A stretch of 64,000 nt of DNA from Nitrospirota bacterium (GTDB taxonomy: Bacteria; Nitrospirota; Thermodesulfovibrionia; Thermodesulfovibrionales; UBA6898), in the NCBI GenBank assembly GCA_016235245.1, contig JACRLO010000004.1, positions 62,001-126,000 on the forward strand, read 5' to 3'. The notes beneath the pieces were generated by a model. That model saw only the letters and a list, made by a program, of their open reading frames with translations. It had not been told where the DNA came from and searched no databases. How positions within the stretch are numbered: the stretch's first letter is position 1; every line of letters begins with the position of its first letter. Made by a program: the position numbers and the translations under genes. Shown in pieces: positions 1 to 64,000 of the stretch.

Positions 1-1
1 C

Positions 2-148
2 CTTATCTGTATGTCATGCAAGAGGGTCCAGGATATCAAAATGACATTTAATCTTGACCTGCCTGAAAATGTGAGCGGAGATTTTAAAATAACCGGCAAC
101 CATATCGAGTTCTATGGCCTCTGTCCTGCCTGCAGAAACCATAACTGA
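2..148 (+). CDS. Fur/PerR-family metalloregulator, C-terminal fragment (5' end outside window)
   Basis: The open frame runs in from the window edge and ends at TGA 146-148; about 48 residues are visible. They hold two CxxC pairs (ICMSC near the edge and the terminal GLCPAC), the structural zinc site at the end of Fur-family dimerisation domains. Fur/PerR proteins are cytoplasmic DNA-binding sensors of iron or peroxide. The genes that follow are oxygen-defence genes (superoxide reductase, rubrerythrin), so a PerR-like role is the natural inference. The DNA-binding half cannot be seen, so the subfamily is not settled. Confidence 0.7.
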   Translation, partial: LICMSCKRVQDIKMTFNLDLPENVSGDFKITGNHIEFYGLCPACRNHN

Positions 149-174
149 ATTCAGAACAAGTAACGGAGGAACCA

Positions 175-612
175 ATGTGTATTGATCACAAGATGATGTG
201 CAAATGCAGCACCCATACGGCAAGTTTCAATTTCCGTGATGAAATCATGCCTGTGGAGGTTGTAAACAGACTGTATTGTCCCCAGTGCTCCTCAGATGTC
301 GCCTTTACCTCAGAGTCCATGCTGAAGGACAACGGCTGGATCATTGAATATGACATGGACGTTGCCAGATTCATGTCGCATAAACTCCCCGGCGCAGATG
401 TTACCCCATCCTTTCTTTTTGATCAGGGCTACTGCACCTGGAGAGGGATATATCCGACGGATCATATTGATTCGGTAAAGGAGCGCCAGGACCTGGTGAC
501 GCTCTCAAAAATAAACCCAAAGAAATACCTAGATGAGATTAAGCGCTGGGGCATAGAGAGGATGAACAGACTCAAGCAGGAAGGGTGGAGGAAGGCAGAT
601 GCCGAACAGTAA
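175..612 (+). CDS. Cys-rich hypothetical protein with CxC and CxxC pairs
   Basis: A 145-residue soluble protein starting at ATG 175 behind a GGAGGA box. It has Cys residues in two clusters (MCKCSTH near residue 8 and YCPQC near residue 35), which look like a small metal-binding zinc-ribbon fold. The C-terminal half is charged and helical. I do not recognise the family. It lies between the Fur/PerR tail and the superoxide reductase genes and overlaps the next gene by 14 bases, so it is probably part of the oxygen-stress operon. The specific role is unknown. Confidence 0.7.
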   Translation: MCIDHKMMCKCSTHTASFNFRDEIMPVEVVNRLYCPQCSSDVAFTSESMLKDNGWIIEYDMDVARFMSHKLPGADVTPSFLFDQGYCTWRGIYPTDHIDSVKERQDLVTLSKINPKKYLDEIKRWGIERMNRLKQEGWRKADAEQ

Positions 613-781
613 TATCAGAGAGAAGCAAAAAAGCCACTGCAGCACAAAAAGCGTTCCTGTGCCTGAATTTATTGCCTGCATAAAATGCGGTAATGAGATA
701 GAGATATGGACAGACGAGGATGAGACTGTTTGTCATTCCTGCGGCCATAAGGTTTTCAAGAAAGAAACAACAATTCACTGA
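599..781 (+). CDS. Small zinc-ribbon protein
   Basis: A 60-residue protein whose start overlaps the previous gene by 14 bases, suggesting translational coupling. The C-terminal half is a minimal zinc ribbon: CIKCG, then 16 residues, then CHSCG. The N-terminal third is basic and polar with no predicted structure. Such mini-ribbons bind one zinc or iron and usually act in protein or nucleic-acid contacts. No specific function can be assigned. Position in the redox island is the only functional clue. Confidence 0.6.
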   Translation: MPNSNIREKQKSHCSTKSVPVPEFIACIKCGNEIEIWTDEDETVCHSCGHKVFKKETTIH

Positions 782-823
782 CTGCCTCATCCGAAGCAGA
801 ATCCCTTAGCACTGGAGCAGAGA

Positions 824-1303
824 ATGGATATAGTAGTCGAAAAGATACCGGGCGGCTTGCGAGTAGATGGACTTGACCTGAAGAACGGCAAATGTGGTTG
901 CACATCTGTGCTGCCCTGCTGTTACAGCTGGACAAAGGTAAAGAGGAGCGGCAACACATTTACCTTTGCAGGCAAAGCAACTGGGCCCGAGTCTGTTGAA
1001 CTGTTTGACTGGGGCTACACGGTAAGGAAAGGCGATTTGACAATAGAAGTATCTATGGAGGATACGCGCGATAAAACAATATTTTCAGGATACTATCCGC
1101 CCCGCATTGAGGAATGGATAGACAAAGGATGGGAGGTTGTATCAAAAACAGGCGAGCGGGAGGACTTTGGCCTCTGGCGATGTGCCACCTGCAAATGGCT
1201 CTATAAGGAAAAAGACCAGACGGCAAAATTCGAGGACCTGCCTGAGGACTGGAAATGCCCTGTCTGTAAAATCGGCAGGAATGCATTTGAAAAAATAGGA
1301 TAA
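824..1303 (+). CDS. Rubredoxin-domain protein with unknown N-terminal domain
   Basis: A 159-residue protein. From about residue 117 onward it is rubredoxin-like: CATC, an aromatic stretch, FEDLPEDW and CPVC, the four Cys ligands of a mononuclear iron centre. The spacing between the two CxxC pairs is a few residues shorter than in classic rubredoxins. The N-terminal 110 residues are not a family I recognise and carry their own CxC and CC motifs near residues 24-33. Rubredoxins pass electrons to superoxide reductase and rubrerythrin, both encoded just downstream, so an electron-donor role is a reasonable inference. It sits 13 bases before the superoxide reductase gene. Confidence 0.75.
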   Translation: MDIVVEKIPGGLRVDGLDLKNGKCGCTSVLPCCYSWTKVKRSGNTFTFAGKATGPESVELFDWGYTVRKGDLTIEVSMEDTRDKTIFSGYYPPRIEEWIDKGWEVVSKTGEREDFGLWRCATCKWLYKEKDQTAKFEDLPEDWKCPVCKIGRNAFEKIG

Positions 1304-1316
1304 AAAGGAGAAGTCA

Positions 1317-1694
1317 ATGACAGAGAAAGGTTATTTTTGTGGTATCAACAAGCCAAAGGATTTGGCAGCAATGACAGATTTTGAGAAGAAGCATACACCG
1401 CTCATCGACTGTCCAGATACGGTAGTGGCCGATCAGCCCTTTACGGTGAAATTGAAGGTCGGCGAGCTTCCCCATGTAACGGAAGAGGGCCATTTCATTC
1501 AGTGGGCAGAGGTCAAGTTCGGAGAGAACCTTTATGCAAGAATCGAGTTCAGCCCTGTTCTGTCCGTGCCGGAAGCGACCGTAACGTTGAAGAAGAGCTC
1601 GAAGCACAGCAAGGGAACGCTGAGAGTTCTGTCGAAATGCAATCTGCATGGACTTTGGGAAGCCTCCAAGGAAATTACCATCACTGCAGGATAA
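1317..1694 (+). CDS. Superoxide reductase (neelaredoxin type, single domain)
   Basis: Reduces superoxide to hydrogen peroxide at a square-pyramidal Fe(His)4(Cys) site in the cytoplasm. The 125-residue protein has the expected ligands: His26 in KKHTP, His53 and His59 in PHVTEEGHF, and Cys108 and His111 in CNLHG. It lacks the N-terminal desulforedoxin domain of two-iron desulfoferrodoxins; a matching domain is encoded separately just downstream at 1757. The usual EKH motif reads KKH here, so the glutamate that caps the oxidised iron in many family members appears shifted or missing. GGAG lies just before the ATG. Confidence 0.92.
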   Translation: MTEKGYFCGINKPKDLAAMTDFEKKHTPLIDCPDTVVADQPFTVKLKVGELPHVTEEGHFIQWAEVKFGENLYARIEFSPVLSVPEATVTLKKSSKHSKGTLRVLSKCNLHGLWEASKEITITAG

Positions 1695-1756
1695 GAACGG
1701 GGAAGTTGATCCCAGCAGGATTGCGTTACCAATAAATCATATCAGGAGGAAAGCAA

Positions 1757-1873
1757 ATGACAAAAAAAGGTGAAAACTACAAGTGTGTGACCTGCACGAA
1801 TGAAGTTAATGTTACAACCGGCGGTGGTGGCACTCTTTTTTGCTGCGGTAAGCCGATGGAGAAGATTGGATAG
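1757..1873 (+). CDS. Desulforedoxin-like mini-protein (38 aa)
   Basis: A very short gene behind AGGAGG: ATG 1757, TAG 1871-1873. The product starts MTKKGENYKCVTC and ends FCCGKPMEKIG, so it has the CxxC plus CC ligand set and GGGG-TL loop of desulforedoxin, the 36-residue Fe(Cys)4 protein that also forms the N-terminal domain of desulfoferrodoxin. It follows the single-domain superoxide reductase by about 60 bases. The two proteins together reproduce desulfoferrodoxin as separate chains, and this one probably delivers electrons to the reductase. Confidence 0.85.
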   Translation: MTKKGENYKCVTCTNEVNVTTGGGGTLFCCGKPMEKIG

Positions 1874-1969
1874 ATATCGGGCCCATCAGGAATATTCCAT
1901 AGTATAATGGCATATACATTCCGTGAAACGCTGTTAGGCAAGCTAATCAATACATAAGGAGGCACCAGC

Positions 1970-2467
1970 ATGGCATCAAAATCGGACAAGAATCTTAAAG
2001 AGGCGTTTGCCGGAGAATCGCAGGCAAACAGGAAATACCTTGCCTTTGCAAAGAAGGCAGAGGCAGAGGGATATAAGCAGGCAGCAAAGCTGTTCAGGGC
2101 AGCCGCAGAGGCGGAGACTGTTCATGCGCATAACCATCTGCGGGAGTTTGGCGGCATTAAGTCGACAAAGGAGAATCTTGAGGCAGCCATCAGCGGGGAG
2201 ACTTTCGAGTTCGAGAGCATGTACCCGAAGATGATCAGTGAGGCAAAGGCTGAAGGCAATGCACTTGCAGAGAGGACCTTTGTGTATGCAAACGAGGTCG
2301 AGAAGATCCATGCTGACCTGTACAAGAAGGCGCTTGAGACCCTCGGCAAGAATGCCGAAACAGATTACTATGTCTGCCAGGTCTGCGGCAACACGGTAGA
2401 AGACCATGCGCCGGATGAATGCCCGATCTGCGGTGCGAAGAAGCAGGCTTTTAAAAAGATGGACTGA
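1970..2467 (+). CDS. Rubrerythrin
   Basis: A 165-residue non-heme peroxidase that reduces hydrogen peroxide in anaerobes. The N-terminal ferritin-like four-helix domain (about residues 5-130) carries the di-iron glutamate and ExxH motifs, for example GESQANRKY and EAETVHAHNH. The C-terminal domain is a rubredoxin with CQVCG and CPICG ligands. The length is normal for the short rubrerythrin class. It has its own AAGGAGG box and a TATAAT-like sequence at 1903-1908 upstream. It removes the peroxide made by the upstream superoxide reductase. Confidence 0.95.
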   Translation: MASKSDKNLKEAFAGESQANRKYLAFAKKAEAEGYKQAAKLFRAAAEAETVHAHNHLREFGGIKSTKENLEAAISGETFEFESMYPKMISEAKAEGNALAERTFVYANEVEKIHADLYKKALETLGKNAETDYYVCQVCGNTVEDHAPDECPICGAKKQAFKKMD

Positions 2468-2470
2468 GCT

Positions 2471-3043
2471 ATGAAGATCATCGGATTTCTGGGCAGTCCG
2501 AGGGTTGACGGCAATACCGAGCTTCTTCTCAATGAGGCGATAAGGGCCATCCAGGAGCAGGGGCATGAGGTGAAGAACTTCAGGCTCAACCTCCTGAATA
2601 TCAGACCCTGTCAGGACTGCGGCGGATGTGACAAGACCGGTGTCTGTATCATTAACGATGACATGACCGAAATATACCGGGAGATCAGGGGGGCTGACAG
2701 GATCATCCTTGCCTCCCCGATCTTTTTCTTTGGTATGAGTGCGCAGGCAAAGGCGATGGTCGACAGATGCCAGTCTTTCTGGTGCGAGAAATACCTCCTG
2801 AAAAAAGCCCTCCCTGAGGGGCAGTACGGCAGGAAAGGACTGCTCATGCTTGTCGGCGGCATGAAAAAAGATATCGGTATCCAGTGCGGGGACGCGACTG
2901 CCAAGGCCTTTTTCAGGACCGTCAGCGTTCAGACCCATGAAGTGTTGGGCCTTCTTGGCGTCGACGCCAAAGGTGCTATTTCCGATCATCCGACTGCGCT
3001 GAAGGATGCATATGAGGCAGGCAGGAGACTTGTCCTGATGTAA
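2471..3043 (+). CDS. Iron-sulfur flavoprotein, NADPH-dependent FMN reductase fold
   Basis: A 190-residue flavodoxin-fold protein four bases after the rubrerythrin stop, so co-transcribed. The FMN phosphate loop is GSPRVDGNTE (residues 8-17). A compact Cys cluster (Cys47, 50, 53 and 59; CX2CX2CX5C) matches the [4Fe-4S] site of the iron-sulfur flavoprotein (Isf) family of anaerobes. Isf proteins shuttle electrons and have been linked to oxygen and peroxide reduction. Its place here suggests an electron donor for rubrerythrin or superoxide reductase. Confidence 0.85.
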   Translation: MKIIGFLGSPRVDGNTELLLNEAIRAIQEQGHEVKNFRLNLLNIRPCQDCGGCDKTGVCIINDDMTEIYREIRGADRIILASPIFFFGMSAQAKAMVDRCQSFWCEKYLLKKALPEGQYGRKGLLMLVGGMKKDIGIQCGDATAKAFFRTVSVQTHEVLGLLGVDAKGAISDHPTALKDAYEAGRRLVLM

Positions 3044-3076
3044 GTGAACGCATAGTCCCTTGTGAGCTGACGGTAG

Positions 3077-3085
3077 TGCTATAAT
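3077..3085 (+). promoter_or_regulatory. Extended -10 promoter, probably giving a leaderless mRNA
   Basis: TGC followed by TATAAT at 3080-3085, a perfect -10 box with the TGn extension. The start codon of the kinase gene is at 3091, five bases after the box, so transcription should start on or next to the A of the ATG. There is no Shine-Dalgarno sequence. No good -35 box is seen at normal spacing. Confidence 0.6.
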
Positions 3086-3090
3086 AATCC

Positions 3091-5079
3091 ATGAAGACTC
3101 TTCATCTTCCTGAGGCTGCCGGCATGCTTAATGCCTTTGATCTGCTTAGAATGCCGGCGCTTGTTTTCGATGCTTCCCTGAAGATTGTTTCCTGCAATGA
3201 AAACGCCTCTTCGCTCTTTCTCTATTCGGACGACCAAATATCCGGCATGTCTCTTGATGCTCTTATTCTTGCTGACTGTGCGGCGCAAACCTTTGATCAG
3301 TCCTGCTCACACACCTCTCAGGGGGGGGCGGGAGTCTATTGCACCTCAGACAGGTTTGTATCTCCCTGTGTCAGAAAAGACGGCATTCAGTTTAATGCAA
3401 CGATCTCCATAATTCCATGCACCGAGGAGGGCAGCCTGCTCAGGCTTGCCGTCGTTCAGGACGTGCTTATTGATCAGCTCCATGAGAAGATGAAACAGAT
3501 CGAGTTGATCAACGAACTGAGCGGCATCGTGAACTCAAGCCTGAGCATAGGCACCATATTCAGGATTATGGTATCGGAGATCAGGAAACTCATCGATTAT
3601 GACCGGGCAAGTCTTCTGCTCTATGACGAGAAGGAAAACAACCTGCTGATCTTTGCTCTTGATACGGACATGCAGACGATCATGAAGAAGGGCGTAAGGG
3701 CGCCCATTGAGGAAACGAGTGCGGGCTGGGTTGTAAAGAACAACAGGCCGTGGATCAACCGTGACCTCAACGAGGCAGAATTCATTCTTGACAGAAAACT
3801 TCTGCAGGAGGGCATCCGATCTACAATCAGCATTCCCCTGTATCATGACAAGATACTCGGCGTTTTTAATTTTGACAGCGGAAAGACTGCAAACTATTCG
3901 GAGAAGGATCTTGATATACTCCTGCCGGTTGCCAAGCACATTTCGATTGCATTGGAGAATGCGCTTCTTTTTGAAGAGCTGTCGCGCGACAAGAAAGAGT
4001 GGGAAAAGACCTTTGACGCCATTACCGACATGGTCTGGATCGAAGACAGCAACCGGCGCGTTGTGCGGGCCAACAGGGCAGTCCTTGTCAGGGCCGACCT
4101 CAGGGCTGCAGAGGCTATCGGCAAAAGCTGCCGGGAACTGCTGGAACGGGTCGGAGCGCTTGACGAGGAATGCCTCTGCGCAGAGACCAGGGCCGGCAAG
4201 AGACCCTGTTTTCGGGAATTAAAGGGAATTGCCGGCAATATCTTTCACTTCTGGACGTATCCTCTTATCGACGATGAGGGGAGGCTCTACTCCCTTGTAC
4301 ATTATCTTAAGGATGTGACGAACCAGAAGCGGCTTGAGCAGCAGCTTATACGCGCAGAAAAACTTGCATCGTTAGGGACTCTTGTGGCCGGAATAGCACA
4401 TGAGATCAATAATCCCCTGGGCATTATTGCCGGTTATGCCGAGGCGCTTCTCGACCGCGCGGGGGATGAAACGCTCATAGACATCCCTGAGTTCGAGGAT
4501 TTCCCTGAATATCTCCGGACGATCCATAACGAGATATTCAGGTGCAAGGGTATTCTCAGAAGCCTTCTTGATTTTGCACGGCCGACCGGCGGTACGTTTC
4601 GCGAGATCGATATGAACGAACTTATCAAGGAGGTTATTCTTCTTGTTAACCACCGGGCCAAGAGGCTGAACCATAACATAGCGCTCCGGCTTGACCGGGA
4701 TATTCCGAAGATATTTGCAGATCCGGGAAACCTGAGACAGGTTTTTATGAACATTATTATCAATTCCATGTATTTTACTCCTGAGGGGGGGAGCATTACG
4801 ATAGCGACCCATATGGATGCTGAGGACAGCCCCTTGCAGTACGAAGCAGGCATCCGGGTTACGATCTCCGACACCGGAGCAGGCATTGAACCGGAAATTC
4901 TGGGGAAAGTCTTCGATCCATTCTTCACGACAAAACCGGTAGGGGAAGGAACCGGTCTCGGCCTTTCCATCTGCCACAAGATCATTGAGGAGCATGGCGG
5001 CAGTATTGATGCAGTCAGCGATGTTGGCGCAGGCACCACCTTTATCATCAGGCTTCCCGCAAAGGCCGCCCATGATTAA
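3091..5079 (+). CDS. Soluble hybrid-sensing histidine kinase (PAS-GAF-PAS-HisKA-HATPase)
   Basis: A 662-residue cytoplasmic kinase with no membrane segments. In order: PAS about 11-125, GAF about 145-295, a second PAS about 300-410 with a Cys-rich stretch (ECLCAE), HisKA with phospho-acceptor His437 in IAHEINNPLG, and a HATPase domain with intact N box (NIIINS), G1 (DTGAGI) and G2 (GTGLGL). It is the NtrB-like class that works with sigma54 activators. The next gene is such an activator and overlaps its stop by eight bases, so the two form a pair. The GAF and PAS domains suggest a small-molecule or redox signal, not identifiable here. Confidence 0.92.
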   Translation: MKTLHLPEAAGMLNAFDLLRMPALVFDASLKIVSCNENASSLFLYSDDQISGMSLDALILADCAAQTFDQSCSHTSQGGAGVYCTSDRFVSPCVRKDGIQFNATISIIPCTEEGSLLRLAVVQDVLIDQLHEKMKQIELINELSGIVNSSLSIGTIFRIMVSEIRKLIDYDRASLLLYDEKENNLLIFALDTDMQTIMKKGVRAPIEETSAGWVVKNNRPWINRDLNEAEFILDRKLLQEGIRSTISIPLYHDKILGVFNFDSGKTANYSEKDLDILLPVAKHISIALENALLFEELSRDKKEWEKTFDAITDMVWIEDSNRRVVRANRAVLVRADLRAAEAIGKSCRELLERVGALDEECLCAETRAGKRPCFRELKGIAGNIFHFWTYPLIDDEGRLYSLVHYLKDVTNQKRLEQQLIRAEKLASLGTLVAGIAHEINNPLGIIAGYAEALLDRAGDETLIDIPEFEDFPEYLRTIHNEIFRCKGILRSLLDFARPTGGTFREIDMNELIKEVILLVNHRAKRLNHNIALRLDRDIPKIFADPGNLRQVFMNIIINSMYFTPEGGSITIATHMDAEDSPLQYEAGIRVTISDTGAGIEPEILGKVFDPFFTTKPVGEGTGLGLSICHKIIEEHGGSIDAVSDVGAGTTFIIRLPAKAAHD

Positions 5080-6418
5080 GATCCTCGTTGCCGATGACGA
5101 GGAACCGCTCAGAAGGCTCCTGAAAAAGGAGCTTACCAGGAAGGGTTTTTCTGTCGACGTAGCGTCTGACGGAAAGACTGCCCTTGATCTTGCTAAGCAG
5201 AATACGTATGACGTCGTTCTCCTGGACATCATGATGCCGGGTGAAGACGGCATCTCGGTCATGAAGAAGCTTAAGACCGATCCTGCTGCGCCTGCGATCA
5301 TCGTCCTGACCGGAAGGGCTACGGTCGAAACGGCGGTGGAGGCGATGAAATACGGTGCATCCGATTATCTCACGAAACCCTATAAGCTGGACGAACTCGT
5401 GATCATCATCAACCGGGCATATGAATTCGGCAGACTGAGCATCAAAACGCAGCTCCTTGAGCAGGAGCTGGTGAGAAAGGAAACCCCCTTCAGGTTTATC
5501 AGCAACTCCCGCCAGATGAAAGAGATCCATACGCTGATACAGAAAATTGCTCCTACGGATTCTCCGGTCTTTATTCAGGGCGAAAGCGGCACAGGCAAGG
5601 AGCTGGTGGCCAACACGATCTGGCACTACAGCAAGCGAAACTCGGTGCCGATCATCGCCTTAAACTGCGCCACATTTTCTGAGAACCTGATCGAGTCAGA
5701 GGTCTTTGGCCATGAAAAGGGGGCTTTCACGAATGCCTATGATACGAAGCACGGCATTGTGGAGGTTGCGGACAAGGGAACGCTTTTTCTTGATGAGATC
5801 GCCGAGATGCCGATCGGGCTCCAGGCAAAGCTTCTGCGATTTCTCGATACCGGCGAATTCAGGCGTGTGGGCGGCAATAAGATCATGAATGTGGATGTCC
5901 GTGTTCTTGCTGCAACCAACAAGGACCTTCGCGAACTTATACAGCAGGGAACGTTCAGGGAAGATCTATATTACCGGCTTAATGTTATTAATATTACAAT
6001 ACCTCCGCTGAGGGAACGGGCTGAAGATATCAGAGAGCTTGCAGCATACTTTGCGGATAAATATGGACAGAAGCTTTCGAAGCCGATCAGGGATTTCACT
6101 CCTGAGGCGTCTGCAGCGCTCAGCAGTTATGCGTGGCCCGGCAATGTGCGTGAACTCGAAAATGTTATAGAGCGTGCCGTAATCCTTTGTGATTCAGATC
6201 GTGTAGAACTCAGGGATCTTTCAATTCCGGCCATGCAGGGGACTTCTGCAAAGAATGCCGGTGGATCGCTCGAGGAGATGGAGCGCGACTATATCCTCAG
6301 AGTGCTCAGGGAATTCAATGGCAATCAGTCAAAGACGAGCCAGGTCCTTGGCATTGACCGCAAGACTCTTTATCTTAAACTCAGGAAATACGGCCTCAGC
6401 GATTACGTGAAAAAGTAG
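5072..6418 (+). CDS. Sigma54-dependent response regulator (NtrC family)
   Basis: A 448-residue activator: receiver domain with phospho-acceptor Asp52 (LLDIMMPG), AAA+ ATPase domain with Walker A GESGTGKE and the loop GAFTNA, and a C-terminal FIS-type helix-turn-helix (NQSKTSQVLGIDRKTLYLKL). The chosen start is ATG 5072, which overlaps the kinase stop and begins directly with the receiver (MIKILVADDEE); an in-frame ATG at 4985 would add 29 residues with no domain. The GAFTGA loop that contacts sigma54 reads GAFTNA. Partner of the upstream kinase. Confidence 0.92.
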   Translation: MIKILVADDEEPLRRLLKKELTRKGFSVDVASDGKTALDLAKQNTYDVVLLDIMMPGEDGISVMKKLKTDPAAPAIIVLTGRATVETAVEAMKYGASDYLTKPYKLDELVIIINRAYEFGRLSIKTQLLEQELVRKETPFRFISNSRQMKEIHTLIQKIAPTDSPVFIQGESGTGKELVANTIWHYSKRNSVPIIALNCATFSENLIESEVFGHEKGAFTNAYDTKHGIVEVADKGTLFLDEIAEMPIGLQAKLLRFLDTGEFRRVGGNKIMNVDVRVLAATNKDLRELIQQGTFREDLYYRLNVINITIPPLRERAEDIRELAAYFADKYGQKLSKPIRDFTPEASAALSSYAWPGNVRELENVIERAVILCDSDRVELRDLSIPAMQGTSAKNAGGSLEEMERDYILRVLREFNGNQSKTSQVLGIDRKTLYLKLRKYGLSDYVKK

Positions 6419-6490
6419 ATAAACCCTTCTCAAAAAGCGCTTTCTTTCCCCTTGCCTTTTCGTTATTCATTTCTGTATATTACGCTCATG

Positions 6491-6540
6491 CCGAAGACGG
6501 CAACCATCTAACTGCCAGATAGACGGTTGCCCGTCTTCGG
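6491..6540. terminator. Long hairpin between the NtrC-type gene and the tungstate region
   Basis: Ten perfectly paired bases (6491-6500 with 6531-6540), then a one-base bulge and five more pairs (6501-6505 with 6525-6529). It can form on either strand. No clear run of T follows, so it may be a weak terminator or a structured leader. The tungstate-region genes lie downstream, but I could not match it to the molybdenum-cofactor RNA motif. Confidence 0.45.
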
Positions 6541-6628
6541 TTTGCGCCGGCAACGATACATTTCCCCATACAACAATGATATTGCCGGGACCCTGAAGAA
6601 AAGTGACTGATCTGCCGGGGAGGGCACC

Positions 6629-6900
6629 ATGACTGTACGTATTACTATTAACGGTAAAGGGTATACCGTCGAAGGCAACAAGACCATACTTGATGTTTGC
6701 CGGAGCAACGCAGTCTTTGTCCCAACGCTCTGCTACGACGAAAGACTCGACCCCTAAGGCGGCTGAGGCTTTGCATCGTCGAAGTCAAGGGTATGCCAAA
6801 ACCGCTGACTTCCTGCACCACATTTGTGCAGAAAGGGATGGAAATTGTTTTCGAAAGCGCGACCTTGACTGAACTGCGCAGGACCGTATTATCTCTATAA
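6629..6900 (+). pseudogene. Decayed N-terminal [2Fe-2S] ferredoxin domain of a NuoG/formate dehydrogenase-type protein
   Basis: ATG 6629 behind GGGGAGGG starts a frame reading MTVRITINGKGYTVEG, then PTLCYDERLDP, the start of the plant-type [2Fe-2S] domain at the N-terminus of NuoG, formate dehydrogenase alpha or hydrogenase subunits. A TAA at 6755-6757 replaces the expected aromatic codon. One base is missing a few codons later. After that, another frame resumes GG(C)RLCIVEVKGMP and LTSCTTFVQKGMEI, the next Cys ligands. The frame ends at 6900 and nothing of the rest of the enzyme follows. It lies directly before a tungstate-uptake locus, so a lost tungsten formate dehydrogenase is a tempting reading. 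Confidence 0.75.
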
Positions 6901-6907
6901 GCAAACA

Positions 6908-6937
6908 TTGCATTGCCGTTATATCTATTGGTATATT
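6908..6937 (+). promoter_or_regulatory. Candidate promoter of the ModE-like gene
   Basis: TTGCAT at 6908-6913 and TATATT at 6932-6937 with an 18-base spacer. The likely GTG start of the regulator is at 6943, five bases further, which would make a leaderless transcript. No Shine-Dalgarno sequence is visible. Confidence 0.4.
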
Positions 6938-6942
6938 ACGAC

Positions 6943-7368
6943 GTGGCCAGGAAGAAACATACCAGTCAACTTGAAAGACCATTTCCTTCCCTGAAGGGCC
7001 ATATCTGGATCGAGGGGAGCGAAGGTACGTTTCTGGGCTACGGAAGAATAGCCCTCCTTGAGCGTATCCGGGATTATGGCTCGATCACAAAAGCTGCAAA
7101 GGCATTAGAGATGTCTTATCGACGGGCATGGGTGCTTATTGATTCAATGAACCGACAGGTGCCGAACCCTTATGTCGTTACCGCTGCAGGAGGAAAGAGC
7201 GGGGGTGGGACCCGTGTAACCGAGGAAGGGGAAATGGCAATTGCACTGTTTTGGAAAATCCACGATGACTTTCAAAAATTTCTTGCGGACAAGGATCAGG
7301 CAGTGAGAGATATTTTGGTCGGATGTAAAGAAAAGTCTGGAGGAACGAAATGCAAAAAAGGAAGGTAG
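6943..7368 (+). CDS. ModE-like winged-helix regulator of tungstate/molybdate genes
   Basis: A protein of about 141 residues with the ModE N-terminal winged helix: IALLERIRDYGSITKAAKAL, MSYRRAWVLIDSMN and the wing AGGKSGGGTRVTEEG. It lacks the C-terminal molybdate-binding (MOP) domains, as do many one-domain ModE relatives. GTG 6943 is chosen because a promoter-like sequence ends just before it; TTG 6913 in the same frame would add ten residues. Its stop overlaps the first binding-protein gene by 19 bases, so it is in the tungstate operon and probably controls it according to oxyanion supply. Confidence 0.8.
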   Translation: MARKKHTSQLERPFPSLKGHIWIEGSEGTFLGYGRIALLERIRDYGSITKAAKALEMSYRRAWVLIDSMNRQVPNPYVVTAAGGKSGGGTRVTEEGEMAIALFWKIHDDFQKFLADKDQAVRDILVGCKEKSGGTKCKKGR

Positions 7369-8243
7369 TGCAGATAAACGGATCAACAGGTTTATTAAAG
7401 TGCTTCGCTGTCTTGGCAGTAGTTTTGGCAATGACTGCTTTAACTATCCGGATTTCCGGTGCCGAGCCGCCGCAGCCCCGGAAGATCATGCTGGCCAGCA
7501 CAATAGGGCCGATTGACGCAGGTATAGTGGGTGCGCTCGAGGCAGCCTTCACAAAAAAGACAGGCATAGCAGTGGAGCATGTTGGAGCAGGAACAGGCCA
7601 GGCGCTGAAGAATGCAGAATCCGGAAAGTTCGACCTTGTGCTGGTGCATGCAAAGGCCCTGGAGGAGAAGTTCGTGGCAGATGGCTTTGGCACGAAGCGA
7701 TATGACCTTATGTATAACGACTTCGTTATCCTGGGGCCCGTAGCTGATCCGGCAAAAATTCGGGGAGAAAAGAGCGCTTCTGTAGCTCTACAAAAAATAG
7801 TTAAGTCCGAAGCCATGTTCGTGACAAGAGGAGACAGATCAGGGACTCATATGAAGGAACTTGAGGTATGGAAAAAGGCCGGGATCGAGCCCAAGGGGCC
7901 ATGGTACATTGTCTTTGAGCAGGGAGCAAAGGGCAATGCCCCGACGCTGGCTTACACGAATGAGAAGCAGGCCTACACCATTATGGACAGGGCCACGTAT
8001 ATCACAATGAAACAAAAGTTAACGCTCCAGATTCTTGTTGAAAGGGATGATATTCTTCTGAATTATATGACGCTAATTCCTGTCAATCCGGTCAAGTTCC
8101 CCCAGGTTAATAACAAGGGAGCCCTCGAGTTTGTAGAGTGGCTACAAGGGAGAGAGGCCCAGACACTTATCAGGGATTTCGGAAAGGACAAATATGGCGA
8201 GCCGCTCTTCTTCCCCAATTCGCCTGAAGGGAAAAAACTATAA
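7350..8243 (+). CDS. tupA: Tungstate-type ABC transporter periplasmic binding protein, paralogue 1
   Basis: A 297-residue secreted protein with an uncleaved-looking N-terminal hydrophobic segment (about residues 17-36) and the TupA family fold (DLMYNDFVILGP, RGDRSGTHMKE, WYIVFEQG). TupA proteins capture tungstate for the TupBC importer. The N-terminal oxyanion loop, normally TTTS-x-SG, reads STIGPIDAG here, so key hydroxyl ligands are gone. Binding specificity may differ from the second copy. GGAGG precedes ATG 7350. A second, more canonical tupA follows 25 bases downstream. Confidence 0.85.
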   Translation: MQKRKVVQINGSTGLLKCFAVLAVVLAMTALTIRISGAEPPQPRKIMLASTIGPIDAGIVGALEAAFTKKTGIAVEHVGAGTGQALKNAESGKFDLVLVHAKALEEKFVADGFGTKRYDLMYNDFVILGPVADPAKIRGEKSASVALQKIVKSEAMFVTRGDRSGTHMKELEVWKKAGIEPKGPWYIVFEQGAKGNAPTLAYTNEKQAYTIMDRATYITMKQKLTLQILVERDDILLNYMTLIPVNPVKFPQVNNKGALEFVEWLQGREAQTLIRDFGKDKYGEPLFFPNSPEGKKL

Positions 8244-8268
8244 ATACCATTTAATAGGAGGTTGTAAT

Positions 8269-9078
8269 ATGAAAAAACTTGGATTACTTCTGACTCTTCT
8301 TCTGACGTTGTCTCTCGCAGGCAGTGCCTTTGCAGCAGAGATCATCTGCGCATCAACAACCAGTACCGAGAATTCGGGACTCTTTAACCATATCCTGCCG
8401 ATCTTCGAGAAGAAGACAGGAGTAAAGGTGAAGGTTGTAGCCCGCGGCACAGGCGCTGCCATCGAGATGGGCAAGAGGGGTGATGCTGACGTTGCCTTTG
8501 TGCATGCAAAGGAGCAGGAAATGAAGGCTGTTGAAGAAGGGTTCTTTATCAACCGGTCTGATGTGATGTATAACGATTTTGTTATCATCGGCCCGTCTGA
8601 TGATCCTGCTAAGATCAAAGGAATAAAGTCAACGGTCGATGCATTTAAGAAAATAAGCGGAACATCCCAGTTCGTTTCCCGCGGCGATAACTCGGGTACT
8701 CATACCAAGGAACTGTCTATCTGGAAGAAGGCTGGTATTGAGCCAAAGGGCCAGAAGTGGTATCTCGAAGTCGGGCAGGGCATGGAGAAGACCCAGAGGA
8801 TTGCAAATGAGAAGCGGGCTTACGCACTCACTGATCGCGGTACCTGGCTGGCCACAAAAGATAAAGACAAGCTCGAAATGGTGATAGTCCATGAAGGCGA
8901 TCCGACGCTTTTCAATCAGTATGGGATCATGGCGGTGAATCCTGAAAAGCATAAACACGTGAAGTACAAAGAGGCGATGGAGTTCGTGAACTGGATTATA
9001 TCGAAAGAGGGTCAGCAGGCTATCGCCTCGTTCAAGGACAGCAACGGCAACGCGCTCTTTATCCCGAATGCAAAATAG
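8269..9078 (+). CDS. tupA: Tungstate ABC transporter periplasmic binding protein, paralogue 2
   Basis: A 269-residue protein with a classic signal peptide (MKKLGLLL...AGSAFA, cleavage near residue 21). It keeps the oxyanion loop STTSTENSGL that marks TupA/ModA-like binding proteins, plus MYNDFVIIGP and RGDNSGTHTKE. The start is ATG 8269 behind AGGAGG; a longer frame from 8194 would hide the signal peptide. It delivers tungstate (possibly molybdate) to TupB/TupC encoded at 9466-10817. Confidence 0.92.
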   Translation: MKKLGLLLTLLLTLSLAGSAFAAEIICASTTSTENSGLFNHILPIFEKKTGVKVKVVARGTGAAIEMGKRGDADVAFVHAKEQEMKAVEEGFFINRSDVMYNDFVIIGPSDDPAKIKGIKSTVDAFKKISGTSQFVSRGDNSGTHTKELSIWKKAGIEPKGQKWYLEVGQGMEKTQRIANEKRAYALTDRGTWLATKDKDKLEMVIVHEGDPTLFNQYGIMAVNPEKHKHVKYKEAMEFVNWIISKEGQQAIASFKDSNGNALFIPNAK

Positions 9079-9089
9079 AGTGGACAACC

Positions 9090-9392
9090 ATGTTAGAGAT
9101 AGAACAGGCAAGCAGATTGATCGGGGCACTCAAAGAATTCGCAGCCAGGGACGCCGGGGAGTCATTCGAGGAGTCTCCGGCTGACAGGTATGATCCGCCC
9201 ATCCTGTCCTCATGGGATGCCTTGAAGTGGTTCGAACTGATACAGGATTGGGAGATCGTCGATTTTCTCGTTTCTCGTGACAGAGATGCCCGGAGGCTGG
9301 TTATCAGCCTCCAGGCATTGCTCATATGGTATGGGCAGGAATATGTTGATGAAATGCATAAACGCCTGCGCGTAATGAGCATCATAAATTGA
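9090..9392 (+). CDS. Hypothetical 100-residue protein inside the tungstate locus
   Basis: A short acidic soluble protein eleven bases after the second tupA. It has no Cys, no signal peptide and no membrane segment; it is rich in Trp and looks helical (LKWFELIQDWEIVDFLVS). I do not recognise it. Its position between binding protein and permease genes suggests a role linked to tungstate use or transporter control. A separate promoter for tupB follows, so it may end the tupA transcript. Confidence 0.6.
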   Translation: MLEIEQASRLIGALKEFAARDAGESFEESPADRYDPPILSSWDALKWFELIQDWEIVDFLVSRDRDARRLVISLQALLIWYGQEYVDEMHKRLRVMSIIN

Positions 9393-9451
9393 ACATACCG
9401 ATAATGATAAGAGAGGTCTCCATAAGCCCTCAACTTTTGCCCCGGTTCTTT

Positions 9452-9460
9452 TGCTACAAT
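9452..9460 (+). promoter_or_regulatory. Extended -10 promoter ahead of tupB
   Basis: TGC plus TACAAT at 9455-9460, one mismatch from the consensus -10 box with the TGn extension. The tupB ATG follows after five bases, so the mRNA would be leaderless. No ribosome binding site is visible. This gives the permease and ATPase genes a promoter separate from the binding proteins. Confidence 0.5.
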
Positions 9461-9465
9461 AAACG

Positions 9466-10173
9466 ATGAATTCAATACTGGAAGGCTTTAGCAAGGCCTT
9501 TTCACTTATCCTGCATCTTGACCGGGAGCTTATGGGCATTATCCTGCTTTCCCTCAAGGTATCCGGATCAGCGCTTCTTGTTGCGACCGCCCTGGCACTC
9601 CCGCTCAGTGCTTTCCTCGGTCTCAGGAAATTCCCATTCCGTGGGATTCTTATAAGTATCCTTAACACCTTCATGGGCCTGCCCCCGGTGGTTGTCGGAC
9701 TTTTTGTATATCTGCTTCTCTCCAGGAGCGGGCCTTTTGGGTTCCTGGCGATGTTATATACGCCGTCCGCGATGATCATTGCCCAGACCATCCTTGCCTT
9801 TCCGATCGTGGCATCTCTGAGCCACGCAGCGGTCATGGGCGTTGATCCTGTTATACGGCAGGCGGCAACAACACTCGGAGCAACCCCTTTTCAGGTATCG
9901 CTTACCGTTATCAGTGAAGCGCGGTACGGGATCATGGCAGCGGTGATTGCGGGCTTCGGCAGGGTCATGGCTGAGGTCGGCGCGATCCTGATCGTAGGCG
10001 GCAATATCGCAGGATTTACGCGGGTCATGACAACGACCATAGCACTCGAAACTGACAAGGGAAATTTCGAACTTGCATTGGCTCTGGGAGTCATATTGCT
10101 ATTGATCTCTCTTACGGTCAACATTCTTCTTCATACTGTGCAGAAAAAAGGCATGACAGGGGGCAATCGTTGA
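9466..10173 (+). CDS. tupB: Tungstate ABC transporter permease
   Basis: A 235-residue inner-membrane protein with about five or six transmembrane helices. It has the ABC permease EAA-type loop (RQAATTLGATPFQVSLTVISEARYGIMAAVIAGFGRVMAEVGA), which docks on the ATPase, followed by VGGNIAGFTRVMTTTIAL typical of TupB. It forms the channel of the tungstate importer with TupA (upstream) and TupC, whose gene overlaps by four bases. Confidence 0.92.
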   Translation: MNSILEGFSKAFSLILHLDRELMGIILLSLKVSGSALLVATALALPLSAFLGLRKFPFRGILISILNTFMGLPPVVVGLFVYLLLSRSGPFGFLAMLYTPSAMIIAQTILAFPIVASLSHAAVMGVDPVIRQAATTLGATPFQVSLTVISEARYGIMAAVIAGFGRVMAEVGAILIVGGNIAGFTRVMTTTIALETDKGNFELALALGVILLLISLTVNILLHTVQKKGMTGGNR

Positions 10174-10817
10174 GTCTCAGTCTGCAGGCAGTTGAGATAG
10201 TCAAAAGCTATAACGGTAATCCGGTGCTGTGGGGCTGTTCTTGGTCTTTTGCAGAAACGGGGATCTATGTGCTTACCGGTCTCAACGGCTGCGGCAAGTC
10301 CACCTTTCTGCGCATATGCGCGCTGCTTGAACAGCCGGATAAGGGAAAGGTCAGGTATCTCGATGGAGCGCATGAGGCCCCGAACGACATCGCCCTGATG
10401 CGTAGAGTAACCCTTGTATTACCGAGGGCCGGGCTGTTCAATACGTCTGTGCAGAAAAATGTCTCCTATGGTCTGCGTATCCGAGGCATCTCCGGCAAGG
10501 AATCTGCTGACAGGACAGAGAGCGTGCTTGCATTTGTTGGGCTCAGCCATAAGAAAGATCAGAACGCCGCGACCCTCTCAAGCGGAGAAGCCCAGCGGGT
10601 TGCGATAGCACGGGCCCTGGTCATTGACCCTGAGGTGCTTTTTCTGGATGAGCCCACCGCCTCTATTGATGAAAAAAATGTCGGGATCATAGAGGATATT
10701 ATTCTCCGTCTGAAGCAGCGCGGCAAGACTACGGTGATCATGACAACCCATGATCGCGCTCAGGCTGAACGGCTCGCCGACAGATTACTCCTGCTTGATA
10801 AGGGCAAGATCGTTTGA
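10170..10817 (+). CDS. tupC: Tungstate ABC transporter ATPase
   Basis: A 215-residue ABC ATPase starting at TTG 10170 with a four-base overlap with tupB. Walker A is GLNGCGKST, the signature motif LSSGEAQRVAIARAL, Walker B VLFLDEPTAS and the switch His is in MTTHD. It powers tungstate import through TupB. No regulatory C-terminal extension is present, as is usual for TupC. It converges on the CobW-type gene on the other strand. Confidence 0.92.
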   Translation: MSLSLQAVEIVKSYNGNPVLWGCSWSFAETGIYVLTGLNGCGKSTFLRICALLEQPDKGKVRYLDGAHEAPNDIALMRRVTLVLPRAGLFNTSVQKNVSYGLRIRGISGKESADRTESVLAFVGLSHKKDQNAATLSSGEAQRVAIARALVIDPEVLFLDEPTASIDEKNVGIIEDIILRLKQRGKTTVIMTTHDRAQAERLADRLLLLDKGKIV

Positions 10818-10882
10818 GGTAACGTGGCAGGAACAAATAGACCTTGAAAGATCTGGTGCCAACAGCTGAATACCCCTAGTAT

Positions 10883-11770
10883 CTACAGGAAGGCGAAGGA
10901 CGACGGGAAGATCCTCATGAGTGCGTCCTTCCGGATATCTTTGCCGATGATGACCAACCTGCTGCCGGTGACCGTCTTTTCAAATGGAACGCTTTTGATG
11001 TTTGTAAACGACAGATCGAACTGGTAAGGCCCCTGCAATGTGTTCACAAGCGCCTTTGCCCTTACAATGTCGCCGTACTTGCCGAAAGACATATCCTGAA
11101 AAAAGTCGCTGAGCCATTCATGGTCAATACTGCCGACCAGTTTGAGAGAGAGCGTGTCAAGCTGGAAATGGGGGACATTCCTGTCTAAGCTCCGTTCTGC
11201 ATCTGAAACGTTTGGGAGCATACGGTTGGTGATGCAGTTGACGGTGCTGAGAACAATAGCGTTGGGGTTGATCTGTTCAACAGCATGTACCGTTCTCTCT
11301 GCGCTCTCCTTTTCGACGAGGTCTGTCTTGTTTACGAGAACTATGTCAGAGTTCGTGATCTGGTCCTTAAAGAACCTTCCAAACGCATCTTCGTGATTGA
11401 GGTCGAGGAATTCGGAGGCATCCACGATGCCTATGACCATGACTGCGCCGATCTTCAGGGTCTCAAGCGCTTCCAACACGCCGGAAGGAGAGGCTATGCC
11501 GCTCGGTTCTATTATAATATGCTCCGGCGCAAAAGTCTCCCGTATCTTTTCAATCGAAGCGATGAGGTCGAACTTCAGGGTGCAACATACACATCCGCTT
11601 GGAAGTTCGATCGATTCAATGCCGTTTGCCGAGAAGATCTCGCCGTCTATGCCTGCCTTGCCGAAGTCATTTACCAGAACAACGGTTTTCCCTTTGATGT
11701 TTCCGACAAACTGGCGTATGAAGGTGGTTTTGCCGGAACCGAGCATGCCGCATACGATGGTTGTCTTCAT
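10883..11770 (-). CDS. CobW/COG0523 family GTPase (metallochaperone type)
   Basis: A G3E GTPase of about 295 residues with P-loop GMLGSGKT (residues 8-15), the metal-binding CxCC motif (Cys60, 62, 63 in GCVCC), the switch stretch EPSGIASPSG and the specificity motif VNKTD. COG0523 proteins use GTP to insert metals such as zinc or cobalt into target proteins. The start is taken at ATG 11770 (MKTTIVCG); ATG 11776 is equally possible. It lies 13 bases after the LysR gene on the same strand. The metal and client cannot be told from sequence. Confidence 0.85.
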   Translation of the reverse strand: MKTTIVCGMLGSGKTTFIRQFVGNIKGKTVVLVNDFGKAGIDGEIFSANGIESIELPSGCVCCTLKFDLIASIEKIRETFAPEHIIIEPSGIASPSGVLEALETLKIGAVMVIGIVDASEFLDLNHEDAFGRFFKDQITNSDIVLVNKTDLVEKESAERTVHAVEQINPNAIVLSTVNCITNRMLPNVSDAERSLDRNVPHFQLDTLSLKLVGSIDHEWLSDFFQDMSFGKYGDIVRAKALVNTLQGPYQFDLSFTNIKSVPFEKTVTGSRLVIIGKDIRKDALMRIFPSSFAFL

Positions 11771-11783
11771 GACCATACTAGAA

Positions 11784-12695
11784 TCAGATCTTCTTGAAAA
11801 AGGTGTCATAGGGATACTTTCTTACATAAATAAGAAACTCATCCATGATATGGGAAAGATGCTTTCTGACAGGAAGAATCAGCGAGAGGTCTCTCTGGAT
11901 ATTTCCTTCCCTGAACGTTGCCGATTTCAGGCGTCCATCTGCTACTTCCCTTTGGATGGCCCATTTTGAGACAATCGAGACACCGATGCCAGCCTCAACA
12001 GCCTCCTTGATCGAGGCTGTGCTGCCCAATACTAAAGCAATATGCATATCGTGGATGCTGATTCCATGAACAGCAAAATATTCCTCAATCTTCTGCCTTG
12101 TGCCTGACCCTTCTTCTCTGAGGATGAACGGTTCTTTTAATATGTCAAGAATCGAAACCGCTCTCTTTTTTGCCCATGAATGATCCGGTGGGACAATGAG
12201 AACCAGGTCGTCGGACATTATGGTCTCTCTCTTGAGCTTTCCCCCCATGCATTCTCCGGCCACCAACCCGAAATCAATAAAGCCAGACTTCACAAGCTCC
12301 TCTATTTTCTTTGTGTTCCCGACCATCATGCTGATCTTTACTTTAGGATGTTCCTTTTTGAAGGCGATGATCACCCTGGGGAGGACGTGGTTGCCAATGG
12401 ATGTGCTGGCACCCAGAGTGAACCCTCCTTTCATCGCACCGGATATCTTTCTCATATCTTTTTCTATATCGTTATAATGCTCCAGAATATGTTTTGCCTG
12501 ATGATAGAGGGTTTCACCTGCAAGGGTTAAATTGATTTCTCCCCCGGTTCTGTCAAAGAGCTTTGTCTCGAAGAATTCCTCAAGTGCTTGTATTTGAAGG
12601 CTGACTGCTGGCTGGCTGAGATGGGCAATTTTTGATGTTTTCGAGAAGCTCCGGGTTTCTGCAACGGTGCAAAATAGTTTCAGCTTTAAGTTCAT
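11784..12695 (-). CDS. LysR-family transcriptional regulator, divergent from the biotin carboxylase genes
   Basis: A 303-residue regulator with the N-terminal winged helix (MNLKLKLFCTVAETRSFSKTSKIAHLSQPAVSLQIQALEE pattern, residues 1-60) and a periplasmic-binding-protein-like effector domain (about 90-295). It is closest in style to the CysB/CbbR-like group. The start is ATG 12695; in-frame upstream codons to 12794 precede the conserved helix-turn-helix and are not used. Its promoter region is shared with the divergent carboxylase operon, the usual arrangement for a LysR protein and its target. Confidence 0.9.
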   Translation of the reverse strand: MNLKLKLFCTVAETRSFSKTSKIAHLSQPAVSLQIQALEEFFETKLFDRTGGEINLTLAGETLYHQAKHILEHYNDIEKDMRKISGAMKGGFTLGASTSIGNHVLPRVIIAFKKEHPKVKISMMVGNTKKIEELVKSGFIDFGLVAGECMGGKLKRETIMSDDLVLIVPPDHSWAKKRAVSILDILKEPFILREEGSGTRQKIEEYFAVHGISIHDMHIALVLGSTASIKEAVEAGIGVSIVSKWAIQREVADGRLKSATFREGNIQRDLSLILPVRKHLSHIMDEFLIYVRKYPYDTFFKKI

Positions 12696-12831
12696 GTAAA
12701 TAGAATAGCAGAAAGCCCATTTAATTTGACTATAGAGCAATAAGGTCTGTGTTTTATAAACTGCCTCGCAAGTACAATACATTATTACATGCAAAGCAAG
12801 TCTGCAGATGGTCTGTAAAGGAGTATTTTAT

Positions 12832-14292
12832 ATGAATGAGACTAGGATAAAAAAAGTATTGATTGCAAACAGAGGCGTTCCAGCAGTTCGTATTATGCAT
12901 ACCTGCAGGGACCGGAAGATCGGAACGACCGCAGTGTACAGCACGCCTGACAGGCTTGCCCACCACGTATTTATGGCTGATACTGCAGTTCATATCGGAG
13001 AGGCTCCGCCTGCGGAGTCGTACCTCAATATGGACAGGATCATTGACGCTGCACTGCGGAGCCATTCTGACGCAGTGCATCCAGGGTGGGGTTTCCTTGC
13101 TGAAAACCATCTCTTTGCACAGCAGGTGGTTGATGCAGGCCTTGTCTGGATAGGGCCTTCTCCGCAGGTCATAAGGATAATGGGCGACAAAATAGAGGCA
13201 AAGGTAATTGCCCGCAAGGCTCATGTTCCTACGATCCCGGGAATCAGCAATGTAACAGACATTAACCAGATCAGAAGATGGATGAACGAAGAGCAGGTGA
13301 GTTTCCCGGTCATGATCAAGGCGTCAGCCGGCGGCGGCGGAAAAGGCATGCTCAAGGTGGAGACTGATGACCAGCTCAGCCAGGCTCTGAGTCAGGTGAA
13401 GTCAGAGTCAAAAAAATCCTTCGGTGATGAGACGGTACTTGTCGAAAAATATATCGAGCGCGGAAGGCATATCGAGGTGCAGATCGTTGCTGATGCACAG
13501 GGCAATGTGGTCCATCTCTATGAAAGGGAATGCACGCTGCAGAGGCGCAATCAGAAGATCATCGAGGAGGCTCCGTCACCGTCGCTTGATGGTGGCCTGC
13601 GGCAGGAGATCTGTTATACTGCGGTCCGTCTCATGCGCGAGATCGGATACACCACAGCAGGGACGGTTGAGTTTATCTTTGACGCGCCTACAAAGAAGTT
13701 CTACTTTCTTGAGGTCAATACCCGGCTTCAGGTAGAGCACGGTATCACCGAGCTTATTACGGGACTCGATATTGTGGGCATCATGCTCGACGTTGCAATG
13801 GGTAAGCCCCTGCCGTTCAAACAGACTGACATCCATCCTAACAGGTGGGCACTTGAGGTGAGACTGAATGCTGAAGACCCCAAGAACTTCAGCCCTTCTT
13901 TCGGCAAGGTCACCCGACTGCAGGTACCGATGGGTCCAGGAGTTAGGGTCTCATCAGGCGTATACGAAGGAGCTGATATACCGCCCTATTATGATTCACT
14001 CTTCATGCTGCTTATGACAGCAGGGGCTGACAGAGATGATGCCATACGGGCGATGGACCGCTCACTTTCGAGGAACCTCAGAATCCAAGGAGTGAAGACC
14101 CTTGCGCCTTTGCTGCTAAGCATTATCCGTCATCCTTCTTTTATCTCGGGTGAATTTTCGACCCGCTTTATCGAAGAGCATATGGACGAACTGATATCCA
14201 TGTTCAGGGACGAAAGCAGCGAAGACGAGGCTCTTAAGGTTGCCAGGTATGTTGCGGAGATATCCGCCCTTGGCCCTCAGTCCTGGATGTGA
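12832..14292 (+). CDS. pycA: Biotin carboxylase subunit (pyruvate or 2-oxoacid carboxylase A)
   Basis: A 486-residue ATP-grasp enzyme that carboxylates the biotin of the partner subunit with bicarbonate and ATP. Visible motifs: N-terminal IANRGVPAVRI, the glycine loop ASAGGGGKGM, ERECTLQRRNQK, and EVNTRLQVEHGITE. The length fits the stand-alone AccC/PycA subunit. The start is ATG 12832 behind AAAGGAG. The next gene overlaps or abuts and encodes the carboxyltransferase and biotin carrier. A divergent LysR regulator and a downstream carbonic anhydrase complete the locus. Confidence 0.93.
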   Translation: MNETRIKKVLIANRGVPAVRIMHTCRDRKIGTTAVYSTPDRLAHHVFMADTAVHIGEAPPAESYLNMDRIIDAALRSHSDAVHPGWGFLAENHLFAQQVVDAGLVWIGPSPQVIRIMGDKIEAKVIARKAHVPTIPGISNVTDINQIRRWMNEEQVSFPVMIKASAGGGGKGMLKVETDDQLSQALSQVKSESKKSFGDETVLVEKYIERGRHIEVQIVADAQGNVVHLYERECTLQRRNQKIIEEAPSPSLDGGLRQEICYTAVRLMREIGYTTAGTVEFIFDAPTKKFYFLEVNTRLQVEHGITELITGLDIVGIMLDVAMGKPLPFKQTDIHPNRWALEVRLNAEDPKNFSPSFGKVTRLQVPMGPGVRVSSGVYEGADIPPYYDSLFMLLMTAGADRDDAIRAMDRSLSRNLRIQGVKTLAPLLLSIIRHPSFISGEFSTRFIEEHMDELISMFRDESSEDEALKVARYVAEISALGPQSWM

Positions 14293-14303
14293 GGGCAAAA
14301 ACA

Positions 14304-16370
14304 ATGGAAAACAGGAAAAAGGAAATGGGAAATACAATCTTTGCAAAGCCGGGTATGACGCCAAAGGAGATTGTTGCTGCCGTAAGTGCTCTTAAGGGCG
14401 TATGTTTTACGAACGTGGGTATGCGGGATGCCGGACAGTCGGATTTCAAGAACCGCCATCGGATCTACGACCTCAAGACCCTTGCACCGGATTACAATGA
14501 TATGGGTCTTTTCAGTGCCGAATGTCACGGCGGCGCCCGTTGGCACGTCGGCATAATGAACAGACGAGAGAGCCCTGTTGAAGAGATCGCGATCTTCAGG
14601 GAACTGATGCCTAATGTGCTGCTCCAGACACTTATACGGGAAACAAATCTCTTCGGATATCGCCCGTATCCGAAGAATATCATCGAATATGTGGTGGCAA
14701 ATGTGGATATTGACGTCTGGAGGTGCTTTTCATTCCTGAACGATGTGCGGAATATGCGCTCGGTTGCAGAAGTCGTAATGAAGAGAGGAAGGCTTTTCGA
14801 GCCGACCATATCCTTCACTTCTGCAGACTGGACAACAAACGATTACTATCTTTCCGTTGTTAGAGATATTGTGGACCTCTGCTCAGGCACCGACGAGATT
14901 GTTCTATGTATTAAGGATATGGCCGGTGTGGGTGACATCAAGCGGATAGGCAGCCTCGTTGATGCCATCAAACAGAAATATCCGGACCTTGTTCTGCAAT
15001 ATCATCGTCATATTACGGACGGCCTTGCCATTCCCGCGCTCCTTGCTGCAGCCCAGGCAGGAGCAAAAATATTCGACGTGCAGGAAGACTCCCTTGTCCG
15101 TTTCTACGGACATTCGCCAATCCTGAGCGTGCAGGCCTATTTTGAAGAATCCGGCATTGCGGTTCATCTCAACAGGGACGAAGCGGAAGAGGCAGTTGAC
15201 GAAGCGGAAGAGGCAGTTCAGAAGGTGCGAGAATGGATCGGCCATTATGAATGGGCCGAGTCGCCGTTTAAAGGCTTTGATCACACGGTCACATGTCACA
15301 GGATGCCTGGCGGTGCCTTCCCAAGCTCATTTGAACAGGCGGAGAAGGGCGAGTTCCTCCATCTCATGCCTTCGATCCTGAAGGTCATGTCACTTTATAA
15401 CAGGATCGTAAAGTATTTTGATGTTACGCCCGGTTCGCAGATAACCTGGGTCACCTGCAGCGGTATTGTAAATCGATATGCCAAAGAGAGAGGCGACGCC
15501 GGAGTAAGGCATGTCATAGACCTGCTTGAACGTTTTGTGGTCGAAAAGGCTCAGGATCTCGATGCCATGACCGAAGCTGAGCAGCAGGAACTGCTTATGC
15601 TCTTCAGAAATGCCCCGGGCGATTTCAAGAACCTGCTCCTTGGCAATTACGGCAGGCTGCCGATGGGGTGGCCTGACGCATGGGTATACCACAGCACATT
15701 CGGTGACGAGTGGGACAAAAAAATATCTGAACGGAAAGAACTGTCTCCCCTGGATTCGCTTGATAATGAGAATATTCAGACTCCGAGGAAAGAGCTTGCG
15801 GAACATATAGGCAGGATTCCTACGCAAGAGGAGTTTATCCTTTATCTCATGCATCCCAAGGATGCGCTCAGCATGATCGGGTTCAGGGATACGTTCGGTG
15901 AAGCTCCGCTTGTTCTGCCTACGGACGTTTGGAGAAATGGGCTCAGAAAGGCCGGCGACAGCGTTGATTTCGAGTTGAGAGGCAAACCTTATACCATAGA
16001 ACTTGTGTCCATCGGGGCCGAGCACGAAGGTGTAGTTCATGTTGTGATGCGCGTCAACAACAAGACGAGAGTCTATTCTGTTGATACCCCACGCGCGAAG
16101 AAGATCGAGATACGCATGGCAAAAGGGCCTGCTGATATTGGAGCGCTGATCAACGGCAACATCTGGAGGATCGGCAATCCCGAGCGCGGCATTATCAAGG
16201 CCGGAGATATCGTGCATAAGGGAGAAGAGATAGCAAACCTCGAGGCAATGAAGATGGAGAACGCGATCATATCGCCGTTTGAAGGGCAGATATCTGAAGT
16301 CTGCGTGAAACTGAACGACACCGTTTCGGAGGGGCAGCTTCTTTTTGTTATTGAGAAGACCGGTGTGTGA
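14304..16370 (+). CDS. Divergent carboxyltransferase/biotin-carrier subunit (PycB-like)
   Basis: About 688 residues: an HMGL-type TIM-barrel carboxyltransferase domain (about 30-320), a PYC/OADA connecting region, and a C-terminal biotinyl domain with biotin Lys in LEAMKMEN. The carbamylated-Lys motif (CIKDMAGVGD) and the metal HxH pair (YHRHI) are present. The first metal motif, usually D-T-T-x-R-D-A-x-Q-S, reads NVGMRDAGQS, so the metal Asp is Asn, and the catalytic Thr loop is also changed. The substrate may not be pyruvate. The start could be ATG 14304 (GAGGG upstream) or GTG 14289 with a four-base overlap. Confidence 0.82.
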   Translation: MENRKKEMGNTIFAKPGMTPKEIVAAVSALKGVCFTNVGMRDAGQSDFKNRHRIYDLKTLAPDYNDMGLFSAECHGGARWHVGIMNRRESPVEEIAIFRELMPNVLLQTLIRETNLFGYRPYPKNIIEYVVANVDIDVWRCFSFLNDVRNMRSVAEVVMKRGRLFEPTISFTSADWTTNDYYLSVVRDIVDLCSGTDEIVLCIKDMAGVGDIKRIGSLVDAIKQKYPDLVLQYHRHITDGLAIPALLAAAQAGAKIFDVQEDSLVRFYGHSPILSVQAYFEESGIAVHLNRDEAEEAVDEAEEAVQKVREWIGHYEWAESPFKGFDHTVTCHRMPGGAFPSSFEQAEKGEFLHLMPSILKVMSLYNRIVKYFDVTPGSQITWVTCSGIVNRYAKERGDAGVRHVIDLLERFVVEKAQDLDAMTEAEQQELLMLFRNAPGDFKNLLLGNYGRLPMGWPDAWVYHSTFGDEWDKKISERKELSPLDSLDNENIQTPRKELAEHIGRIPTQEEFILYLMHPKDALSMIGFRDTFGEAPLVLPTDVWRNGLRKAGDSVDFELRGKPYTIELVSIGAEHEGVVHVVMRVNNKTRVYSVDTPRAKKIEIRMAKGPADIGALINGNIWRIGNPERGIIKAGDIVHKGEEIANLEAMKMENAIISPFEGQISEVCVKLNDTVSEGQLLFVIEKTGV
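15177..15218 (+). repeat. Perfect 21-base tandem duplication in the carboxyltransferase gene
   Basis: Two adjacent identical 21-base units (15177-15197 and 15198-15218), each encoding DEAEEAV. The reading frame is kept. It lengthens an acidic surface helix by two turns. Confidence 0.95.
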
Positions 16371-16376
16371 TAAGAA

Positions 16377-16976
16377 ATGAAAGATATTATTAAGCTATTG
16401 AACAATAATAGAGCATGGGCAAGCCGGGTCAAGGCCGAGAATCCGAACTTTTTCCTCAGGCTCGAGAAGCAGCAGCGGCCGAAATATTTATGGATCGGCT
16501 GCTCTGACAGCAGGGTGCCTGCAAACCAGATAACCGGACTGCTCCCCGGCGAGGTCTTTGTGCACCGGAATATCTCGAACCAGGTTATTAATACAGATAT
16601 GAACCTGATGTGCGTATTGCAGTATGCGATCGAAGTACTGCAGGTGAAACATATCATTGTCTGCGGTCATTACGGGTGCGGCGGAATAGAAGCGGTCATG
16701 AATAACAGGATCAATGGCCTGCTGGAGCATTGGCTCGAAAATGTGAAAACCAGAATGCCGAAACAGGGAACAATAACGGGCGATCGAATGTGTGAGCTGA
16801 ATGTGATCGCACAGGTCAGGAATCTGTCGAATAATACGATTGTGCAGAAGGCATGGCAGAAAGGAAGAGATCTGCATATTCACGGTTGGATATATTCGAT
16901 TGCAAATGGGTTGATCAAGGACCTGAAAGTGTCTCGGCATGGGCTGAAGGATGTACCTGCCCAGCGGTCACGCTAA
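16377..16976 (+). CDS. Beta-class carbonic anhydrase
   Basis: A 199-residue zinc enzyme that interconverts CO2 and bicarbonate. The zinc ligands are Cys42 (in CSDSR, with Asp44 and Arg46), His98 and Cys101 (in HYGC). The length is normal for the family, close to E. coli Can. It is cytoplasmic. It starts six bases after the biotin-dependent carboxylase stop, so it is most likely co-transcribed and supplies bicarbonate to that enzyme. Confidence 0.93.
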   Translation: MKDIIKLLNNNRAWASRVKAENPNFFLRLEKQQRPKYLWIGCSDSRVPANQITGLLPGEVFVHRNISNQVINTDMNLMCVLQYAIEVLQVKHIIVCGHYGCGGIEAVMNNRINGLLEHWLENVKTRMPKQGTITGDRMCELNVIAQVRNLSNNTIVQKAWQKGRDLHIHGWIYSIANGLIKDLKVSRHGLKDVPAQRSR

Positions 16977-17006
16977 ATAAACCCTCTCCGGCTGCTGCAT
17001 TTTGTA

Positions 17007-17036
17007 TTGACAGGAGCACCTGCAAACAAATAAGAT
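17007..17036 (+). promoter_or_regulatory. Sigma70-type promoter of the Mn riboswitch transcript
   Basis: TTGACA at 17007-17012 and TAAGAT at 17031-17036, 18-base spacer. The expected start site falls at about 17043, just before the first stem of the riboswitch. Confidence 0.75.
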
Positions 17037-17043
17037 AAAAAAA

Positions 17044-17134
17044 GTAAAGGGGAGTAGCTGTAACAGTGGCTATCGTCAACACGGCATAAGCCCGGTACCA
17101 CTGGTTAGATAACACTAACAGGCAAGACCTTTAC
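17044..17134 (+). ncRNA. yybP-ykoY manganese riboswitch
   Basis: The two conserved Mn2+ binding loops are both present: GGGGAGTAGC after the first strand of P1 (GTAAAGG, 17044-17050) and AGGCAAGACC before the second (CCTTTAC, 17128-17134). P1 pairs perfectly. A long variable arm lies between them. In this family Mn2+ brings the two loops together, stabilises P1 and turns expression on. Downstream are a cytochrome c gene and a P-type ATPase, the latter a well-known target class. Confidence 0.9.
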
Positions 17135-17172
17135 CACGACACGTACTGTCGTGGTAAAGGTCTTTTTATTTT
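17125..17172 (+). terminator. Intrinsic terminator, expression platform of the Mn riboswitch
   Basis: A 17-base-pair stem (17125-17141 with 17147-17163), five-base loop and a T-rich tail. Its left arm contains the CCTTTAC strand of riboswitch P1, so P1 and the terminator exclude each other. Without Mn2+ the terminator should form; with Mn2+ it should not. Confidence 0.9.
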
Positions 17173-17314
17173 GGCGGAGTCCGGGTGAAAGCATGGGCTG
17201 GCAGGATATTCGGAATGAGCTTTGAGTCCTGCCGGTTCAGTGATAAGATTGTGCTGAGGATGCATCGAGTGCAGGAACGGTCCTGATAAAAACGAATTAA
17301 AGGAGAAAACAGGT

Positions 17315-17761
17315 ATGAAACAGTTTCTGATTGTACTTGCATCTTTTGTTGCCCTGAGCAGTGTTGCTTTTGCCGCGGAAGTCAAATACACAACTCATAT
17401 CAAGCTGCTTTTTGAACAGAAGTGCGAGGCGTGTCATGGGAGCGATGCTCCGGAATACGCGGACTTTAAAAAAGATAAGGAGAAATACGCCGGTTTGTTC
17501 AAGGGACCGAAGATGACAGGATATGCGAATCTTGTTTTTTTTACGGGATGGCCTGATACCGGAGCGTTGATGCGCAGACTTGATGATGGTGCGAATACGA
17601 AAGACAGGAAGCCTGGCAATATGTATCAGTATTTGGGTGCAGATGATGCCGAACGCGTGAAGAATTTGAAGCTCTTCAGGGACTGGGTTGGCAACTGGGT
17701 GCTGAAGCGCTGGCCCGATATGACCAAAGAAGATCTGAACGGAATAACGGTCAAATATTGA
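17315..17761 (+). CDS. Periplasmic monoheme c-type cytochrome
   Basis: A 148-residue secreted protein: signal peptide MKQFLIVLA...VAFA (cleavage near residue 20) and one heme-c motif, Cys37-x-x-Cys40-His41 (CEACH). Several Met residues downstream (for example in MTGY or NMYQY) could be the second iron ligand. I cannot name a subfamily. AAAGGAG lies before the ATG. It is the first gene after the Mn riboswitch and 16 bases ahead of the P-type ATPase, so both should be under Mn control. Why a cytochrome is regulated by Mn is not obvious. Confidence 0.85.
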   Translation: MKQFLIVLASFVALSSVAFAAEVKYTTHIKLLFEQKCEACHGSDAPEYADFKKDKEKYAGLFKGPKMTGYANLVFFTGWPDTGALMRRLDDGANTKDRKPGNMYQYLGADDAERVKNLKLFRDWVGNWVLKRWPDMTKEDLNGITVKY

Positions 17762-17777
17762 TGACCGCTGATCAGCC

Positions 17778-20489
17778 ATGACTATGCAGTGTCATCAGAA
17801 GAGTATTGATGAGGTTTCCGAATATCTCGGCACGTCCCTGCAGGGGCTCACTGCTGAGGAGGCTGCAAAACGGCTGCACGAATATGGGCCGAATGAACTG
17901 ACAGAGAAAGCAAAGAAGACCGCACTCATGATGTTCCTTGATCAGTTCAGGGACTTTATGATCCTTGTCCTGATCGCTGCCGCTGTCATCTCGGGTTTTA
18001 TCGGAGAAATATCGGACACGGTTGCCATCATTGTTATCGTTGTCCTTAATGCGGTCATCGGCTTTATTCAGGAATACCGGGCTGAACAGGCGATGGCAGC
18101 ACTCAAAAAAATGTCGGCGCACTCTGCGGCCGTGATCAGGGACGGTGTGCCGGCAATGATCCCTGCCTCCGAGCTCGTACCCGGAGACCTGATCATTCTT
18201 GATGCCGGAAATGTGGTGCCTGCTGATATGCGGTTGATAGAGTCTGCCAGACTCAAGGTGGAAGAAGCAGCGCTTACCGGCGAATCAGTCCCGACAGAAA
18301 AGCATATTGCGCCGTTGCATGACGAACACCTGCCCCTCGGCGACAGGACCAATATGGCATATAAAGGGACCTTCGTTACCTATGGCCGAGGCCGTGGCAT
18401 CGTATCGGCAACAGGCATGGATACCGAGTTGGGCAAGATTGCGGCGATGCTTCAGGGAGAAGAAGAAGGGAAAACACCACTCCAGAGAAGGCTTGCCGGC
18501 TTCGGCCGAAGGCTTGCCCTCGCCGTTTTGGCAATCTGTGCCATTGTTTTTATCATCGGCATCATACGGGGGGAAGAACCTCTGCTGATGCTTCTCACTG
18601 CCATTTCCCTCGCTGTTGCAGCCATACCTGAGGCCCTTCCGGCGGTGATAACCATTTCGCTTGCACTTGGGGCGAAGAAACTGGTCAAGCAGAATGCACT
18701 GATACGGAAACTTCCTGCTGTTGAAACGCTCGGATCTGTTACGTACATCTGCTCTGACAAGACCGGGACTCTTACCCTGAATAAGATGACCGCTGAAGAG
18801 ATCTATGTTGATGGTGAAATAGCCAGGGGTGCAGAACAGCTCTCGGCCCTCAGTTCCCGGTTCCCGACCCTTTTTATGGCCCTTGCCCTGAGCAATGATG
18901 TCCGTACGGATGGATCAGGCAACATGATTGGTGATCCGACCGAAGTGGCACTCTATGCGGTTGCCCGGGAAGCGGGCTTCGACAGGAAGATGCTGGATGA
19001 GGCATATGTCCGGGCAGCAGAGATCCCCTTTGATTCTGACAGAAAACTTATGACAACAATACATGAGGCGGGGTTTAGGGAGCAGTCTCCTTCGGCGACC
19101 CGCTGGGGCGGGGGGGTAGGGATTAGTGACAGACAAACTACTAACACCCAATCCCAAGTCCCCAATCCCAGGTTTATCTCTTTCACCAAGGGTGCGATCG
19201 ATGTGCTGATTGACAAGTCCTCTCTGATGCTGACATCGGCGGGGATGATACCGATCAACAGGGAAGAACTGCATAAGGTTAACAACAGGATGGCTGCAGA
19301 CGGATTACGGGTGATCGGCGTCGCGATGCGGCAATGGGAGACCCTGCCCGAAGAACTCGGCTCGGATGCTGTCGAGAGCGAACTGATAATCCTCGGTCTT
19401 ATCGGCATTATGGACCCGCCGCGGGAAGAGGCAAAAGAGGCGGTGAGACTATGCAAGGCAGCAGGCATCAAGCCTGTGATGATCACGGGCGATCATCCCC
19501 TGACTGCACAGGCCATAGCAAGACGATTGGGTATTCTGGACAGTGAAACAAAGTCTGTCATCACCGGCCGCGAACTCGATAAGCTGTCCCTGGAGGAGTT
19601 TGAGGAGCGGGTCGAGCATATACAGGTCTATGCAAGGGTTGCTCCTGAGCAGAAACTGAAGATCGTGAAGGCGCTTCAGGACAGAGGCCAGTACGTTGCC
19701 ATGACAGGAGACGGGGTAAATGATGCCCCTGCCCTGAAAAGGGCTGATATCGGTGTTGCCATGGGCATTACCGGGACTGATGTGTCGAAAGAAGCTTCAC
19801 ACATGATACTGCTTGACGATAATTTTGCGACCATTGTAAAGGCCGTGCGCGAGGGCAGGAAGATCTATGACAATATCAGAAAATTCATCAAGTATCTGCT
19901 TACTACAAATTCAGGTGAAATATGGACCCTTTTTCTTGCGCCGCTGGTCGGCCTGCCCATCCCTCTGCTGCCGATCCATATCCTCTGGATAAACCTGGTT
20001 ACTGATGGGCTGCCCGCCCTTTCGCTTGCCGCAGAGCCGGCAGAGGGCGATGTTATGAGCAGGCCGCCGCGCAGGCCTGATGAAAGCATCTTTGCCCACG
20101 GTCTTGGTGCACATGCCATATGGGTCGGTCTGCTCATGGCAGGAGTTGTTCTCGGTGCCCAGGCCTGGGCGATCAGGACCGGCCACAGCCACTGGCAGAC
20201 CATGGTCTTTACGATCCTCTGTCTCACGCAGCTTGGACATGTGCTTGCCATTCGGTCGGAGAAACAGTCGCTCTTCATTATGGGGGTGCTGTCTAACCGG
20301 TATCTGCTTGGTGCGGTGCTGCTTACCTTTGCGCTCCAGATGGCCACGATATATATTCCGGTCCTGAACATGATCTTCAAGACCGAACCTCTCACCTGGC
20401 AGGAACTGCTGATTGCTTTGGCACTGTCGTCGATCGTCTTTGTTGCGGTCGAGATCGAGAAGCTGCTGAGACGGCGCAATATCATCTGA
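17778..20489 (+). CDS. P2-type cation ATPase, probable Mn2+ (or Ca2+) exporter
   Basis: A 903-residue membrane pump: N-terminal cation-ATPase domain, about ten transmembrane helices, A domain (TGES), phosphorylated Asp327 in SDKTGTLT, hinge TGDGVNDAPAL, the TM4 ion site PEALP and TM6 NLVTDGLPAL. These are features of the SERCA/PMR1-like P2 group. A yybP-ykoY riboswitch precedes it, which elsewhere controls Mn2+ efflux pumps, so Mn2+ export is the likely job. Residues about 434-466 are an odd in-frame low-complexity insertion in the nucleotide-binding domain. Confidence 0.9.
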   Translation: MTMQCHQKSIDEVSEYLGTSLQGLTAEEAAKRLHEYGPNELTEKAKKTALMMFLDQFRDFMILVLIAAAVISGFIGEISDTVAIIVIVVLNAVIGFIQEYRAEQAMAALKKMSAHSAAVIRDGVPAMIPASELVPGDLIILDAGNVVPADMRLIESARLKVEEAALTGESVPTEKHIAPLHDEHLPLGDRTNMAYKGTFVTYGRGRGIVSATGMDTELGKIAAMLQGEEEGKTPLQRRLAGFGRRLALAVLAICAIVFIIGIIRGEEPLLMLLTAISLAVAAIPEALPAVITISLALGAKKLVKQNALIRKLPAVETLGSVTYICSDKTGTLTLNKMTAEEIYVDGEIARGAEQLSALSSRFPTLFMALALSNDVRTDGSGNMIGDPTEVALYAVAREAGFDRKMLDEAYVRAAEIPFDSDRKLMTTIHEAGFREQSPSATRWGGGVGISDRQTTNTQSQVPNPRFISFTKGAIDVLIDKSSLMLTSAGMIPINREELHKVNNRMAADGLRVIGVAMRQWETLPEELGSDAVESELIILGLIGIMDPPREEAKEAVRLCKAAGIKPVMITGDHPLTAQAIARRLGILDSETKSVITGRELDKLSLEEFEERVEHIQVYARVAPEQKLKIVKALQDRGQYVAMTGDGVNDAPALKRADIGVAMGITGTDVSKEASHMILLDDNFATIVKAVREGRKIYDNIRKFIKYLLTTNSGEIWTLFLAPLVGLPIPLLPIHILWINLVTDGLPALSLAAEPAEGDVMSRPPRRPDESIFAHGLGAHAIWVGLLMAGVVLGAQAWAIRTGHSHWQTMVFTILCLTQLGHVLAIRSEKQSLFIMGVLSNRYLLGAVLLTFALQMATIYIPVLNMIFKTEPLTWQELLIALALSSIVFVAVEIEKLLRRRNII
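19080..19170 (+). other. In-frame insertion of non-coding-looking DNA inside the P-type ATPase gene
   Basis: Between the codons for EAGF and FISFTKGAID the gene carries about 100 bases that encode a Pro/Gln/Ser/Gly-rich stretch unlike the rest of the protein. The DNA contains a run of seven G (GGGGGGG), and the 9-mer CCAATCCCA occurs twice, 14 bases apart. It resembles intergenic repeat sequence that has entered the gene while keeping the frame. Confidence 0.65.
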
Positions 20490-20524
20490 CCTGCGGCCAA
20501 TTTCCAATTCTGCTTTCTCTCTCC

Positions 20525-20551
20525 CTGTGATATTATTTATCAGCATCACAG
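20525..20551. promoter_or_regulatory. Inverted repeat at the OsmC gene promoter
   Basis: CTGTGAT (20525-20531) and ATCACAG (20545-20551) form a perfect 7+7 inverted repeat with a 13-base centre containing a TATTAT -10-like box. It ends 18 bases before the gene start. It could be an operator for an unidentified regulator. The half-site spacing is too wide for a CRP site. Confidence 0.4.
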
Positions 20552-20569
20552 ATAAAGGAGAGACAGAAC

Positions 20570-21079
20570 ATGAGCACAAAACGCGATCTTAAAGAAATTG
20601 TCGCAACAAGAATTGAGTTTTTTAAGAGAAAGCCTGACGCTGCGATCTATAAGCCGAAGGTATCGTCAAAGCATATCAGGAACCTGTATACCGAGACACA
20701 GGTGAGAGAACACCTCGTGAAGTCTGACTATGCAGAGGCGGCAGGAGGAGAGAACCAGGCGCCCAATCCAATTGAGCTGCTTCTTTCAGCCTTCGGTGCC
20801 TGCGTTGAGGCCGCCTTTTACGAGTTTGCATTACACGAAGGCCTCACCATAACGTCGCTTTCTGTGGATGTGGAAGGTACGCTCGACCTGCGGGGTCTCT
20901 TCATGATCGATGATATAAACGCCGGCTTTAAGGATGTGAAGTTCATTTTCCGCATCGAGAGCCCTGATGACGAGGCACGGGTCCGTGCTCTTGCAGAGAA
21001 GGTGATCGCCCATTGTCCGGTCGTGGACAGCCTGAAAAAGCCGACCCCGGTTTCCGGAGAGATCGTAATTAACGGGTAG
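20570..21079 (+). CDS. OsmC/Ohr-family protein
   Basis: A 169-residue cytoplasmic protein of the OsmC fold, whose members reduce organic peroxides with two active Cys. The two expected Cys are visible: one in AFGACVEAAF (about residue 70) and one in AHCPVVDSL (about 150). The N-terminal half of OsmC proteins forms an intertwined dimer; the length is slightly longer than E. coli OsmC. It starts behind AAAGGAG. A thiol peroxidase role fits the oxygen-defence genes elsewhere in this window, but some OsmC relatives have unknown substrates. Confidence 0.85.
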   Translation: MSTKRDLKEIVATRIEFFKRKPDAAIYKPKVSSKHIRNLYTETQVREHLVKSDYAEAAGGENQAPNPIELLLSAFGACVEAAFYEFALHEGLTITSLSVDVEGTLDLRGLFMIDDINAGFKDVKFIFRIESPDDEARVRALAEKVIAHCPVVDSLKKPTPVSGEIVING

Positions 21080-21107
21080 GTGCAGCATGAGCCGCAGCCT
21101 CGATGCG

Positions 21108-21141
21108 GGTGAGAAAAATAAGGCTGGAAGTCTATTCCAGC
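21108..21141 (-). terminator. Terminator of the two-CW gene
   Basis: A seven-pair stem (21123-21129 with 21135-21141) with a five-base loop holding the stop codon of the minus-strand gene, followed on that strand by TTATTTTT. Stop and terminator overlap. Confidence 0.6.
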
Positions 21142-21461
21142 ATCTTCAGCAGTGCCATTGTGGGGACAAGATCCCCCCCTTCTTCTGATTTTACATATTC
21201 ATAAAAATCGCACTGCCCGCACGTCCTGTATTTTTGTGCGAAGGTTCCATGAACAGTGCCTCCGCAAAGAGTCCCGGCAACAACCCAGCATCCCCGGCCC
21301 GCACTCATGCCATCATGTATATTATCCAGTCGCAGGTTAGTAGTGGCCGGACAGACCCCCAGTTCAGAAGCACTCTCTCCGCCAAGCTCCCGTCCGCATT
21401 TTTTGAACTCCCAACAATTAAGCTTCCGATCATCCGAAGAGTCACTATCAGCCTCTGTCAC
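21132..21461 (-). CDS. Small two-CW domain protein controlled by a c-di-GMP riboswitch
   Basis: A 109-residue Cys-rich soluble protein from GTG 21461 (GAGAGG upstream). It shows the paired CW signature of two-CW domain proteins: NCWEFKKCGRE near residue 15 and GRGCWVVAGT near residue 56, then CDFY. The eight or so Cys suggest a metal site. In other bacteria this domain often ends methyl-accepting chemotaxis proteins or stands alone; its function is unknown. Upstream on the same strand are a promoter, a c-di-GMP-I riboswitch and an intrinsic terminator, so its expression should follow c-di-GMP. Confidence 0.8.
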   Translation of the reverse strand: MTEADSDSSDDRKLNCWEFKKCGRELGGESASELGVCPATTNLRLDNIHDGMSAGRGCWVVAGTLCGGTVHGTFAQKYRTCGQCDFYEYVKSEEGGDLVPTMALLKMLE

Positions 21462-21555
21462 AATTAAGCACCTCTCGTTTTAATTTCTCTATTCCGCAAA
21501 AAACGGATCTGTGTTTCTCTGAGGACGCTCCTCAGCGGTGACTCCAAATCCCCAT

Positions 21556-21592
21556 AAAAAAAATCCCAATCTCCTGAGAGAATGGGATTTAG
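21556..21592 (-). terminator. Intrinsic terminator between c-di-GMP riboswitch and its gene
   Basis: On the minus strand AAATCCCA pairs with TGGGATTT, then after one mismatch TCTC pairs with GAGA around a TCAG loop, followed by a run of T. It sits about 20 bases after the aptamer and 95 bases before the two-CW gene, the normal place for a riboswitch expression platform. Confidence 0.85.
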
Positions 21593-21607
21593 ATACTATA
21601 TCCAATC

Positions 21608-21690
21608 ACCGCTTCGGCAACCCTGCTGTCCATTTCTGGACCAGTGGCTTTGCGTCCTACCCTCTCAGATAGTTTGCTATTATCGATGGT
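21608..21690 (-). ncRNA. Cyclic di-GMP-I riboswitch (GEMM-I)
   Basis: Read on the minus strand the conserved blocks appear in order: AGCAAAC, a P2 hairpin (CTATC/GGGTAG), GGACGCAAAGCCAC, a P3 hairpin (GGTCC/GGAC), then GCAGGGTTGCCGAAGC. GACGCAAAGCC and GGTTGCCGAAG are the diagnostic parts of the aptamer. It lies right after a strong promoter and before an intrinsic terminator. Whether ligand turns the gene on or off cannot be told by eye. Confidence 0.93.
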
Positions 21691-21705
21691 CTGTATTTCT
21701 GAGCA

Positions 21706-21735
21706 ATTTTATCCCAATTCATTTAACGGTGTCAA
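21706..21735 (-). promoter_or_regulatory. Promoter of the c-di-GMP riboswitch transcript
   Basis: On the minus strand TTGACA (21730-21735) and TAAAAT (21706-21711), spacer 18; GATAAA two bases earlier gives spacer 16. The start site would be near 21698, just ahead of the aptamer. Confidence 0.75.
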
Positions 21736-21809
21736 TGCAGATTATTAGTAAATGATAGCAGCCTGCCGGACCTGCCGCACTTCAGATTGCCGGGACAGGT
21801 CAGCCGTAC

Positions 21810-22019
21810 CTATTTCTTGGGGAAATATTTTACGTTGCCTATGTTTTTAAAATTTGCATCCTGAGTCCAAATGGTGGCATTGAATTCCTGATGATTTTCA
21901 ATGAGATTGACGGGTAACAGGGATGTTTCTTTTGTCACCTACTCTTTGAAAGTGACCGTGGTCAGTAAACCTGCTGACACATAATCATTGAGTTTTTTGT
22001 ATACTATGCTGTCTGTCAT
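21810..22019 (-). pseudogene. Remnant of a PIN-domain (VapC-like) gene
   Basis: The minus-strand frame from 21938 to the stop at 21810-21812 ends with IWTQDANFKNIGNVKYFPKK, which resembles the last strand and helix of PIN-domain toxins of the VapC type (WTQD-x-DF). The frame continues upstream to an ATG at 22019 but is cut by TAG at 21939-21941. The acidic catalytic core of a PIN domain is missing. It reads as the tail of a lost toxin gene; the match is short, so this is tentative. Confidence 0.4.
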
Positions 22020-22045
22020 GACTGGCCGGGATTTAGGGAGGAAAA

Positions 22046-23350
22046 GTGCATATAGGAGTGATCGGAAGCGGATATGTAGGCCTTGTGACCGGCGCGTGCT
22101 TTGCTGAATTTGGCGTTGCCGTGACCTGTATTGACAAGGACGAAAAAAAGATCAGGGCGCTGAAAAAAGGCGAAATCCCCTTTTATGAGCCGGGCCTGAG
22201 TGATCTCGTAAAGAAGCATATCAGCAACGGCAGGCTCAAGTTCTCTACGCGTATTCAGGAAGCGGTTGATCCCTGCCTGGTTATCTTCATAGCGGTCGGC
22301 ACACCTCCACGGGGTGACGGGTCTGCGGACATGCGCTATGTGGAAGCCGTTGCAGAAGAGATAGCCCAAAGCATCAGGGGATACAAGGTTATCGTAACCA
22401 AGAGTACGGTGCCGGTCGGCACGGGCGCGCGTCTCAGGAAAATCATCTCAAAGAGGCTCAAGGAACAGGTGGACTTTGATATCGTCTCCAACCCCGAGTT
22501 CCTCAGAGAAGGCTCGGCGATCGAGGATTTCATGCGGCCCAACCGGGTCATTATCGGAGCCTCGAGCCCGCAGGCCGTTGCGATCGTAAAAGACCTCTAC
22601 AGCCCGCTCTATCTTATCGAGACTCCTTTTGTTATTACGAACGTAGAGACTGCGGAACTGATCAAATACGCCTCGAACTCGTTCCTTGCCGTAAAAATTT
22701 CTTTCATTAACGAGATGGCAGGCCTCTGTGAAAGGGTCGGGGCTGATGTGCATATGGTGGCTAAGGGCATGGGACTTGACCAGCGGATTGGCTCCAAATT
22801 TCTCCATCCAGGCCCGGGCTACGGAGGTTCCTGTTTTCCCAAGGACACGCGGGCTTTGCTGACTATCGCGAAAAACCATAACATGGAACTCGGCATTGTG
22901 AAGTCGGCTGTTCACGTAAATGACCATCAGAAGAAGCTTGCTTTTGAAAAGATCCGTGACGGGCTCGGGAAGCTTGCGGGCAAAACTGTGGCAGTACTCG
23001 GTCTATCTTTTAAGCCCAACACCAATGACATGCGAGAGGCGCCGTCCATATTCCTTGTCGAACAGCTGCTCAAGGCAAAGGCAAAGGTGAGGGCATACGA
23101 TCCCATCGCGATGGATGATGCAAGGGCTATATTCAAGAGCACGATACGATATGCAAAAAATCCCTATGACTGCATGAAGGGTGCTGATGCGGTTGTGATT
23201 GTGACTGAATGGAACGAGTTTCGGAGCCTTGAACTTATGAAGGTCAAGGCCCTGCTTAAAACGCCGTATTTTTTCGATCTCAGAAATATTTATGAGCCCG
23301 CAAAAATGCGAAAGTTGGGGTTTAAATATTCCTGCATTGGCAGAAATTAG
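22046..23350 (+). CDS. ugd: UDP-glucose 6-dehydrogenase
   Basis: A 434-residue cytoplasmic enzyme that oxidises UDP-glucose to UDP-glucuronate with two NAD+, for polysaccharide or LPS sugars. N-terminal Rossmann motif GSGYVGLVTGACFAE, catalytic Cys263 in GPGYGGSCFPKD, and the C-terminal UDP-binding domain with GLSFKPNTNDMREAPS. The length is normal. It starts at GTG 22046 after AGGGAGG. It stands alone, with no sugar operon beside it. Confidence 0.95.
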   Translation: MHIGVIGSGYVGLVTGACFAEFGVAVTCIDKDEKKIRALKKGEIPFYEPGLSDLVKKHISNGRLKFSTRIQEAVDPCLVIFIAVGTPPRGDGSADMRYVEAVAEEIAQSIRGYKVIVTKSTVPVGTGARLRKIISKRLKEQVDFDIVSNPEFLREGSAIEDFMRPNRVIIGASSPQAVAIVKDLYSPLYLIETPFVITNVETAELIKYASNSFLAVKISFINEMAGLCERVGADVHMVAKGMGLDQRIGSKFLHPGPGYGGSCFPKDTRALLTIAKNHNMELGIVKSAVHVNDHQKKLAFEKIRDGLGKLAGKTVAVLGLSFKPNTNDMREAPSIFLVEQLLKAKAKVRAYDPIAMDDARAIFKSTIRYAKNPYDCMKGADAVVIVTEWNEFRSLELMKVKALLKTPYFFDLRNIYEPAKMRKLGFKYSCIGRN

Positions 23351-23426
23351 AGACTATGGTATTATTCATTGACGCTTTTTTTGAAAGTTGTTTCTTGCGC
23401 CGAACAAAATTATTGTTTGTTGATTC

Positions 23427-23501
23427 GGGCGATTAGCTCAGCGGGAGAGCACTCCCTTCACACGGGAGGGGTCGGCAGTTCGATCCTGCCATTGCCCACC
23501 A
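23427..23501 (+). tRNA. tRNA-Val (anticodon CAC)
   Basis: A full cloverleaf: acceptor GGGCGAT pairs with ATTGCCC, D arm GCTC/GAGC, anticodon stem CTCCC/GGGAG with loop TTCACAC, T arm GGCAG-TTCGATC-CTGCC, and an encoded CCA end. The anticodon CAC reads GUG valine codons. Confidence 0.95.
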
Positions 23502-23507
23502 TAACAG

Positions 23508-23556
23508 GCTGAAAGAAGATCTTGAAATATAAGGTTTTCTTTCAGCTTTTCTTTTG
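23508..23556 (+). terminator. Terminator after tRNA-Val
   Basis: GCTGAAAGAA pairs with TTCTTTCAGC around an A/T-rich loop and is followed by TTTTCTTTTG. It begins seven bases after the tRNA. Confidence 0.75.
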
Positions 23557-23804
23557 TCCTTACCTGTTCTTGCCATCTCGTGCTTCCAATTGTACCCTTA
23601 ATTGTGTCTATCAAACCGTGGGAACTCCGCCGGGATATCCACGCGTATAGGGTTCGCAAGGGATCTGGGAATTAATAATAATTAAACGAAATGGGTGATA
23701 TCTCTCAGTCCTGACACAAAAAGAGGCCTTACGCATATTCTTGACGGGCTACCGGGCCATCTTTCCTGGCTTTTTTCTGGCATGAGTCATGCATTACTAA
23801 TTCT
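23557..23804 (+). other. Intergenic stretch with no recognised feature
   Basis: Between the tRNA terminator and the next gene I see no gene, repeat or integrase remnant. I looked for a repeat of the tRNA 3' end that would mark an integrated element and found none. Confidence 0.6.
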
Positions 23805-24158
23805 ATGCTTAATAGGCCTTATTCTAATCTTATATTGACTATAGTCTTCTTCTGTATGTTTCCATATGGAGTCGTATCAGTATTCGCAGAGCTAAGGTCT
23901 GGCGAAACACTCTTCAAAAAACACTGCGCCGTATGCCACCCCAACATCAGCAAACTGCAGAAGATAAGGAGTATTGTTGAGGGGATGAGGAATCCGCTGC
24001 CTTTCATGCCAGCGTTTGACAAGGCAAAGATACCCGATGAAGATGCAATTGAGATCGAAAACTACATTATAAAATCAACACCAAAGCAGGGCAATGGTCG
24101 ACAGGTCAAAAAGAGAGAAACCGAGACTGAGCGCAGTATCAACAACTATCGGGAGTAA
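23805..24158 (+). CDS. Monoheme c-type cytochrome, c553/c6-like
   Basis: A 117-residue secreted cytochrome: N-terminal hydrophobic signal (residues 8-28), heme-c motif Cys41-Ala-Val-Cys44-His45 and a Met in PFMPAFDKAKIPDEDA that is the likely sixth iron ligand. This is the class I small cytochrome layout. The C-terminus is a charged tail. No ribosome binding site is obvious. It is convergent with the minus-strand dehydrogenase/TrpD-like pair and not part of an obvious operon. Confidence 0.8.
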   Translation: MLNRPYSNLILTIVFFCMFPYGVVSVFAELRSGETLFKKHCAVCHPNISKLQKIRSIVEGMRNPLPFMPAFDKAKIPDEDAIEIENYIIKSTPKQGNGRQVKKRETETERSINNYRE

Positions 24159-24217
24159 CTCACTTTATGATATTGATCGCGGAGGTTGACACCTTCAGGA
24201 AGAACATCTTCTAACTG

Positions 24218-25315
24218 TTAGAGAAGTGGATCGAGGAGTCTCTGCCCTGACATATTGCTTTTTGACTGAACTGAGACCCATTGATGTAATTTCTTAATAG
24301 CCATGCCGCTGTTTATTACATTGCGGGATATCTCAACTCCATTCTTAATGCTGTTGCACTTGCCAGCCACGTAAAGAATAGCGCCTGCGTTGAGGCAAAC
24401 AAAATTTATACATGCCTCATGCTCCTTGCCAGAGAGCACAGAAAGAAACTTGGCAGATTCCTCTTCGATGCTTCCAGAAAAAGCAATTTCAGAAAACTTG
24501 AAGGTCTTAATTCCCGCATGTTCTGGCATAAAAGAGTACTTCTGTACCTCAGTTTCGGTAAATTCATGGATAATGGTTTCACCACATGGTGAGATTTCGT
24601 CCATGCCCAGTCCTGAGTCACTATCGATACCATAAACAACCATGCCCCTTTGGTATCCGATTTTCTGCATAACCTCAACTACGCTCGGCATAACAGAATC
24701 AGAGTAAACGCCGCGTAGCCCAAGGGTTGGACGTGCAGGATTGGCAAGGGAGGCCGCAATGTTCAATGTAGAACCGAAGCGTATCTGGCTCAGAATCCTG
24801 CCAAGTGCTCCTGGATGGACATGGGAACTCATGCCATTAAACAGACCGATACCAACTTCTCTAATGCTGTCCTCCACCACACTGACTTCACACTCAACAT
24901 CAACCCCCAATGATTCAAGAATATCCACTGTGCCGCATTTTGACGTAAGTGCTCGTGCGCCATGCCTTGCCATCGGGATACCACATGCTGCTGCTACTAT
25001 GGCTGACGCGCTGCTGACATTAAACGTTTTTAGCCGGTCCATGCCGGTGCCGGAGTTGTCAAACAGCCCAGATGGAAGATCGCCTTTTGTATGAATTGTA
25101 TCAATCTCGTCAATGGCTTTCCATGCCGCCACTATCTCCTCTGCGGTTTCTCCTTTGGATGCAAGTGCAGCAAGAAAGGCCCCCTGTTGAAGGTCAGGCT
25201 GGCGATTCTCAAGCACATGCTTGAACATTTGGTATGTTTCCTTTCCCGTTAAATTTTCCCCTTGTATGAGGCGTTGAATCCCCCGCCCAAAATCAGCAAT
25301 TGCAGTTGCATCCAT
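24218..25315 (-). CDS. Anthranilate phosphoribosyltransferase-like (TrpD family) protein in a cobalamin-controlled operon
   Basis: A 365-residue glycosyltransferase family 3 protein. The family motifs are present: PRPP loop DNSGTGMDRLKTFNVSSASA, the nucleotide/aromatic site RHGARALTSKCGTVDILESLG, NPARPTLGLRGVYS and the acidic GLGMDEISPCGE. TrpD moves phosphoribose from PRPP onto anthranilate; here no other trp gene is near. The gene follows a dehydrogenase gene by 20 bases, and that operon starts with a cobalamin riboswitch. The true acceptor is unknown and may be another aromatic amine or a cobamide-related base. That is a guess. Confidence 0.85.
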   Translation of the reverse strand: MDATAIADFGRGIQRLIQGENLTGKETYQMFKHVLENRQPDLQQGAFLAALASKGETAEEIVAAWKAIDEIDTIHTKGDLPSGLFDNSGTGMDRLKTFNVSSASAIVAAACGIPMARHGARALTSKCGTVDILESLGVDVECEVSVVEDSIREVGIGLFNGMSSHVHPGALGRILSQIRFGSTLNIAASLANPARPTLGLRGVYSDSVMPSVVEVMQKIGYQRGMVVYGIDSDSGLGMDEISPCGETIIHEFTETEVQKYSFMPEHAGIKTFKFSEIAFSGSIEEESAKFLSVLSGKEHEACINFVCLNAGAILYVAGKCNSIKNGVEISRNVINSGMAIKKLHQWVSVQSKSNMSGQRLLDPLL

Positions 25316-25335
25316 ATTTTGCCTCCTGATTAAAA

Positions 25336-26301
25336 TTATGGGTAAAGCAGTATTTTCATGCCTTCGCGGCGTTCTACGAGACCAAGCGCTGCATCAAGCT
25401 CGGCAAGCGGCATTTTGTGAGAGATCATATCCTTTACATCCAATTGCCTTGTACCTATCATTTTCAGGGCCTGCACACCGTGGCGGTAACTACACCCATA
25501 CGCCCCAATAATGGTCTGTTCAAGGTAATGCAGGTGATTGAAATCAACTGAAAGAGATGAATCATCTTTTGCAAGTCCCGAAAAAACAACCAGCCTGCCA
25601 CGAGGACCAAGCCCTCCCATTGCCTCCATGTAGGCATTCTTGTCTCCAACGGCAACAAATGCCGCATCAAGATCTTTATCGTGCAGTTTTTCAGACCCCT
25701 CAGCAATAAGTCTTCTTCTCGGGTCTTTCTCTATGACTACGGATTTTGCTCCAAGGGCCTTTACTGCACGGCTTAAAAGAGTGCCAGCAGGCCCAGCTCC
25801 CCATATGCCGACCTTCTCACCTTCTTTTACTGCTGCGAGCTCTATAGCATTCAGGCAACACGAGAGAGGCTCTGTAAGGATGGCTTCCTCATCCAATATC
25901 TCAGAGGGAACTGGGGTCAGACTCTGAATAGGTGCAACCACGTATTCGGCGAATCCCCCGTCGCGATGAAAACCCATGATCCTCATATCCGCACAAAGAT
26001 TACCCGCTCCGCTTTCGCATGTCTTGCATCTTCCGCAGCTTATCCCGGGGTAGATATATACCCTTTGCCCGATATTGATCTCTGAAGTTTTACTGCCAAG
26101 GGCCTCCACCGTGCCTATGACCTCTTCTCCCGGCACCCTGGGAAGGGTCAAATCCCTATGCCCAACCCTAATAATTTTAAGGTCTGTCCTGCAAAGCCCG
26201 GTTACGGTCACCTTGACAAGTGCCTCGTCACTTGCTGGAGTGCGAACAGCAATATCTCCATAGACAAACGAACCAATCTCTTCAATCCATACTGCCTTCA
26301 C
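25336..26301 (-). CDS. Zinc-type medium-chain dehydrogenase, first gene after a cobalamin riboswitch
   Basis: A 321-residue alcohol/sorbitol/threonine dehydrogenase-like protein, slightly short for the family. Seen: catalytic Cys37 in GLCRTD, four structural-zinc Cys in GISCGRCKTCESGAGNLC, Rossmann loop GIWGAGPAGTLL. The usual GHE motif that gives the catalytic-zinc His reads GEE here, so the zinc site may differ. GTG start at 26301 with GGAGGTGA just upstream. Substrate unknown. It is followed by the TrpD-like gene, and the riboswitch implies a link to cobamide supply. Confidence 0.88.
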   Translation of the reverse strand: MKAVWIEEIGSFVYGDIAVRTPASDEALVKVTVTGLCRTDLKIIRVGHRDLTLPRVPGEEVIGTVEALGSKTSEINIGQRVYIYPGISCGRCKTCESGAGNLCADMRIMGFHRDGGFAEYVVAPIQSLTPVPSEILDEEAILTEPLSCCLNAIELAAVKEGEKVGIWGAGPAGTLLSRAVKALGAKSVVIEKDPRRRLIAEGSEKLHDKDLDAAFVAVGDKNAYMEAMGGLGPRGRLVVFSGLAKDDSSLSVDFNHLHYLEQTIIGAYGCSYRHGVQALKMIGTRQLDVKDMISHKMPLAELDAALGLVERREGMKILLYP

Positions 26302-26314
26302 CTGCTCACCTCCA

Positions 26315-26361
26315 AATAAAAAAGAGGCCCAATGGAAGATAAGCTTCCATCGGACCTCTTT
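26315..26361 (-). terminator. Intrinsic terminator of the cobalamin riboswitch
   Basis: On the minus strand AAAGAGG(T)CC and ATGGAAG pair with CTTCCAT and GG(G)CCTCTTT, followed by TTTTTATTT. It ends just before the ribosome binding site of the dehydrogenase gene. Confidence 0.85.
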
Positions 26362-26391
26362 ACCATCAAGTGCCGTATTTACATCCGTCTC

Positions 26392-26532
26392 AACACGTCT
26401 TCTGGCTTATGGGTCAACCACCATGGGCTGCGCCTTCCCGGCAGTGTGATTTCTGCCAGTGGCCTAGATGCAGCCGGTGTCACCAATTACAGCGGCGGGA
26501 CCACCACGGATTCTAACCGTGTTCCGTATTGT
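26392..26532 (-). ncRNA. Cobalamin riboswitch (AdoCbl type)
   Basis: Read on the minus strand: ACACGGTTAGAATCCGTG, then CCCGCCGCTGTAA, GGTGAC, GCCACTGGCAGAAATCACACTGCCGGGAAGGC as the B12 box region, and a closing AAGCCAGAAGAC. These blocks in this order define the cobalamin aptamer. A perfect sigma70 promoter lies just upstream and an intrinsic terminator just downstream. By the usual logic, cobalamin should switch off the dehydrogenase and TrpD-like genes. Confidence 0.95.
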
Positions 26533-26544
26533 TAAGACAGTAGA

Positions 26545-26573
26545 ATTATATGGTCAGCATGAATCAATGTCAA
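26545..26573 (-). promoter_or_regulatory. Perfect-consensus sigma70 promoter of the cobalamin riboswitch
   Basis: On the minus strand TTGACA (26568-26573), a 17-base spacer and TATAAT (26545-26550). All twelve consensus bases match. The start site falls about 7 bases later, just before the aptamer. Confidence 0.9.
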
Positions 26574-26763
26574 ATTTCTCTCTCTCCTGCTATAACATAT
26601 GTGCTAATATCCTTCCATGAATTGCTGTCCTATGAAAATTGATGCTGGCGGCCGATGATTTAAAATCAGACTTATTCTTGTCTTTGTGTCTATTCGTTGT
26701 TTTTGTCATTGGCGGGGCAATAACTGCCAGTATGAGACATAGAACTGTTCGCTTATTATTCTC

Positions 26764-27078
26764 ATGATGCCCGATAGCCCCATAAGATGGATTATTGCCG
26801 CTCCTATCCTGTTGCTCGGCCTTGTCGGGCACGTGCTCACGTTAGCGGTCTGCGTCTCAATAATTCGTCAGTGCCTCACCCGTAAGACTTTTCGTCCAAC
26901 ATCCGGGTTGCCTTTGGTCGGTCCGCTGTTCTTTGCCTTGTCATACGTGGTAATTAGGTCGTCAATGGTCTTATGGCTTGCGGCACTGCTCCTGGTGCTA
27001 GAGCTGCTATTGGGGGGCATAACCGGCCTCGTCATACGAATAAGCGGGGCTGAACCTAAGAAGAAAGACTCTGTTTAG
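26764..27078 (+). CDS. Small hypothetical inner-membrane protein
   Basis: A 104-residue protein with three hydrophobic segments (about residues 8-34, 48-62 and 66-93) and a charged C-terminal tail (EPKKKDSV). No known family recognised. The start may be either of two adjacent ATGs. No Shine-Dalgarno box is evident. It stands alone between the cobalamin-controlled operon and the Prc protease gene. Confidence 0.5.
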   Translation: MMPDSPIRWIIAAPILLLGLVGHVLTLAVCVSIIRQCLTRKTFRPTSGLPLVGPLFFALSYVVIRSSMVLWLAALLLVLELLLGGITGLVIRISGAEPKKKDSV

Positions 27079-27166
27079 AACCCTTTGAACATCACACTGT
27101 TAACTAATAAGACTTTCCTGCCAGCTACGGCTAGCTCCACAGCGCAAGGATATCAACGGTTCTTGT

Positions 27167-29398
27167 TCAGTTTGCGGTGATCGGGATGCAGGAAGGGTCA
27201 GCGGCAATCATGTCTTCTATGACTGACATCGCTTCTTTTACATATGAATCGTCAGAGACCGTTTTGAGAAAGTCCTGCCTTTTTTCTTCAGGCGTCCTGG
27301 CTTCGTTGTCCGGCTTAGGCCGGCTTAAGGGTGTTTTGATATCTTTTTCTTTCTGTCTGCGAGATTCCTCTATTTCTCTGCGCACGTCTTCTATATTCAA
27401 TGACCTGACTGTATTTTTTTTCTTTTCTGCAAGTCGTGTGGTCTCTTTTTCCATGTCGTTAAATTGCTGGCTCGATTTCACCCTTGTGCGGCTTTTCTCC
27501 CGCAGGGCAGACATGGCAGGCCTGCATTTTGGCCATGGTGTATAGGCAGCAGGCTTGACAGAGTCCCACGGTAAGGCAAAGTCAAGATATTGCTCTCCGG
27601 TCCTGAGGCCGCTTATTACGTCTGGCAGTACGATGTCAGGCACTACTCCGCGATATTGCGTGGAGTCGCCGTTTACGCGATAGAACTTCTGGATCGTAAG
27701 TCTGAGTGCGCCGAGAGGTTTGTATGCTTCCATGTTCTGGAACGGGATCTTATTGTCAAGGTCGATGATTGTCTGGACGGTTCCCTTGCCGTGAGTATGC
27801 TCTCCGCCCATAATAACGGCGCGGCCATAGTTTTGAAGTGCGCCGGCCAATATTTCAGAGGCAGAAGCACTGATCGTATTGACCAGTATTACCAACGGTC
27901 CGTCATAGACAATCTCCGGCTGGTCGTCTGACAAGGCTGTTATCCGGTCATTACCGCTCTTGACCTGCACAACAGGACCGGTTTCGATGAAGAGCCCGGC
28001 TATTTTTACTGCGTCCGTCAGCGCGCCGCCCCCGTTATTTCTGAGGTCTATGATAAGCCCTTTAATATTTTGAGCCTTGAGATTGGCGAGCTCAGCACTG
28101 ACATCGTCCGTTACATTGCGTACTTTACCGCCGCTGCCAGATCCTTCGAAATCACGGTAAAAGGAAGGGATTTTGAGATAACCGAATGTATCGCCCTTTT
28201 CGTTGTTCTTAATGACAGCACTTTTTGCAAAGGTTTCCTCAATCTGGATAACATCGCGAACAATCGATATGGTCAGCATCTTATCATCAGGTTTTTTGAT
28301 CGTGAGCCTGACTTCAGTCCCTTTTTTCCCCCGGATCAGCTTGACAGCATCCTGTACCCTCATGCCGCTGATGGGGACAGACTCGTTGGCCCCTTCAGCG
28401 ACTTTAAGGATAATATCTTCAGCCTGAAGCTGCCCTTGTCTTGACGCAGGGCTTCCGGCGATAATGGCTACGACTTTTATCTGGCCTTCGTCCTCCTTAA
28501 GCGTTGCGCCAATCCCTTCAAGAGAGCCCCGCATGCTGATATCGAAATCCTCCTTATTCGTGGGAGGCATATAGTCTGTATGCGGATCGAATGCATGAGC
28601 CACAGCATTTAATAAACGCTCGTAGTGTTCATTTTCTTTTTCGCGGATTATTCGTGAAAAAAATTGATCATACGCCTTCAGGACCTTGTCACGGGCGGTA
28701 TTTCTGAGGTCTTTATCCTCAGTCGGCTTTTTGTCCGTCTGACCGTCGCGGGACTTCTGAGCCTTCCCTGCAATAGAGGCGGTCTCCTCAGTCTGGGTCA
28801 AATATTGGAGCAACACTTCGTATTTCAGTGTTTTTCTCCAGCGTTCCCGCAATTCCAGGTCGTCTTTGCAGTATGCGAGTTTCTCGACATCGGTTTCAAT
28901 AAACTCCCTGGTCGAAAAATCGAAATCACCTGAAAGTATTTCCTTGACGATCCCGTATACAGTCGCTGCCCTGGCAGAGAGGATTGCCGCACCTCTTAGC
29001 GGAAGTTCAAGATTGCCTGAGTTCATTTCATCGTCGATGAGCTTTGAATATTTCCCCAGGTTGGCAACATCTTCTGTCAGCAGGATCCGTTTCTGATAGT
29101 CGAGTTGTTTGAGATAAAGGCCGAAAGCCTCCTCTGAGGTTTTGTCGTCAATTTTCTTATGAGAGAAGTGGCTTGTTTCAAGGCTGTCGCGAATGAGAAA
29201 AGTCAGAAGTTTAGCCCTATTGGCCTCATAATGAACCGGGTGCTGGGGGTCCTGGGCATATCCGGAGCCGCAGAGCAGTAAAGACAGGAGCAGAAATACA
29301 AGACAGGATCGCAAGAAATGCCTGCCTGAGTTGGGCAGATATGAAAACGGCGAACGAATGCGTGGACAGGGGCAAAACCTGGACCTGAAAAATCTCAT
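27167..29398 (-). CDS. prc: Carboxy-terminal (tail-specific) processing protease, S41 family
   Basis: A periplasmic serine protease of about 743 residues. In order: hydrophobic signal (about residues 32-48 of the chosen form), helical N-domain, PDZ domain (SLEGIGATLKEDEG...VPISGM), and the S41 catalytic domain with Ser in TISASASEIL and Lys in HTHGKGTVQ, then the long C-terminal domain of the Prc/Tsp type (DUF3340). It trims lipoproteins and degrades misfolded periplasmic proteins. The start is taken at ATG 29398; ATG 29443 is possible. Divergent from glnS. Confidence 0.93.
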   Translation of the reverse strand: MRFFRSRFCPCPRIRSPFSYLPNSGRHFLRSCLVFLLLSLLLCGSGYAQDPQHPVHYEANRAKLLTFLIRDSLETSHFSHKKIDDKTSEEAFGLYLKQLDYQKRILLTEDVANLGKYSKLIDDEMNSGNLELPLRGAAILSARAATVYGIVKEILSGDFDFSTREFIETDVEKLAYCKDDLELRERWRKTLKYEVLLQYLTQTEETASIAGKAQKSRDGQTDKKPTEDKDLRNTARDKVLKAYDQFFSRIIREKENEHYERLLNAVAHAFDPHTDYMPPTNKEDFDISMRGSLEGIGATLKEDEGQIKVVAIIAGSPASRQGQLQAEDIILKVAEGANESVPISGMRVQDAVKLIRGKKGTEVRLTIKKPDDKMLTISIVRDVIQIEETFAKSAVIKNNEKGDTFGYLKIPSFYRDFEGSGSGGKVRNVTDDVSAELANLKAQNIKGLIIDLRNNGGGALTDAVKIAGLFIETGPVVQVKSGNDRITALSDDQPEIVYDGPLVILVNTISASASEILAGALQNYGRAVIMGGEHTHGKGTVQTIIDLDNKIPFQNMEAYKPLGALRLTIQKFYRVNGDSTQYRGVVPDIVLPDVISGLRTGEQYLDFALPWDSVKPAAYTPWPKCRPAMSALREKSRTRVKSSQQFNDMEKETTRLAEKKKNTVRSLNIEDVRREIEESRRQKEKDIKTPLSRPKPDNEARTPEEKRQDFLKTVSDDSYVKEAMSVIEDMIAADPSCIPITAN

Positions 29399-29537
29399 GC
29401 TTTTATCATACTCCGCAGGTTTTATTTTGAGCAACAGCGACATGATAACGGTGCAACAATATGAAGGAATAAGGTAGAATTAATTGCCTGTATGTGAGAC
29501 AGGCTTGAGCCTTGCAGCAGACGAAGGGACATAATAC

Positions 29538-31238
29538 ATGACTGACGAAACCCCAAGACCATCTGATTTTATTCGTGAAATTGTCAGCGAAGACCGGAAG
29601 TCCGGCAAGCATGAAAAGCGGGTCCATACGCGATTCCCGCCAGAGCCCAACGGGTATCTGCATATGGGGCATGCAAAGTCCATCTGCCTGAACTTCGGCA
29701 TTGCGCAGGAGTTCGGGGGCAGATGCAATCTCCGCTTTGACGACACCAACCCCGAGAAGGAAGAGCAGGAATACGTGAATTCCATCATCGACTCGGTCAA
29801 GTGGCTCGGTTTCGATTTCGGTCCCGAGCCTTTCTATGCCAGCGACTACTTTGATTTTATGTATAGAAGCGCTGAATACCTGATCACGGCGGGCCATGCC
29901 TATGTTGACAGCCAGACGGCCGATGCAATGAGAGAAAGCAGGGGAACGCTGACATCTCCCGGAAAGAACTCTCCGTTTCGGCAGCGCACTGTTGAGGAGA
30001 ACCTTTGTCTGTTCCGCGAAATGCGCGAAGGCAGACACCCTGACGGCTCTTTGGTGGTGCGCGCAAAGATTGATATGAGTTCGCCGAATATCAACATGCG
30101 TGACCCGGCGATCTATCGTATCAAGCGTGCCGAACACCATCGGACTGGCAACATGTGGTGTATTTACCCGATGTACACGTATGCCCATCCTATTGAAGAT
30201 GCCATAGAGAACATTACCCACTCGATCTGCACGCTTGAGTTTGAAGACCAGCGGCCTTTTTACGACTGGCTCCTTGAGCGGCTTGCCGAGGGTGGACTGC
30301 TGAAGCGGCCACTGCCTCAGCAGATAGAATTTGCACGTCTGAATCTCAGCTATACCGTGTTGAGCAAGAGGAAGCTTGTTCAACTGGTCAATGAGGGCCA
30401 TGTGAAGGGATGGGATGATCCGCGGATGCCGACTATTGCCGGCATCAGAAGGAGAGGCTATACGCCGGAGTCGATCAGAAATTTCTGTGAGCGCATAGGC
30501 GTTGCCAAGAGGGACAGCGTGGTGGACCTCGGGCTCCTGGAGTTCTGCATCCGTGAAGACCTGAATAAGCGGGCTCCCCGTGTTATGGCGGTGCTGCGTC
30601 CGCTTAAGGTCGTTATTACGAACTATCCTGAGGCGCAGGAAGAGGAACTCGATGCCATTAACAACCCCGAGGACCCGAATGCAGGAACTCGGAAAGTGCC
30701 CTTCTCCCGTGAGCTCTACATTGAACAGGATGATTTCCGCGAGGACCCGCCCAAGCAGTTTTTCCGCCTTGCGCCGGGTCGGGAAGTAAGGCTTCGGTAT
30801 GCCTATTTTATTACCTGTGAAAAGGTTATCAGGGACGAAAAGACGGGTGAAGTGATTGAACTGCACTGCTCGTATGACTCTGCAACGCGCGGCGGGGATG
30901 CGCCTGATAACAGAAAAGTGAAGGCAACCCTGCACTGGGTGTCGGCAAGGCATGCAGTCAGAGCGGAGGTCAGGCTTTATAACACCCTTTTTACCAAGCC
31001 TGAGCCGGGCAGTGAGAGTAATGACTTTTTGACCGACCTAAATGCGGATTCCCTTGAGGTGCTCGACACCTGTTTTATTGAACCGGGCATTGCGGGTGCT
31101 GCTCCCGGAAGCAGATACCAGTTCGAGAGAATGGGCTATTTCTGCGTTGACGGTGATTCCACAGGAGATGCCCTGATATTTAACAGGACCGTGACGCTGA
31201 AAGATACGTGGGCAAAGATCGAGAAGGCCAAAAAATAA
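29538..31238 (+). CDS. glnS: Glutaminyl-tRNA synthetase
   Basis: A 566-residue class I synthetase charging tRNA-Gln with glutamine. The HIGH motif is [12 protein letters not shown] and the KMSKS-like motif VLSKRKL; C-terminal anticodon-binding beta-barrels follow. The size is close to E. coli GlnRS (554). AAGGGA precedes the ATG. The same window holds gltX, so the two synthetases are separate here. Confidence 0.96.
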
Positions 31239-31316
31239 AAATGCAGGAAGTCAGGTTCATGAGTTCGCTATTGCGCAACTTTTATCATTTTTCGTGTATT
31301 ATGAGGCTATAACATA

Positions 31317-32306
31317 ATGAGCTATATTGCTGTCATAGGTGCAGGAAGTTGGGGAACAACGCTTGCAAGTCTGCTCGTGGAGAAGGGATATGATGTTTCT
31401 TTATGGGCGCGGGAGCAGGACGTTGCCGATGAGATCAATGAAAAAAGCAGAAACAGCGTCTATCTCCCTGAGGTGCCTCTGCCTGCCGCTCTTAAGGCAA
31501 CGAGCAGCATTGAAGAGGCACTCAAGACGGCGCGCTATGTCCTCAACGTAGTCCCTACACAGTTTACCCGGGCTGTTTTCAGGGAAGCGGTTGCCTGTTT
31601 GCGAAGTGATGCGGTTATTATCAGTGCATCCAAGGGGATTGAGCAGGGAACTCTTTTTACGGTATCGGATATCCTGCATGAGGTAACCGGGAAACCGGTG
31701 GCAGCTCTTTCAGGACCGAGTTTCGCGAAAGAGGTGATCAGGAAGCTTCCCACTGCCGTTACTCTTGCGGCAGCAGATATTAACACCGGACTCCTCCTGC
31801 AAGAAATCTTTAACTCCGGATATTTCCGCGTCTATACACATACTGATGTGATCGGCGTGGAGGTTGGCGGTGCCTTGAAGAATGTTGTTGCGATCGCCTC
31901 AGGAATATGCGACGGCCTCGGCCTTGGCCACAGCGCTCGCGCTGCCCTGATAACTCGTGGTCTTGTAGAGATATCGCGGCTTGGCAAGGCAATGGACGCA
32001 GACCCGACCACCTTTTCAGGGTTGAGCGGTCTCGGTGATCTGGTGCTTACCTGTACGGGCCCTCTTTCGAGGAACTATACGGTGGGCGTTAATCTCGGCA
32101 AGGGCATGAAGCTCAAAGAAATCCTGTCTTCCTCAAGGAGTGTTGCAGAAGGCGTTGCCACATCCCTCTCTGCCTTTGAACTTGGGCAGAAAATGGGCGT
32201 TGAAATGCCTATCATTGATCAGGTCTATGAGGTGCTTTATCAGGACAGAGACCCTGAAACTGCCGTGCTCAGCCTCATGAACCGTGCGCTTAAATCCGAG
32301 TTCTGA
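31317..32306 (+). CDS. gpsA: Glycerol-3-phosphate dehydrogenase [NAD(P)+]
   Basis: A 329-residue cytoplasmic enzyme that makes sn-glycerol 3-phosphate for phospholipids from dihydroxyacetone phosphate. N-terminal Rossmann motif GAGSWGTTLAS, the ASKG stretch and the substrate region EVGGALKNVVAIASGICDGLGLGHSARAALITRG are all classic. A TATAAC or TATTAT -10-like box lies within 15 bases of the ATG and no ribosome binding site is seen, so the transcript may be leaderless. Confidence 0.96.
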   Translation: MSYIAVIGAGSWGTTLASLLVEKGYDVSLWAREQDVADEINEKSRNSVYLPEVPLPAALKATSSIEEALKTARYVLNVVPTQFTRAVFREAVACLRSDAVIISASKGIEQGTLFTVSDILHEVTGKPVAALSGPSFAKEVIRKLPTAVTLAAADINTGLLLQEIFNSGYFRVYTHTDVIGVEVGGALKNVVAIASGICDGLGLGHSARAALITRGLVEISRLGKAMDADPTTFSGLSGLGDLVLTCTGPLSRNYTVGVNLGKGMKLKEILSSSRSVAEGVATSLSAFELGQKMGVEMPIIDQVYEVLYQDRDPETAVLSLMNRALKSEF

Positions 32307-32454
32307 ATCATTATTTGCTCCCGCCTTACATCACAGACCTCCCCTGAACGCTCATTTATTTTTTGCCTGTCTGATTTTGTGATACTATTTATCATGAGGT
32401 GAGGGCAGGTAATCTCTCACAAATATTAATCTATAGAACCGGAGGGTTGTCCAC

Positions 32455-32904
32455 GTGTTTAAAGAATTCAAGGAATTTGCCGTAAAAGGAAATGTGGTTG
32501 ACATGGCGGTTGGTGTTATCATCGGCGCAGCCTTTACTTCGATCGTTAATTCGCTTGTCAACGATATCATTATGCCGCCCGTCGGCCTTATTCTCGGCAA
32601 GGTCGATTTTACAAACCTGTATCTTGTATTCAGGGACGGCAAGATCCCGGCCCCATACAGTTCTCTTGCTGATGCCAAGGCTGCAGGCGCCGTGACCCTC
32701 AACTATGGCATCTTTATTAATGCCATCATCAGTTTTCTTATTGTGGCCTTTGCCGTATTCCTCCTGGTCCGTACAATCAATCGTCTGAAGAGACAGTCTG
32801 AGGAGCCGCCAGTAGTGCCGGTGACCAAAGAATGTCCGTTCTGCCTCTCCGTGATCCCGATAAAAGCGGTTCGCTGTGCTCACTGTACAACTGAACTGAA
32901 GTAG
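32455..32904 (+). CDS. mscL: Large-conductance mechanosensitive channel with C-terminal zinc ribbon
   Basis: The pressure-release channel of the inner membrane. Residues 1-115 are MscL: N-terminal amphipathic [28 protein letters not shown]1, periplasmic loop, TM2 ([16 protein letters not shown]) and the basic stretch after it. Residues about 124-147 add an unusual zinc ribbon (CPFC, 13 residues, CAHC) where most MscL proteins have only a helical bundle. GTG start 32455 behind GGAGGG. 14 bases before the DUF748 gene. Confidence 0.93.
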
Positions 32905-32918
32905 GAGGGCTTTGCACT

Positions 32919-35900
32919 ATGGTGCCAAGGCAAGCGATCAACGCGATGACATCAAGACTGAATCAGAAGAAGACGGTGAAGGGCATCGCAGTTTTTCTCG
33001 TGGTTTTTTCGATCGCGGGGTTTCTGATCCTGCCTCCTATCGTTAAATCAGTCCTCCTGAAGCAGCTCTCGGAAAAACTCCATCGTCAGGTCTCGATCCA
33101 GGCGGTGCGGATAAATCCGTTCATGCTCTCTGTTACCGTGAGGGGGCTTGAGATAAAGGAGCCGAAATCCCAAACGCCCTTTGTCTCCTTTGATGAGCTC
33201 TATCTGAACCTGCAGACCATGTCCATGTTCCGGCGGGGCATAATTGCCAAAGAGATAAAGCTGGTGAATCCTTACCTGCAGATTGTCCGCAATGAAGACC
33301 TCTCCTACAACTTCTCCGATCTGCTTCAGATGGCAGATCAGAAGCCTGCAGACAAGGGCGGTCCTGGCAGCAGGCAGCGGTCGCTCCGCTTTTCGCTGAA
33401 TAACATACAGGTGATCAATGCCAGGATCGATTTTCTGGATGGACCAAAGCATACAAAACATGAGGTTCGCGGCGCCGTGCTGACCGTTCCCTTTGTTTCG
33501 AATCTGCCCTATTATCTGGAATCCTATGTGCAGCCTGCCTTCTCGGCAAAGGTCAATGGCAATTCAGTAAGTTTCAGGGGAAATACCAAGCCTTTTGTCG
33601 ACTCACATGAGACAAACATTGATCTTGACCTGAAGGATCTCAACCTCCCCTATTATCTGGCGTATTCTCCCGTCCCGCTCGACTTCACGCTGGTCTCCGG
33701 GCTTCTGGATGTTCAGACAAGTCTGACGTATGCGCAGTTTAAAGACAAGGAGCCGACACTGTCCTTAAAAGGCAGCACATCACTGAAAATATTCAAGATT
33801 GATGACAAGGCAGGCAACCCGTTGATCTATCTGCCCCGGCTCGATATCTCCATCAGTTCGTCAGATTTAATGGCCAGGAATATACATTTTGCGAAGATAG
33901 TGCTTGAGTCTCCAGAGATCAATGTCAGTCGAGACAGAGCAGGCAAGTTGAATCTTCTCGCGCTGATGGCATTTACGGGAGAGAAGGCTCAGGGGAAGGT
34001 GGCGGCTGAGGATAAGGGCAAGGCTAAGGCTAAGGCCGAGTCCGGGAAGGAGACAAAAGCAGAAGAGAAGAAATCCCTGCCTGTTATCGATGCTGATGAG
34101 ATAATCCTTGCAAACGGAAAGGTGATTGTTGCAGATGCCTCTGAGGGCAGGATCTTTCGAACCAGTCTTCACAATATCCAGGCAAAAATCGGCCACTTCA
34201 GCACCGTAAAAGATAAGAAGGCCGAGGCCGAGGCATCATTGCAGACAGATTCTCAGGAGGAGTTCAGACTTACGGGCAATTTTTCTGTTGAACCACTATC
34301 AGGGGAAGGAACGGTTGAGGTCAAGCAGGTGGTGCTCAAAAAGTATGCGCCTTATTACGGAAAATTCGTGCTTTTTTCGATAGAGGACGGCAGATTTGAT
34401 TTCATGACAAAATATTCCTTTCTTATGACCGGCAATGAGCCTGATCTGAAAGTTTCTGATCTCACGGCGAACGTCACAGCACTGAGACTCAGAAAGCATG
34501 GAGAGAAGGAGGATTTTCTGAACTTCCCGGCGCTGTCTGTCAAAGAGACGTCTGCTGACCTCGGCAAGCGGGAGATCGTTGTTGGTGATATCTCTGCGCA
34601 GAAGGGGATGATTGTCGTGAAGCGTAGTCAGGACAGTATCCTTAATCTTCAGACATTGTTTGCCCCGGCAGCAACTCCTGCAGCGCGGGCTGACGCCGAG
34701 CCTCTGCAGCCGAAGCAGAAGGTCGCTGTAAATCCCTGGACCGTTACGGCAAAGAAGATATCCCTCGACCGCCATACAATAATGGCCGAAGACCTGGTCC
34801 CTTCCGAGCCGGTCAGTATGCTATTTGATCAGATTCATTTCAGGGGCGAGAATATCTCCACTGAAAAAAATACAAAAGGCAAGGTATCGCTTTCTCTCCA
34901 GATCGAAAAGAAAGGCTCTCTCAAGATGAGCGGCGCTGTCGGCCTTGACCCCGTTTCTGCGCAACTGAAGGTGGTCTCGCAGAACGTTCCAATTATGCCG
35001 GCTGTTCCCTATTTCGCAGACAGGATAAAGATCATTGTCTTTGACGGAAGTATTTCATCAGAGGGAACACTTTCCGCGAGGTACAGCAGGGATACCGGGC
35101 CGACCGCCTCATATAAAGGCACAGCCTCCCTCAGCAATTTTGCCTCTGTCGACAAGGTCAATGCAGAAGATTTTCTGAAATGCAGCTCCCTGTATGTTGA
35201 CTCGATGGATGTCACGTACAATCCGCTTGTGGTAAAGATCGGCGAGGTGTCGCTCTCCGATTTTTATGCCCGGACTATCATCAATGCAGACGGTTCGATC
35301 AACCTGCAGAACATTATAGAGAAGGGTGAGGGTGAGAAAGAAGCGGCTGCGACCAAGGTTGAGGATAAAGCGGCGGCTGAAAAAGAACAGGGACAGGTAA
35401 AAACAGAGGCCAAAAATCAGGCAAAGAATGGCAACGGTGTGAGTACCGCAACAGATGCAGCCGGGAAGATCATAACGATCGAGAAGATTACGCTTCAGGG
35501 CGGGACCGTGAATTTTTCTGACCGGTTCATCAAGCCGAATTTTAACACCAATATGCTTGAGATAGGCGGGAGGATCACCGGGCTCAGCTCTGAGGAGACG
35601 AAGATGGCTGTAGTCGAGATGCGGGGCAAGCTCGACAACTATGCCCCTCTTGAAATCACCGGCAAGGTCAACCCTTTGAGGGACGACCTGTTCATCGATC
35701 TGAATATCAGCTTCAAAGATATGGACCTGAGCCAGATCACTCCTTATTCAGGGAGATATCTCGGGTATGTGATCGAGAAAGGCAAACTTAGTCTTAATCT
35801 TCATTACCTGATAGAGAAGAAGAAGCTTGATTCCCAGAATAAGATCCTTCTTGATCAGTTCACGCTCGGCAGCCAGGTGGAAAGCCCTGATGCAACAAAA

Positions 35901-36659
35901 CTGCCTGTCAGGCTCGCTATCGCACTTTTGAAGAACCGGCGCGGAGAGATCGATCTTGATATCCCTGTCAGCGGGCAGATCGATGACCCAAAATTCAGCA
36001 TCGGCAGGATCATCATCAAGATCCTTCTGAATCTCCTGGTAAAGGCAGCTACCTCTCCTTTTGCCCTGCTCGGCTCGCTCATTGGCGGCGGCGAAGAATT
36101 GAGCTACCTCGAGTTCGACCCCGGGCTTTCGCATCTGAACGAAGCCGGTCTGAAGAAGGTGGATACCCTGGTCAAGGCTCTCCATGACCGTCCTTCACTG
36201 AAGATCGAAATAGCGGGACATGCTGATATGGATAAGGACAGGGAAGGGATGAAGCGGGTTCTGTTTAACCGAAAAGTGAAGGCCCAGAAACTGAAAGATG
36301 CGGTGCAGCAATCCAAAGCGGCAGTGCCTGTTGACGACGTGAAAATAGAGCCGGCTGAATATGCGAAATATCTGAAGCTGGCGTATAAGGATGAGAAGTT
36401 CCCCAAGCCGAGGAATGTTATCGGCATGGCCAAGGACCTGCCGGTATCTGAGATGGAAAAGCTGATGCTTACCCATATTGAGGTGAAGGACGACGATCTC
36501 AGGACTCTTGCCTCACAAAGGGCGCTTGCGGTTAAAGACCTGCTCCTGAGATCGAAGCTTGTTGAGCAGGAGAGGATATTCCTGGTCGTACCGAAGACGC
36601 TTCAGCCCCAGAAGAAGGAAAAGGTCAGGGAGAGCCGGGTTGATTTTACCTTGAAATGA
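32919..36659 (+). CDS. Large AsmA/DUF748-family envelope protein
   Basis: A 1246-residue protein with one N-terminal membrane anchor (about residues 23-42) and then a very long periplasmic part made of DUF748/AsmA-like beta-repeat units (SDRFIKPNFNTNMLEIGGRITGLSS is the typical DUF748 signature). Lys/Glu/Ala-rich linkers interrupt it near residues 360-385 and 810-850. The last 200 residues contain an OmpA-like peptide (IEIAGHADMDKDREGMK...). AsmA-type proteins are thought to bridge the periplasm and carry lipids. AGGAGGG precedes the ATG. It follows mscL, perhaps in one envelope-stress unit. Confidence 0.85.
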   Translation: MVPRQAINAMTSRLNQKKTVKGIAVFLVVFSIAGFLILPPIVKSVLLKQLSEKLHRQVSIQAVRINPFMLSVTVRGLEIKEPKSQTPFVSFDELYLNLQTMSMFRRGIIAKEIKLVNPYLQIVRNEDLSYNFSDLLQMADQKPADKGGPGSRQRSLRFSLNNIQVINARIDFLDGPKHTKHEVRGAVLTVPFVSNLPYYLESYVQPAFSAKVNGNSVSFRGNTKPFVDSHETNIDLDLKDLNLPYYLAYSPVPLDFTLVSGLLDVQTSLTYAQFKDKEPTLSLKGSTSLKIFKIDDKAGNPLIYLPRLDISISSSDLMARNIHFAKIVLESPEINVSRDRAGKLNLLALMAFTGEKAQGKVAAEDKGKAKAKAESGKETKAEEKKSLPVIDADEIILANGKVIVADASEGRIFRTSLHNIQAKIGHFSTVKDKKAEAEASLQTDSQEEFRLTGNFSVEPLSGEGTVEVKQVVLKKYAPYYGKFVLFSIEDGRFDFMTKYSFLMTGNEPDLKVSDLTANVTALRLRKHGEKEDFLNFPALSVKETSADLGKREIVVGDISAQKGMIVVKRSQDSILNLQTLFAPAATPAARADAEPLQPKQKVAVNPWTVTAKKISLDRHTIMAEDLVPSEPVSMLFDQIHFRGENISTEKNTKGKVSLSLQIEKKGSLKMSGAVGLDPVSAQLKVVSQNVPIMPAVPYFADRIKIIVFDGSISSEGTLSARYSRDTGPTASYKGTASLSNFASVDKVNAEDFLKCSSLYVDSMDVTYNPLVVKIGEVSLSDFYARTIINADGSINLQNIIEKGEGEKEAAATKVEDKAAAEKEQGQVKTEAKNQAKNGNGVSTATDAAGKIITIEKITLQGGTVNFSDRFIKPNFNTNMLEIGGRITGLSSEETKMAVVEMRGKLDNYAPLEITGKVNPLRDDLFIDLNISFKDMDLSQITPYSGRYLGYVIEKGKLSLNLHYLIEKKKLDSQNKILLDQFTLGSQVESPDATKLPVRLAIALLKNRRGEIDLDIPVSGQIDDPKFSIGRIIIKILLNLLVKAATSPFALLGSLIGGGEELSYLEFDPGLSHLNEAGLKKVDTLVKALHDRPSLKIEIAGHADMDKDREGMKRVLFNRKVKAQKLKDAVQQSKAAVPVDDVKIEPAEYAKYLKLAYKDEKFPKPRNVIGMAKDLPVSEMEKLMLTHIEVKDDDLRTLASQRALAVKDLLLRSKLVEQERIFLVVPKTLQPQKKEKVRESRVDFTLK

Positions 36660-36747
36660 GTTTTCTGATTTTGTTTCCATCACATGCTGCGGGACAGATT
36701 CCATATAATAATCCGGCTGTTAAGGTGAATGACTGCAAAGTCAGTCC

Positions 36748-37116
36748 TCAGACAACAATATCGATATGAATGCCCCTGTTTTGGGAAATATTGCCCTGCA
36801 CTGTAAAAGCTGTTCTGAACCAGGCAACAAGTCTGTGGTCCCAGTTCCTCATCCTCGGCAGATCATACGTCAGATTGTCCGACTGAGCCTTTGAAGGATC
36901 ATTTCCTGCTCTGTCCTCTTTTGCCGAACTGCTGATATCTATAGAATCAGTCGTCTTTCTTCTGGTTAGGCCCGCTGTCCGTTCATTGATCTTGACGACA
37001 AGTGATCTGGCTGCAGGGTCCTGCCGTGCCTGTTCCGGATTTTCCACAGGCACGGGAAGGGCTTCAACAGGGAAGTCCTGCCGCAGATAGGGATTAGATA
37101 GGGCATTAATGTCCAT
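36748..37116 (-). CDS. Hypothetical protein, 122 aa
   Basis: A small soluble, mostly disordered-looking protein (rich in Asn, Asp, Arg, Pro) with no Cys and no membrane segment. I do not recognise the family. No convincing ribosome binding site. It lies downstream of xseB on the same strand. Coding status is uncertain. Confidence 0.4.
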   Translation of the reverse strand: MDINALSNPYLRQDFPVEALPVPVENPEQARQDPAARSLVVKINERTAGLTRRKTTDSIDISSSAKEDRAGNDPSKAQSDNLTYDLPRMRNWDHRLVAWFRTAFTVQGNISQNRGIHIDIVV

Positions 37117-37237
37117 GAGCGTTGAAGGTTAGATATAGTTTACTCTTCGATGACATTCTTGCAAAGTACATTCATCAGAGGGCCGGGCTCTTGCTCCCCA
37201 ACAGGCTGAAAGCCGTCCCCGGCCTCATGGGTTGCTA

Positions 37238-37474
37238 CTATGGATCCTCTTCTTTGTCTGCTGCCGCTGCTTCATCGTCCATCTCAGTCAGAACTTTTTT
37301 TACTTCATCCTCTGCTGTTCTGAGCTTGTTCTTACAGAATGTAAGGATCTGTGACGCACGCTTTATCTTTTCCGCGAGGATATCAATATCCACCTCTTCT
37401 GATTCTATTTCTTTGACGATCTTCTCAAGCTCCTTCAAAGCCTGGGAGTAAGTCAGTTCTTTGCTCTTTGGCAC
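37238..37474 (-). CDS. xseB: Exodeoxyribonuclease VII small subunit
   Basis: A 78-residue helical protein with the XseB signature (LTYSQALKELEKIVKEIESEEVDIDILAEKIKRASQI pattern). It joins XseA to degrade single-stranded DNA in both directions. Its start overlaps the xseA stop by about 50 bases, so the two are coupled. Confidence 0.92.
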   Translation of the reverse strand: MPKSKELTYSQALKELEKIVKEIESEEVDIDILAEKIKRASQILTFCKNKLRTAEDEVKKVLTEMDDEAAAADKEEDP

Positions 37475-38738
37475 TTTTCGTAACCTCCTTGCCGGACTGC
37501 ACTATGCTGGTGACTGTCCCGTTTTGCAATTGCGTCTCTATAGCTACGCCGTTTTTCAGCAACGCGGCATCCCTGAGTATTTTCCCCCTGAGTGTGGTTA
37601 TGCTGTAGCCCCGCCTGAGAACATGAGCAGGATCAAGATGACGTATGGCCTGTTCTGCCCGGCTGAGCCTGTTCTGTTCGTTCTGCATGCGCTGCTGCAT
37701 AGAGCCCTGTACCTCGCGCTGCAGAATGAACAGCCTGTTTCTGTGGACCGTGGTCAGTCTGATTGGCACAAACGAAAGTCTCTGTGCAAACGAAGTCAGT
37801 TTCTGTTTTTCCTCTCTCAGCAGCAGCTCAGAAGAGGCTATAATCCTGCTTTCGAGTTCAAGAACATTTTCCTCAAAGCTCCGAATGCCTGATATCAGAA
37901 ATTCAGCCACAGCGGTCGGTGTTTTCAACTTTGTATGTGCCGCGATATCAACGACCGTATCATCTTTTTCATGGCCTATGCCGGTAATAACAGGCAGGGG
38001 AAAGCCTGCCACCTCGGCCGCAAGGGGATAACCGTCAAAGCAGTTCAGGTCTGTGACCGATCCTCCGCCGCGGATGATCACCGCAAGATCAAATGCGCTC
38101 TTCTGTTTCCGAATCGAGGACAATGCCTTGATGATGGAGCCTTCTGCCTCCTGTCCCTGCATCAGAGCCGGGAAGAGGGTATGGAAAAAGCGGTACCCGT
38201 AAGGGTTATTGTCGAGGTGGTTGAAAAAATCCTGATACCCCGCAGCAGTCGGCGATGAAATGACCGCTATTCGCTGGGGCACAAGCGGCAGAACATGGGC
38301 TTTGTTGCGATCAATAATGCCCTCTTTTCTGAGGCGGGCGATTACCTCTTTTTTCTTCCGCGCCATCTCCCCCATGGTATAGGTGGGGTCAATATCCTTG
38401 ACGTTAAGGCTCAGGCCATAGACCTCATGGAATAATATTGACGCAAGGAACAGGATTTTCATGCCCTGCTTCAGCGGCTCATTTGCTGCTTTCTGAAACC
38501 GGTTGCTGATGGAACGGTATTCGTAGGCCCAGATATTGGCCTTGATCTGGGCTACGGCAGCATTGCCCTCTTTTTCAACAAGGTCAAGGTAACAGTGGCC
38601 CCTCTGGTTCAGTTTGAGGTCGGCGATCTCAGCAACTACCCAATACTGATCAGGCAGTGTATCGGCAATTGCGGATTTAATGAGGCCATTCAGCTGTAAG
38701 AGACTGAGCGCCGGTCTTTCAGAAGAGATCTCTTGCAT
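37425..38738 (-). CDS. xseA: Exodeoxyribonuclease VII large subunit
   Basis: A 437-residue nuclease subunit: N-terminal OB fold (about residues 10-110), catalytic domain with RIAVISSPTAAGYQDF, VIIRGGGSVTDLNCFDGYPLA and PVITGIGHEKDDTVVDIAAHTKLKTPTAVAE, the family hallmarks, then a coiled coil and C-terminal domain (RRGYSITTLRGK). It acts on single-stranded DNA with XseB. Divergent from the DUF362 gene. Confidence 0.95.
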   Translation of the reverse strand: MQEISSERPALSLLQLNGLIKSAIADTLPDQYWVVAEIADLKLNQRGHCYLDLVEKEGNAAVAQIKANIWAYEYRSISNRFQKAANEPLKQGMKILFLASILFHEVYGLSLNVKDIDPTYTMGEMARKKKEVIARLRKEGIIDRNKAHVLPLVPQRIAVISSPTAAGYQDFFNHLDNNPYGYRFFHTLFPALMQGQEAEGSIIKALSSIRKQKSAFDLAVIIRGGGSVTDLNCFDGYPLAAEVAGFPLPVITGIGHEKDDTVVDIAAHTKLKTPTAVAEFLISGIRSFEENVLELESRIIASSELLLREEKQKLTSFAQRLSFVPIRLTTVHRNRLFILQREVQGSMQQRMQNEQNRLSRAEQAIRHLDPAHVLRRGYSITTLRGKILRDAALLKNGVAIETQLQNGTVTSIVQSGKEVTKSAKEQRTDLLPGFEGA

Positions 38739-38825
38739 AGTGTTATTCTCTGATTATACACCAACCGGAAAGCCCCTTCCTTATTATCCGGGGCCATGAT
38801 AGGATGAAATATAAGGAGACGTATC

Positions 38826-39827
38826 ATGATAAACAGAAGGGAGTTCATGATCGGTGCCTCAGGCATGATGCTTTCCATGGTGACGGACGAAAAACAGCAG
38901 ACTGCCCTCATGAAGGAATCGTCTCATACTATGCTTCAACCTCATACAAGGGTATCGATCGTAAAGACCACTGACCGCGCTGCTGGAGTGAAGCGGTCTC
39001 TTGAGCTCCTTGACATCAATCCTGTAAGGGGCAAAGAGGTCTTGCTCAAGCCAAACTTCAACAGTGCCGATGCCTTCCCCGGCTCAACGCATAATGACAC
39101 GCTGCTAAATCTGATCAGACATCTTAAGGTCATGGGGGCAAAGTCCATAACGATTGGTGAGCGGTGCGGCCCCGGGTCTACGGCAAAGGTGTTGAAGGGA
39201 AAGGGAATCTATGCTCTTTGTGAAAAGGAGAACGTCAGGATAATCAACTTCGAGGAACTGCCTGCGAGCCAGTGGGTGCGGGTGAGGCCGGCGAAGAGCC
39301 ATTGGAATGACGGATTTGATGTCGCAAAGCCTGTAGTAGATTCGGAATGTGTTGTATCCACCTGCTGCCTGAAGACGCACGGGTACGGCGGCGTCTTTAC
39401 CATGTCCCTGAAACTTTCTGTCGGCGTAACGCACAAGGAGAATATGTCAGAGCTCCATGCATCGTTCAAATCCATGCGCAAGATGATCGCGGAGATAAAT
39501 CAGGCATATAAGCCGTCGCTGATCGTGCTGGATGCCATGGAGGCCTTTGTTGACGGCGGCCCCTCATCAGGAGAGCGCAAGAGAGCGGATCTGATTATCG
39601 CAGGCACGGACCGCATTGCGATCGATGCGGTCGGCCTTGCCGTGTTAAAAGACCTTGGCAGCAATGACTCGATCATGAAGAAAAACATATTCGAGCAGGA
39701 GCAGATAGCACGGGCAGTTGAACTCGGTCTCGGTGTCCGCAGACCTGACGACATCGAGTTCGTCACTGATAACGATATGAGCAGGACCAGTGCAGAAAAA
39801 CTGAAGGGAATACTACTGAGGGGGTAA
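38826..39827 (+). CDS. DUF362-domain protein with a Tat-like N-terminus
   Basis: A 333-residue protein starting MINRREFMIGASG, which resembles a twin-arginine signal, although the hydrophobic part is short. The rest is DUF362, a family with conserved KPNFNSAD near the N-terminus, the CCLKTHGYGGVFTMSLKLSVG region and LDAMEAFVDGGPSSG. DUF362 is often next to iron-sulfur proteins, but no [4Fe-4S] Cys motif is present here. The function is unknown. AAGGAG precedes the ATG. Confidence 0.85.
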   Translation: MINRREFMIGASGMMLSMVTDEKQQTALMKESSHTMLQPHTRVSIVKTTDRAAGVKRSLELLDINPVRGKEVLLKPNFNSADAFPGSTHNDTLLNLIRHLKVMGAKSITIGERCGPGSTAKVLKGKGIYALCEKENVRIINFEELPASQWVRVRPAKSHWNDGFDVAKPVVDSECVVSTCCLKTHGYGGVFTMSLKLSVGVTHKENMSELHASFKSMRKMIAEINQAYKPSLIVLDAMEAFVDGGPSSGERKRADLIIAGTDRIAIDAVGLAVLKDLGSNDSIMKKNIFEQEQIARAVELGLGVRRPDDIEFVTDNDMSRTSAEKLKGILLRG

Positions 39828-39877
39828 CGCTTTAGGATAGTGCCAACATGCGTATCTGCGTCACCATTTGCCTGCGG

Positions 39878-41866
39878 CTATTTCTCTGTCAGTTCAACGA
39901 CCCTGTCCTGGCATTCGACGATCTTTGCTCCAATAGTTTGATCGAGAGCGGTCAGTTCATAAATTCCGACAGGTTTTTCCTTGCCCTTGACGATCACTCT
40001 CTCTTTGCCCAGGACAGATACATGGCCAAATGCTCCGCTTTCAAAGGAACTTCTTATTTTCTGCAAGGTGTATTCTGTTATTAAAATTCTGGCATGGTAT
40101 TTTTTGGTCAGGGACTCAATCCTCGATCCGAGATTTACATGGTCCCCTATTACGGTGTAATCCATTTTTTTCCCTACTGCACCGATATTTCCGACCAGAA
40201 CTTCTCCTGTATTTATGCCAATCCCTATATCGAGTCTCGGCTTCCCTTCAGCTTCCCATTTTTTCTGCAGTTCATCAAGTCTTGCCGACATATTCAGTGC
40301 ACACTTAACCGCAAGCTCCGCATGGTTCTCCTGGATGAGCGGAGCGCCCCAAAAGGCCAAAATAGCATCACCGATAAACTTATCAAGGGTCCCGTCCCAT
40401 TTAAAGACAATTTCTGTCATCTCTCCGAGATACTCATTGAGTATGGCCACTACCTCCTCCGGTGAATATTTCTCCGAAATAGAAGTAAACCCCCGTATGT
40501 CAGAAAAAAGGATTGTTGCTTCTCTTCGCACGCCTCCGATGCCGGCCCCTTCAGGATCATTGATGAGGATCTCAACGATCTTCGGTGATACGTAACTGGA
40601 GAATATCCTTCTTATCTCCTTTGCTTTCTTCTCTTCATATACGAACATTACGACAGTCTGAATAGAGAATATACCGAGCATGTTAGTGACCGGGTAGAGA
40701 AGATTTATCCAGAGATTGTGATACAGGAGCAAATAAAAACTGAGGAAGAGGTAGAACAAGATAAGGCCTGTGGCAAGTAAAGAGCCTTTCAGCGCGCGAA
40801 GCCGTGGAACCAGCAGGCCAAGCAGTATGCCGGTAAAAATGATGACGATTACCTCAATGATCTTGGGACTCGGCGTAAGAAAATTATTAAGGAGTATGTT
40901 TTGTACAACCGTGGCATTTTTTTCAATTCCGGGCAGATCAGCTGACAATGGAGTGACCTTCTGATCATAGGTTGCCAGAGCCGATGTTCCTATCAGGACG
41001 ATCTTGTCTTTAAAGAACCCGGATGAAATTTTGTTATTGATAACATCGGACGCGGATTTGTAATGGAAGGTATTTACTTTGCCAACGTAGTTAATAAGCA
41101 CCCTGCCTTCGAGATTGGTCTTAATTGTAGTATCGCCGAGTTTTACTGCAGACGCGGGATACAGGAGCATGTCTTTCATTTCTATGCCACGTGCAAGTCT
41201 TGCGATCTGCAGGCCAAACTGAGGATAGCAGTCACCTCCATACATTATATACATAGGCTCCCACCTGATAACGCCATCCATATCAGGCTGGGTATAGACA
41301 TTGCCGAGTGTTGCCGACCTGGCTAACGCCTCAAGCGGCGGGTTAACGCTCTCAGCCTGTATTGCAAAGTCCTTCCATTTTATCCACTTGGGACTATTTA
41401 CCTGCATAAAGGCGGTATCCCAGAGAAAATCCGGAATCTCTCCTGTTGTCACATTGTCTCTTTTGCCCGGCGTAACAAAAAACGGAGTAGCAAGGACAAC
41501 ATTACCGGCATCTTTGATTGCCTGCGCGAGTTTCCCGTCAGACTCTATGTTATCCGGTTCGGTATACATGATATCTATACCTATGACCTTTGGACCACCG
41601 CCTGATATTTTACTGACCAGTCCGGCCTGTACATCTCTTCCCCATGGCCATCTGCCTATCTCTTTTATGCTTTTGTCATCAATTGCAACAATAACGATAT
41701 TGCTGAGCGCTGATTGTGTTTTGAAATGATTGCGCATCATAAGTCGGAGGTCATAGGTTTTGCTTTCAATCTTTTCGCGGACTACATAAGGGTCAAGCCA
41801 TTGCAGTGCAATAAAGATTGCGGTTGAAGCAATGGCAATGATATACAGTATTCGGGCAGTTTTCAT
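39878..41866 (-). CDS. CHASE2-domain adenylate cyclase, class III
   Basis: About 662 residues: one N-terminal transmembrane helix, a periplasmic CHASE2 sensor (about residues 30-330), three C-terminal transmembrane helices and a cytoplasmic class III cyclase domain. Metal-binding Asp are in LFSDIRGF and GDAILAFWG, the transition-state pair in VNLGSRIE. The substrate-choosing residues are Lys in LDKFIGD and Asp in MDYTVIGD, which favour ATP, so cAMP is the likely product. The start is ATG 41866 (MKTARILYI); TTG 41878 is possible. A terminator lies just before it, after the FecR gene. Confidence 0.9.
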   Translation of the reverse strand: MKTARILYIIAIASTAIFIALQWLDPYVVREKIESKTYDLRLMMRNHFKTQSALSNIVIVAIDDKSIKEIGRWPWGRDVQAGLVSKISGGGPKVIGIDIMYTEPDNIESDGKLAQAIKDAGNVVLATPFFVTPGKRDNVTTGEIPDFLWDTAFMQVNSPKWIKWKDFAIQAESVNPPLEALARSATLGNVYTQPDMDGVIRWEPMYIMYGGDCYPQFGLQIARLARGIEMKDMLLYPASAVKLGDTTIKTNLEGRVLINYVGKVNTFHYKSASDVINNKISSGFFKDKIVLIGTSALATYDQKVTPLSADLPGIEKNATVVQNILLNNFLTPSPKIIEVIVIIFTGILLGLLVPRLRALKGSLLATGLILFYLFLSFYLLLYHNLWINLLYPVTNMLGIFSIQTVVMFVYEEKKAKEIRRIFSSYVSPKIVEILINDPEGAGIGGVRREATILFSDIRGFTSISEKYSPEEVVAILNEYLGEMTEIVFKWDGTLDKFIGDAILAFWGAPLIQENHAELAVKCALNMSARLDELQKKWEAEGKPRLDIGIGINTGEVLVGNIGAVGKKMDYTVIGDHVNLGSRIESLTKKYHARILITEYTLQKIRSSFESGAFGHVSVLGKERVIVKGKEKPVGIYELTALDQTIGAKIVECQDRVVELTEK

Positions 41867-41877
41867 AATATCATTCA

Positions 41878-41883
41878 ATTATA
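41878..41883 (-). promoter_or_regulatory. -10 box of the CHASE2 cyclase gene
   Basis: A perfect TATAAT on the minus strand, 11 bases before ATG 41866. No -35 box at good spacing and no ribosome binding site; the leader would be only about five bases. Confidence 0.45.
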
Positions 41884-41885
41884 CA

Positions 41886-41934
41886 GGGTCGAAAAAAAAA
41901 GAGTGACTGTCTGATGTTCTGACAGTCACTCTTT
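41886..41934 (-). terminator. Terminator between FecR gene and CHASE2 cyclase gene
   Basis: A 14-pair stem (AAAGAGTGACTGTC with GACAGTCACTCTTT, nine-base loop) followed on the minus strand by a run of T. It closes the beta-barrel/FecR transcript right before the cyclase promoter. Confidence 0.88.
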
Positions 41935-42020
41935 GGCTCTTCAATGCAGACTTTTGTGCAGATTCACATTATCCATATCCATCTGCCGGTCAAACGCACA
42001 TAAGGCTTACCGGTCATACA

Positions 42021-42938
<918 letters not shown>

Positions 42939-44231
42939 CTAAAACCTCACATTCAGAAATAGACTTGTTATGCTGCGGTTATAATCAAAATCATCTATAT
43001 TCGATTTGTTTTTCGTATAGAGTTGGGCCAAGGTTATGCTTAGCTGATTGGAATATGCCTTTGTAAAAGATGCAGAGACCGTCCGACTCGTATCCTTCCG
43101 CCCTGAGTCGGATATCGGGTTGGCTCCGTCAAAATCTCTGCTATAGTATTCTCCGTAAAGATCCAGAAACATCCGATAGGGAAGGGTGAAGGTCAACCCT
43201 GCAAAGACCTTGTCTCCGCTATAGTCCCAGTATTCCTTATCCGCGCTATTTTCGTCGTGCGCGTATCCGATTTTCGCGGCAATTGAAGTCCTTAGCGGTA
43301 TATTCTGCGTTATCCCCAACAGATTATTTGATCCGGTCCTGTAAGAGTTTGCTGCAAAAAGCTCAGTATTCATGAAATGGCTATACTGGTAACGGTATTC
43401 CAGAACCGTCGACAGTCCATTCCCTTCCAATACAGTAAGTGAGGGGGAAATAGAATGGGCGTAATCAAATCCGTCGCCTCCCAGATAGACATACTCAAAT
43501 GCGTACGTCCCGGTGAGTTTCAGCGATGAATTCAGTGCATAAGAACCCTTCAGGTCAACCAGATGTTGGGTCACATTAAAATCAGACATAGTGCGGTGCA
43601 AACTCTGATACAGACTGTATCCTGCAGAGCCGTCCGCGTCCTTGCTGCTAAAGAAAGTATATCTTCCCTTGAGATAGACCACCGCCCTCCAGTCCGATTT
43701 GTCCGAGACTCCAAGCGGAAGCGGTCTGTCATCCGGAGTAATTGCGACATTATTATCATATTGGCCGCCTAAGGACAAACTCAGTGACCAGGGCTTTGAG
43801 CTTCCACCCTGATCCATGGCCTTCAGATATCTCTCTGCCATATCAGAGAGTTCTGTTTGAGGTGCCAGTTTTTTTGTGGCAGTAAAATGATTTTTTGCCT
43901 CGCCGTATGCGGTCTGATTAAAATGAAAGATGCCGAGTTCCAGATTCGTCCGGGGGTTCTTCGGGTTCAAAGCGAGGGCTTTTTTCAGGGAAGAGCCGGC
44001 TTCCTTGTTTCCTGCGCGACTCTGTGCTATTCCAAGATAGAGTGTTGCGGTATGGTCATCCGGATGCTCTTTCAGCGCTGCCCTGAATTCATCAGCCGCG
44101 TCCTTGTAATTGTTCGTCTCGAGGGCTGATATTCCATAGGCAATATGTTTCTGGTATACGGAATCATCCGCATACGATATGCCTGAGAAGATAAGAAACC
44201 CTAACACTGCAACGATAAATCTGATTTTCAT
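42939..44231 (-). CDS. TPR-containing outer-membrane beta-barrel protein
   Basis: 430 residues: signal peptide MKIRFIVAVLGFLIFSGISYA, then three TPR repeats (about residues 25-140, pattern AADEFRAALKEHPDDHTATLYLGIAQ), then many amphipathic beta strands ending in NVRF, the aromatic C-terminus used for outer-membrane insertion. The start is ATG 44231 behind GGGGG; the longer frame to 44285 would bury the signal. It is first in the transcript with the FecR gene. Function unknown; likely a surface or secretion channel linked to sensing. Confidence 0.82.
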   Translation of the reverse strand: MKIRFIVAVLGFLIFSGISYADDSVYQKHIAYGISALETNNYKDAADEFRAALKEHPDDHTATLYLGIAQSRAGNKEAGSSLKKALALNPKNPRTNLELGIFHFNQTAYGEAKNHFTATKKLAPQTELSDMAERYLKAMDQGGSSKPWSLSLSLGGQYDNNVAITPDDRPLPLGVSDKSDWRAVVYLKGRYTFFSSKDADGSAGYSLYQSLHRTMSDFNVTQHLVDLKGSYALNSSLKLTGTYAFEYVYLGGDGFDYAHSISPSLTVLEGNGLSTVLEYRYQYSHFMNTELFAANSYRTGSNNLLGITQNIPLRTSIAAKIGYAHDENSADKEYWDYSGDKVFAGLTFTLPYRMFLDLYGEYYSRDFDGANPISDSGRKDTSRTVSASFTKAYSNQLSITLAQLYTKNKSNIDDFDYNRSITSLFLNVRF

Positions 44232-44252
44232 AAAATACCCCCTTTGACTGTA

Positions 44253-44281
44253 ATTATTAAGTGGTTGCGGTTTTTTGTCAA
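44253..44281 (-). promoter_or_regulatory. Sigma70-type promoter for the TPR/FecR transcript
   Basis: Minus strand TTGACA (44276-44281), 17-base spacer, AATAAT (44253-44258). The start site would be near 44246, leaving a 15-base leader with a GGGGG ribosome binding site. Confidence 0.7.
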
Positions 44282-44546
44282 GCACCCAGTTTTAATCTGT
44301 TTTTTTTCATTTTATTGTCTTTATTAAATGTTGTTCTTCCGGCATGCATAGACGTCTGCTTCTCCGGCGGGTCTCCTTTTGGCTCAATTAATGAGAAAGA
44401 ACCTGTCGATTCAACACTGCGTTGCAGAATAGACACACTTAACCGCCTGGAGATATCTATAATTTCTATTATTTACAATGAATTATGGCTGGTATATATA
44501 TTGCATAAAACTTGGCCAGAGACTTTATAGCCGTGAGCATTTCTGC
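44282..44546. other. Intergenic A/T-rich stretch, no recognised feature
   Basis: Between the divergent promoters I see no gene, tRNA or known RNA motif; the stretch is A/T-rich and unremarkable. Confidence 0.5.
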
Positions 44547-44576
44547 TTGACCTATGATAGCAAGTAATGCTTTAAT
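44547..44576 (+). promoter_or_regulatory. Candidate promoter of the porin gene
   Basis: TTGACC at 44547-44552 and TTTAAT at 44571-44576, 18-base spacer. It gives a leader of about 180 bases before the porin gene. Confidence 0.5.
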
Positions 44577-44615
44577 TTATAGCATCATCAGAATATGAAA
44601 AAAAGTTCATCAAAA

Positions 44616-44763
44616 CTGTTTTCTGTAAATAAATAGCAAAGAAAACAGAATCTTCTGTATAAGGAGGTGACTTGAGGGGCTAAAATGTATTTTGATGCAA
44701 GAGTTAGCGTAGCAAATCCGCCCTTGGCGGATAGAATACTGAACTACCTTAAGGAGGTAGGAA
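44616..44763 (+). other. Structured porin leader with a hairpin over the ribosome binding site
   Basis: The leader contains several hairpins: CTGTTTTCT/AGAAAACAG (44616-44624 with 44640-44648), ATCCGCC/GGCGGAT (44716-44722 with 44726-44732), and CTACCT/AGGTAG (44744-44749 with 44755-44760). The last one holds half of the AAGGAGG ribosome binding site in its stem. A second AAGGAGGTG at 44661 precedes an ATG at 44685 that opens a 52-codon frame running past the porin start. I could not match the whole to a known riboswitch. Confidence 0.45.
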
Positions 44764-46107
44764 GTGAAGAAAACATTTGCAGTAATCGCAGCAGTACTGT
44801 TCGTACTGAGCTTTGCGGCATCAGCGTTTGCAATCCACGCTGAAATCCCCGCAGAGACCCAGGCAGTTGTAGCAAAGGGCAGCACCCAGGTCGCCATTGG
44901 TGGAGAGATCAGGGTCAGAGGCTGGTATTATGACAACCTTGGTGCTTATTTTGGCGCCGCTACGGGCAAGAATCCTCAGGATTCCAATTCAAAGGCTAGC
45001 TATGACCAGAGGGTCAGGCTCAATGTTGACGCTCAGGTAGCTCCGAACGTTCAGGGCTTCCTGTCTCTTGAAACAACCAATGCAGCCAATCAGGATATCT
45101 ATGCATGGGGCAACCTGAACAACAAGCCCGGCTCAATGAACATTGCTCAGTCATGGATCCTGTACAAGGGCACAGGCCTCTTCGGCTTTGGTTCAGGCCT
45201 CAAGATCGGTCATATGCCTCTTAAGCTCAGCGAGGGCATGTTCTTTGACAACACCCAGTATGGTGACGATGCTATCGTATTCTTCATGGATCCTACCAAG
45301 GAACTCCATATCGGCCTTCTTACCATCAAGGCTTCAGAATCAGGTGTTGCCGGCAGCACAACGGGTAACAACCAGAACACCAATGACCTTGATGCTTATG
45401 TAGGTCTTTTCACCTACAAGCTTGCTCCTACCCACACCCTGGGCATGAACTACACCTACATCAACGAGTCAGATGTTGATCTTAAGTTCCAGAACCTTGC
45501 AATTCATGCTAACGGCACTGCAGGAAACTTCGGTTACAAGGCTGAAGTTGACTTCCAGTTCGGCAGCGCTTTTGCAGGTGCATCAAAGGCTAACTTCAAT
45601 GGTCTTGGCGTTATGCTCGGCGGTAACTACAAGATGAATGCCCTGAACCTTAGGGGTATGTTTGCTTATGGCAGCGGCGACAAGTCAGATACCACCAAGA
45701 ATGAGGCTTTCCAGACACTGGTAGGCGGAATTCAGCATTACACCTTCGTGTATGACTACAGAGCAGCAACTGCAGCAAACGGTCAGACTCTTTCCGGTGC
45801 TAACAACAACGTCGGTTCAGGTATTGCCAACACAACTGTGTACAACCTTGGACTTGACTATCAGGCAACAAAAGAGCTGAAGACAAACTTTGATGTATAT
45901 TTCCTCAGGGCTAACAAAGTGCATACCGGCGTTTCGAAGAATATCGGAACAGAGCTTGATGCATCTGTTACCTATCAGGTCGCAAAGAACCTTACCTATG
46001 CAATCAACCTTGGTCATCTGATCACGGGCGATTTCTACCATGAGGCTTTTGGTGTTGTGAAGAAGAACACCACCGTCCTTAACAACGTTCTTACCCTTAA
46101 CTTCTAA
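44764..46107 (+). CDS. Major outer-membrane porin-like protein
   Basis: A 447-residue protein beginning at GTG 44764: signal peptide (MKKTFAVIA...SAFA), then a beta-barrel with regular amphipathic strands, ending in Phe (LTLNF). Aromatic, Gly and Asn content is high and Cys is absent, as expected of porins. Codon choice is strongly biased towards a small set, suggesting heavy expression. It has its own promoter, a structured leader and a strong terminator, so it is a single-gene unit. What it transports is unknown. Confidence 0.85.
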   Translation: MKKTFAVIAAVLFVLSFAASAFAIHAEIPAETQAVVAKGSTQVAIGGEIRVRGWYYDNLGAYFGAATGKNPQDSNSKASYDQRVRLNVDAQVAPNVQGFLSLETTNAANQDIYAWGNLNNKPGSMNIAQSWILYKGTGLFGFGSGLKIGHMPLKLSEGMFFDNTQYGDDAIVFFMDPTKELHIGLLTIKASESGVAGSTTGNNQNTNDLDAYVGLFTYKLAPTHTLGMNYTYINESDVDLKFQNLAIHANGTAGNFGYKAEVDFQFGSAFAGASKANFNGLGVMLGGNYKMNALNLRGMFAYGSGDKSDTTKNEAFQTLVGGIQHYTFVYDYRAATAANGQTLSGANNNVGSGIANTTVYNLGLDYQATKELKTNFDVYFLRANKVHTGVSKNIGTELDASVTYQVAKNLTYAINLGHLITGDFYHEAFGVVKKNTTVLNNVLTLNF

Positions 46108-46137
46108 AACCAGAAGTTAGGTGTTTTAGGCAGCACG

Positions 46138-46169
46138 GAAAAAGGCCCCGAGAAATCGGGGCCTTTTTC
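46138..46169 (+). terminator. Strong intrinsic terminator of the porin gene
   Basis: AAAAGGCCCCGA and TCGGGGCCTTTT form a GC-rich stem with a small loop and a T tail, about 30 bases after the porin stop. Confidence 0.93.
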
Positions 46170-46243
46170 GTTTCCTGCTGACCTTTTACACGGCTATTTG
46201 GTGATGTCTTGACCTGCATGTCTGATTTAAGGTATTTTTCAAG

Positions 46244-46492
46244 ATGAATGTTTCGTCGCGCCTGACGGCTGTAGTTACGATTTGTATTATTACCTTCGTG
46301 CTGAATCTTTTCTTCGGATATTTCAGGGCCAGAGAGAAGAAATATTCCTTTAAGTGGTTCCTCTGCATCCACCTGCCTATACCCCTCGTTGCCTTTGCAA
46401 GACTTTATTTCCACCTCGACTATGGGTATATTCCACTTTTTTTGATTGTAGCGGTTGCAGGTCAGATTATAGGCGGCAAGGTGGAGATCTGA
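46244..46492 (+). CDS. Small hypothetical inner-membrane protein, 82 aa
   Basis: Three hydrophobic segments (about residues 8-27, 38-53 and 60-77) with a basic loop (FRAREKKYSFK) that should face the cytoplasm. It has no Cys pattern pointing to metal binding. No family recognised. Between the porin terminator and the DUF922 gene. Coding evidence is moderate. Confidence 0.5.
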   Translation: MNVSSRLTAVVTICIITFVLNLFFGYFRAREKKYSFKWFLCIHLPIPLVAFARLYFHLDYGYIPLFLIVAVAGQIIGGKVEI

Positions 46493-46628
46493 GCATTGCG
46501 CGGAACTATCCTGATAGTACGGATATGCTACGAAGCCCGCTAATTCAAATATCGGGTGATTGCGGTGAGCAATTCTTGTATCTGTTGTGTTGTCTGACTC
46601 AGTTTTCTCTGTCCCTGGTCTGTCGGTC

Positions 46629-47411
46629 ATGAAGATACCGAAGTCGTTCCTCATTGCCCTTTTAATTCTTATAATCAGCCAGACTGCGCACGCGGAAGTC
46701 TTCCGGTATTTTGATGAAGAAGGGACCCTGATCGTTACGGATAATCCCTTTGGCACTAAGAAAAGGGACCGTCCGCAATACCCTAAGCAGCAGAGCAGGA
46801 GCAACAATGTCAGGCTCAATTTCAGGGATGACGTTGCCTATGAATTCTATGAGGTTTCCGGAAAAACGATCCATGAAGCCATGGCTGCAACCGACAGAGT
46901 CGGTCCTTTTGATTCGCGTGAAGGCAGGCATTATGCGGGACAGACGCGATGGAATTTCGGACTGTCATATGATCTGGATTTCAGCTATCAATTTGAAGGT
47001 GATGGTATCTGCGTTTCAGTGCAGATTCACAATATTGCCTTTAGATCTGACATCACGGTTACCCTGCCGGTGCTTGCGGATGAAAATCGGTTTGAAGTAC
47101 ATGAATTCAGCGAATGGGAGAATTTTATGCGGCAGCTTGCCGAGCACGAGCATGACCATGTAAGGATCGTCCAGGAGCCGCGCTTCAGGCAGGAGGTCAT
47201 TTCTGGGATCTCGGAGATCAGAGAGCTGACGCTGCCCAATCAGGCTGATGAAAATCCAGAGGCCATGGTAAAGGGCGCCATTGAATCTAAGGTTGAAGCC
47301 GTGGCGCATGCTAGTATGCGGAAGATAAAACAGAAGAATGACGAATACGATAATCTTACTGACCACGGAAGAAAACCGGAGCTGCGCAATGCCTTTTTTC
47401 AAAGCCTGTAG
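46629..47411 (+). CDS. Secreted DUF4124/DUF922 putative metalloprotease
   Basis: About 260 residues. Signal peptide MKIPKSFLIALLILIISQTAHA, then a short DUF4124 motif (VFRYFDEEGTLIVTDNP) and a DUF922-type domain with the His-rich motif LAEHEHDHVRI, which looks like a zinc protease site. The start is ATG 46629; a longer frame from 46587 would hide the signal. Localised to the periplasm or outer membrane. The substrate is unknown. Single-gene unit. Confidence 0.75.
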   Translation: MKIPKSFLIALLILIISQTAHAEVFRYFDEEGTLIVTDNPFGTKKRDRPQYPKQQSRSNNVRLNFRDDVAYEFYEVSGKTIHEAMAATDRVGPFDSREGRHYAGQTRWNFGLSYDLDFSYQFEGDGICVSVQIHNIAFRSDITVTLPVLADENRFEVHEFSEWENFMRQLAEHEHDHVRIVQEPRFRQEVISGISEIRELTLPNQADENPEAMVKGAIESKVEAVAHASMRKIKQKNDEYDNLTDHGRKPELRNAFFQSL

Positions 47412-47637
47412 GCTGTGAAAGCAGCGAGGCCATGTTGTCCCTTGCCATTGGCCTCCTCTGCATGGTAAACGGGAAACGCTACCTTCCGAAACCCTTCAAA
47501 AGCCGACATTCATATTTTATTCATAAAGCCGGGGTATTTTACCAGTCGTGCCGAATTGCCCTGCAACCTCGAATTTTGTGTATTTTTCAGGGAAAAATAC
47601 TAAAATATAAAATTATATTTACAGGAGAATGTATTAC

Positions 47638-49080
47638 ATGACAGAAAAAAAGAAGAAAAACATATTCGATGTGATCTGGGATATCTTTGCATCGGTCAAG
47701 ACCGCAGTAGTTATCTTTGCTCTCATCTCTTTAACGTCAATTGTCGGCACGATTATTGAGCAACAGGCTGATCCCGAGAAGAACATCAAGGTGCTTTCAA
47801 AGATGTTTGGTCTTGATCACGATGCCGGCCACAGCGTACTGAGTGTTCTTGATGCCCTCGGATTTACGGATATGTATCACTCCTGGTGGTTTCTCGCCTT
47901 TCTTCTTCTCTTTTCCGTAAACCTGATTATTTGCTCTCTTGACCGGCTGCCCAGAGTCTGGAAGCTGGTTCAGGAAAAAATACGTCCTGTGCCCGTTGAC
48001 TATATCGAGAAGATGTCGGTAAAAAGCTCAGTGACGCTCAAGGGTAAACCTGCGGGGATAAAAGAAAAGATTGTCTCTGAGATGAGCAGTCTGGGGTTTA
48101 AACCTGCGGAGTCTGCAGAGGGCGAGACGGTCCAGTTCTATGCAGAACACGGCAATTACACGCGTCTTGGCGTTTATATTGTTCATCTAAGCATTCTGAT
48201 AATACTTGCCGGAGCGATCCTCGGTATTTTCTTTGGCTACAATGCGTTTTTGAATCTTCCAGAGGGAGAGACCTCGTCGGTCGCATACCGGGACCGAGGT
48301 GTAGCGGTGCCTCTTGGCTTTGACCTGCGCTGTGATAATTTTGAGGTTGAATATTATCCGAACTCGGAAATGCCCAAGTCATACAAGAGCTGGCTCTCGG
48401 TAATGAAGAACGGTCAGGAGGTCATGAAAAAAGCTATTGTGGTGAATGACCCGCTCAAGTTCGACGGAGTGACCTTCTACCAGTCGAGCTTTGGCATGCA
48501 CCCGGATGGTTTCGGCAGAGGAATTCTGGTCCTGAAGGCGTCTTCAAAGGACGGGAAGTCTGAACAGGTGAACCTCAAGGTCGGCGGCACGTTTACCATA
48601 CCCGGAACAACTATTGAGGGTCATGTGCGCGATTTCAGTCCTGCGCTCTCTTTTGACGAGAGCGGCAAGGCTTTTACGTTTGCGGAGCAGATGGTAAACC
48701 CGGCGATCTATGTGGATTTTTTTGACAAGGGAGTTCAGAAATATTCAGGCTGGCTTCTGAAGCGTCTTCCAAAGACATGGGATCTGCCCGACGGCAACCG
48801 TGTCGAGTTTCTTGACCTCTGGGGTGTTCAGTACACCGGCATGCAGGTAAGGAAAGACCCTGGGGTGGGCATTGTCTATCTTGGCTGTATTATCATGGCG
48901 ATTGGACTGTACATGACATTCTTCATGAGCCACAGGAGAGTTTGGGTTTGCCTGACTGAGGAAAAAAACAGTATGAGGGTCATTATTGGCGCCTCTGCAA
49001 ACAGGAACAGGACAACCCTGGAAAGAAAAGTAGAAAAGTTGGTTACCATGCTCCAGTCCGAGCACAAAGGGGGAAAGTAA
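47638..49080 (+). CDS. resB: Cytochrome c biogenesis protein ResB (system II)
   Basis: A 480-residue membrane protein with N-terminal transmembrane helices (about residues 16-36 and 70-95), one near 180-205, a large periplasmic domain and a C-terminal helix (about 418-440). This is the ResB/CcsB pattern. It works with the next gene to carry heme across the membrane and attach it to apocytochromes. The start is ATG 47638 behind AGGAG at good spacing. One base separates the stop from the next gene. The cytochromes in this window are likely clients. Confidence 0.92.
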   Translation: MTEKKKKNIFDVIWDIFASVKTAVVIFALISLTSIVGTIIEQQADPEKNIKVLSKMFGLDHDAGHSVLSVLDALGFTDMYHSWWFLAFLLLFSVNLIICSLDRLPRVWKLVQEKIRPVPVDYIEKMSVKSSVTLKGKPAGIKEKIVSEMSSLGFKPAESAEGETVQFYAEHGNYTRLGVYIVHLSILIILAGAILGIFFGYNAFLNLPEGETSSVAYRDRGVAVPLGFDLRCDNFEVEYYPNSEMPKSYKSWLSVMKNGQEVMKKAIVVNDPLKFDGVTFYQSSFGMHPDGFGRGILVLKASSKDGKSEQVNLKVGGTFTIPGTTIEGHVRDFSPALSFDESGKAFTFAEQMVNPAIYVDFFDKGVQKYSGWLLKRLPKTWDLPDGNRVEFLDLWGVQYTGMQVRKDPGVGIVYLGCIIMAIGLYMTFFMSHRRVWVCLTEEKNSMRVIIGASANRNRTTLERKVEKLVTMLQSEHKGGK

Positions 49081-49081
49081 A

Positions 49082-50167
49082 ATGAAGAGTTCGTTCTTTT
49101 TTGGTTTTGCTACCATGACATATTTTATTGCCATGATGCTTTATATCAGCTACCTTGCATTCAGAAAGAGCGGTATTGGTATGGTGGCGACGACGATCAC
49201 GATTGTCGGTTTTGTTTCTCAGACGCTGGCTCTTATGCTCCGGTGGGCGGAGTTTGCCGAGATTGGCCAGATGGGATGGCTCCGTGCCGTGCCTCTTACC
49301 AACCTCTATGAATCTCTCATATTCTTTGTCTGGTGCCTTATCCTTGTTTATCTGGTAATCGAGTTCAAATACAAAAATAGGAGCTTCGGCGCGTTCATCA
49401 CGCCTGTTGCAGCCCTGGCCCTTGCGTTTATCGATCTTTCAGGAATGTCAAAGAACATCCAGCCTCTTGTGCCTGCACTCCAGTCCAACTGGCTTTTAGC
49501 GCATGTATTGATGAGCTTCATCTCTTATTCGCTCTTTGCGGTCTCCTTCAGCACCGGGCTCATGTACCTCATCGTCAGATCTGATCAGAAAACAGAGGCG
49601 TCATACATTTTCTGGACCGTTACGCTCGGCATCTTTATCGCAACCCTTGCTGCAATGGGGCTGGATTTTCTTACGTTTAAAGTTGCCTTTATGGGCAAGC
49701 AGGAACTGATCAAGAGCTACCTGTTCAAGGCGTCGTTCAGAAATGATTCATCGGCTATAGCAGCTTTCAGCTATGCCGCTACGGTTGGCCTTATCTTCGT
49801 GATATGGCGTTTTGGCGGTCTGCTCAAGAAGGTCATCGGCAGTTTCAATATCTCTGCCGAGATGCTCGACGAGCTGACCTACAAGAGCATTGCAATCGGG
49901 TTCCCGATATTCACCTTGGGTGGCCTTATCTTTGGAGCCATATGGGCTGACCAGGCATGGGGCAAATACTGGACCTGGGACCCCAAGGAGACCTGGTCGC
50001 TGATCACCTGGTTCATGTATGCCTTCTTCCTCCATAGCCGCCTTATGAGAGGATGGAAGGGGAGAAAGGTGGCAGCAGTTGCCGTGATGGGATTCATTGC
50101 GGTGATATTTACCTATCTTGGCGTGAATCTCCTGCTCTCCGGCCTTCACAGTTATGGCGGACAATAA
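49082..50167 (+). CDS. ccsA: Cytochrome c biogenesis protein CcsA/ResC (system II)
   Basis: A 361-residue integral membrane protein with about eight to ten helices and the heme-handling WWD motif WADQAWGKYWTWDPKETWSL, with flanking conserved His residues. It partners ResB to present heme to the CxxCH of apocytochromes in the periplasm. The ATG follows GGAAAG in the end of resB. A hairpin terminator follows it. Confidence 0.93.
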   Translation: MKSSFFFGFATMTYFIAMMLYISYLAFRKSGIGMVATTITIVGFVSQTLALMLRWAEFAEIGQMGWLRAVPLTNLYESLIFFVWCLILVYLVIEFKYKNRSFGAFITPVAALALAFIDLSGMSKNIQPLVPALQSNWLLAHVLMSFISYSLFAVSFSTGLMYLIVRSDQKTEASYIFWTVTLGIFIATLAAMGLDFLTFKVAFMGKQELIKSYLFKASFRNDSSAIAAFSYAATVGLIFVIWRFGGLLKKVIGSFNISAEMLDELTYKSIAIGFPIFTLGGLIFGAIWADQAWGKYWTWDPKETWSLITWFMYAFFLHSRLMRGWKGRKVAAVAVMGFIAVIFTYLGVNLLLSGLHSYGGQ

Positions 50168-50193
50168 GGCTACCGGTCAATAGGTATGCACCA

Positions 50194-50224
50194 CTCCCTG
50201 CCTATGCAGGGAGTTTGCGTTTAT
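50194..50224 (+). terminator. Hairpin terminator after ccsA
   Basis: CTCCCTGC pairs with GCAGGGAG around a CTAT loop (50194-50213), followed by TTTGCGTTTAT. It probably ends or attenuates the resB-ccsA transcript ahead of the kinase gene. Confidence 0.7.
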
Positions 50225-50243
50225 AAGGGGGAATGAAGGTCCT

Positions 50244-51692
50244 GTGAGCCTGTACAGAAGGCAGATCCTGTCTCTTATTCTCGTATTTCTTGTTGTGAGC
50301 GGTCTTTTTTCATGGCTGAATTATGGGATAACGCAAAGCTATGTTGACGACGCGAAAAGGGAACGGGTTGCCTTGCTTGCCGAGGTTGTCACAAATGGTC
50401 TGAAATCGATCATGCTGGAGGGCCGGCCGAGGGAGGAATTTCAACGGTTTCTTGACGGTCTTGCGGCAGAGGATGTCCGGGCAGTGAGGGTTTTTTCTGA
50501 CAGCGGTAATATTTTGAGTTCTACGGTTCCGGGAGAGGTCGGGCAGAAGGTCGATGAGCAGCATGTGAGAGCTTTCAGAGCACGCAAGGGAAACTCCATC
50601 ATTGTTCATAAATCGCATGACGTCAAGGTCTATTCCAGCATAATGGTAATGGGAAATGACTGGCCCTGCCAGAGATGCCATGGCGCCGGGGACGAGATCA
50701 GAGCTATCGTTGACCTTGAGGTGATGCACGGGAAAGAGGAAAGTGCCGTGACCAGTGTAGTTGCCCGGACCATCGCCGTTTGGCTGGTCAGTACTTGTCT
50801 GTTTTCTTTTGCCCTGGTTATCATTTCTCGTCGTCAGATCAGGAAGCCGCTTGCAAATACGATCGCAGAGATCAGGAGAATTGCAGACGGCGATCTAACC
50901 GCTCGTGTTTCCGATGCAGATAATGATGAACTCGAGGAAATAGCCATCGACGTAAACAGAATAACTTCAGCGCTTCAAAAGACAACACAGGCTGTGCAGA
51001 GATATGAGAGTACCGAGATGAGTCAGCTTGAAAAGATGGCTTCCATTGGAGAGGTTGCTGCAACGGTTGCCCATGAGATCAAGAACCCGCTGGCCGGCAT
51101 CAGCGGAGCGCTTCAGGTTATGGCAGAGGACCTGCCCGATGACAGCCCCCGCAAAGAGATATGCCGCGAGATCCTTTCAGAGATAGATCGTCTTGACCGG
51201 TGCGTGAAGGAACTAATCATTTTTTCCCGGCCCCAGGAGATAAACCCTGTGCCTGCCGATCTTAATAATATCGTGGCGAGAGCTGCCGCCAGCGTTGCGA
51301 TGGTTGCCTCGACTATGGGTATCGAGGTGTCAGCCTTGCCGGGGGCCTTGCCGGAGACTTCCGTTGACCCTGATCAGATCGAGAAGGTTTTGACTGAACT
51401 GCTGCTCTATCAGATGCAGCATATGCCTGAGGGCGGAATGATTACGGTCTCTACCCTGTATGACCCCGAAAAGGATGAAATCAGAATCACATCTGCAGAT
51501 ACTGCCCGTGCAATGACTGATGAGAACATTCGCAATATTTTTAAGCCTTCATTTTCAACAAAATATACCGGCTCAGGATTGGGCCTTGCGGTAAGCCGGA
51601 ACATCGTGGAAAGTCATAACGGAAGGATCAGGGCAGAGAGCGAACCTGGCATCGGAAACTTCTTTCATATTATAATGCCAAGCAAGAGGTAA
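50244..51692 (+). CDS. Membrane sensor kinase with a periplasmic heme-c (CxxCH) motif
   Basis: A 482-residue kinase: TM1 about 9-27, periplasmic domain with Cys142-x-x-Cys145-His146 (PCQRCHG) as a covalent heme site, TM2 about 173-195, HAMP, HisKA with His277 (AHEIKNPLAG), HATPase domain. The N box reads ELLLYQMQHM, with no Asn, and the G1 box reads DTARAM instead of DxGxG; only the G2 box (GSGLGL) is normal, so activity may be altered. GTG start 50244. It follows resB-ccsA and pairs with the sigma54 activator downstream (two bases). Confidence 0.88.
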   Translation: MSLYRRQILSLILVFLVVSGLFSWLNYGITQSYVDDAKRERVALLAEVVTNGLKSIMLEGRPREEFQRFLDGLAAEDVRAVRVFSDSGNILSSTVPGEVGQKVDEQHVRAFRARKGNSIIVHKSHDVKVYSSIMVMGNDWPCQRCHGAGDEIRAIVDLEVMHGKEESAVTSVVARTIAVWLVSTCLFSFALVIISRRQIRKPLANTIAEIRRIADGDLTARVSDADNDELEEIAIDVNRITSALQKTTQAVQRYESTEMSQLEKMASIGEVAATVAHEIKNPLAGISGALQVMAEDLPDDSPRKEICREILSEIDRLDRCVKELIIFSRPQEINPVPADLNNIVARAAASVAMVASTMGIEVSALPGALPETSVDPDQIEKVLTELLLYQMQHMPEGGMITVSTLYDPEKDEIRITSADTARAMTDENIRNIFKPSFSTKYTGSGLGLAVSRNIVESHNGRIRAESEPGIGNFFHIIMPSKR

Positions 51693-51694
51693 TA

Positions 51695-53080
51695 ATGGAA
51701 ACGCCAAAGATTCTGGTTATAGATGATGAAAAGCTGCTCCGCTGGTCCATAGAGCAGAACCTTTCCAAGGAAGGGTATACGGTGATCACCGCTGAAAAGG
51801 GGCTCGAAGGCCTCGATCTCTTCTATGCAGAGCAGCCTGACATCGTATTGCTTGATATTCACCTGCCTGATATTTCCGGATTGAATGTGCTCGAGAGCAT
51901 AAAGAAAGAGAGCAGTAACACGATTGTGATCATGGTCACGGCATTTGGAGATATCCAGACCGCGGTCAAGACGATTAAGCTTGGCGCCTATGATTTTGTC
52001 GAGAAACCCTTTAATATGGAAAAACTCAAGATCCTGATCAGCAAGGCTCTTGAGACCGTGACCCTGCGGAAAGAAGTCTCGCAATTCAGGACTCAGATAT
52101 CAAAGCTGTTCGGGTTTGCGAATATTATCGGAAAATCAGAGCAGATGATGAAGATCCTGGACCTTGCGAGAAAAGTTGCAAAGAGTGATGCTACCACCAT
52201 TCTTCTTCAGGGAGAGAGCGGTACCGGCAAAGACCTTATTGCAAAGGTGATCCATTATGAGAGCAGCAGGGCAGCGAAACCCTTTATGGATATAAACTGC
52301 ACTGCCCTTCCTGACACGCTGATCGAGAGCGAGCTTTTTGGTTTCGAAAAGGGGGCTTTTACCGATGCAAAGCAGCTGAAGAAAGGGCTCTTTGAACTTT
52401 CTGACGGAGGCACTATCTTCCTGGATGAAATAGGCGATTTGAAGCTCAGCACTCAGGCCAAGCTCCTTAAGGTCATCGAGAACAAGACCTTCAAACGGAT
52501 CGGCGGTATCAGGGATATTATCGTTGACCTGAGGATTATCGCATCTACCAACAAGAAACTATCAGAAGAGGTTAAGAAGGATAACTTCAGGGAAGACCTG
52601 TATTACCGCCTGAAGGTGATTCCTATTGTCCTGCCTCCGCTTAGGGAGCGGCCTGACGATATTCCACTCCTCGCACAGTTCTTTGTCGACGGGTTTAACA
52701 GAGACTTTAAGAAGAATGTGAAGGGTCTGTCACCGGAGACGGAAAAGACATTTCTTGCCTATTCCTGGCCGGGCAATGTCAGGGAACTGAAAAACGTAAT
52801 TGAGCGTGCAATGATACTCGAAAATGATGAGTATATCCTCCATGAACATCTCCCGATTGAGTTCTCGGCAAAGAGTGAAAGCCCTGCAGAAATTTCTTCC
52901 GGACAGATCACGCTGCCTGCTGCAGGTCTCGATATCGAGGAAGTTGAAAAAGAGCTTATCAGGCAGGCCCTTGAACAGACGAAATATAATCAGACAAAGG
53001 CTGCCCGACTGCTGAATCTCACCAGAGATGCCCTCAGATACAGGATGCAGAAGTTCGGCTTCCTGCAGGAAAAACCCTGA
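51695..53080 (+). CDS. Sigma54-dependent response regulator (NtrC family)
   Basis: A 461-residue activator: receiver with Asp54 (LLDIHLPD), AAA+ domain with Walker A GESGTGKD and the sigma54 loop GAFTDA, and a C-terminal FIS-type helix-turn-helix (QTKAARLLNLTRDALRYRM). It follows the heme-c kinase by two bases and is its evident partner. It likely switches on sigma54 genes when the periplasmic heme signal changes. The GAFTGA loop has Asp in place of Gly. Confidence 0.92.
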   Translation: METPKILVIDDEKLLRWSIEQNLSKEGYTVITAEKGLEGLDLFYAEQPDIVLLDIHLPDISGLNVLESIKKESSNTIVIMVTAFGDIQTAVKTIKLGAYDFVEKPFNMEKLKILISKALETVTLRKEVSQFRTQISKLFGFANIIGKSEQMMKILDLARKVAKSDATTILLQGESGTGKDLIAKVIHYESSRAAKPFMDINCTALPDTLIESELFGFEKGAFTDAKQLKKGLFELSDGGTIFLDEIGDLKLSTQAKLLKVIENKTFKRIGGIRDIIVDLRIIASTNKKLSEEVKKDNFREDLYYRLKVIPIVLPPLRERPDDIPLLAQFFVDGFNRDFKKNVKGLSPETEKTFLAYSWPGNVRELKNVIERAMILENDEYILHEHLPIEFSAKSESPAEISSGQITLPAAGLDIEEVEKELIRQALEQTKYNQTKAARLLNLTRDALRYRMQKFGFLQEKP

Positions 53081-53112
53081 AGGTCTGTCTTTATTTAATC
53101 CATGAGATGTAT

Positions 53113-53118
53113 TAAGAT
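53113..53118 (+). promoter_or_regulatory. -10 box of the lone receiver gene
   Basis: TAAGAT, six bases before ATG 53125, with no ribosome binding site. Consistent with a leaderless transcript but weaker than the example at 3080-3085. Confidence 0.35.
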
Positions 53119-53124
53119 ATCGCG

Positions 53125-53478
53125 ATGAACGTTCTTGTTGTTGACGATGAGCAGCTTGTGCGATGGTTTCTTGACCGTGCGCTTAAAAAGAGCGGCTACG
53201 ATGTCATGACCGCAGCGAACATTACTGAGGCTGCGGAAAAGCTCAGGACGGAAAAGATAGACCTGCTTTTTGTAGATCTGCGCATGCCTGAGGGAGGAGG
53301 CGTGGAGCTCATCAGACAGCTCGAAAATGCCCAGCAGAGACCAAGGATCATTGTCTGCTCAGCCTTCATCACCAGCGAACTTGAGGATGAGTTCAGCGCC
53401 AAAGGAATCTGCACACTGAAGAAACCCTTTAAACTTGACGAGTTGAATAATACCCTGAAGAAGTGCCTGGAGCAGTGA
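53125..53478 (+). CDS. Single-domain response regulator
   Basis: A 117-residue stand-alone receiver with acidic pocket DDE (residues 7-9), phospho-acceptor Asp51 (FVDLRMPE), Thr/Ser switch region (VCSAF) and Lys in LKKPF. No output domain, so it must act through a partner such as a kinase or diguanylate cyclase. It lies 45 bases after the NtrC-type gene and probably belongs to the same signalling unit. Confidence 0.9.
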   Translation: MNVLVVDDEQLVRWFLDRALKKSGYDVMTAANITEAAEKLRTEKIDLLFVDLRMPEGGGVELIRQLENAQQRPRIIVCSAFITSELEDEFSAKGICTLKKPFKLDELNNTLKKCLEQ

Positions 53479-53536
53479 CAGGCTACTTTTCAGCTGCCCC
53501 CTGTCTTAATTCTGACCTCTTGCCGGTTTTGGGACC

Positions 53537-54499
53537 ATGAAAGCTCTTGTTACCGGTGCAACAGGATTTATCGGCAGTTTCCTTGTTGAAGCTCTCAGCG
53601 CGAAAGGCTATGACGTTACCTGCCTGGTCAGAAGAACCTCAAATCTCAAATGGTTGGGACATCTCAGACTGCAGTATCTGCAGGCAGATCTTGATGATAC
53701 GGATTCCTATGCGAAGAAACTGGGTGCGTTTGATTATATCTTTCATCTGGCCGGACTCACCAAGGCAGATTCGGCAGGAGATTTTTTTTATGCCAACGCA
53801 GAATGCACAAAAAAACTCATCGCTGCCGCAGCTGAAGTGACCCCGGCCCTGAAAAGATTCCTGCATGTCAGCAGTCTTGCCGCCGCCGGTCCGAGTATTG
53901 AAAGCAGGCCCCTGAACGAAGATTCTCCTTCCTCTCCTGTTTCGGTCTACGGCAAAAGCAAGCTGGAAGGCGAAAAGGCAGTGTTCTCCTGCAAAGGGAT
54001 GCTGCCGGTCACTATTGTCCGGCCCCCTGCGGTGTACGGCCCCCGGGACACTGATTTTTTTCTTGGTTTCAGGGCAGTGCAGAACAGGCTGTTTCCGGAC
54101 TGGGGGAAATCGTCGTATTCTCTCATTTATGTGGAAGACCTTGTGCGGGGAATGATCCTGGCAGCAGAAAATAAAGAGGCTGCGGGTAAGGTCTATTATC
54201 TTGCGGACAACAGAATATATACGAATGACGATATTTTAACAGAGATGTCCAAGACCCTCGGCAGAAAGGCATTCCGCCTGAGGCTGCCGAGGTCTATCCT
54301 GCCTGCCCTTGCCGTTGTGCTTCAAAAAATCCAGAAAAAAGGTATAATTAACCCTGACAAAATTCAGGAGATCCGCCATCCACACTGGACTTGTGATCCG
54401 GCAAAGGCAATGAAGGAACTCGGGTTTCATACAGAGATACCCCTTGGGGAGGGGTTTAAAAAAACAGCAGAATGGTACAGGAAAGAAAAATGGCTATAG
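53537..54499 (+). CDS. NAD(P)-dependent epimerase/dehydratase, candidate ceramide-type reductase
   Basis: A 320-residue extended short-chain dehydrogenase: TGATGFIGS loop (residues 6-14), the Ser-x-Tyr-x-x-x-Lys triad with YGKSK around 145, and a typical C-terminal substrate lobe. On its own it could act on sugars. Next to a serine palmitoyltransferase-like gene and a GNAT-type acyltransferase, it fits the CerR-type reductase of bacterial sphingolipid synthesis. It ends ten bases into the next gene, so the two are coupled. The substrate remains an inference. Confidence 0.82.
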
Positions 54500-55689
54500 A
54501 AAAAAATACTGACCTCTTTGAAAAATGCTTTAAATTTACCAGAGCAAAAGAACTCATGGCGGTCGGCCTTTATCCCTATTTCAGAGTGATTGAGAGCGCA
54601 CAGGACCCTGAGGTGGTAATTAAGGGCAGGAAGATGATCATGGTGGGGTCGAACAATTATCTCGGGTTGACGAACCATCCGAAAGTGAAAGAGGCCTGTA
54701 TCGAGGCAGTGCGGAAATACGGCTCCGGCTGTGCAGGTTCCCGCTTCCTAAACGGAACGCTCGATATCCATGTGCAGCTTGAGGAGAAACTCGCCCGCTT
54801 TATCAGAAAAGAGGCGGCCCTTGTCTTTTCAACAGGATTCCAGGTTAATCTCGGTGTAATATCTGCGCTGGTCGGGAAGAACGACCTCGTTATCATTGAC
54901 AAAATGGACCATGCAAGCATTATCGACGGCTGCAGGCTTACGTACGGCGGCGTAAAGAAGTATCGGCACAATGACATGGCAGACCTTGAGCGGGTGCTCC
55001 AGGAAAACGCTGACAAGAGAAAAATCATTATTGTTGACGGCGTATTCAGCATGGAAGGAGACATCGTCAACCTGCCGAAAGTCGTTGAGCTTGCAAAAGC
55101 TTACGGCGCACGGCTTATGGTGGACGACGCACATGGCGTTGGCGTGCTCGGCAAGACCGGCAGAGGCACTGCCGAGCATTTTGGTCTTGAGAAGGATGTC
55201 GATCTCATCATGGGGACGTACAGCAAGTCCCTTGCATCCATCGGCGGCTTTATTGCAGGATCAGCAGAGGTGATCCATTACATCAAGCATTTTTCCCGTG
55301 CACTTATATTCAGTGCAAGCCCTCCGCCTGCTTCAGTGGCTGCGGTAAGCGCTGCGCTCGATATTATCGAAAACGAGCCTGAGAGGATCGACCAGCTCTG
55401 GAAGAACACGCATAAGATGCTGAAAGGATTCCGTGATCTCGGATTCGAGATAGGCCCGAGCGAGACGCCGATCATACCGGTCATTGTCGGTGAAAATGAG
55501 ATAGCCTTCAAGGCCGCGATGATGCTTCAGGACGAGGGAGTATTTGTAAATGTCGCCATCAGCCCTGCCGTGCCGGAAGGTCAGGCCCTCATCAGGACAA
55601 GCTATATGGCGACCCATACCGAGGAACAGCTCGACAGGGTGTTGGCCGCCTTTGAGAAGGTCGGAAAGGCCCTCGAACTGATCGACTGA
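54490..55689 (+). CDS. spt: Alpha-oxoamine synthase, probable serine palmitoyltransferase
   Basis: A 399-residue PLP enzyme of the AONS/KBL/SPT group. PLP Lys246 is in GTYSKSLAS; ring-stacking His in [12 protein letters not shown]-contact DDAHGVG. The N-terminal part [16 protein letters not shown] and [19 protein letters not shown] is closest in style to the serine palmitoyltransferases of Bacteroidetes and related Gram-negatives, which condense serine with an acyl-CoA or acyl-ACP to start sphingolipids. Biotin synthesis (AONS) is the main alternative, but no bio gene is near. The start is ATG 54490 with AGGAAAG upstream. Confidence 0.85.
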
Positions 55690-55693
55690 TTCC

Positions 55694-56797
55694 TTGGACG
55701 TTAAAGAAGTCATTGCATCAAAAGATCTTGACCGTTTCATAGAACTGTCGTTTTCACTTTACCGGAACTACCCTCACTATGTTCCTCAGCTCAGAAAAGA
55801 GCTGAGAGACCAGTTTTCCCGAAAGAACCCTTTTTTTATGCATGCTGAGGTCAAATACTTTGTTGCGGAAAAAGAGGGCAGGATTGTCGGCAGGATCTGT
55901 TCCATTATCAATAAGCGTCACCGGGAATTCCAACAGGAGGATGCAGGCTTCTTCGGCTTCTTTGAATCCATAAACGACATCGATGTTGCCAAATCCCTGC
56001 TCGATGTTGTATCTGCCGACCTCAAGGCAGAAGGCATGAAGGTTATGCGGGGGCCGATGAACTTTTCGACCAATGAAGAATGCGGCTTCCTGATCGAAGG
56101 CTATGATGAGCACCCGATGCTTATGACGCCGTATAACCCTTCCTACTATAACAATCTCATGGAGTCCTGCGGCATGGGGAAGTCAAAAGACCTCTATGCC
56201 TTTATTCACGAAGTGCAGCAAAGCCTTCCCGAAAAAGTGCTGCGTGTTGCTGCGATTGCCGAGAAACGCGGTATAACAGTCAGACCCGTAAACAAGAAGA
56301 GGTTCGATAACGAGATGCTCGTCTTCAGGGAGGTATACAACGATGCCTGGGAGAAGAACTGGGGCTTTATCCCTCTTACCGACGAAGAGATTTTTTATCT
56401 CGGCGAGCGGTTGAAGCAGATCGTAGTACCTGAACTGACCCTGATTGCCGAGGATAACGGAAAACCGGTAGGTTTTCTGGGTATGGTACCTGACTTCAAT
56501 ATCGTGCTGAAGAAGATGAACGGAAATATCAACCCTCTCACGATCATGAAAGCCCTGTATTATTCGCGTAAGATTAGGGACCTCAGGCTCCTTCTCCTGG
56601 GCATCAAGAAACAGTACCGCAATAAGGGTGTTGATGCGTTGCTCTTCCGGGAGGGGTTCAGGGGGCTCAGGGAGGGAAAATATCAGCGGGTGGAGTTTTC
56701 CTGGATACTTGAGGACAACATTCCGGTGCAGAGGATCGTGGAGATGGCCGGCGGCAGGCTCTATAAGAAATACCGGATTTACGAGAAAGCGCTATAA
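55694..56797 (+). CDS. GNAT-fold N-acyltransferase, candidate bacterial ceramide synthase
   Basis: A 367-residue soluble protein of two GNAT-like halves (the N-terminal half with GPMNFSTNEECGFLIEGYDEHPMLMTPYNPSYY, the C-terminal half with LLLLGIKKQYRNKGVDALLF, a coenzyme-A or ACP loop). This family was described in bacterial sphingolipid clusters as the N-acylation enzyme. It follows the spt gene by four bases with a TTG start and no clear ribosome site, so it should be translationally coupled. The role is inferred mainly from its neighbours. Confidence 0.75.
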   Translation: MDVKEVIASKDLDRFIELSFSLYRNYPHYVPQLRKELRDQFSRKNPFFMHAEVKYFVAEKEGRIVGRICSIINKRHREFQQEDAGFFGFFESINDIDVAKSLLDVVSADLKAEGMKVMRGPMNFSTNEECGFLIEGYDEHPMLMTPYNPSYYNNLMESCGMGKSKDLYAFIHEVQQSLPEKVLRVAAIAEKRGITVRPVNKKRFDNEMLVFREVYNDAWEKNWGFIPLTDEEIFYLGERLKQIVVPELTLIAEDNGKPVGFLGMVPDFNIVLKKMNGNINPLTIMKALYYSRKIRDLRLLLLGIKKQYRNKGVDALLFREGFRGLREGKYQRVEFSWILEDNIPVQRIVEMAGGRLYKKYRIYEKAL

Positions 56798-56824
56798 TTA
56801 CGTATTGCTGGCCATAGCAATCAA

Positions 56825-58093
56825 TCAATTGATCTTTTTCAGCACCAGCACTGCATTCACCCCGCCGAAACCGAAGGAGTTTACCATAGCGGTCCCTATC
56901 TCCGCGGATTGTGCTTCCCGCACGACGGAAAGCAGTATCTTCTCATCCTGTTCTGAAAGATTGATCGTAGGCAATAGGGTGGATTGACTGATGGCCATGG
57001 CAGTGCAGGCTGTTTCGAAGGCGCCTGATGCGGCCAACATGTGACCGGACATGGATTTTATGGCGGTCACCGGTATGCGGGCGGCTTGCTCTCCAAAGAC
57101 GAGATGGATTGCCTCGCATTCGGCAATGTCTCCCACAGGGGTTGATGTGCCATGGCTGCTTATCAGATCGACATCCGATGGTGTAATCCCTCCAGCGGTC
57201 AAGGCGCTATTCATTGCCCTTGCCTCTCCTTCGGCAAGCGGCTGTGTCTGATGAAAGGCATCAACCGAGTTGCCATACCCGATGATCTCGGCATAGATTC
57301 TCGCCCCCCGTCTTTGTGCGGCTTCATATTCTTCAAGAACGACAATGCAGGCACCTTCAGAGAGCACAAAGCCATCGCGATGTCTGTCAAAGGGTCTGCT
57401 TGCGCTCTGATCAGGGATTTTCGACAGCGCCCCGGCACTGCCATAGCCTTCCAGACACGTTCTGCAGAGCGGTGCATCAGCGCCTCCTGCAATGACCGGG
57501 CCTGTAAAGCCCGCCTTGATCATACGGTAGGCCTCACCGATTGCATTGGTGCCGGAGCTGCAGGCGTTCGAAATGCCGAGGCAGTATCCTTTCAGTCCAA
57601 GTTTTTGGGCGGTATAGGACGCTGCCATGCTTATGGTCGTCGAGGGCATGAGGTAGGGGGAAAAACGGCGGTTTCTTGTCCTGCGGCCGGTATCAGGGAG
57701 CTGAGCGCTGAGAGCCATTTCGATCGTTCTGATGCCGCCCCTGCTCGATCCGATGATTACGCCGCCGGAATTCAGATAGTTGATCTGCTGTGGCGTGGCG
57801 CCTTCTCCCTCCCCCGCCTGCGTGACCAGCCCGGCATCTTCCGCAGCCATAAGCGCTGCCTTTACCGCATACTGCGCAAAGGGATCAAGTCGTCGTATCT
57901 CCTTTACGCTTAGATAAGGGACAGGATCAAAACCCTTCACTTCGCCGCAGACCTTCCATGGTATGCCGTCCGTCTTAAAACGCGTAACAGGAGCAATCCC
58001 TGATCGCTGCCTGCAGGCAGCTTCCCAGGAAGCATTAAAGGTGCTTCCCAGCGGCGTTACGGCCCCGATTCCTGTTAATGCGATCCGATGCAT
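56825..58093 (-). CDS. Beta-ketoacyl-ACP synthase II-type enzyme
   Basis: 422 residues of the FabF/KAS family, with the Cys-His-His triad: Cys in SNACSSGTNA, His in SSHGTSTPVGD, His in SMSGHMLAASGA; Lys in the same loop region. It extends fatty acyl-ACP by two carbons in the cytoplasm. It converges on the sphingolipid-type operon with only 27 bases between the stops. It may be ordinary FabF or a dedicated chain-elongating enzyme for that pathway. The start is taken at ATG 58093 (MHRIALTGIG); the longer frame has no conserved residues. Confidence 0.88.
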   Translation of the reverse strand: MHRIALTGIGAVTPLGSTFNASWEAACRQRSGIAPVTRFKTDGIPWKVCGEVKGFDPVPYLSVKEIRRLDPFAQYAVKAALMAAEDAGLVTQAGEGEGATPQQINYLNSGGVIIGSSRGGIRTIEMALSAQLPDTGRRTRNRRFSPYLMPSTTISMAASYTAQKLGLKGYCLGISNACSSGTNAIGEAYRMIKAGFTGPVIAGGADAPLCRTCLEGYGSAGALSKIPDQSASRPFDRHRDGFVLSEGACIVVLEEYEAAQRRGARIYAEIIGYGNSVDAFHQTQPLAEGEARAMNSALTAGGITPSDVDLISSHGTSTPVGDIAECEAIHLVFGEQAARIPVTAIKSMSGHMLAASGAFETACTAMAISQSTLLPTINLSEQDEKILLSVVREAQSAEIGTAMVNSFGFGGVNAVLVLKKIN

Positions 58094-58245
58094 AGTAAAC
58101 CATATTACCACAAATGGTTTACCACTTTCTTTTTTCGGCTGCCGCATCTCGATGAGGTATCCTCCCTGATTCATAACACAAAACTTGCATAAAGATTTTT
58201 AATTAGAGGATAATAATAAGCTTTTAATCCTTGCAAGGAGAGGGT

Positions 58246-59040
58246 GTGGCCGGGGAACTTCTGAAAAGAAGACGTGAAGAGCTGGGGCTTGACCTGAAAC
58301 AAACGGCAGATCTTCTGAAGATCAAGGAAGACTACCTTGCGTCAATTGAAAATGACCTCTTCGAGAAGCTTCCTGTTGCGGTATATACCATAGGTTATAT
58401 CCGCTGCTATGCGGCGTATCTGCATATCGATCCTGAACCGATCATCGCCATTTATACGGGACATCTTACCCAGCCCAAGCCATCGACTATTTTCCCTGTA
58501 GCTTCTTCTAAGAAGAAGATCCCTTTTTATTATTACGTGATTCCTGCATTTGTGATAATTCTTCTTATTCTTGGTGTTTTCATCCTGGGACAGGGAAGAG
58601 CAGTGCCCGAGAAACAAATGGCGGCAGTGCCCGCCCCGCCTGTACAGCGCGTCGAGCCGGTCCCGGCAGAGCGGCAGCCGTCGCGGCCTGAGAACGAAAC
58701 CGGCCGATCACAGTCTCAGGCAGTGCCGCCGGCTGTAAGCAGCCAGGCAACCGGTATTCAGAAGCCTCAGGTCTCCGGTGAGCACAGTCTTGTGATTACT
58801 GCAGATGATCTGACCTGGATGCATATCAAGTTTTCAAACGGCAAATATGAAGAGGTACTGCTCAGGCCGGGCACGACCCGGACCTGGCAGTTTGCTGACA
58901 AGGCGGTGCTGAAGCTTGGCAACGCAGGCGGCATCAGGTTGAATCTCGACGGAAAGGATATTGGCTCGCCGGGGAGCCTTGGCCAGGTTATGACCCTGGT
59001 TTTTCCTGAAAATCAGCAGATCAACAGGCAGGGTGAGTAG
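58246..59040 (+). CDS. RodZ-like membrane protein with N-terminal helix-turn-helix
   Basis: 264 residues. N-terminal Xre-type HTH (GELLKRRREELGLDLKQTADLLKI), one transmembrane helix (about residues 95-117), a Pro/Glu/Gln-rich linker, and a C-terminal DUF4115 beta domain (about 175-260; DDLTWMHIKFSNGKYEEVLLRPG). This is the RodZ layout, which links MreB to the cell wall in rod-shaped cells. GTG start 58246 with AAGGAGAGGG upstream. No mreB gene is nearby. Nine bases before the next gene. Confidence 0.82.
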   Translation: MAGELLKRRREELGLDLKQTADLLKIKEDYLASIENDLFEKLPVAVYTIGYIRCYAAYLHIDPEPIIAIYTGHLTQPKPSTIFPVASSKKKIPFYYYVIPAFVIILLILGVFILGQGRAVPEKQMAAVPAPPVQRVEPVPAERQPSRPENETGRSQSQAVPPAVSSQATGIQKPQVSGEHSLVITADDLTWMHIKFSNGKYEEVLLRPGTTRTWQFADKAVLKLGNAGGIRLNLDGKDIGSPGSLGQVMTLVFPENQQINRQGE

Positions 59041-59049
59041 CCGGCTTTC

Positions 59050-60648
59050 GTGAAAGAGGTAATAAACAAAAGAGCATTTCCCAGAAGAAAGCTTGATCTC
59101 ACCTTTGACCTTATCGTGAACGGTCAGGCCGTTTCTGCGGTTGCGACAGATTTTTCTCCAACCGGCATTGCCATTTTTATCAAGGGCATGTCAGAGCTCA
59201 ATTCCCAAGTCCTCGATCTGAAGATCAGGGACATCAACCTCAATGCCTCCGGCAAGATCATCTGGAAAAGGGAGATGTTTGCCGGCCTGAAGGTAGGCGT
59301 TATCAGAATGGGGCCTCTGGAAGGAATGCTGGGCTACTATCGGCTTTCGGACCTTCTCTCAGGTATACAAAGGGCGCGCAAATCGGGAGTCCTGCATATC
59401 GAAACAGAGCAATCACACCGAAAGATATATTTTAAGGATGGGGAGATGGTCTTTTCACTGTCTGACCCGAAGGAAGAACCGCCTGGTGCCATGCTTCGTG
59501 CGTCAGAACCTCAGGACCTGGTTCAGGCAGCGCATCAGAGCGCTGCGTCGGTTATCATGAACCTCTGTACGGCTGAAGATGCGAAGTTCATATTCAGGGA
59601 AGAGCCCCTGCCGGGAGGGGAAATTATACAACTGAATCTGAATACAAGCGATCTCCTGTATCGCGGCGCCAGAAAGGCAGAATGTATTGATGCCTTCAAA
59701 CGCAGATATCTCCCTCACCATACCACGGTATCCATTTCATCTGACATAAGCAGTATCCTGGATCGACTGGTGCTTGAGGCGCGGGACAAAGAGATCCTCT
59801 CGCTGATAAACGCCAAGGTTTCGCTCAGCGAGATCCTCGCGGTCTCTCCCTCGAATGAGGAAGATACCCTCAGAGCGGTTTACGCACTCTTTAGCGCCCG
59901 GTTGCTTGAGATGGAGGCAGAGACTGCGGGGGAAAGCCCTCAGGAACATATGATTGCACCCGAGGGAACGTCGATTGATCCTGGACTTGCCGAGAGGATC
60001 GATAAGATTTACCACGAGCACAAAACGCTCGGGTATCAGGGAGTGCTCGGCCTGCTGCCGGGAGCAACATCTTCCGAGATCAAGCATGCGTATCATGCAC
60101 TGGCAAAGGAATACCATCCGGACCGTTATTTATTCGTTCAGTCCGGGGAGTTGAAGGAAAAACTCAACGTTATTTTTGCCTATATTAATGAAGCATACCG
60201 GGAGCTTTCGAGGTCCGGCAGCAGCAGTCAACAGCAGACGCAGACTGCCGCCCCCCAGGCGGAACCTCAGGGCACGAACAACAAGACTATGGCTCAGGGG
60301 AAATACCGGCAGGGCCGGCAAAGCCTGAACAATCAGGATAATGAGAATGCCATGACTTTTTTGGGTCAGGCAGTATACCTTGATGATTCAGTGCCTGATT
60401 ATCATTTTTTTTATGGCATTGCCCTGCTCAGAAACAAGAAGATCAAGGAAGCCGAGGCGTCGATACTCAAGGCAGTTTCTCTCTCCCCCCATAATGCTGA
60501 CTATGTTGCAGAGCTTGGCCATATCTATTTGAAGCTCGGTTTTATGCTCAGGGCGAAGAATACCTTTGATAAAGCACTCAAGATCAATCCTCACCAGGCA
60601 GATGCCGCCGAAGGGATGAAAAAAATCGTTGAGTTGCAGAAAGATTAA
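59050..60648 (+). CDS. PilZ-DUF4388-DnaJ-TPR fusion protein
   Basis: 532 residues in four parts: an N-terminal PilZ domain (about 5-95) with both c-di-GMP-binding motifs (RxxxR, here RAFPR, and DxSxxG, here DFSPTG); a DUF4388 region (about 100-190); a J domain (about 330-385) with HPD in YHPDRYLF; and C-terminal TPR repeats (about 410-530). It probably couples c-di-GMP to chaperone or assembly work, for example of pili or flagella. It starts at GTG 59050, nine bases after the RodZ-like gene. Confidence 0.85.
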   Translation: MKEVINKRAFPRRKLDLTFDLIVNGQAVSAVATDFSPTGIAIFIKGMSELNSQVLDLKIRDINLNASGKIIWKREMFAGLKVGVIRMGPLEGMLGYYRLSDLLSGIQRARKSGVLHIETEQSHRKIYFKDGEMVFSLSDPKEEPPGAMLRASEPQDLVQAAHQSAASVIMNLCTAEDAKFIFREEPLPGGEIIQLNLNTSDLLYRGARKAECIDAFKRRYLPHHTTVSISSDISSILDRLVLEARDKEILSLINAKVSLSEILAVSPSNEEDTLRAVYALFSARLLEMEAETAGESPQEHMIAPEGTSIDPGLAERIDKIYHEHKTLGYQGVLGLLPGATSSEIKHAYHALAKEYHPDRYLFVQSGELKEKLNVIFAYINEAYRELSRSGSSSQQQTQTAAPQAEPQGTNNKTMAQGKYRQGRQSLNNQDNENAMTFLGQAVYLDDSVPDYHFFYGIALLRNKKIKEAEASILKAVSLSPHNADYVAELGHIYLKLGFMLRAKNTFDKALKINPHQADAAEGMKKIVELQKD

Positions 60649-60845
60649 CGGGACTTAAAGCCGGGGCAGCCCTCAAAGCCAAGGCATCCCCCTGCCTTTT
60701 TTCTGAGCATGCAGTCCGTATTGATACATATGGATACGTTGTCGCCATATGCCCTGCCGGCTCTCCCGGTCTGTTTGGCCGAAGATGAGTTCGGGATGTC
60801 GCTTTTATCGGCAATGCCCTTATGTCTTGTCGAACGTGTTTTCAT
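60645..60845 (-). CDS. Small Cys-motif protein overlapping the end of the PilZ fusion gene
   Basis: A 66-residue frame on the minus strand, ending at TAA 60645-60647 inside the previous gene's stop. The C-terminus reads ICINTDCMLRKKAGGCLGFEGCPGFK, four Cys in a compact pattern that looks like a genuine metal-binding element. No ribosome binding site is clear before ATG 60845, and the region upstream is non-coding. It could be a real small metalloprotein or a fortuitous frame. Confidence 0.45.
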   Translation of the reverse strand: MKTRSTRHKGIADKSDIPNSSSAKQTGRAGRAYGDNVSICINTDCMLRKKAGGCLGFEGCPGFKSR

Positions 60846-60941
60846 ATATGTTGCGTTAGGCCAATGGCAGAAGACTTGAGCCAACCTGCTTCCGGCTGGT
60901 TGAATGAGCTTTTTTATATCATAATATAAGCAGACCCTGTT

Positions 60942-62354
60942 ATGAAAGAACCAGACATAGATATCATGAGAGCAGACAACCTCATAGAAAAAACCGAGCA
61001 GGCTATTGTCAAAAACGGTCTTCTCGCAGAAGGCGATTCTGTTGTCGTCGGTTTTTCCGGCGGCCCTGATTCTACCTGTCTTCTGTATCTGCTGCATACG
61101 CTTAAGGAAAAATATCAACTGCGCATATGCGCACTTTATATCAACCACAACCTCAGGCCCGATGAGGTGCCTGCAGAGATAGCGTTCTGCCGGAAATTCT
61201 GCGAGGATCTTGGCATACCGTTCATGGTTGAATCGGTCGATGTCATTTCGTTTAGTGAAGAACACCGCATGAACAGGCAGGAAGCTGCGAGGGAACTCAG
61301 GTATCAGGCCTTCGGGAAGGCGTCTGCTGAAATAGGGGCGAACAAGGTGGCGCTTGCCCATAATGCCGATGATCAGGCAGAAACCCTGTTGATGAGACTG
61401 GTCAGGGGAGCAGGACCCGCAGGGCTTTCCGGCATACCCGTGAAGCGGGGCAACATCATACGGCCCCTTCTGGAAACAGGAAAGCAGGAGATTGAGAGGT
61501 TCCTTGTGGGCAGGGACATCGTGGCGGTCATCGATTCCTCCAACCGTAAAGAAGACTACTTCAGGAACATGGTAAGGCTGAGGCTCATGCCAATACTGAA
61601 GCAGGCGAACCCGCAGCTTCTGCAGTCGCTTGGCCATACCATGGAGATCCTGCGGGAAGAAGAGCGCTACTTCGAGATCCTTGTTACCAAGACGCTGATG
61701 AAGCTCATCAGCAGAAAGTCCCAAAAGAGGATCGAGCTGTTTCTGTCTCCCCTGGAGGCAATGGAAACGGTCATTCTCAGGAGAGTCCTCAGGCGGGCGC
61801 TCAGCGAAACAGAAGGACTGAGGGGCATAGGCTTTCTCCATATCGAAGACATCATTGCTCTTATCAAGAATGGCAAGAGCGGGGACAGGCTTATGCTGCC
61901 AAGGGACATTCGCGTGATCAAGGATTACGCTCTCCTTGTGATTACGTCCGAGGAGCCCCTGCGTATTGCAGAGTATACTCTCGATCTGCCGGGCGAGGCG
62001 GTCATTGTGGGTGCCGGACAGGTGGTGACTGCGGCCAGAGAAGAGGGAACTGAGCAGCTGGGCGACGGGAAATCGTCAGTGGTCCTTGATGCAGAGAAGC
62101 TGCGGTTTCCGCTTACGGTGAGGCCGCGCAGAACAGGAGACTTCTTTTACCCCATGGGATTTGGCAGGAAAAAGAAGCTCCAGGATTTTCTTGTGGACAT
62201 GAAGGTGCCGCGCGATGAGCGCGACAGTATACCGGTAGTTGTTTCCGGAGATGATATCGCCTGGATAGCCGGATACCGGGCAGATGAAAGGTTCAAGGTG
62301 AGAGATCAGACGAAAAAGTTTGTGAGACTTGGTATAGTAAAAGGGAAATTTTAG
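60942..62354 (+). CDS. tilS: tRNA(Ile)-lysidine synthase
   Basis: A 470-residue enzyme that attaches lysine to C34 of tRNA-Ile(CAU), changing it to read AUA. The PP-loop VVGFSGGPDSTCLLYLL is intact and the following RQEAARELRYQAF region matches the family, with TilS-type middle and C-terminal domains. ATG 60942 has no clear ribosome binding site; ATG 60966 is a possible alternative. Upstream of gltX. Confidence 0.93.
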   Translation: MKEPDIDIMRADNLIEKTEQAIVKNGLLAEGDSVVVGFSGGPDSTCLLYLLHTLKEKYQLRICALYINHNLRPDEVPAEIAFCRKFCEDLGIPFMVESVDVISFSEEHRMNRQEAARELRYQAFGKASAEIGANKVALAHNADDQAETLLMRLVRGAGPAGLSGIPVKRGNIIRPLLETGKQEIERFLVGRDIVAVIDSSNRKEDYFRNMVRLRLMPILKQANPQLLQSLGHTMEILREEERYFEILVTKTLMKLISRKSQKRIELFLSPLEAMETVILRRVLRRALSETEGLRGIGFLHIEDIIALIKNGKSGDRLMLPRDIRVIKDYALLVITSEEPLRIAEYTLDLPGEAVIVGAGQVVTAAREEGTEQLGDGKSSVVLDAEKLRFPLTVRPRRTGDFFYPMGFGRKKKLQDFLVDMKVPRDERDSIPVVVSGDDIAWIAGYRADERFKVRDQTKKFVRLGIVKGKF

Positions 62355-62430
62355 AGGGTGGGGGCAGGACTGTCAGCCACATGCTCAACAATACGTTACA
62401 AAACGCAATTAATTGGTTCAGGAGGTTATT

Positions 62431-63843
62431 TTGGCAGAACAGATTAGGGTAAGATTTGCACCCAGTCCGACAGGACATCTTCATATAGGCGGTGCGCGCA
62501 CGGCCCTTTTTAACTGGCTCTATGCGCGCCACAGTGGCGGGACTTTTATTCTCCGGATCGAGGATACGGACAGGACGCGCTCGACCGATGAATATATCGA
62601 GGCGATCATCGAGGGCATGAAATGGCTTGACCTTGACTGGCAGGAAGGTCCGTTCAGGCAGACAGACCGGTTCGACGTGTACAGAAATTATGTCGAAAAA
62701 CTGGTGCAGGAAGGTAAGGCATATCACTGCTACTGCTCTGTTGAAGAACTCGAGCAGCGCAGGCATCTTGCCATAGCGCAGGGCAAGCCGCAGAAATACG
62801 ACGGCAGATGCCGGGACCTCAGAGAGCCGATCCCGGGCAGGGTCCCTGTTGTCAGGTTCAAGACCCCGCAGCAGGGAGAGACCGTTGTTGATGACCTGAT
62901 CAGGGGCAGGGTGGTCTTTGAGAACGCTCAGCTCGATGACCTGATCATCCTCCGCTCTGACAATACCCCTACCTATAATTTCACGGTTGTTGTCGATGAC
63001 GTAGATATGCGGATCACCCATGTCATCCGCGGCGACGACCACCTCAACAACACCCCCAAGCAGATCCATATCTACCAGGCCCTCGGATACGAGACACCAA
63101 GATTTGCTCATCTGCCGATGATACTCGGTGCAGACAAAACGCGCCTGTCAAAGCGCCATGGAGCGACCTCGGTCATGGCCTATTACGAGATGGGTTATCT
63201 GCCGGATGCCCTCGTAAACTATCTGGTGCGCCTCGGCTGGTCGCACGGCGATCAGGAGGTCTTCAGCCGCGAAGAACTGGTCAGCTATTTTTCTTTTGAA
63301 AATGTCGGCAATGCAGCAGCAGTCTTTAATCCGGAAAAACTGCTCTGGCTGAACCAGCAATATATCATGGCAACTGCTCCGGAGAAGCTTGCCGAACTCG
63401 TACTGCCTTTTCTGAAAAAGGAACAGACCATTTCTGAGGGACAGGCGCTGGACATGGCGTGGCTTGCCAGCGCAGTAAAGACCCTGCAGGAGAGGGCAAA
63501 GACGCTGGTCGAGCTTGCAACGTCGCTTCGTTACTATATCGTTGAGGATGTGACTTTTGACGAGAAGGCAAAGGAAAAGTTCCTGAATGAAAAGAGCCTG
63601 CCGCTGCTCAATGACCTGAAGGATGCGCTTGCATTGCATGCTGACTTCTCTCATGCTGGGCTGGAGCCGGTCTTCAAGGGTATTGTCGAAAAGCATGGCG
63701 TGAAACTCGGCGCCCTTGCACAGCCCGTGCGTGTTGCCATGACCGGTGGCACGGAAAGTCCGGGCATCTATGAGGTGCTTGAAGTGTTAGGCAAAGAGAC
63801 GACCCTGAAGAGGCTTGAAAAGGCAATCAGTATTCTTGCGTGA
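62431..63843 (+). CDS. gltX: Glutamyl-tRNA synthetase
   Basis: A 470-residue class I synthetase for tRNA-Glu. HIGH motif [12 protein letters not shown] at the N-terminus, KMSKS motif [11 protein letters not shown]-terminal anticodon-binding domain. Start TTG 62431 behind AGGAGG at six-base spacing; a longer frame from TTG 62413 exists but its start lies inside the ribosome site. The following 157 bases to the window end show no feature. Confidence 0.96.
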
Positions 63844-64000
63844 GCCTGCTGCGTTTTGCTTTGAATTCCTTGCATTTTCCTGTACCTGCGTTACCCACGC
63901 GTGCGAAATATTCTCGACATTATTTTATTTCATGTTACGATAGTAGTGGGAAGAATTGCCTGATATTACCTGAGTTGTTACTCTTGGAAATGGCAATTTT

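Follow-up and report, generated by a model that had tools for sequence, protein, structure and literature searches.

The 64,000-nucleotide stretch of Nitrospirota DNA analysed here (the window) raises the question of why a cobalamin riboswitch should precede a gene pair unusual for it: a zinc-type dehydrogenase (ADH) and a TrpD-like phosphoribosyltransferase (TrpDL). On the minus strand the order is promoter, riboswitch, terminator, ADH, TrpDL, and all the parts named in an earlier sequence-only reading of the locus (promoter, B12 aptamer, terminator and two genes 20 bases apart) were confirmed. The promoter is of the sigma-70 type (TTGACA-17-TATAAT; 26545-26573, minus strand), matches the consensus at 12 of 12 positions and recurs in the related locus L004. 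An intrinsic terminator (26321-26361, minus strand), built from an 18-pair stem with 8 G-C pairs followed by a T run, is the probable expression platform, and is retained in L004 and L103 among the relatives compared. GGAGG ribosome-binding sites begin at 26313 for ADH and at 25326 for TrpDL, the two genes being separated by 20 nt.

Membership of the riboswitch family was judged by a covariance score above the curated gathering cut-off. The Rfam cobalamin check proposed with the sequence-only reading returned a full-length RF00174 match in the window at 26573-26375 (minus strand), with 85.1 bits against a cut-off of 31.5 (E=1.5e-19). The element differs from the family in the genes it controls and in its P1 helix: we rejected the Rfam placement of P1, as its 5' strand overlaps the promoter and so would be missing from the transcript. 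An alternative P1 of 9 bp, in which GUCUUAACA (26538-26530) pairs with UGUUGAGAC (26395-26387), begins at the expected start site and is fully paired in each of the three relatives compared, with L004 and L103 carrying compensatory changes on both strands. On account of this position and conservation, the transcript probably begins with P1, and the aptamer as probably transcribed, combining the RF00174 match with the refolded P1, runs from 26538 to 26387 (minus strand). The window also holds a c-di-GMP-I-GGC (GEMM) riboswitch (21687-21612, minus strand; 59.5 bits against a cut-off of 59), with a cysteine-rich 109-aa ORF downstream of it (21461-21132, minus strand, GTG start), and a small cytochrome-c-like protein of 117 aa (23805-24158, plus strand; PF13442, E=2.4e-6) convergent to the ADH-TrpDL pair.

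TrpDL (24218-25315, minus strand; 365 aa; PF00591 and PF02885) has the TrpD fold and passes the TrpD family cut-off, scoring 266 against 199 for TIGR01245. It nonetheless belongs to a separate clade. A profile made from seven homologues splits TrpDL from true TrpD without overlap: TrpDL sequences mostly score above 430 bits, apart from a divergent sequence and a partial one (292 and 322), whereas true TrpD reaches at most 235 bits. In the tree the two groups lie on opposite sides of one branch (SH-aLRT 100), two divergent TrpDL sequences standing on long branches. We compared the active sites of 40 TrpDL and 27 true TrpD sequences: GTGxD and the metal-binding D-E are invariant in 40/40 TrpDL, and N-x-S and [K/R]-H-G are kept almost without exception. 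In the AnPRT of M. tuberculosis, R193 and N138 hold the anthranilate carboxylate (PMC9835598; also PMC5537072); these positions are Arg and Asn in 27/27 true TrpD, whereas in TrpDL the Asn is replaced by Ala in 38 of 40 sequences and the Arg by Gln in 31 of 40. The acceptor helix differs throughout and carries a new Arg, R173, that is invariant. Structure prediction gives the AnPRT fold (pLDDT 85.5; the best 50 PDB matches are all AnPRT). As the PRPP and Mg residues are retained and the anthranilate residues replaced, we read TrpDL as having kept PRPP and changed its acceptor, which may still be charged. We also discarded the idea that TrpDL is the sole trpD of its genome, since a separate true TrpD is encoded on contig C20 (G000:C20). 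The partners of TrpDL are likewise distinct, being ADH and CobT rather than trp genes.

ADH (25336-26301, minus strand; 321 aa, GTG start; PF08240, E=1.5e-27) resembles the zinc-dependent medium-chain dehydrogenases of threonine, sorbitol and other substrates in its Rossmann fold, structural-zinc cysteines (C89, C92, C95 and C103) and catalytic C37 and E144, all six residues being present in 37/37 aligned ADHs. It departs from them in scoring far under all NCBIfam equivalog cut-offs (for tdh, for example, 129 where 458 is required), in carrying its own signature, GHRDLxLPR, nearly invariant across the 37 sequences, and in having a sub-clade altered at the catalytic zinc as well as a fusion to CobT in four genomes. 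Its structure prediction is poor (pLDDT 67); the acidic residue that follows the second Rossmann strand points to NAD as the probable cofactor. At the third catalytic-zinc position, 29 of the 37 ADHs have His, within GHE, and eight have Glu, among them the window protein with GEE (E59-E60, that is H59E). The TrpDLs of the GEE loci make one clade (support 99), so that H59E is most simply a single lineage-specific change. GEE is thus present as the sequence-only reading had said, but to take it as a hint of altered chemistry overstates a feature confined to one sub-clade, and for the same reason we do not regard it as a family-defining trait.

How far does the pairing extend? TrpDL was found in 41 genomes, many of them fragmentary MAGs and, in the archaeal set, including near relatives: 14/395 Desulfobacterota, 23/345 Halobacteriota, 2/246 Nitrospirota, 1/241 genomes in the phylum of a Kiritimatiellae MAG, and one more from the window's own family. 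So scattered a distribution suggests horizontal transfer. Relatives known by name are Nitrospirae MYbin3, the Kiritimatiellae MAG, MAGs of Methanophagales and other archaea, and Desulforhopalus. A search for the same pairing elsewhere, another check attached to the sequence-only reading, bore it out: in 39 of the 39 loci that could be checked on the contig, ADH either adjoins TrpDL, in varying order, or sits fused to CobT in the next gene. Pairwise distances of TrpDL and ADH correlate (Mantel r=0.82; highest value among 2000 permutations, 0.29).

The riboswitch, too, recurs with the pair. A cobalamin riboswitch lies just upstream in 17/17 testable bacterial loci from three phyla, 16 of them above the gathering score and the remaining one, L091, falling short of it with 28.3 bits (E=2e-4); none was found in the two archaeal loci scanned. 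Ten archaeal TrpDL loci, including L106 (7198-8118, minus strand), have a divergent gene encoding a ribbon-helix-helix domain fused to an AIR-synthase-like domain, which may be a regulator that replaces the riboswitch. Restriction of TrpDL homologues to trp operons, which the sequence-only reading had named as the pattern that would tell against it, does not hold: only L095 stands beside a trp operon, and there the riboswitch intervenes between trpA and ADH, with cobT and cobS following the pair.

The link to cobamides, which is well supported, also runs through CobT. This nucleotide-loop enzyme is adjacent or fused to the pair in 20/41 loci (13 with CobT adjacent, three with an adjacent archaeal CobT, and four with ADH-CobT fusions). 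The fusions, single polypeptides of about 700 aa, occur in four Desulfobacterota (L008, L091, L100 and L094), the domains being confirmed for L008 and the L094 case resting on frame length. The CobT adjoining the pair in three archaea is of the archaeal type (TIGR00303); archaeal and bacterial CobT are only 18% identical (M. jannaschii versus Salmonella; PMC9561151). Neither chance nor general B12 regulation would easily account for two distinct CobT types recurring as partners together with the fusion. Further cobamide genes surround some pairs: cobU/cobO/cobS/cobD/cbiB occur in the larger clusters of L096 and L098, cbiJ and a tetrapyrrole methylase lie upstream in L092, and cobalt-transport-like genes are present in L006.

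The sequence-only reading had proposed checking whether carriers of the pair lack CobT or BluB. A lack of CobT was not supported: CobT exceeds its cut-off in 36/41 carriers, and of the other five, three have TIGR00303 beside the pair and one has a weak PF02277 match. A motif search found the catalytic LGEGTGA kept in the CobTs checked, with few exceptions. As CobT is retained with its motif, and is even fused to ADH, we rejected the pair as a CobT replacement and read it as assisting CobT instead. At L106, CobT gene fragments lie just before TrpDL (G705:C129:16216-16626) while an intact CobT is encoded elsewhere in the genome, which suggests that the local copy is decaying. In the archaeal loci L009 (3481-4914, plus strand) and L117, a radical-SAM/SPASM gene stands directly upstream of CobT and the pair; we set this neighbour aside as a clue to the base, since it is too rare.

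The two known routes to benzimidazole lower ligands were also surveyed. BluB and the BzaF/BzaAB synthases resemble the pair in standing beside CobT, and in the source genome BzaF is likewise under a cobalamin riboswitch, but domain and family profile searches gave no homology of ADH or TrpDL to the BluB or ThiC/BzaF families. BluB was absent above its cut-off from all 41 carriers; BzaF-like proteins occur in 10/41, the source genome included (assigned by at least 55% identity to the source genome's BzaF and by separation from ThiC in a quick tree, from which row G154a, in a wrong reading frame, was left out). Within Halobacteriota, BzaF-like proteins occur in 4/23 TrpDL carriers versus about 126/322 other genomes, a weak difference in which kinship is ignored (Fisher p=0.045). 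One Desulfobacterota genome (G154; contigs C1, C3 and C5) encodes cobT four times: next to a bzaF-like gene, in fusion with ADH beside TrpDL, and at two further places. Such separate CobTs are what would be expected if each served its own base, as we infer for this genome.

Three cobalamin riboswitches occur in the source assembly (3.25 Mb in 41 contigs, 96% complete); gene names in these units were given by inspection, except for cobT. In the second riboswitch unit a ThiC-like candidate for BzaF comes first, and behind it lie cobU, cobT, cobS, a cobC-like phosphatase, cobQ, cbiB, cobD and more; the third riboswitch precedes cbiM/cbiN-type cobalt-transport genes. ADH-TrpDL is thus one of three B12-controlled units, the remaining two having to do with cobamide synthesis or cobalt. 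This genome has one CobT, no BluB above cut-off, and a second ThiC family member that we take as the true ThiC.

Taking these lines together, we lean towards reading ADH-TrpDL, from its sequence and gene context, as a cobamide-regulated nucleotide-loop module that would work with CobT and supply a lower-ligand base. When adenosylcobamide is plentiful, the riboswitch would end transcription early; when it is scarce, ADH and TrpDL would be made. Judging from its residues, TrpDL would transfer phosphoribose from PRPP to an aromatic or heteroaromatic acceptor other than anthranilate, and ADH, judged likewise, would perform an NAD(H)-linked step. The resulting base would be activated by CobT with NaMN to give the alpha-ribotide; where ADH is fused to CobT, it is most simply read as the maker of CobT's immediate substrate. 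In the source genome, this base would add to the 5-hydroxybenzimidazole expected from BzaF. The lower-ligand idea of the sequence-only reading thus survives in its link to that branch of cobamide synthesis (CobT in 20/41 loci, a riboswitch in 17/17), but a lack of CobT in the carriers was not borne out. Some points count against the module: about half of the loci have no CobT beside the pair, and in ten carriers, the source genome among them, a BzaF-like enzyme already offers a known supply of base. Where BzaF is missing, adenine might simply serve instead, being a substrate of an archaeal CobT (PMC9561151).

Other explanations fit parts of these data. The pair could instead serve salvage or recycling around the CobT reaction, with TrpDL freeing a base by phosphorolysis or returning nicotinate, a by-product of CobT, to NaMN, and ADH acting on a sugar or base. 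The TrpD fold is common to nucleoside and AMP phosphorylases, to which TrpDL has weak matches, the tie to CobT would suit any supplier of a CobT substrate, NaMN included, and the ten carriers with BzaF-like enzymes already have a base. We nevertheless consider salvage unlikely: TrpDL matches TrpD far better, by score, than it matches any phosphorylase, its predicted fold is that of AnPRT, the loss of the carboxylate-binding Arg and Asn does not favour nicotinate (though a new invariant Arg is present), and ADH would be left with no obvious role.

Much less probable still is that the pair modifies the alpha-ribotide or runs parallel to CobT, for example with TrpDL making a beta-ribotide whose C1' ADH inverts via a 2'-keto intermediate. 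On chemical reasoning, the product of an inverting transferase that uses PRPP would be the beta anomer, so that a redox partner could be needed, and TrpDL retains its PRPP residues; yet such a route would be redundant, as CobT itself makes the alpha-ribotide and persists with its catalytic motif, even fused to ADH. We give scarcely more credence to a B12-independent substitute, or to an unrelated pair (a tryptophan-related paralogue, for instance) that came under B12 control by chance. Cobalamin riboswitches do also control B12-independent isozymes, and at L095 the pair lies directly downstream of a trp operon, but that pair is set off from trpA by its riboswitch and followed by cobT-cobS, the source genome has its separate true trpD, and adjacency or fusion to CobT recurs even with the unrelated archaeal CobT in archaea, where the two loci scanned had no riboswitch.

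Returning to the module that supplies CobT with a base, its chemistry can be sketched further only tentatively. It is conceivable, but in our estimate improbable, that the pair forms a third lower-ligand route independent of BluB and BzaF/BzaAB, in which PRPP would serve to phosphoribosylate an aromatic amine and oxidation of the adduct would yield a base of the benzimidazole or purine type, the ribose providing a ring carbon. That ribose should donate the carbon, as in an oxygen-free analogue of BluB chemistry, is speculation. The product might be a base such as 5-methylbenzimidazole, which was reportedly found in some sulfate reducers by Kräutler et al. in 1988 (cited in PMC4303638); we know of no gene for its biosynthesis.

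Our search of the open-access literature turned up no account of a TrpD-like/dehydrogenase pair that takes part in making cobamides; for TrpD combined with cobamides the sole hit was a population study of Chlorobium, in which trpD appears as a gene abbreviation. Control by a riboswitch and linkage to CobT are known forms of organisation, and as far as tested it is the two enzymes in such a role that are new. The structure of the lower ligand helps decide which organisms can use a cobamide, yet 42% of the bacteria predicted to produce cobamides lack all known genes for benzimidazole synthesis or phenolic attachment (PMC6461909). The ADH-TrpDL module is a concrete candidate for part of this gap, found in anaerobes where cobamides matter, namely sulfate reducers, Methanophagales and other archaea, and Nitrospirota, and its two defined proteins, together with the natural ADH-CobT fusion, narrow the search for the substrate.
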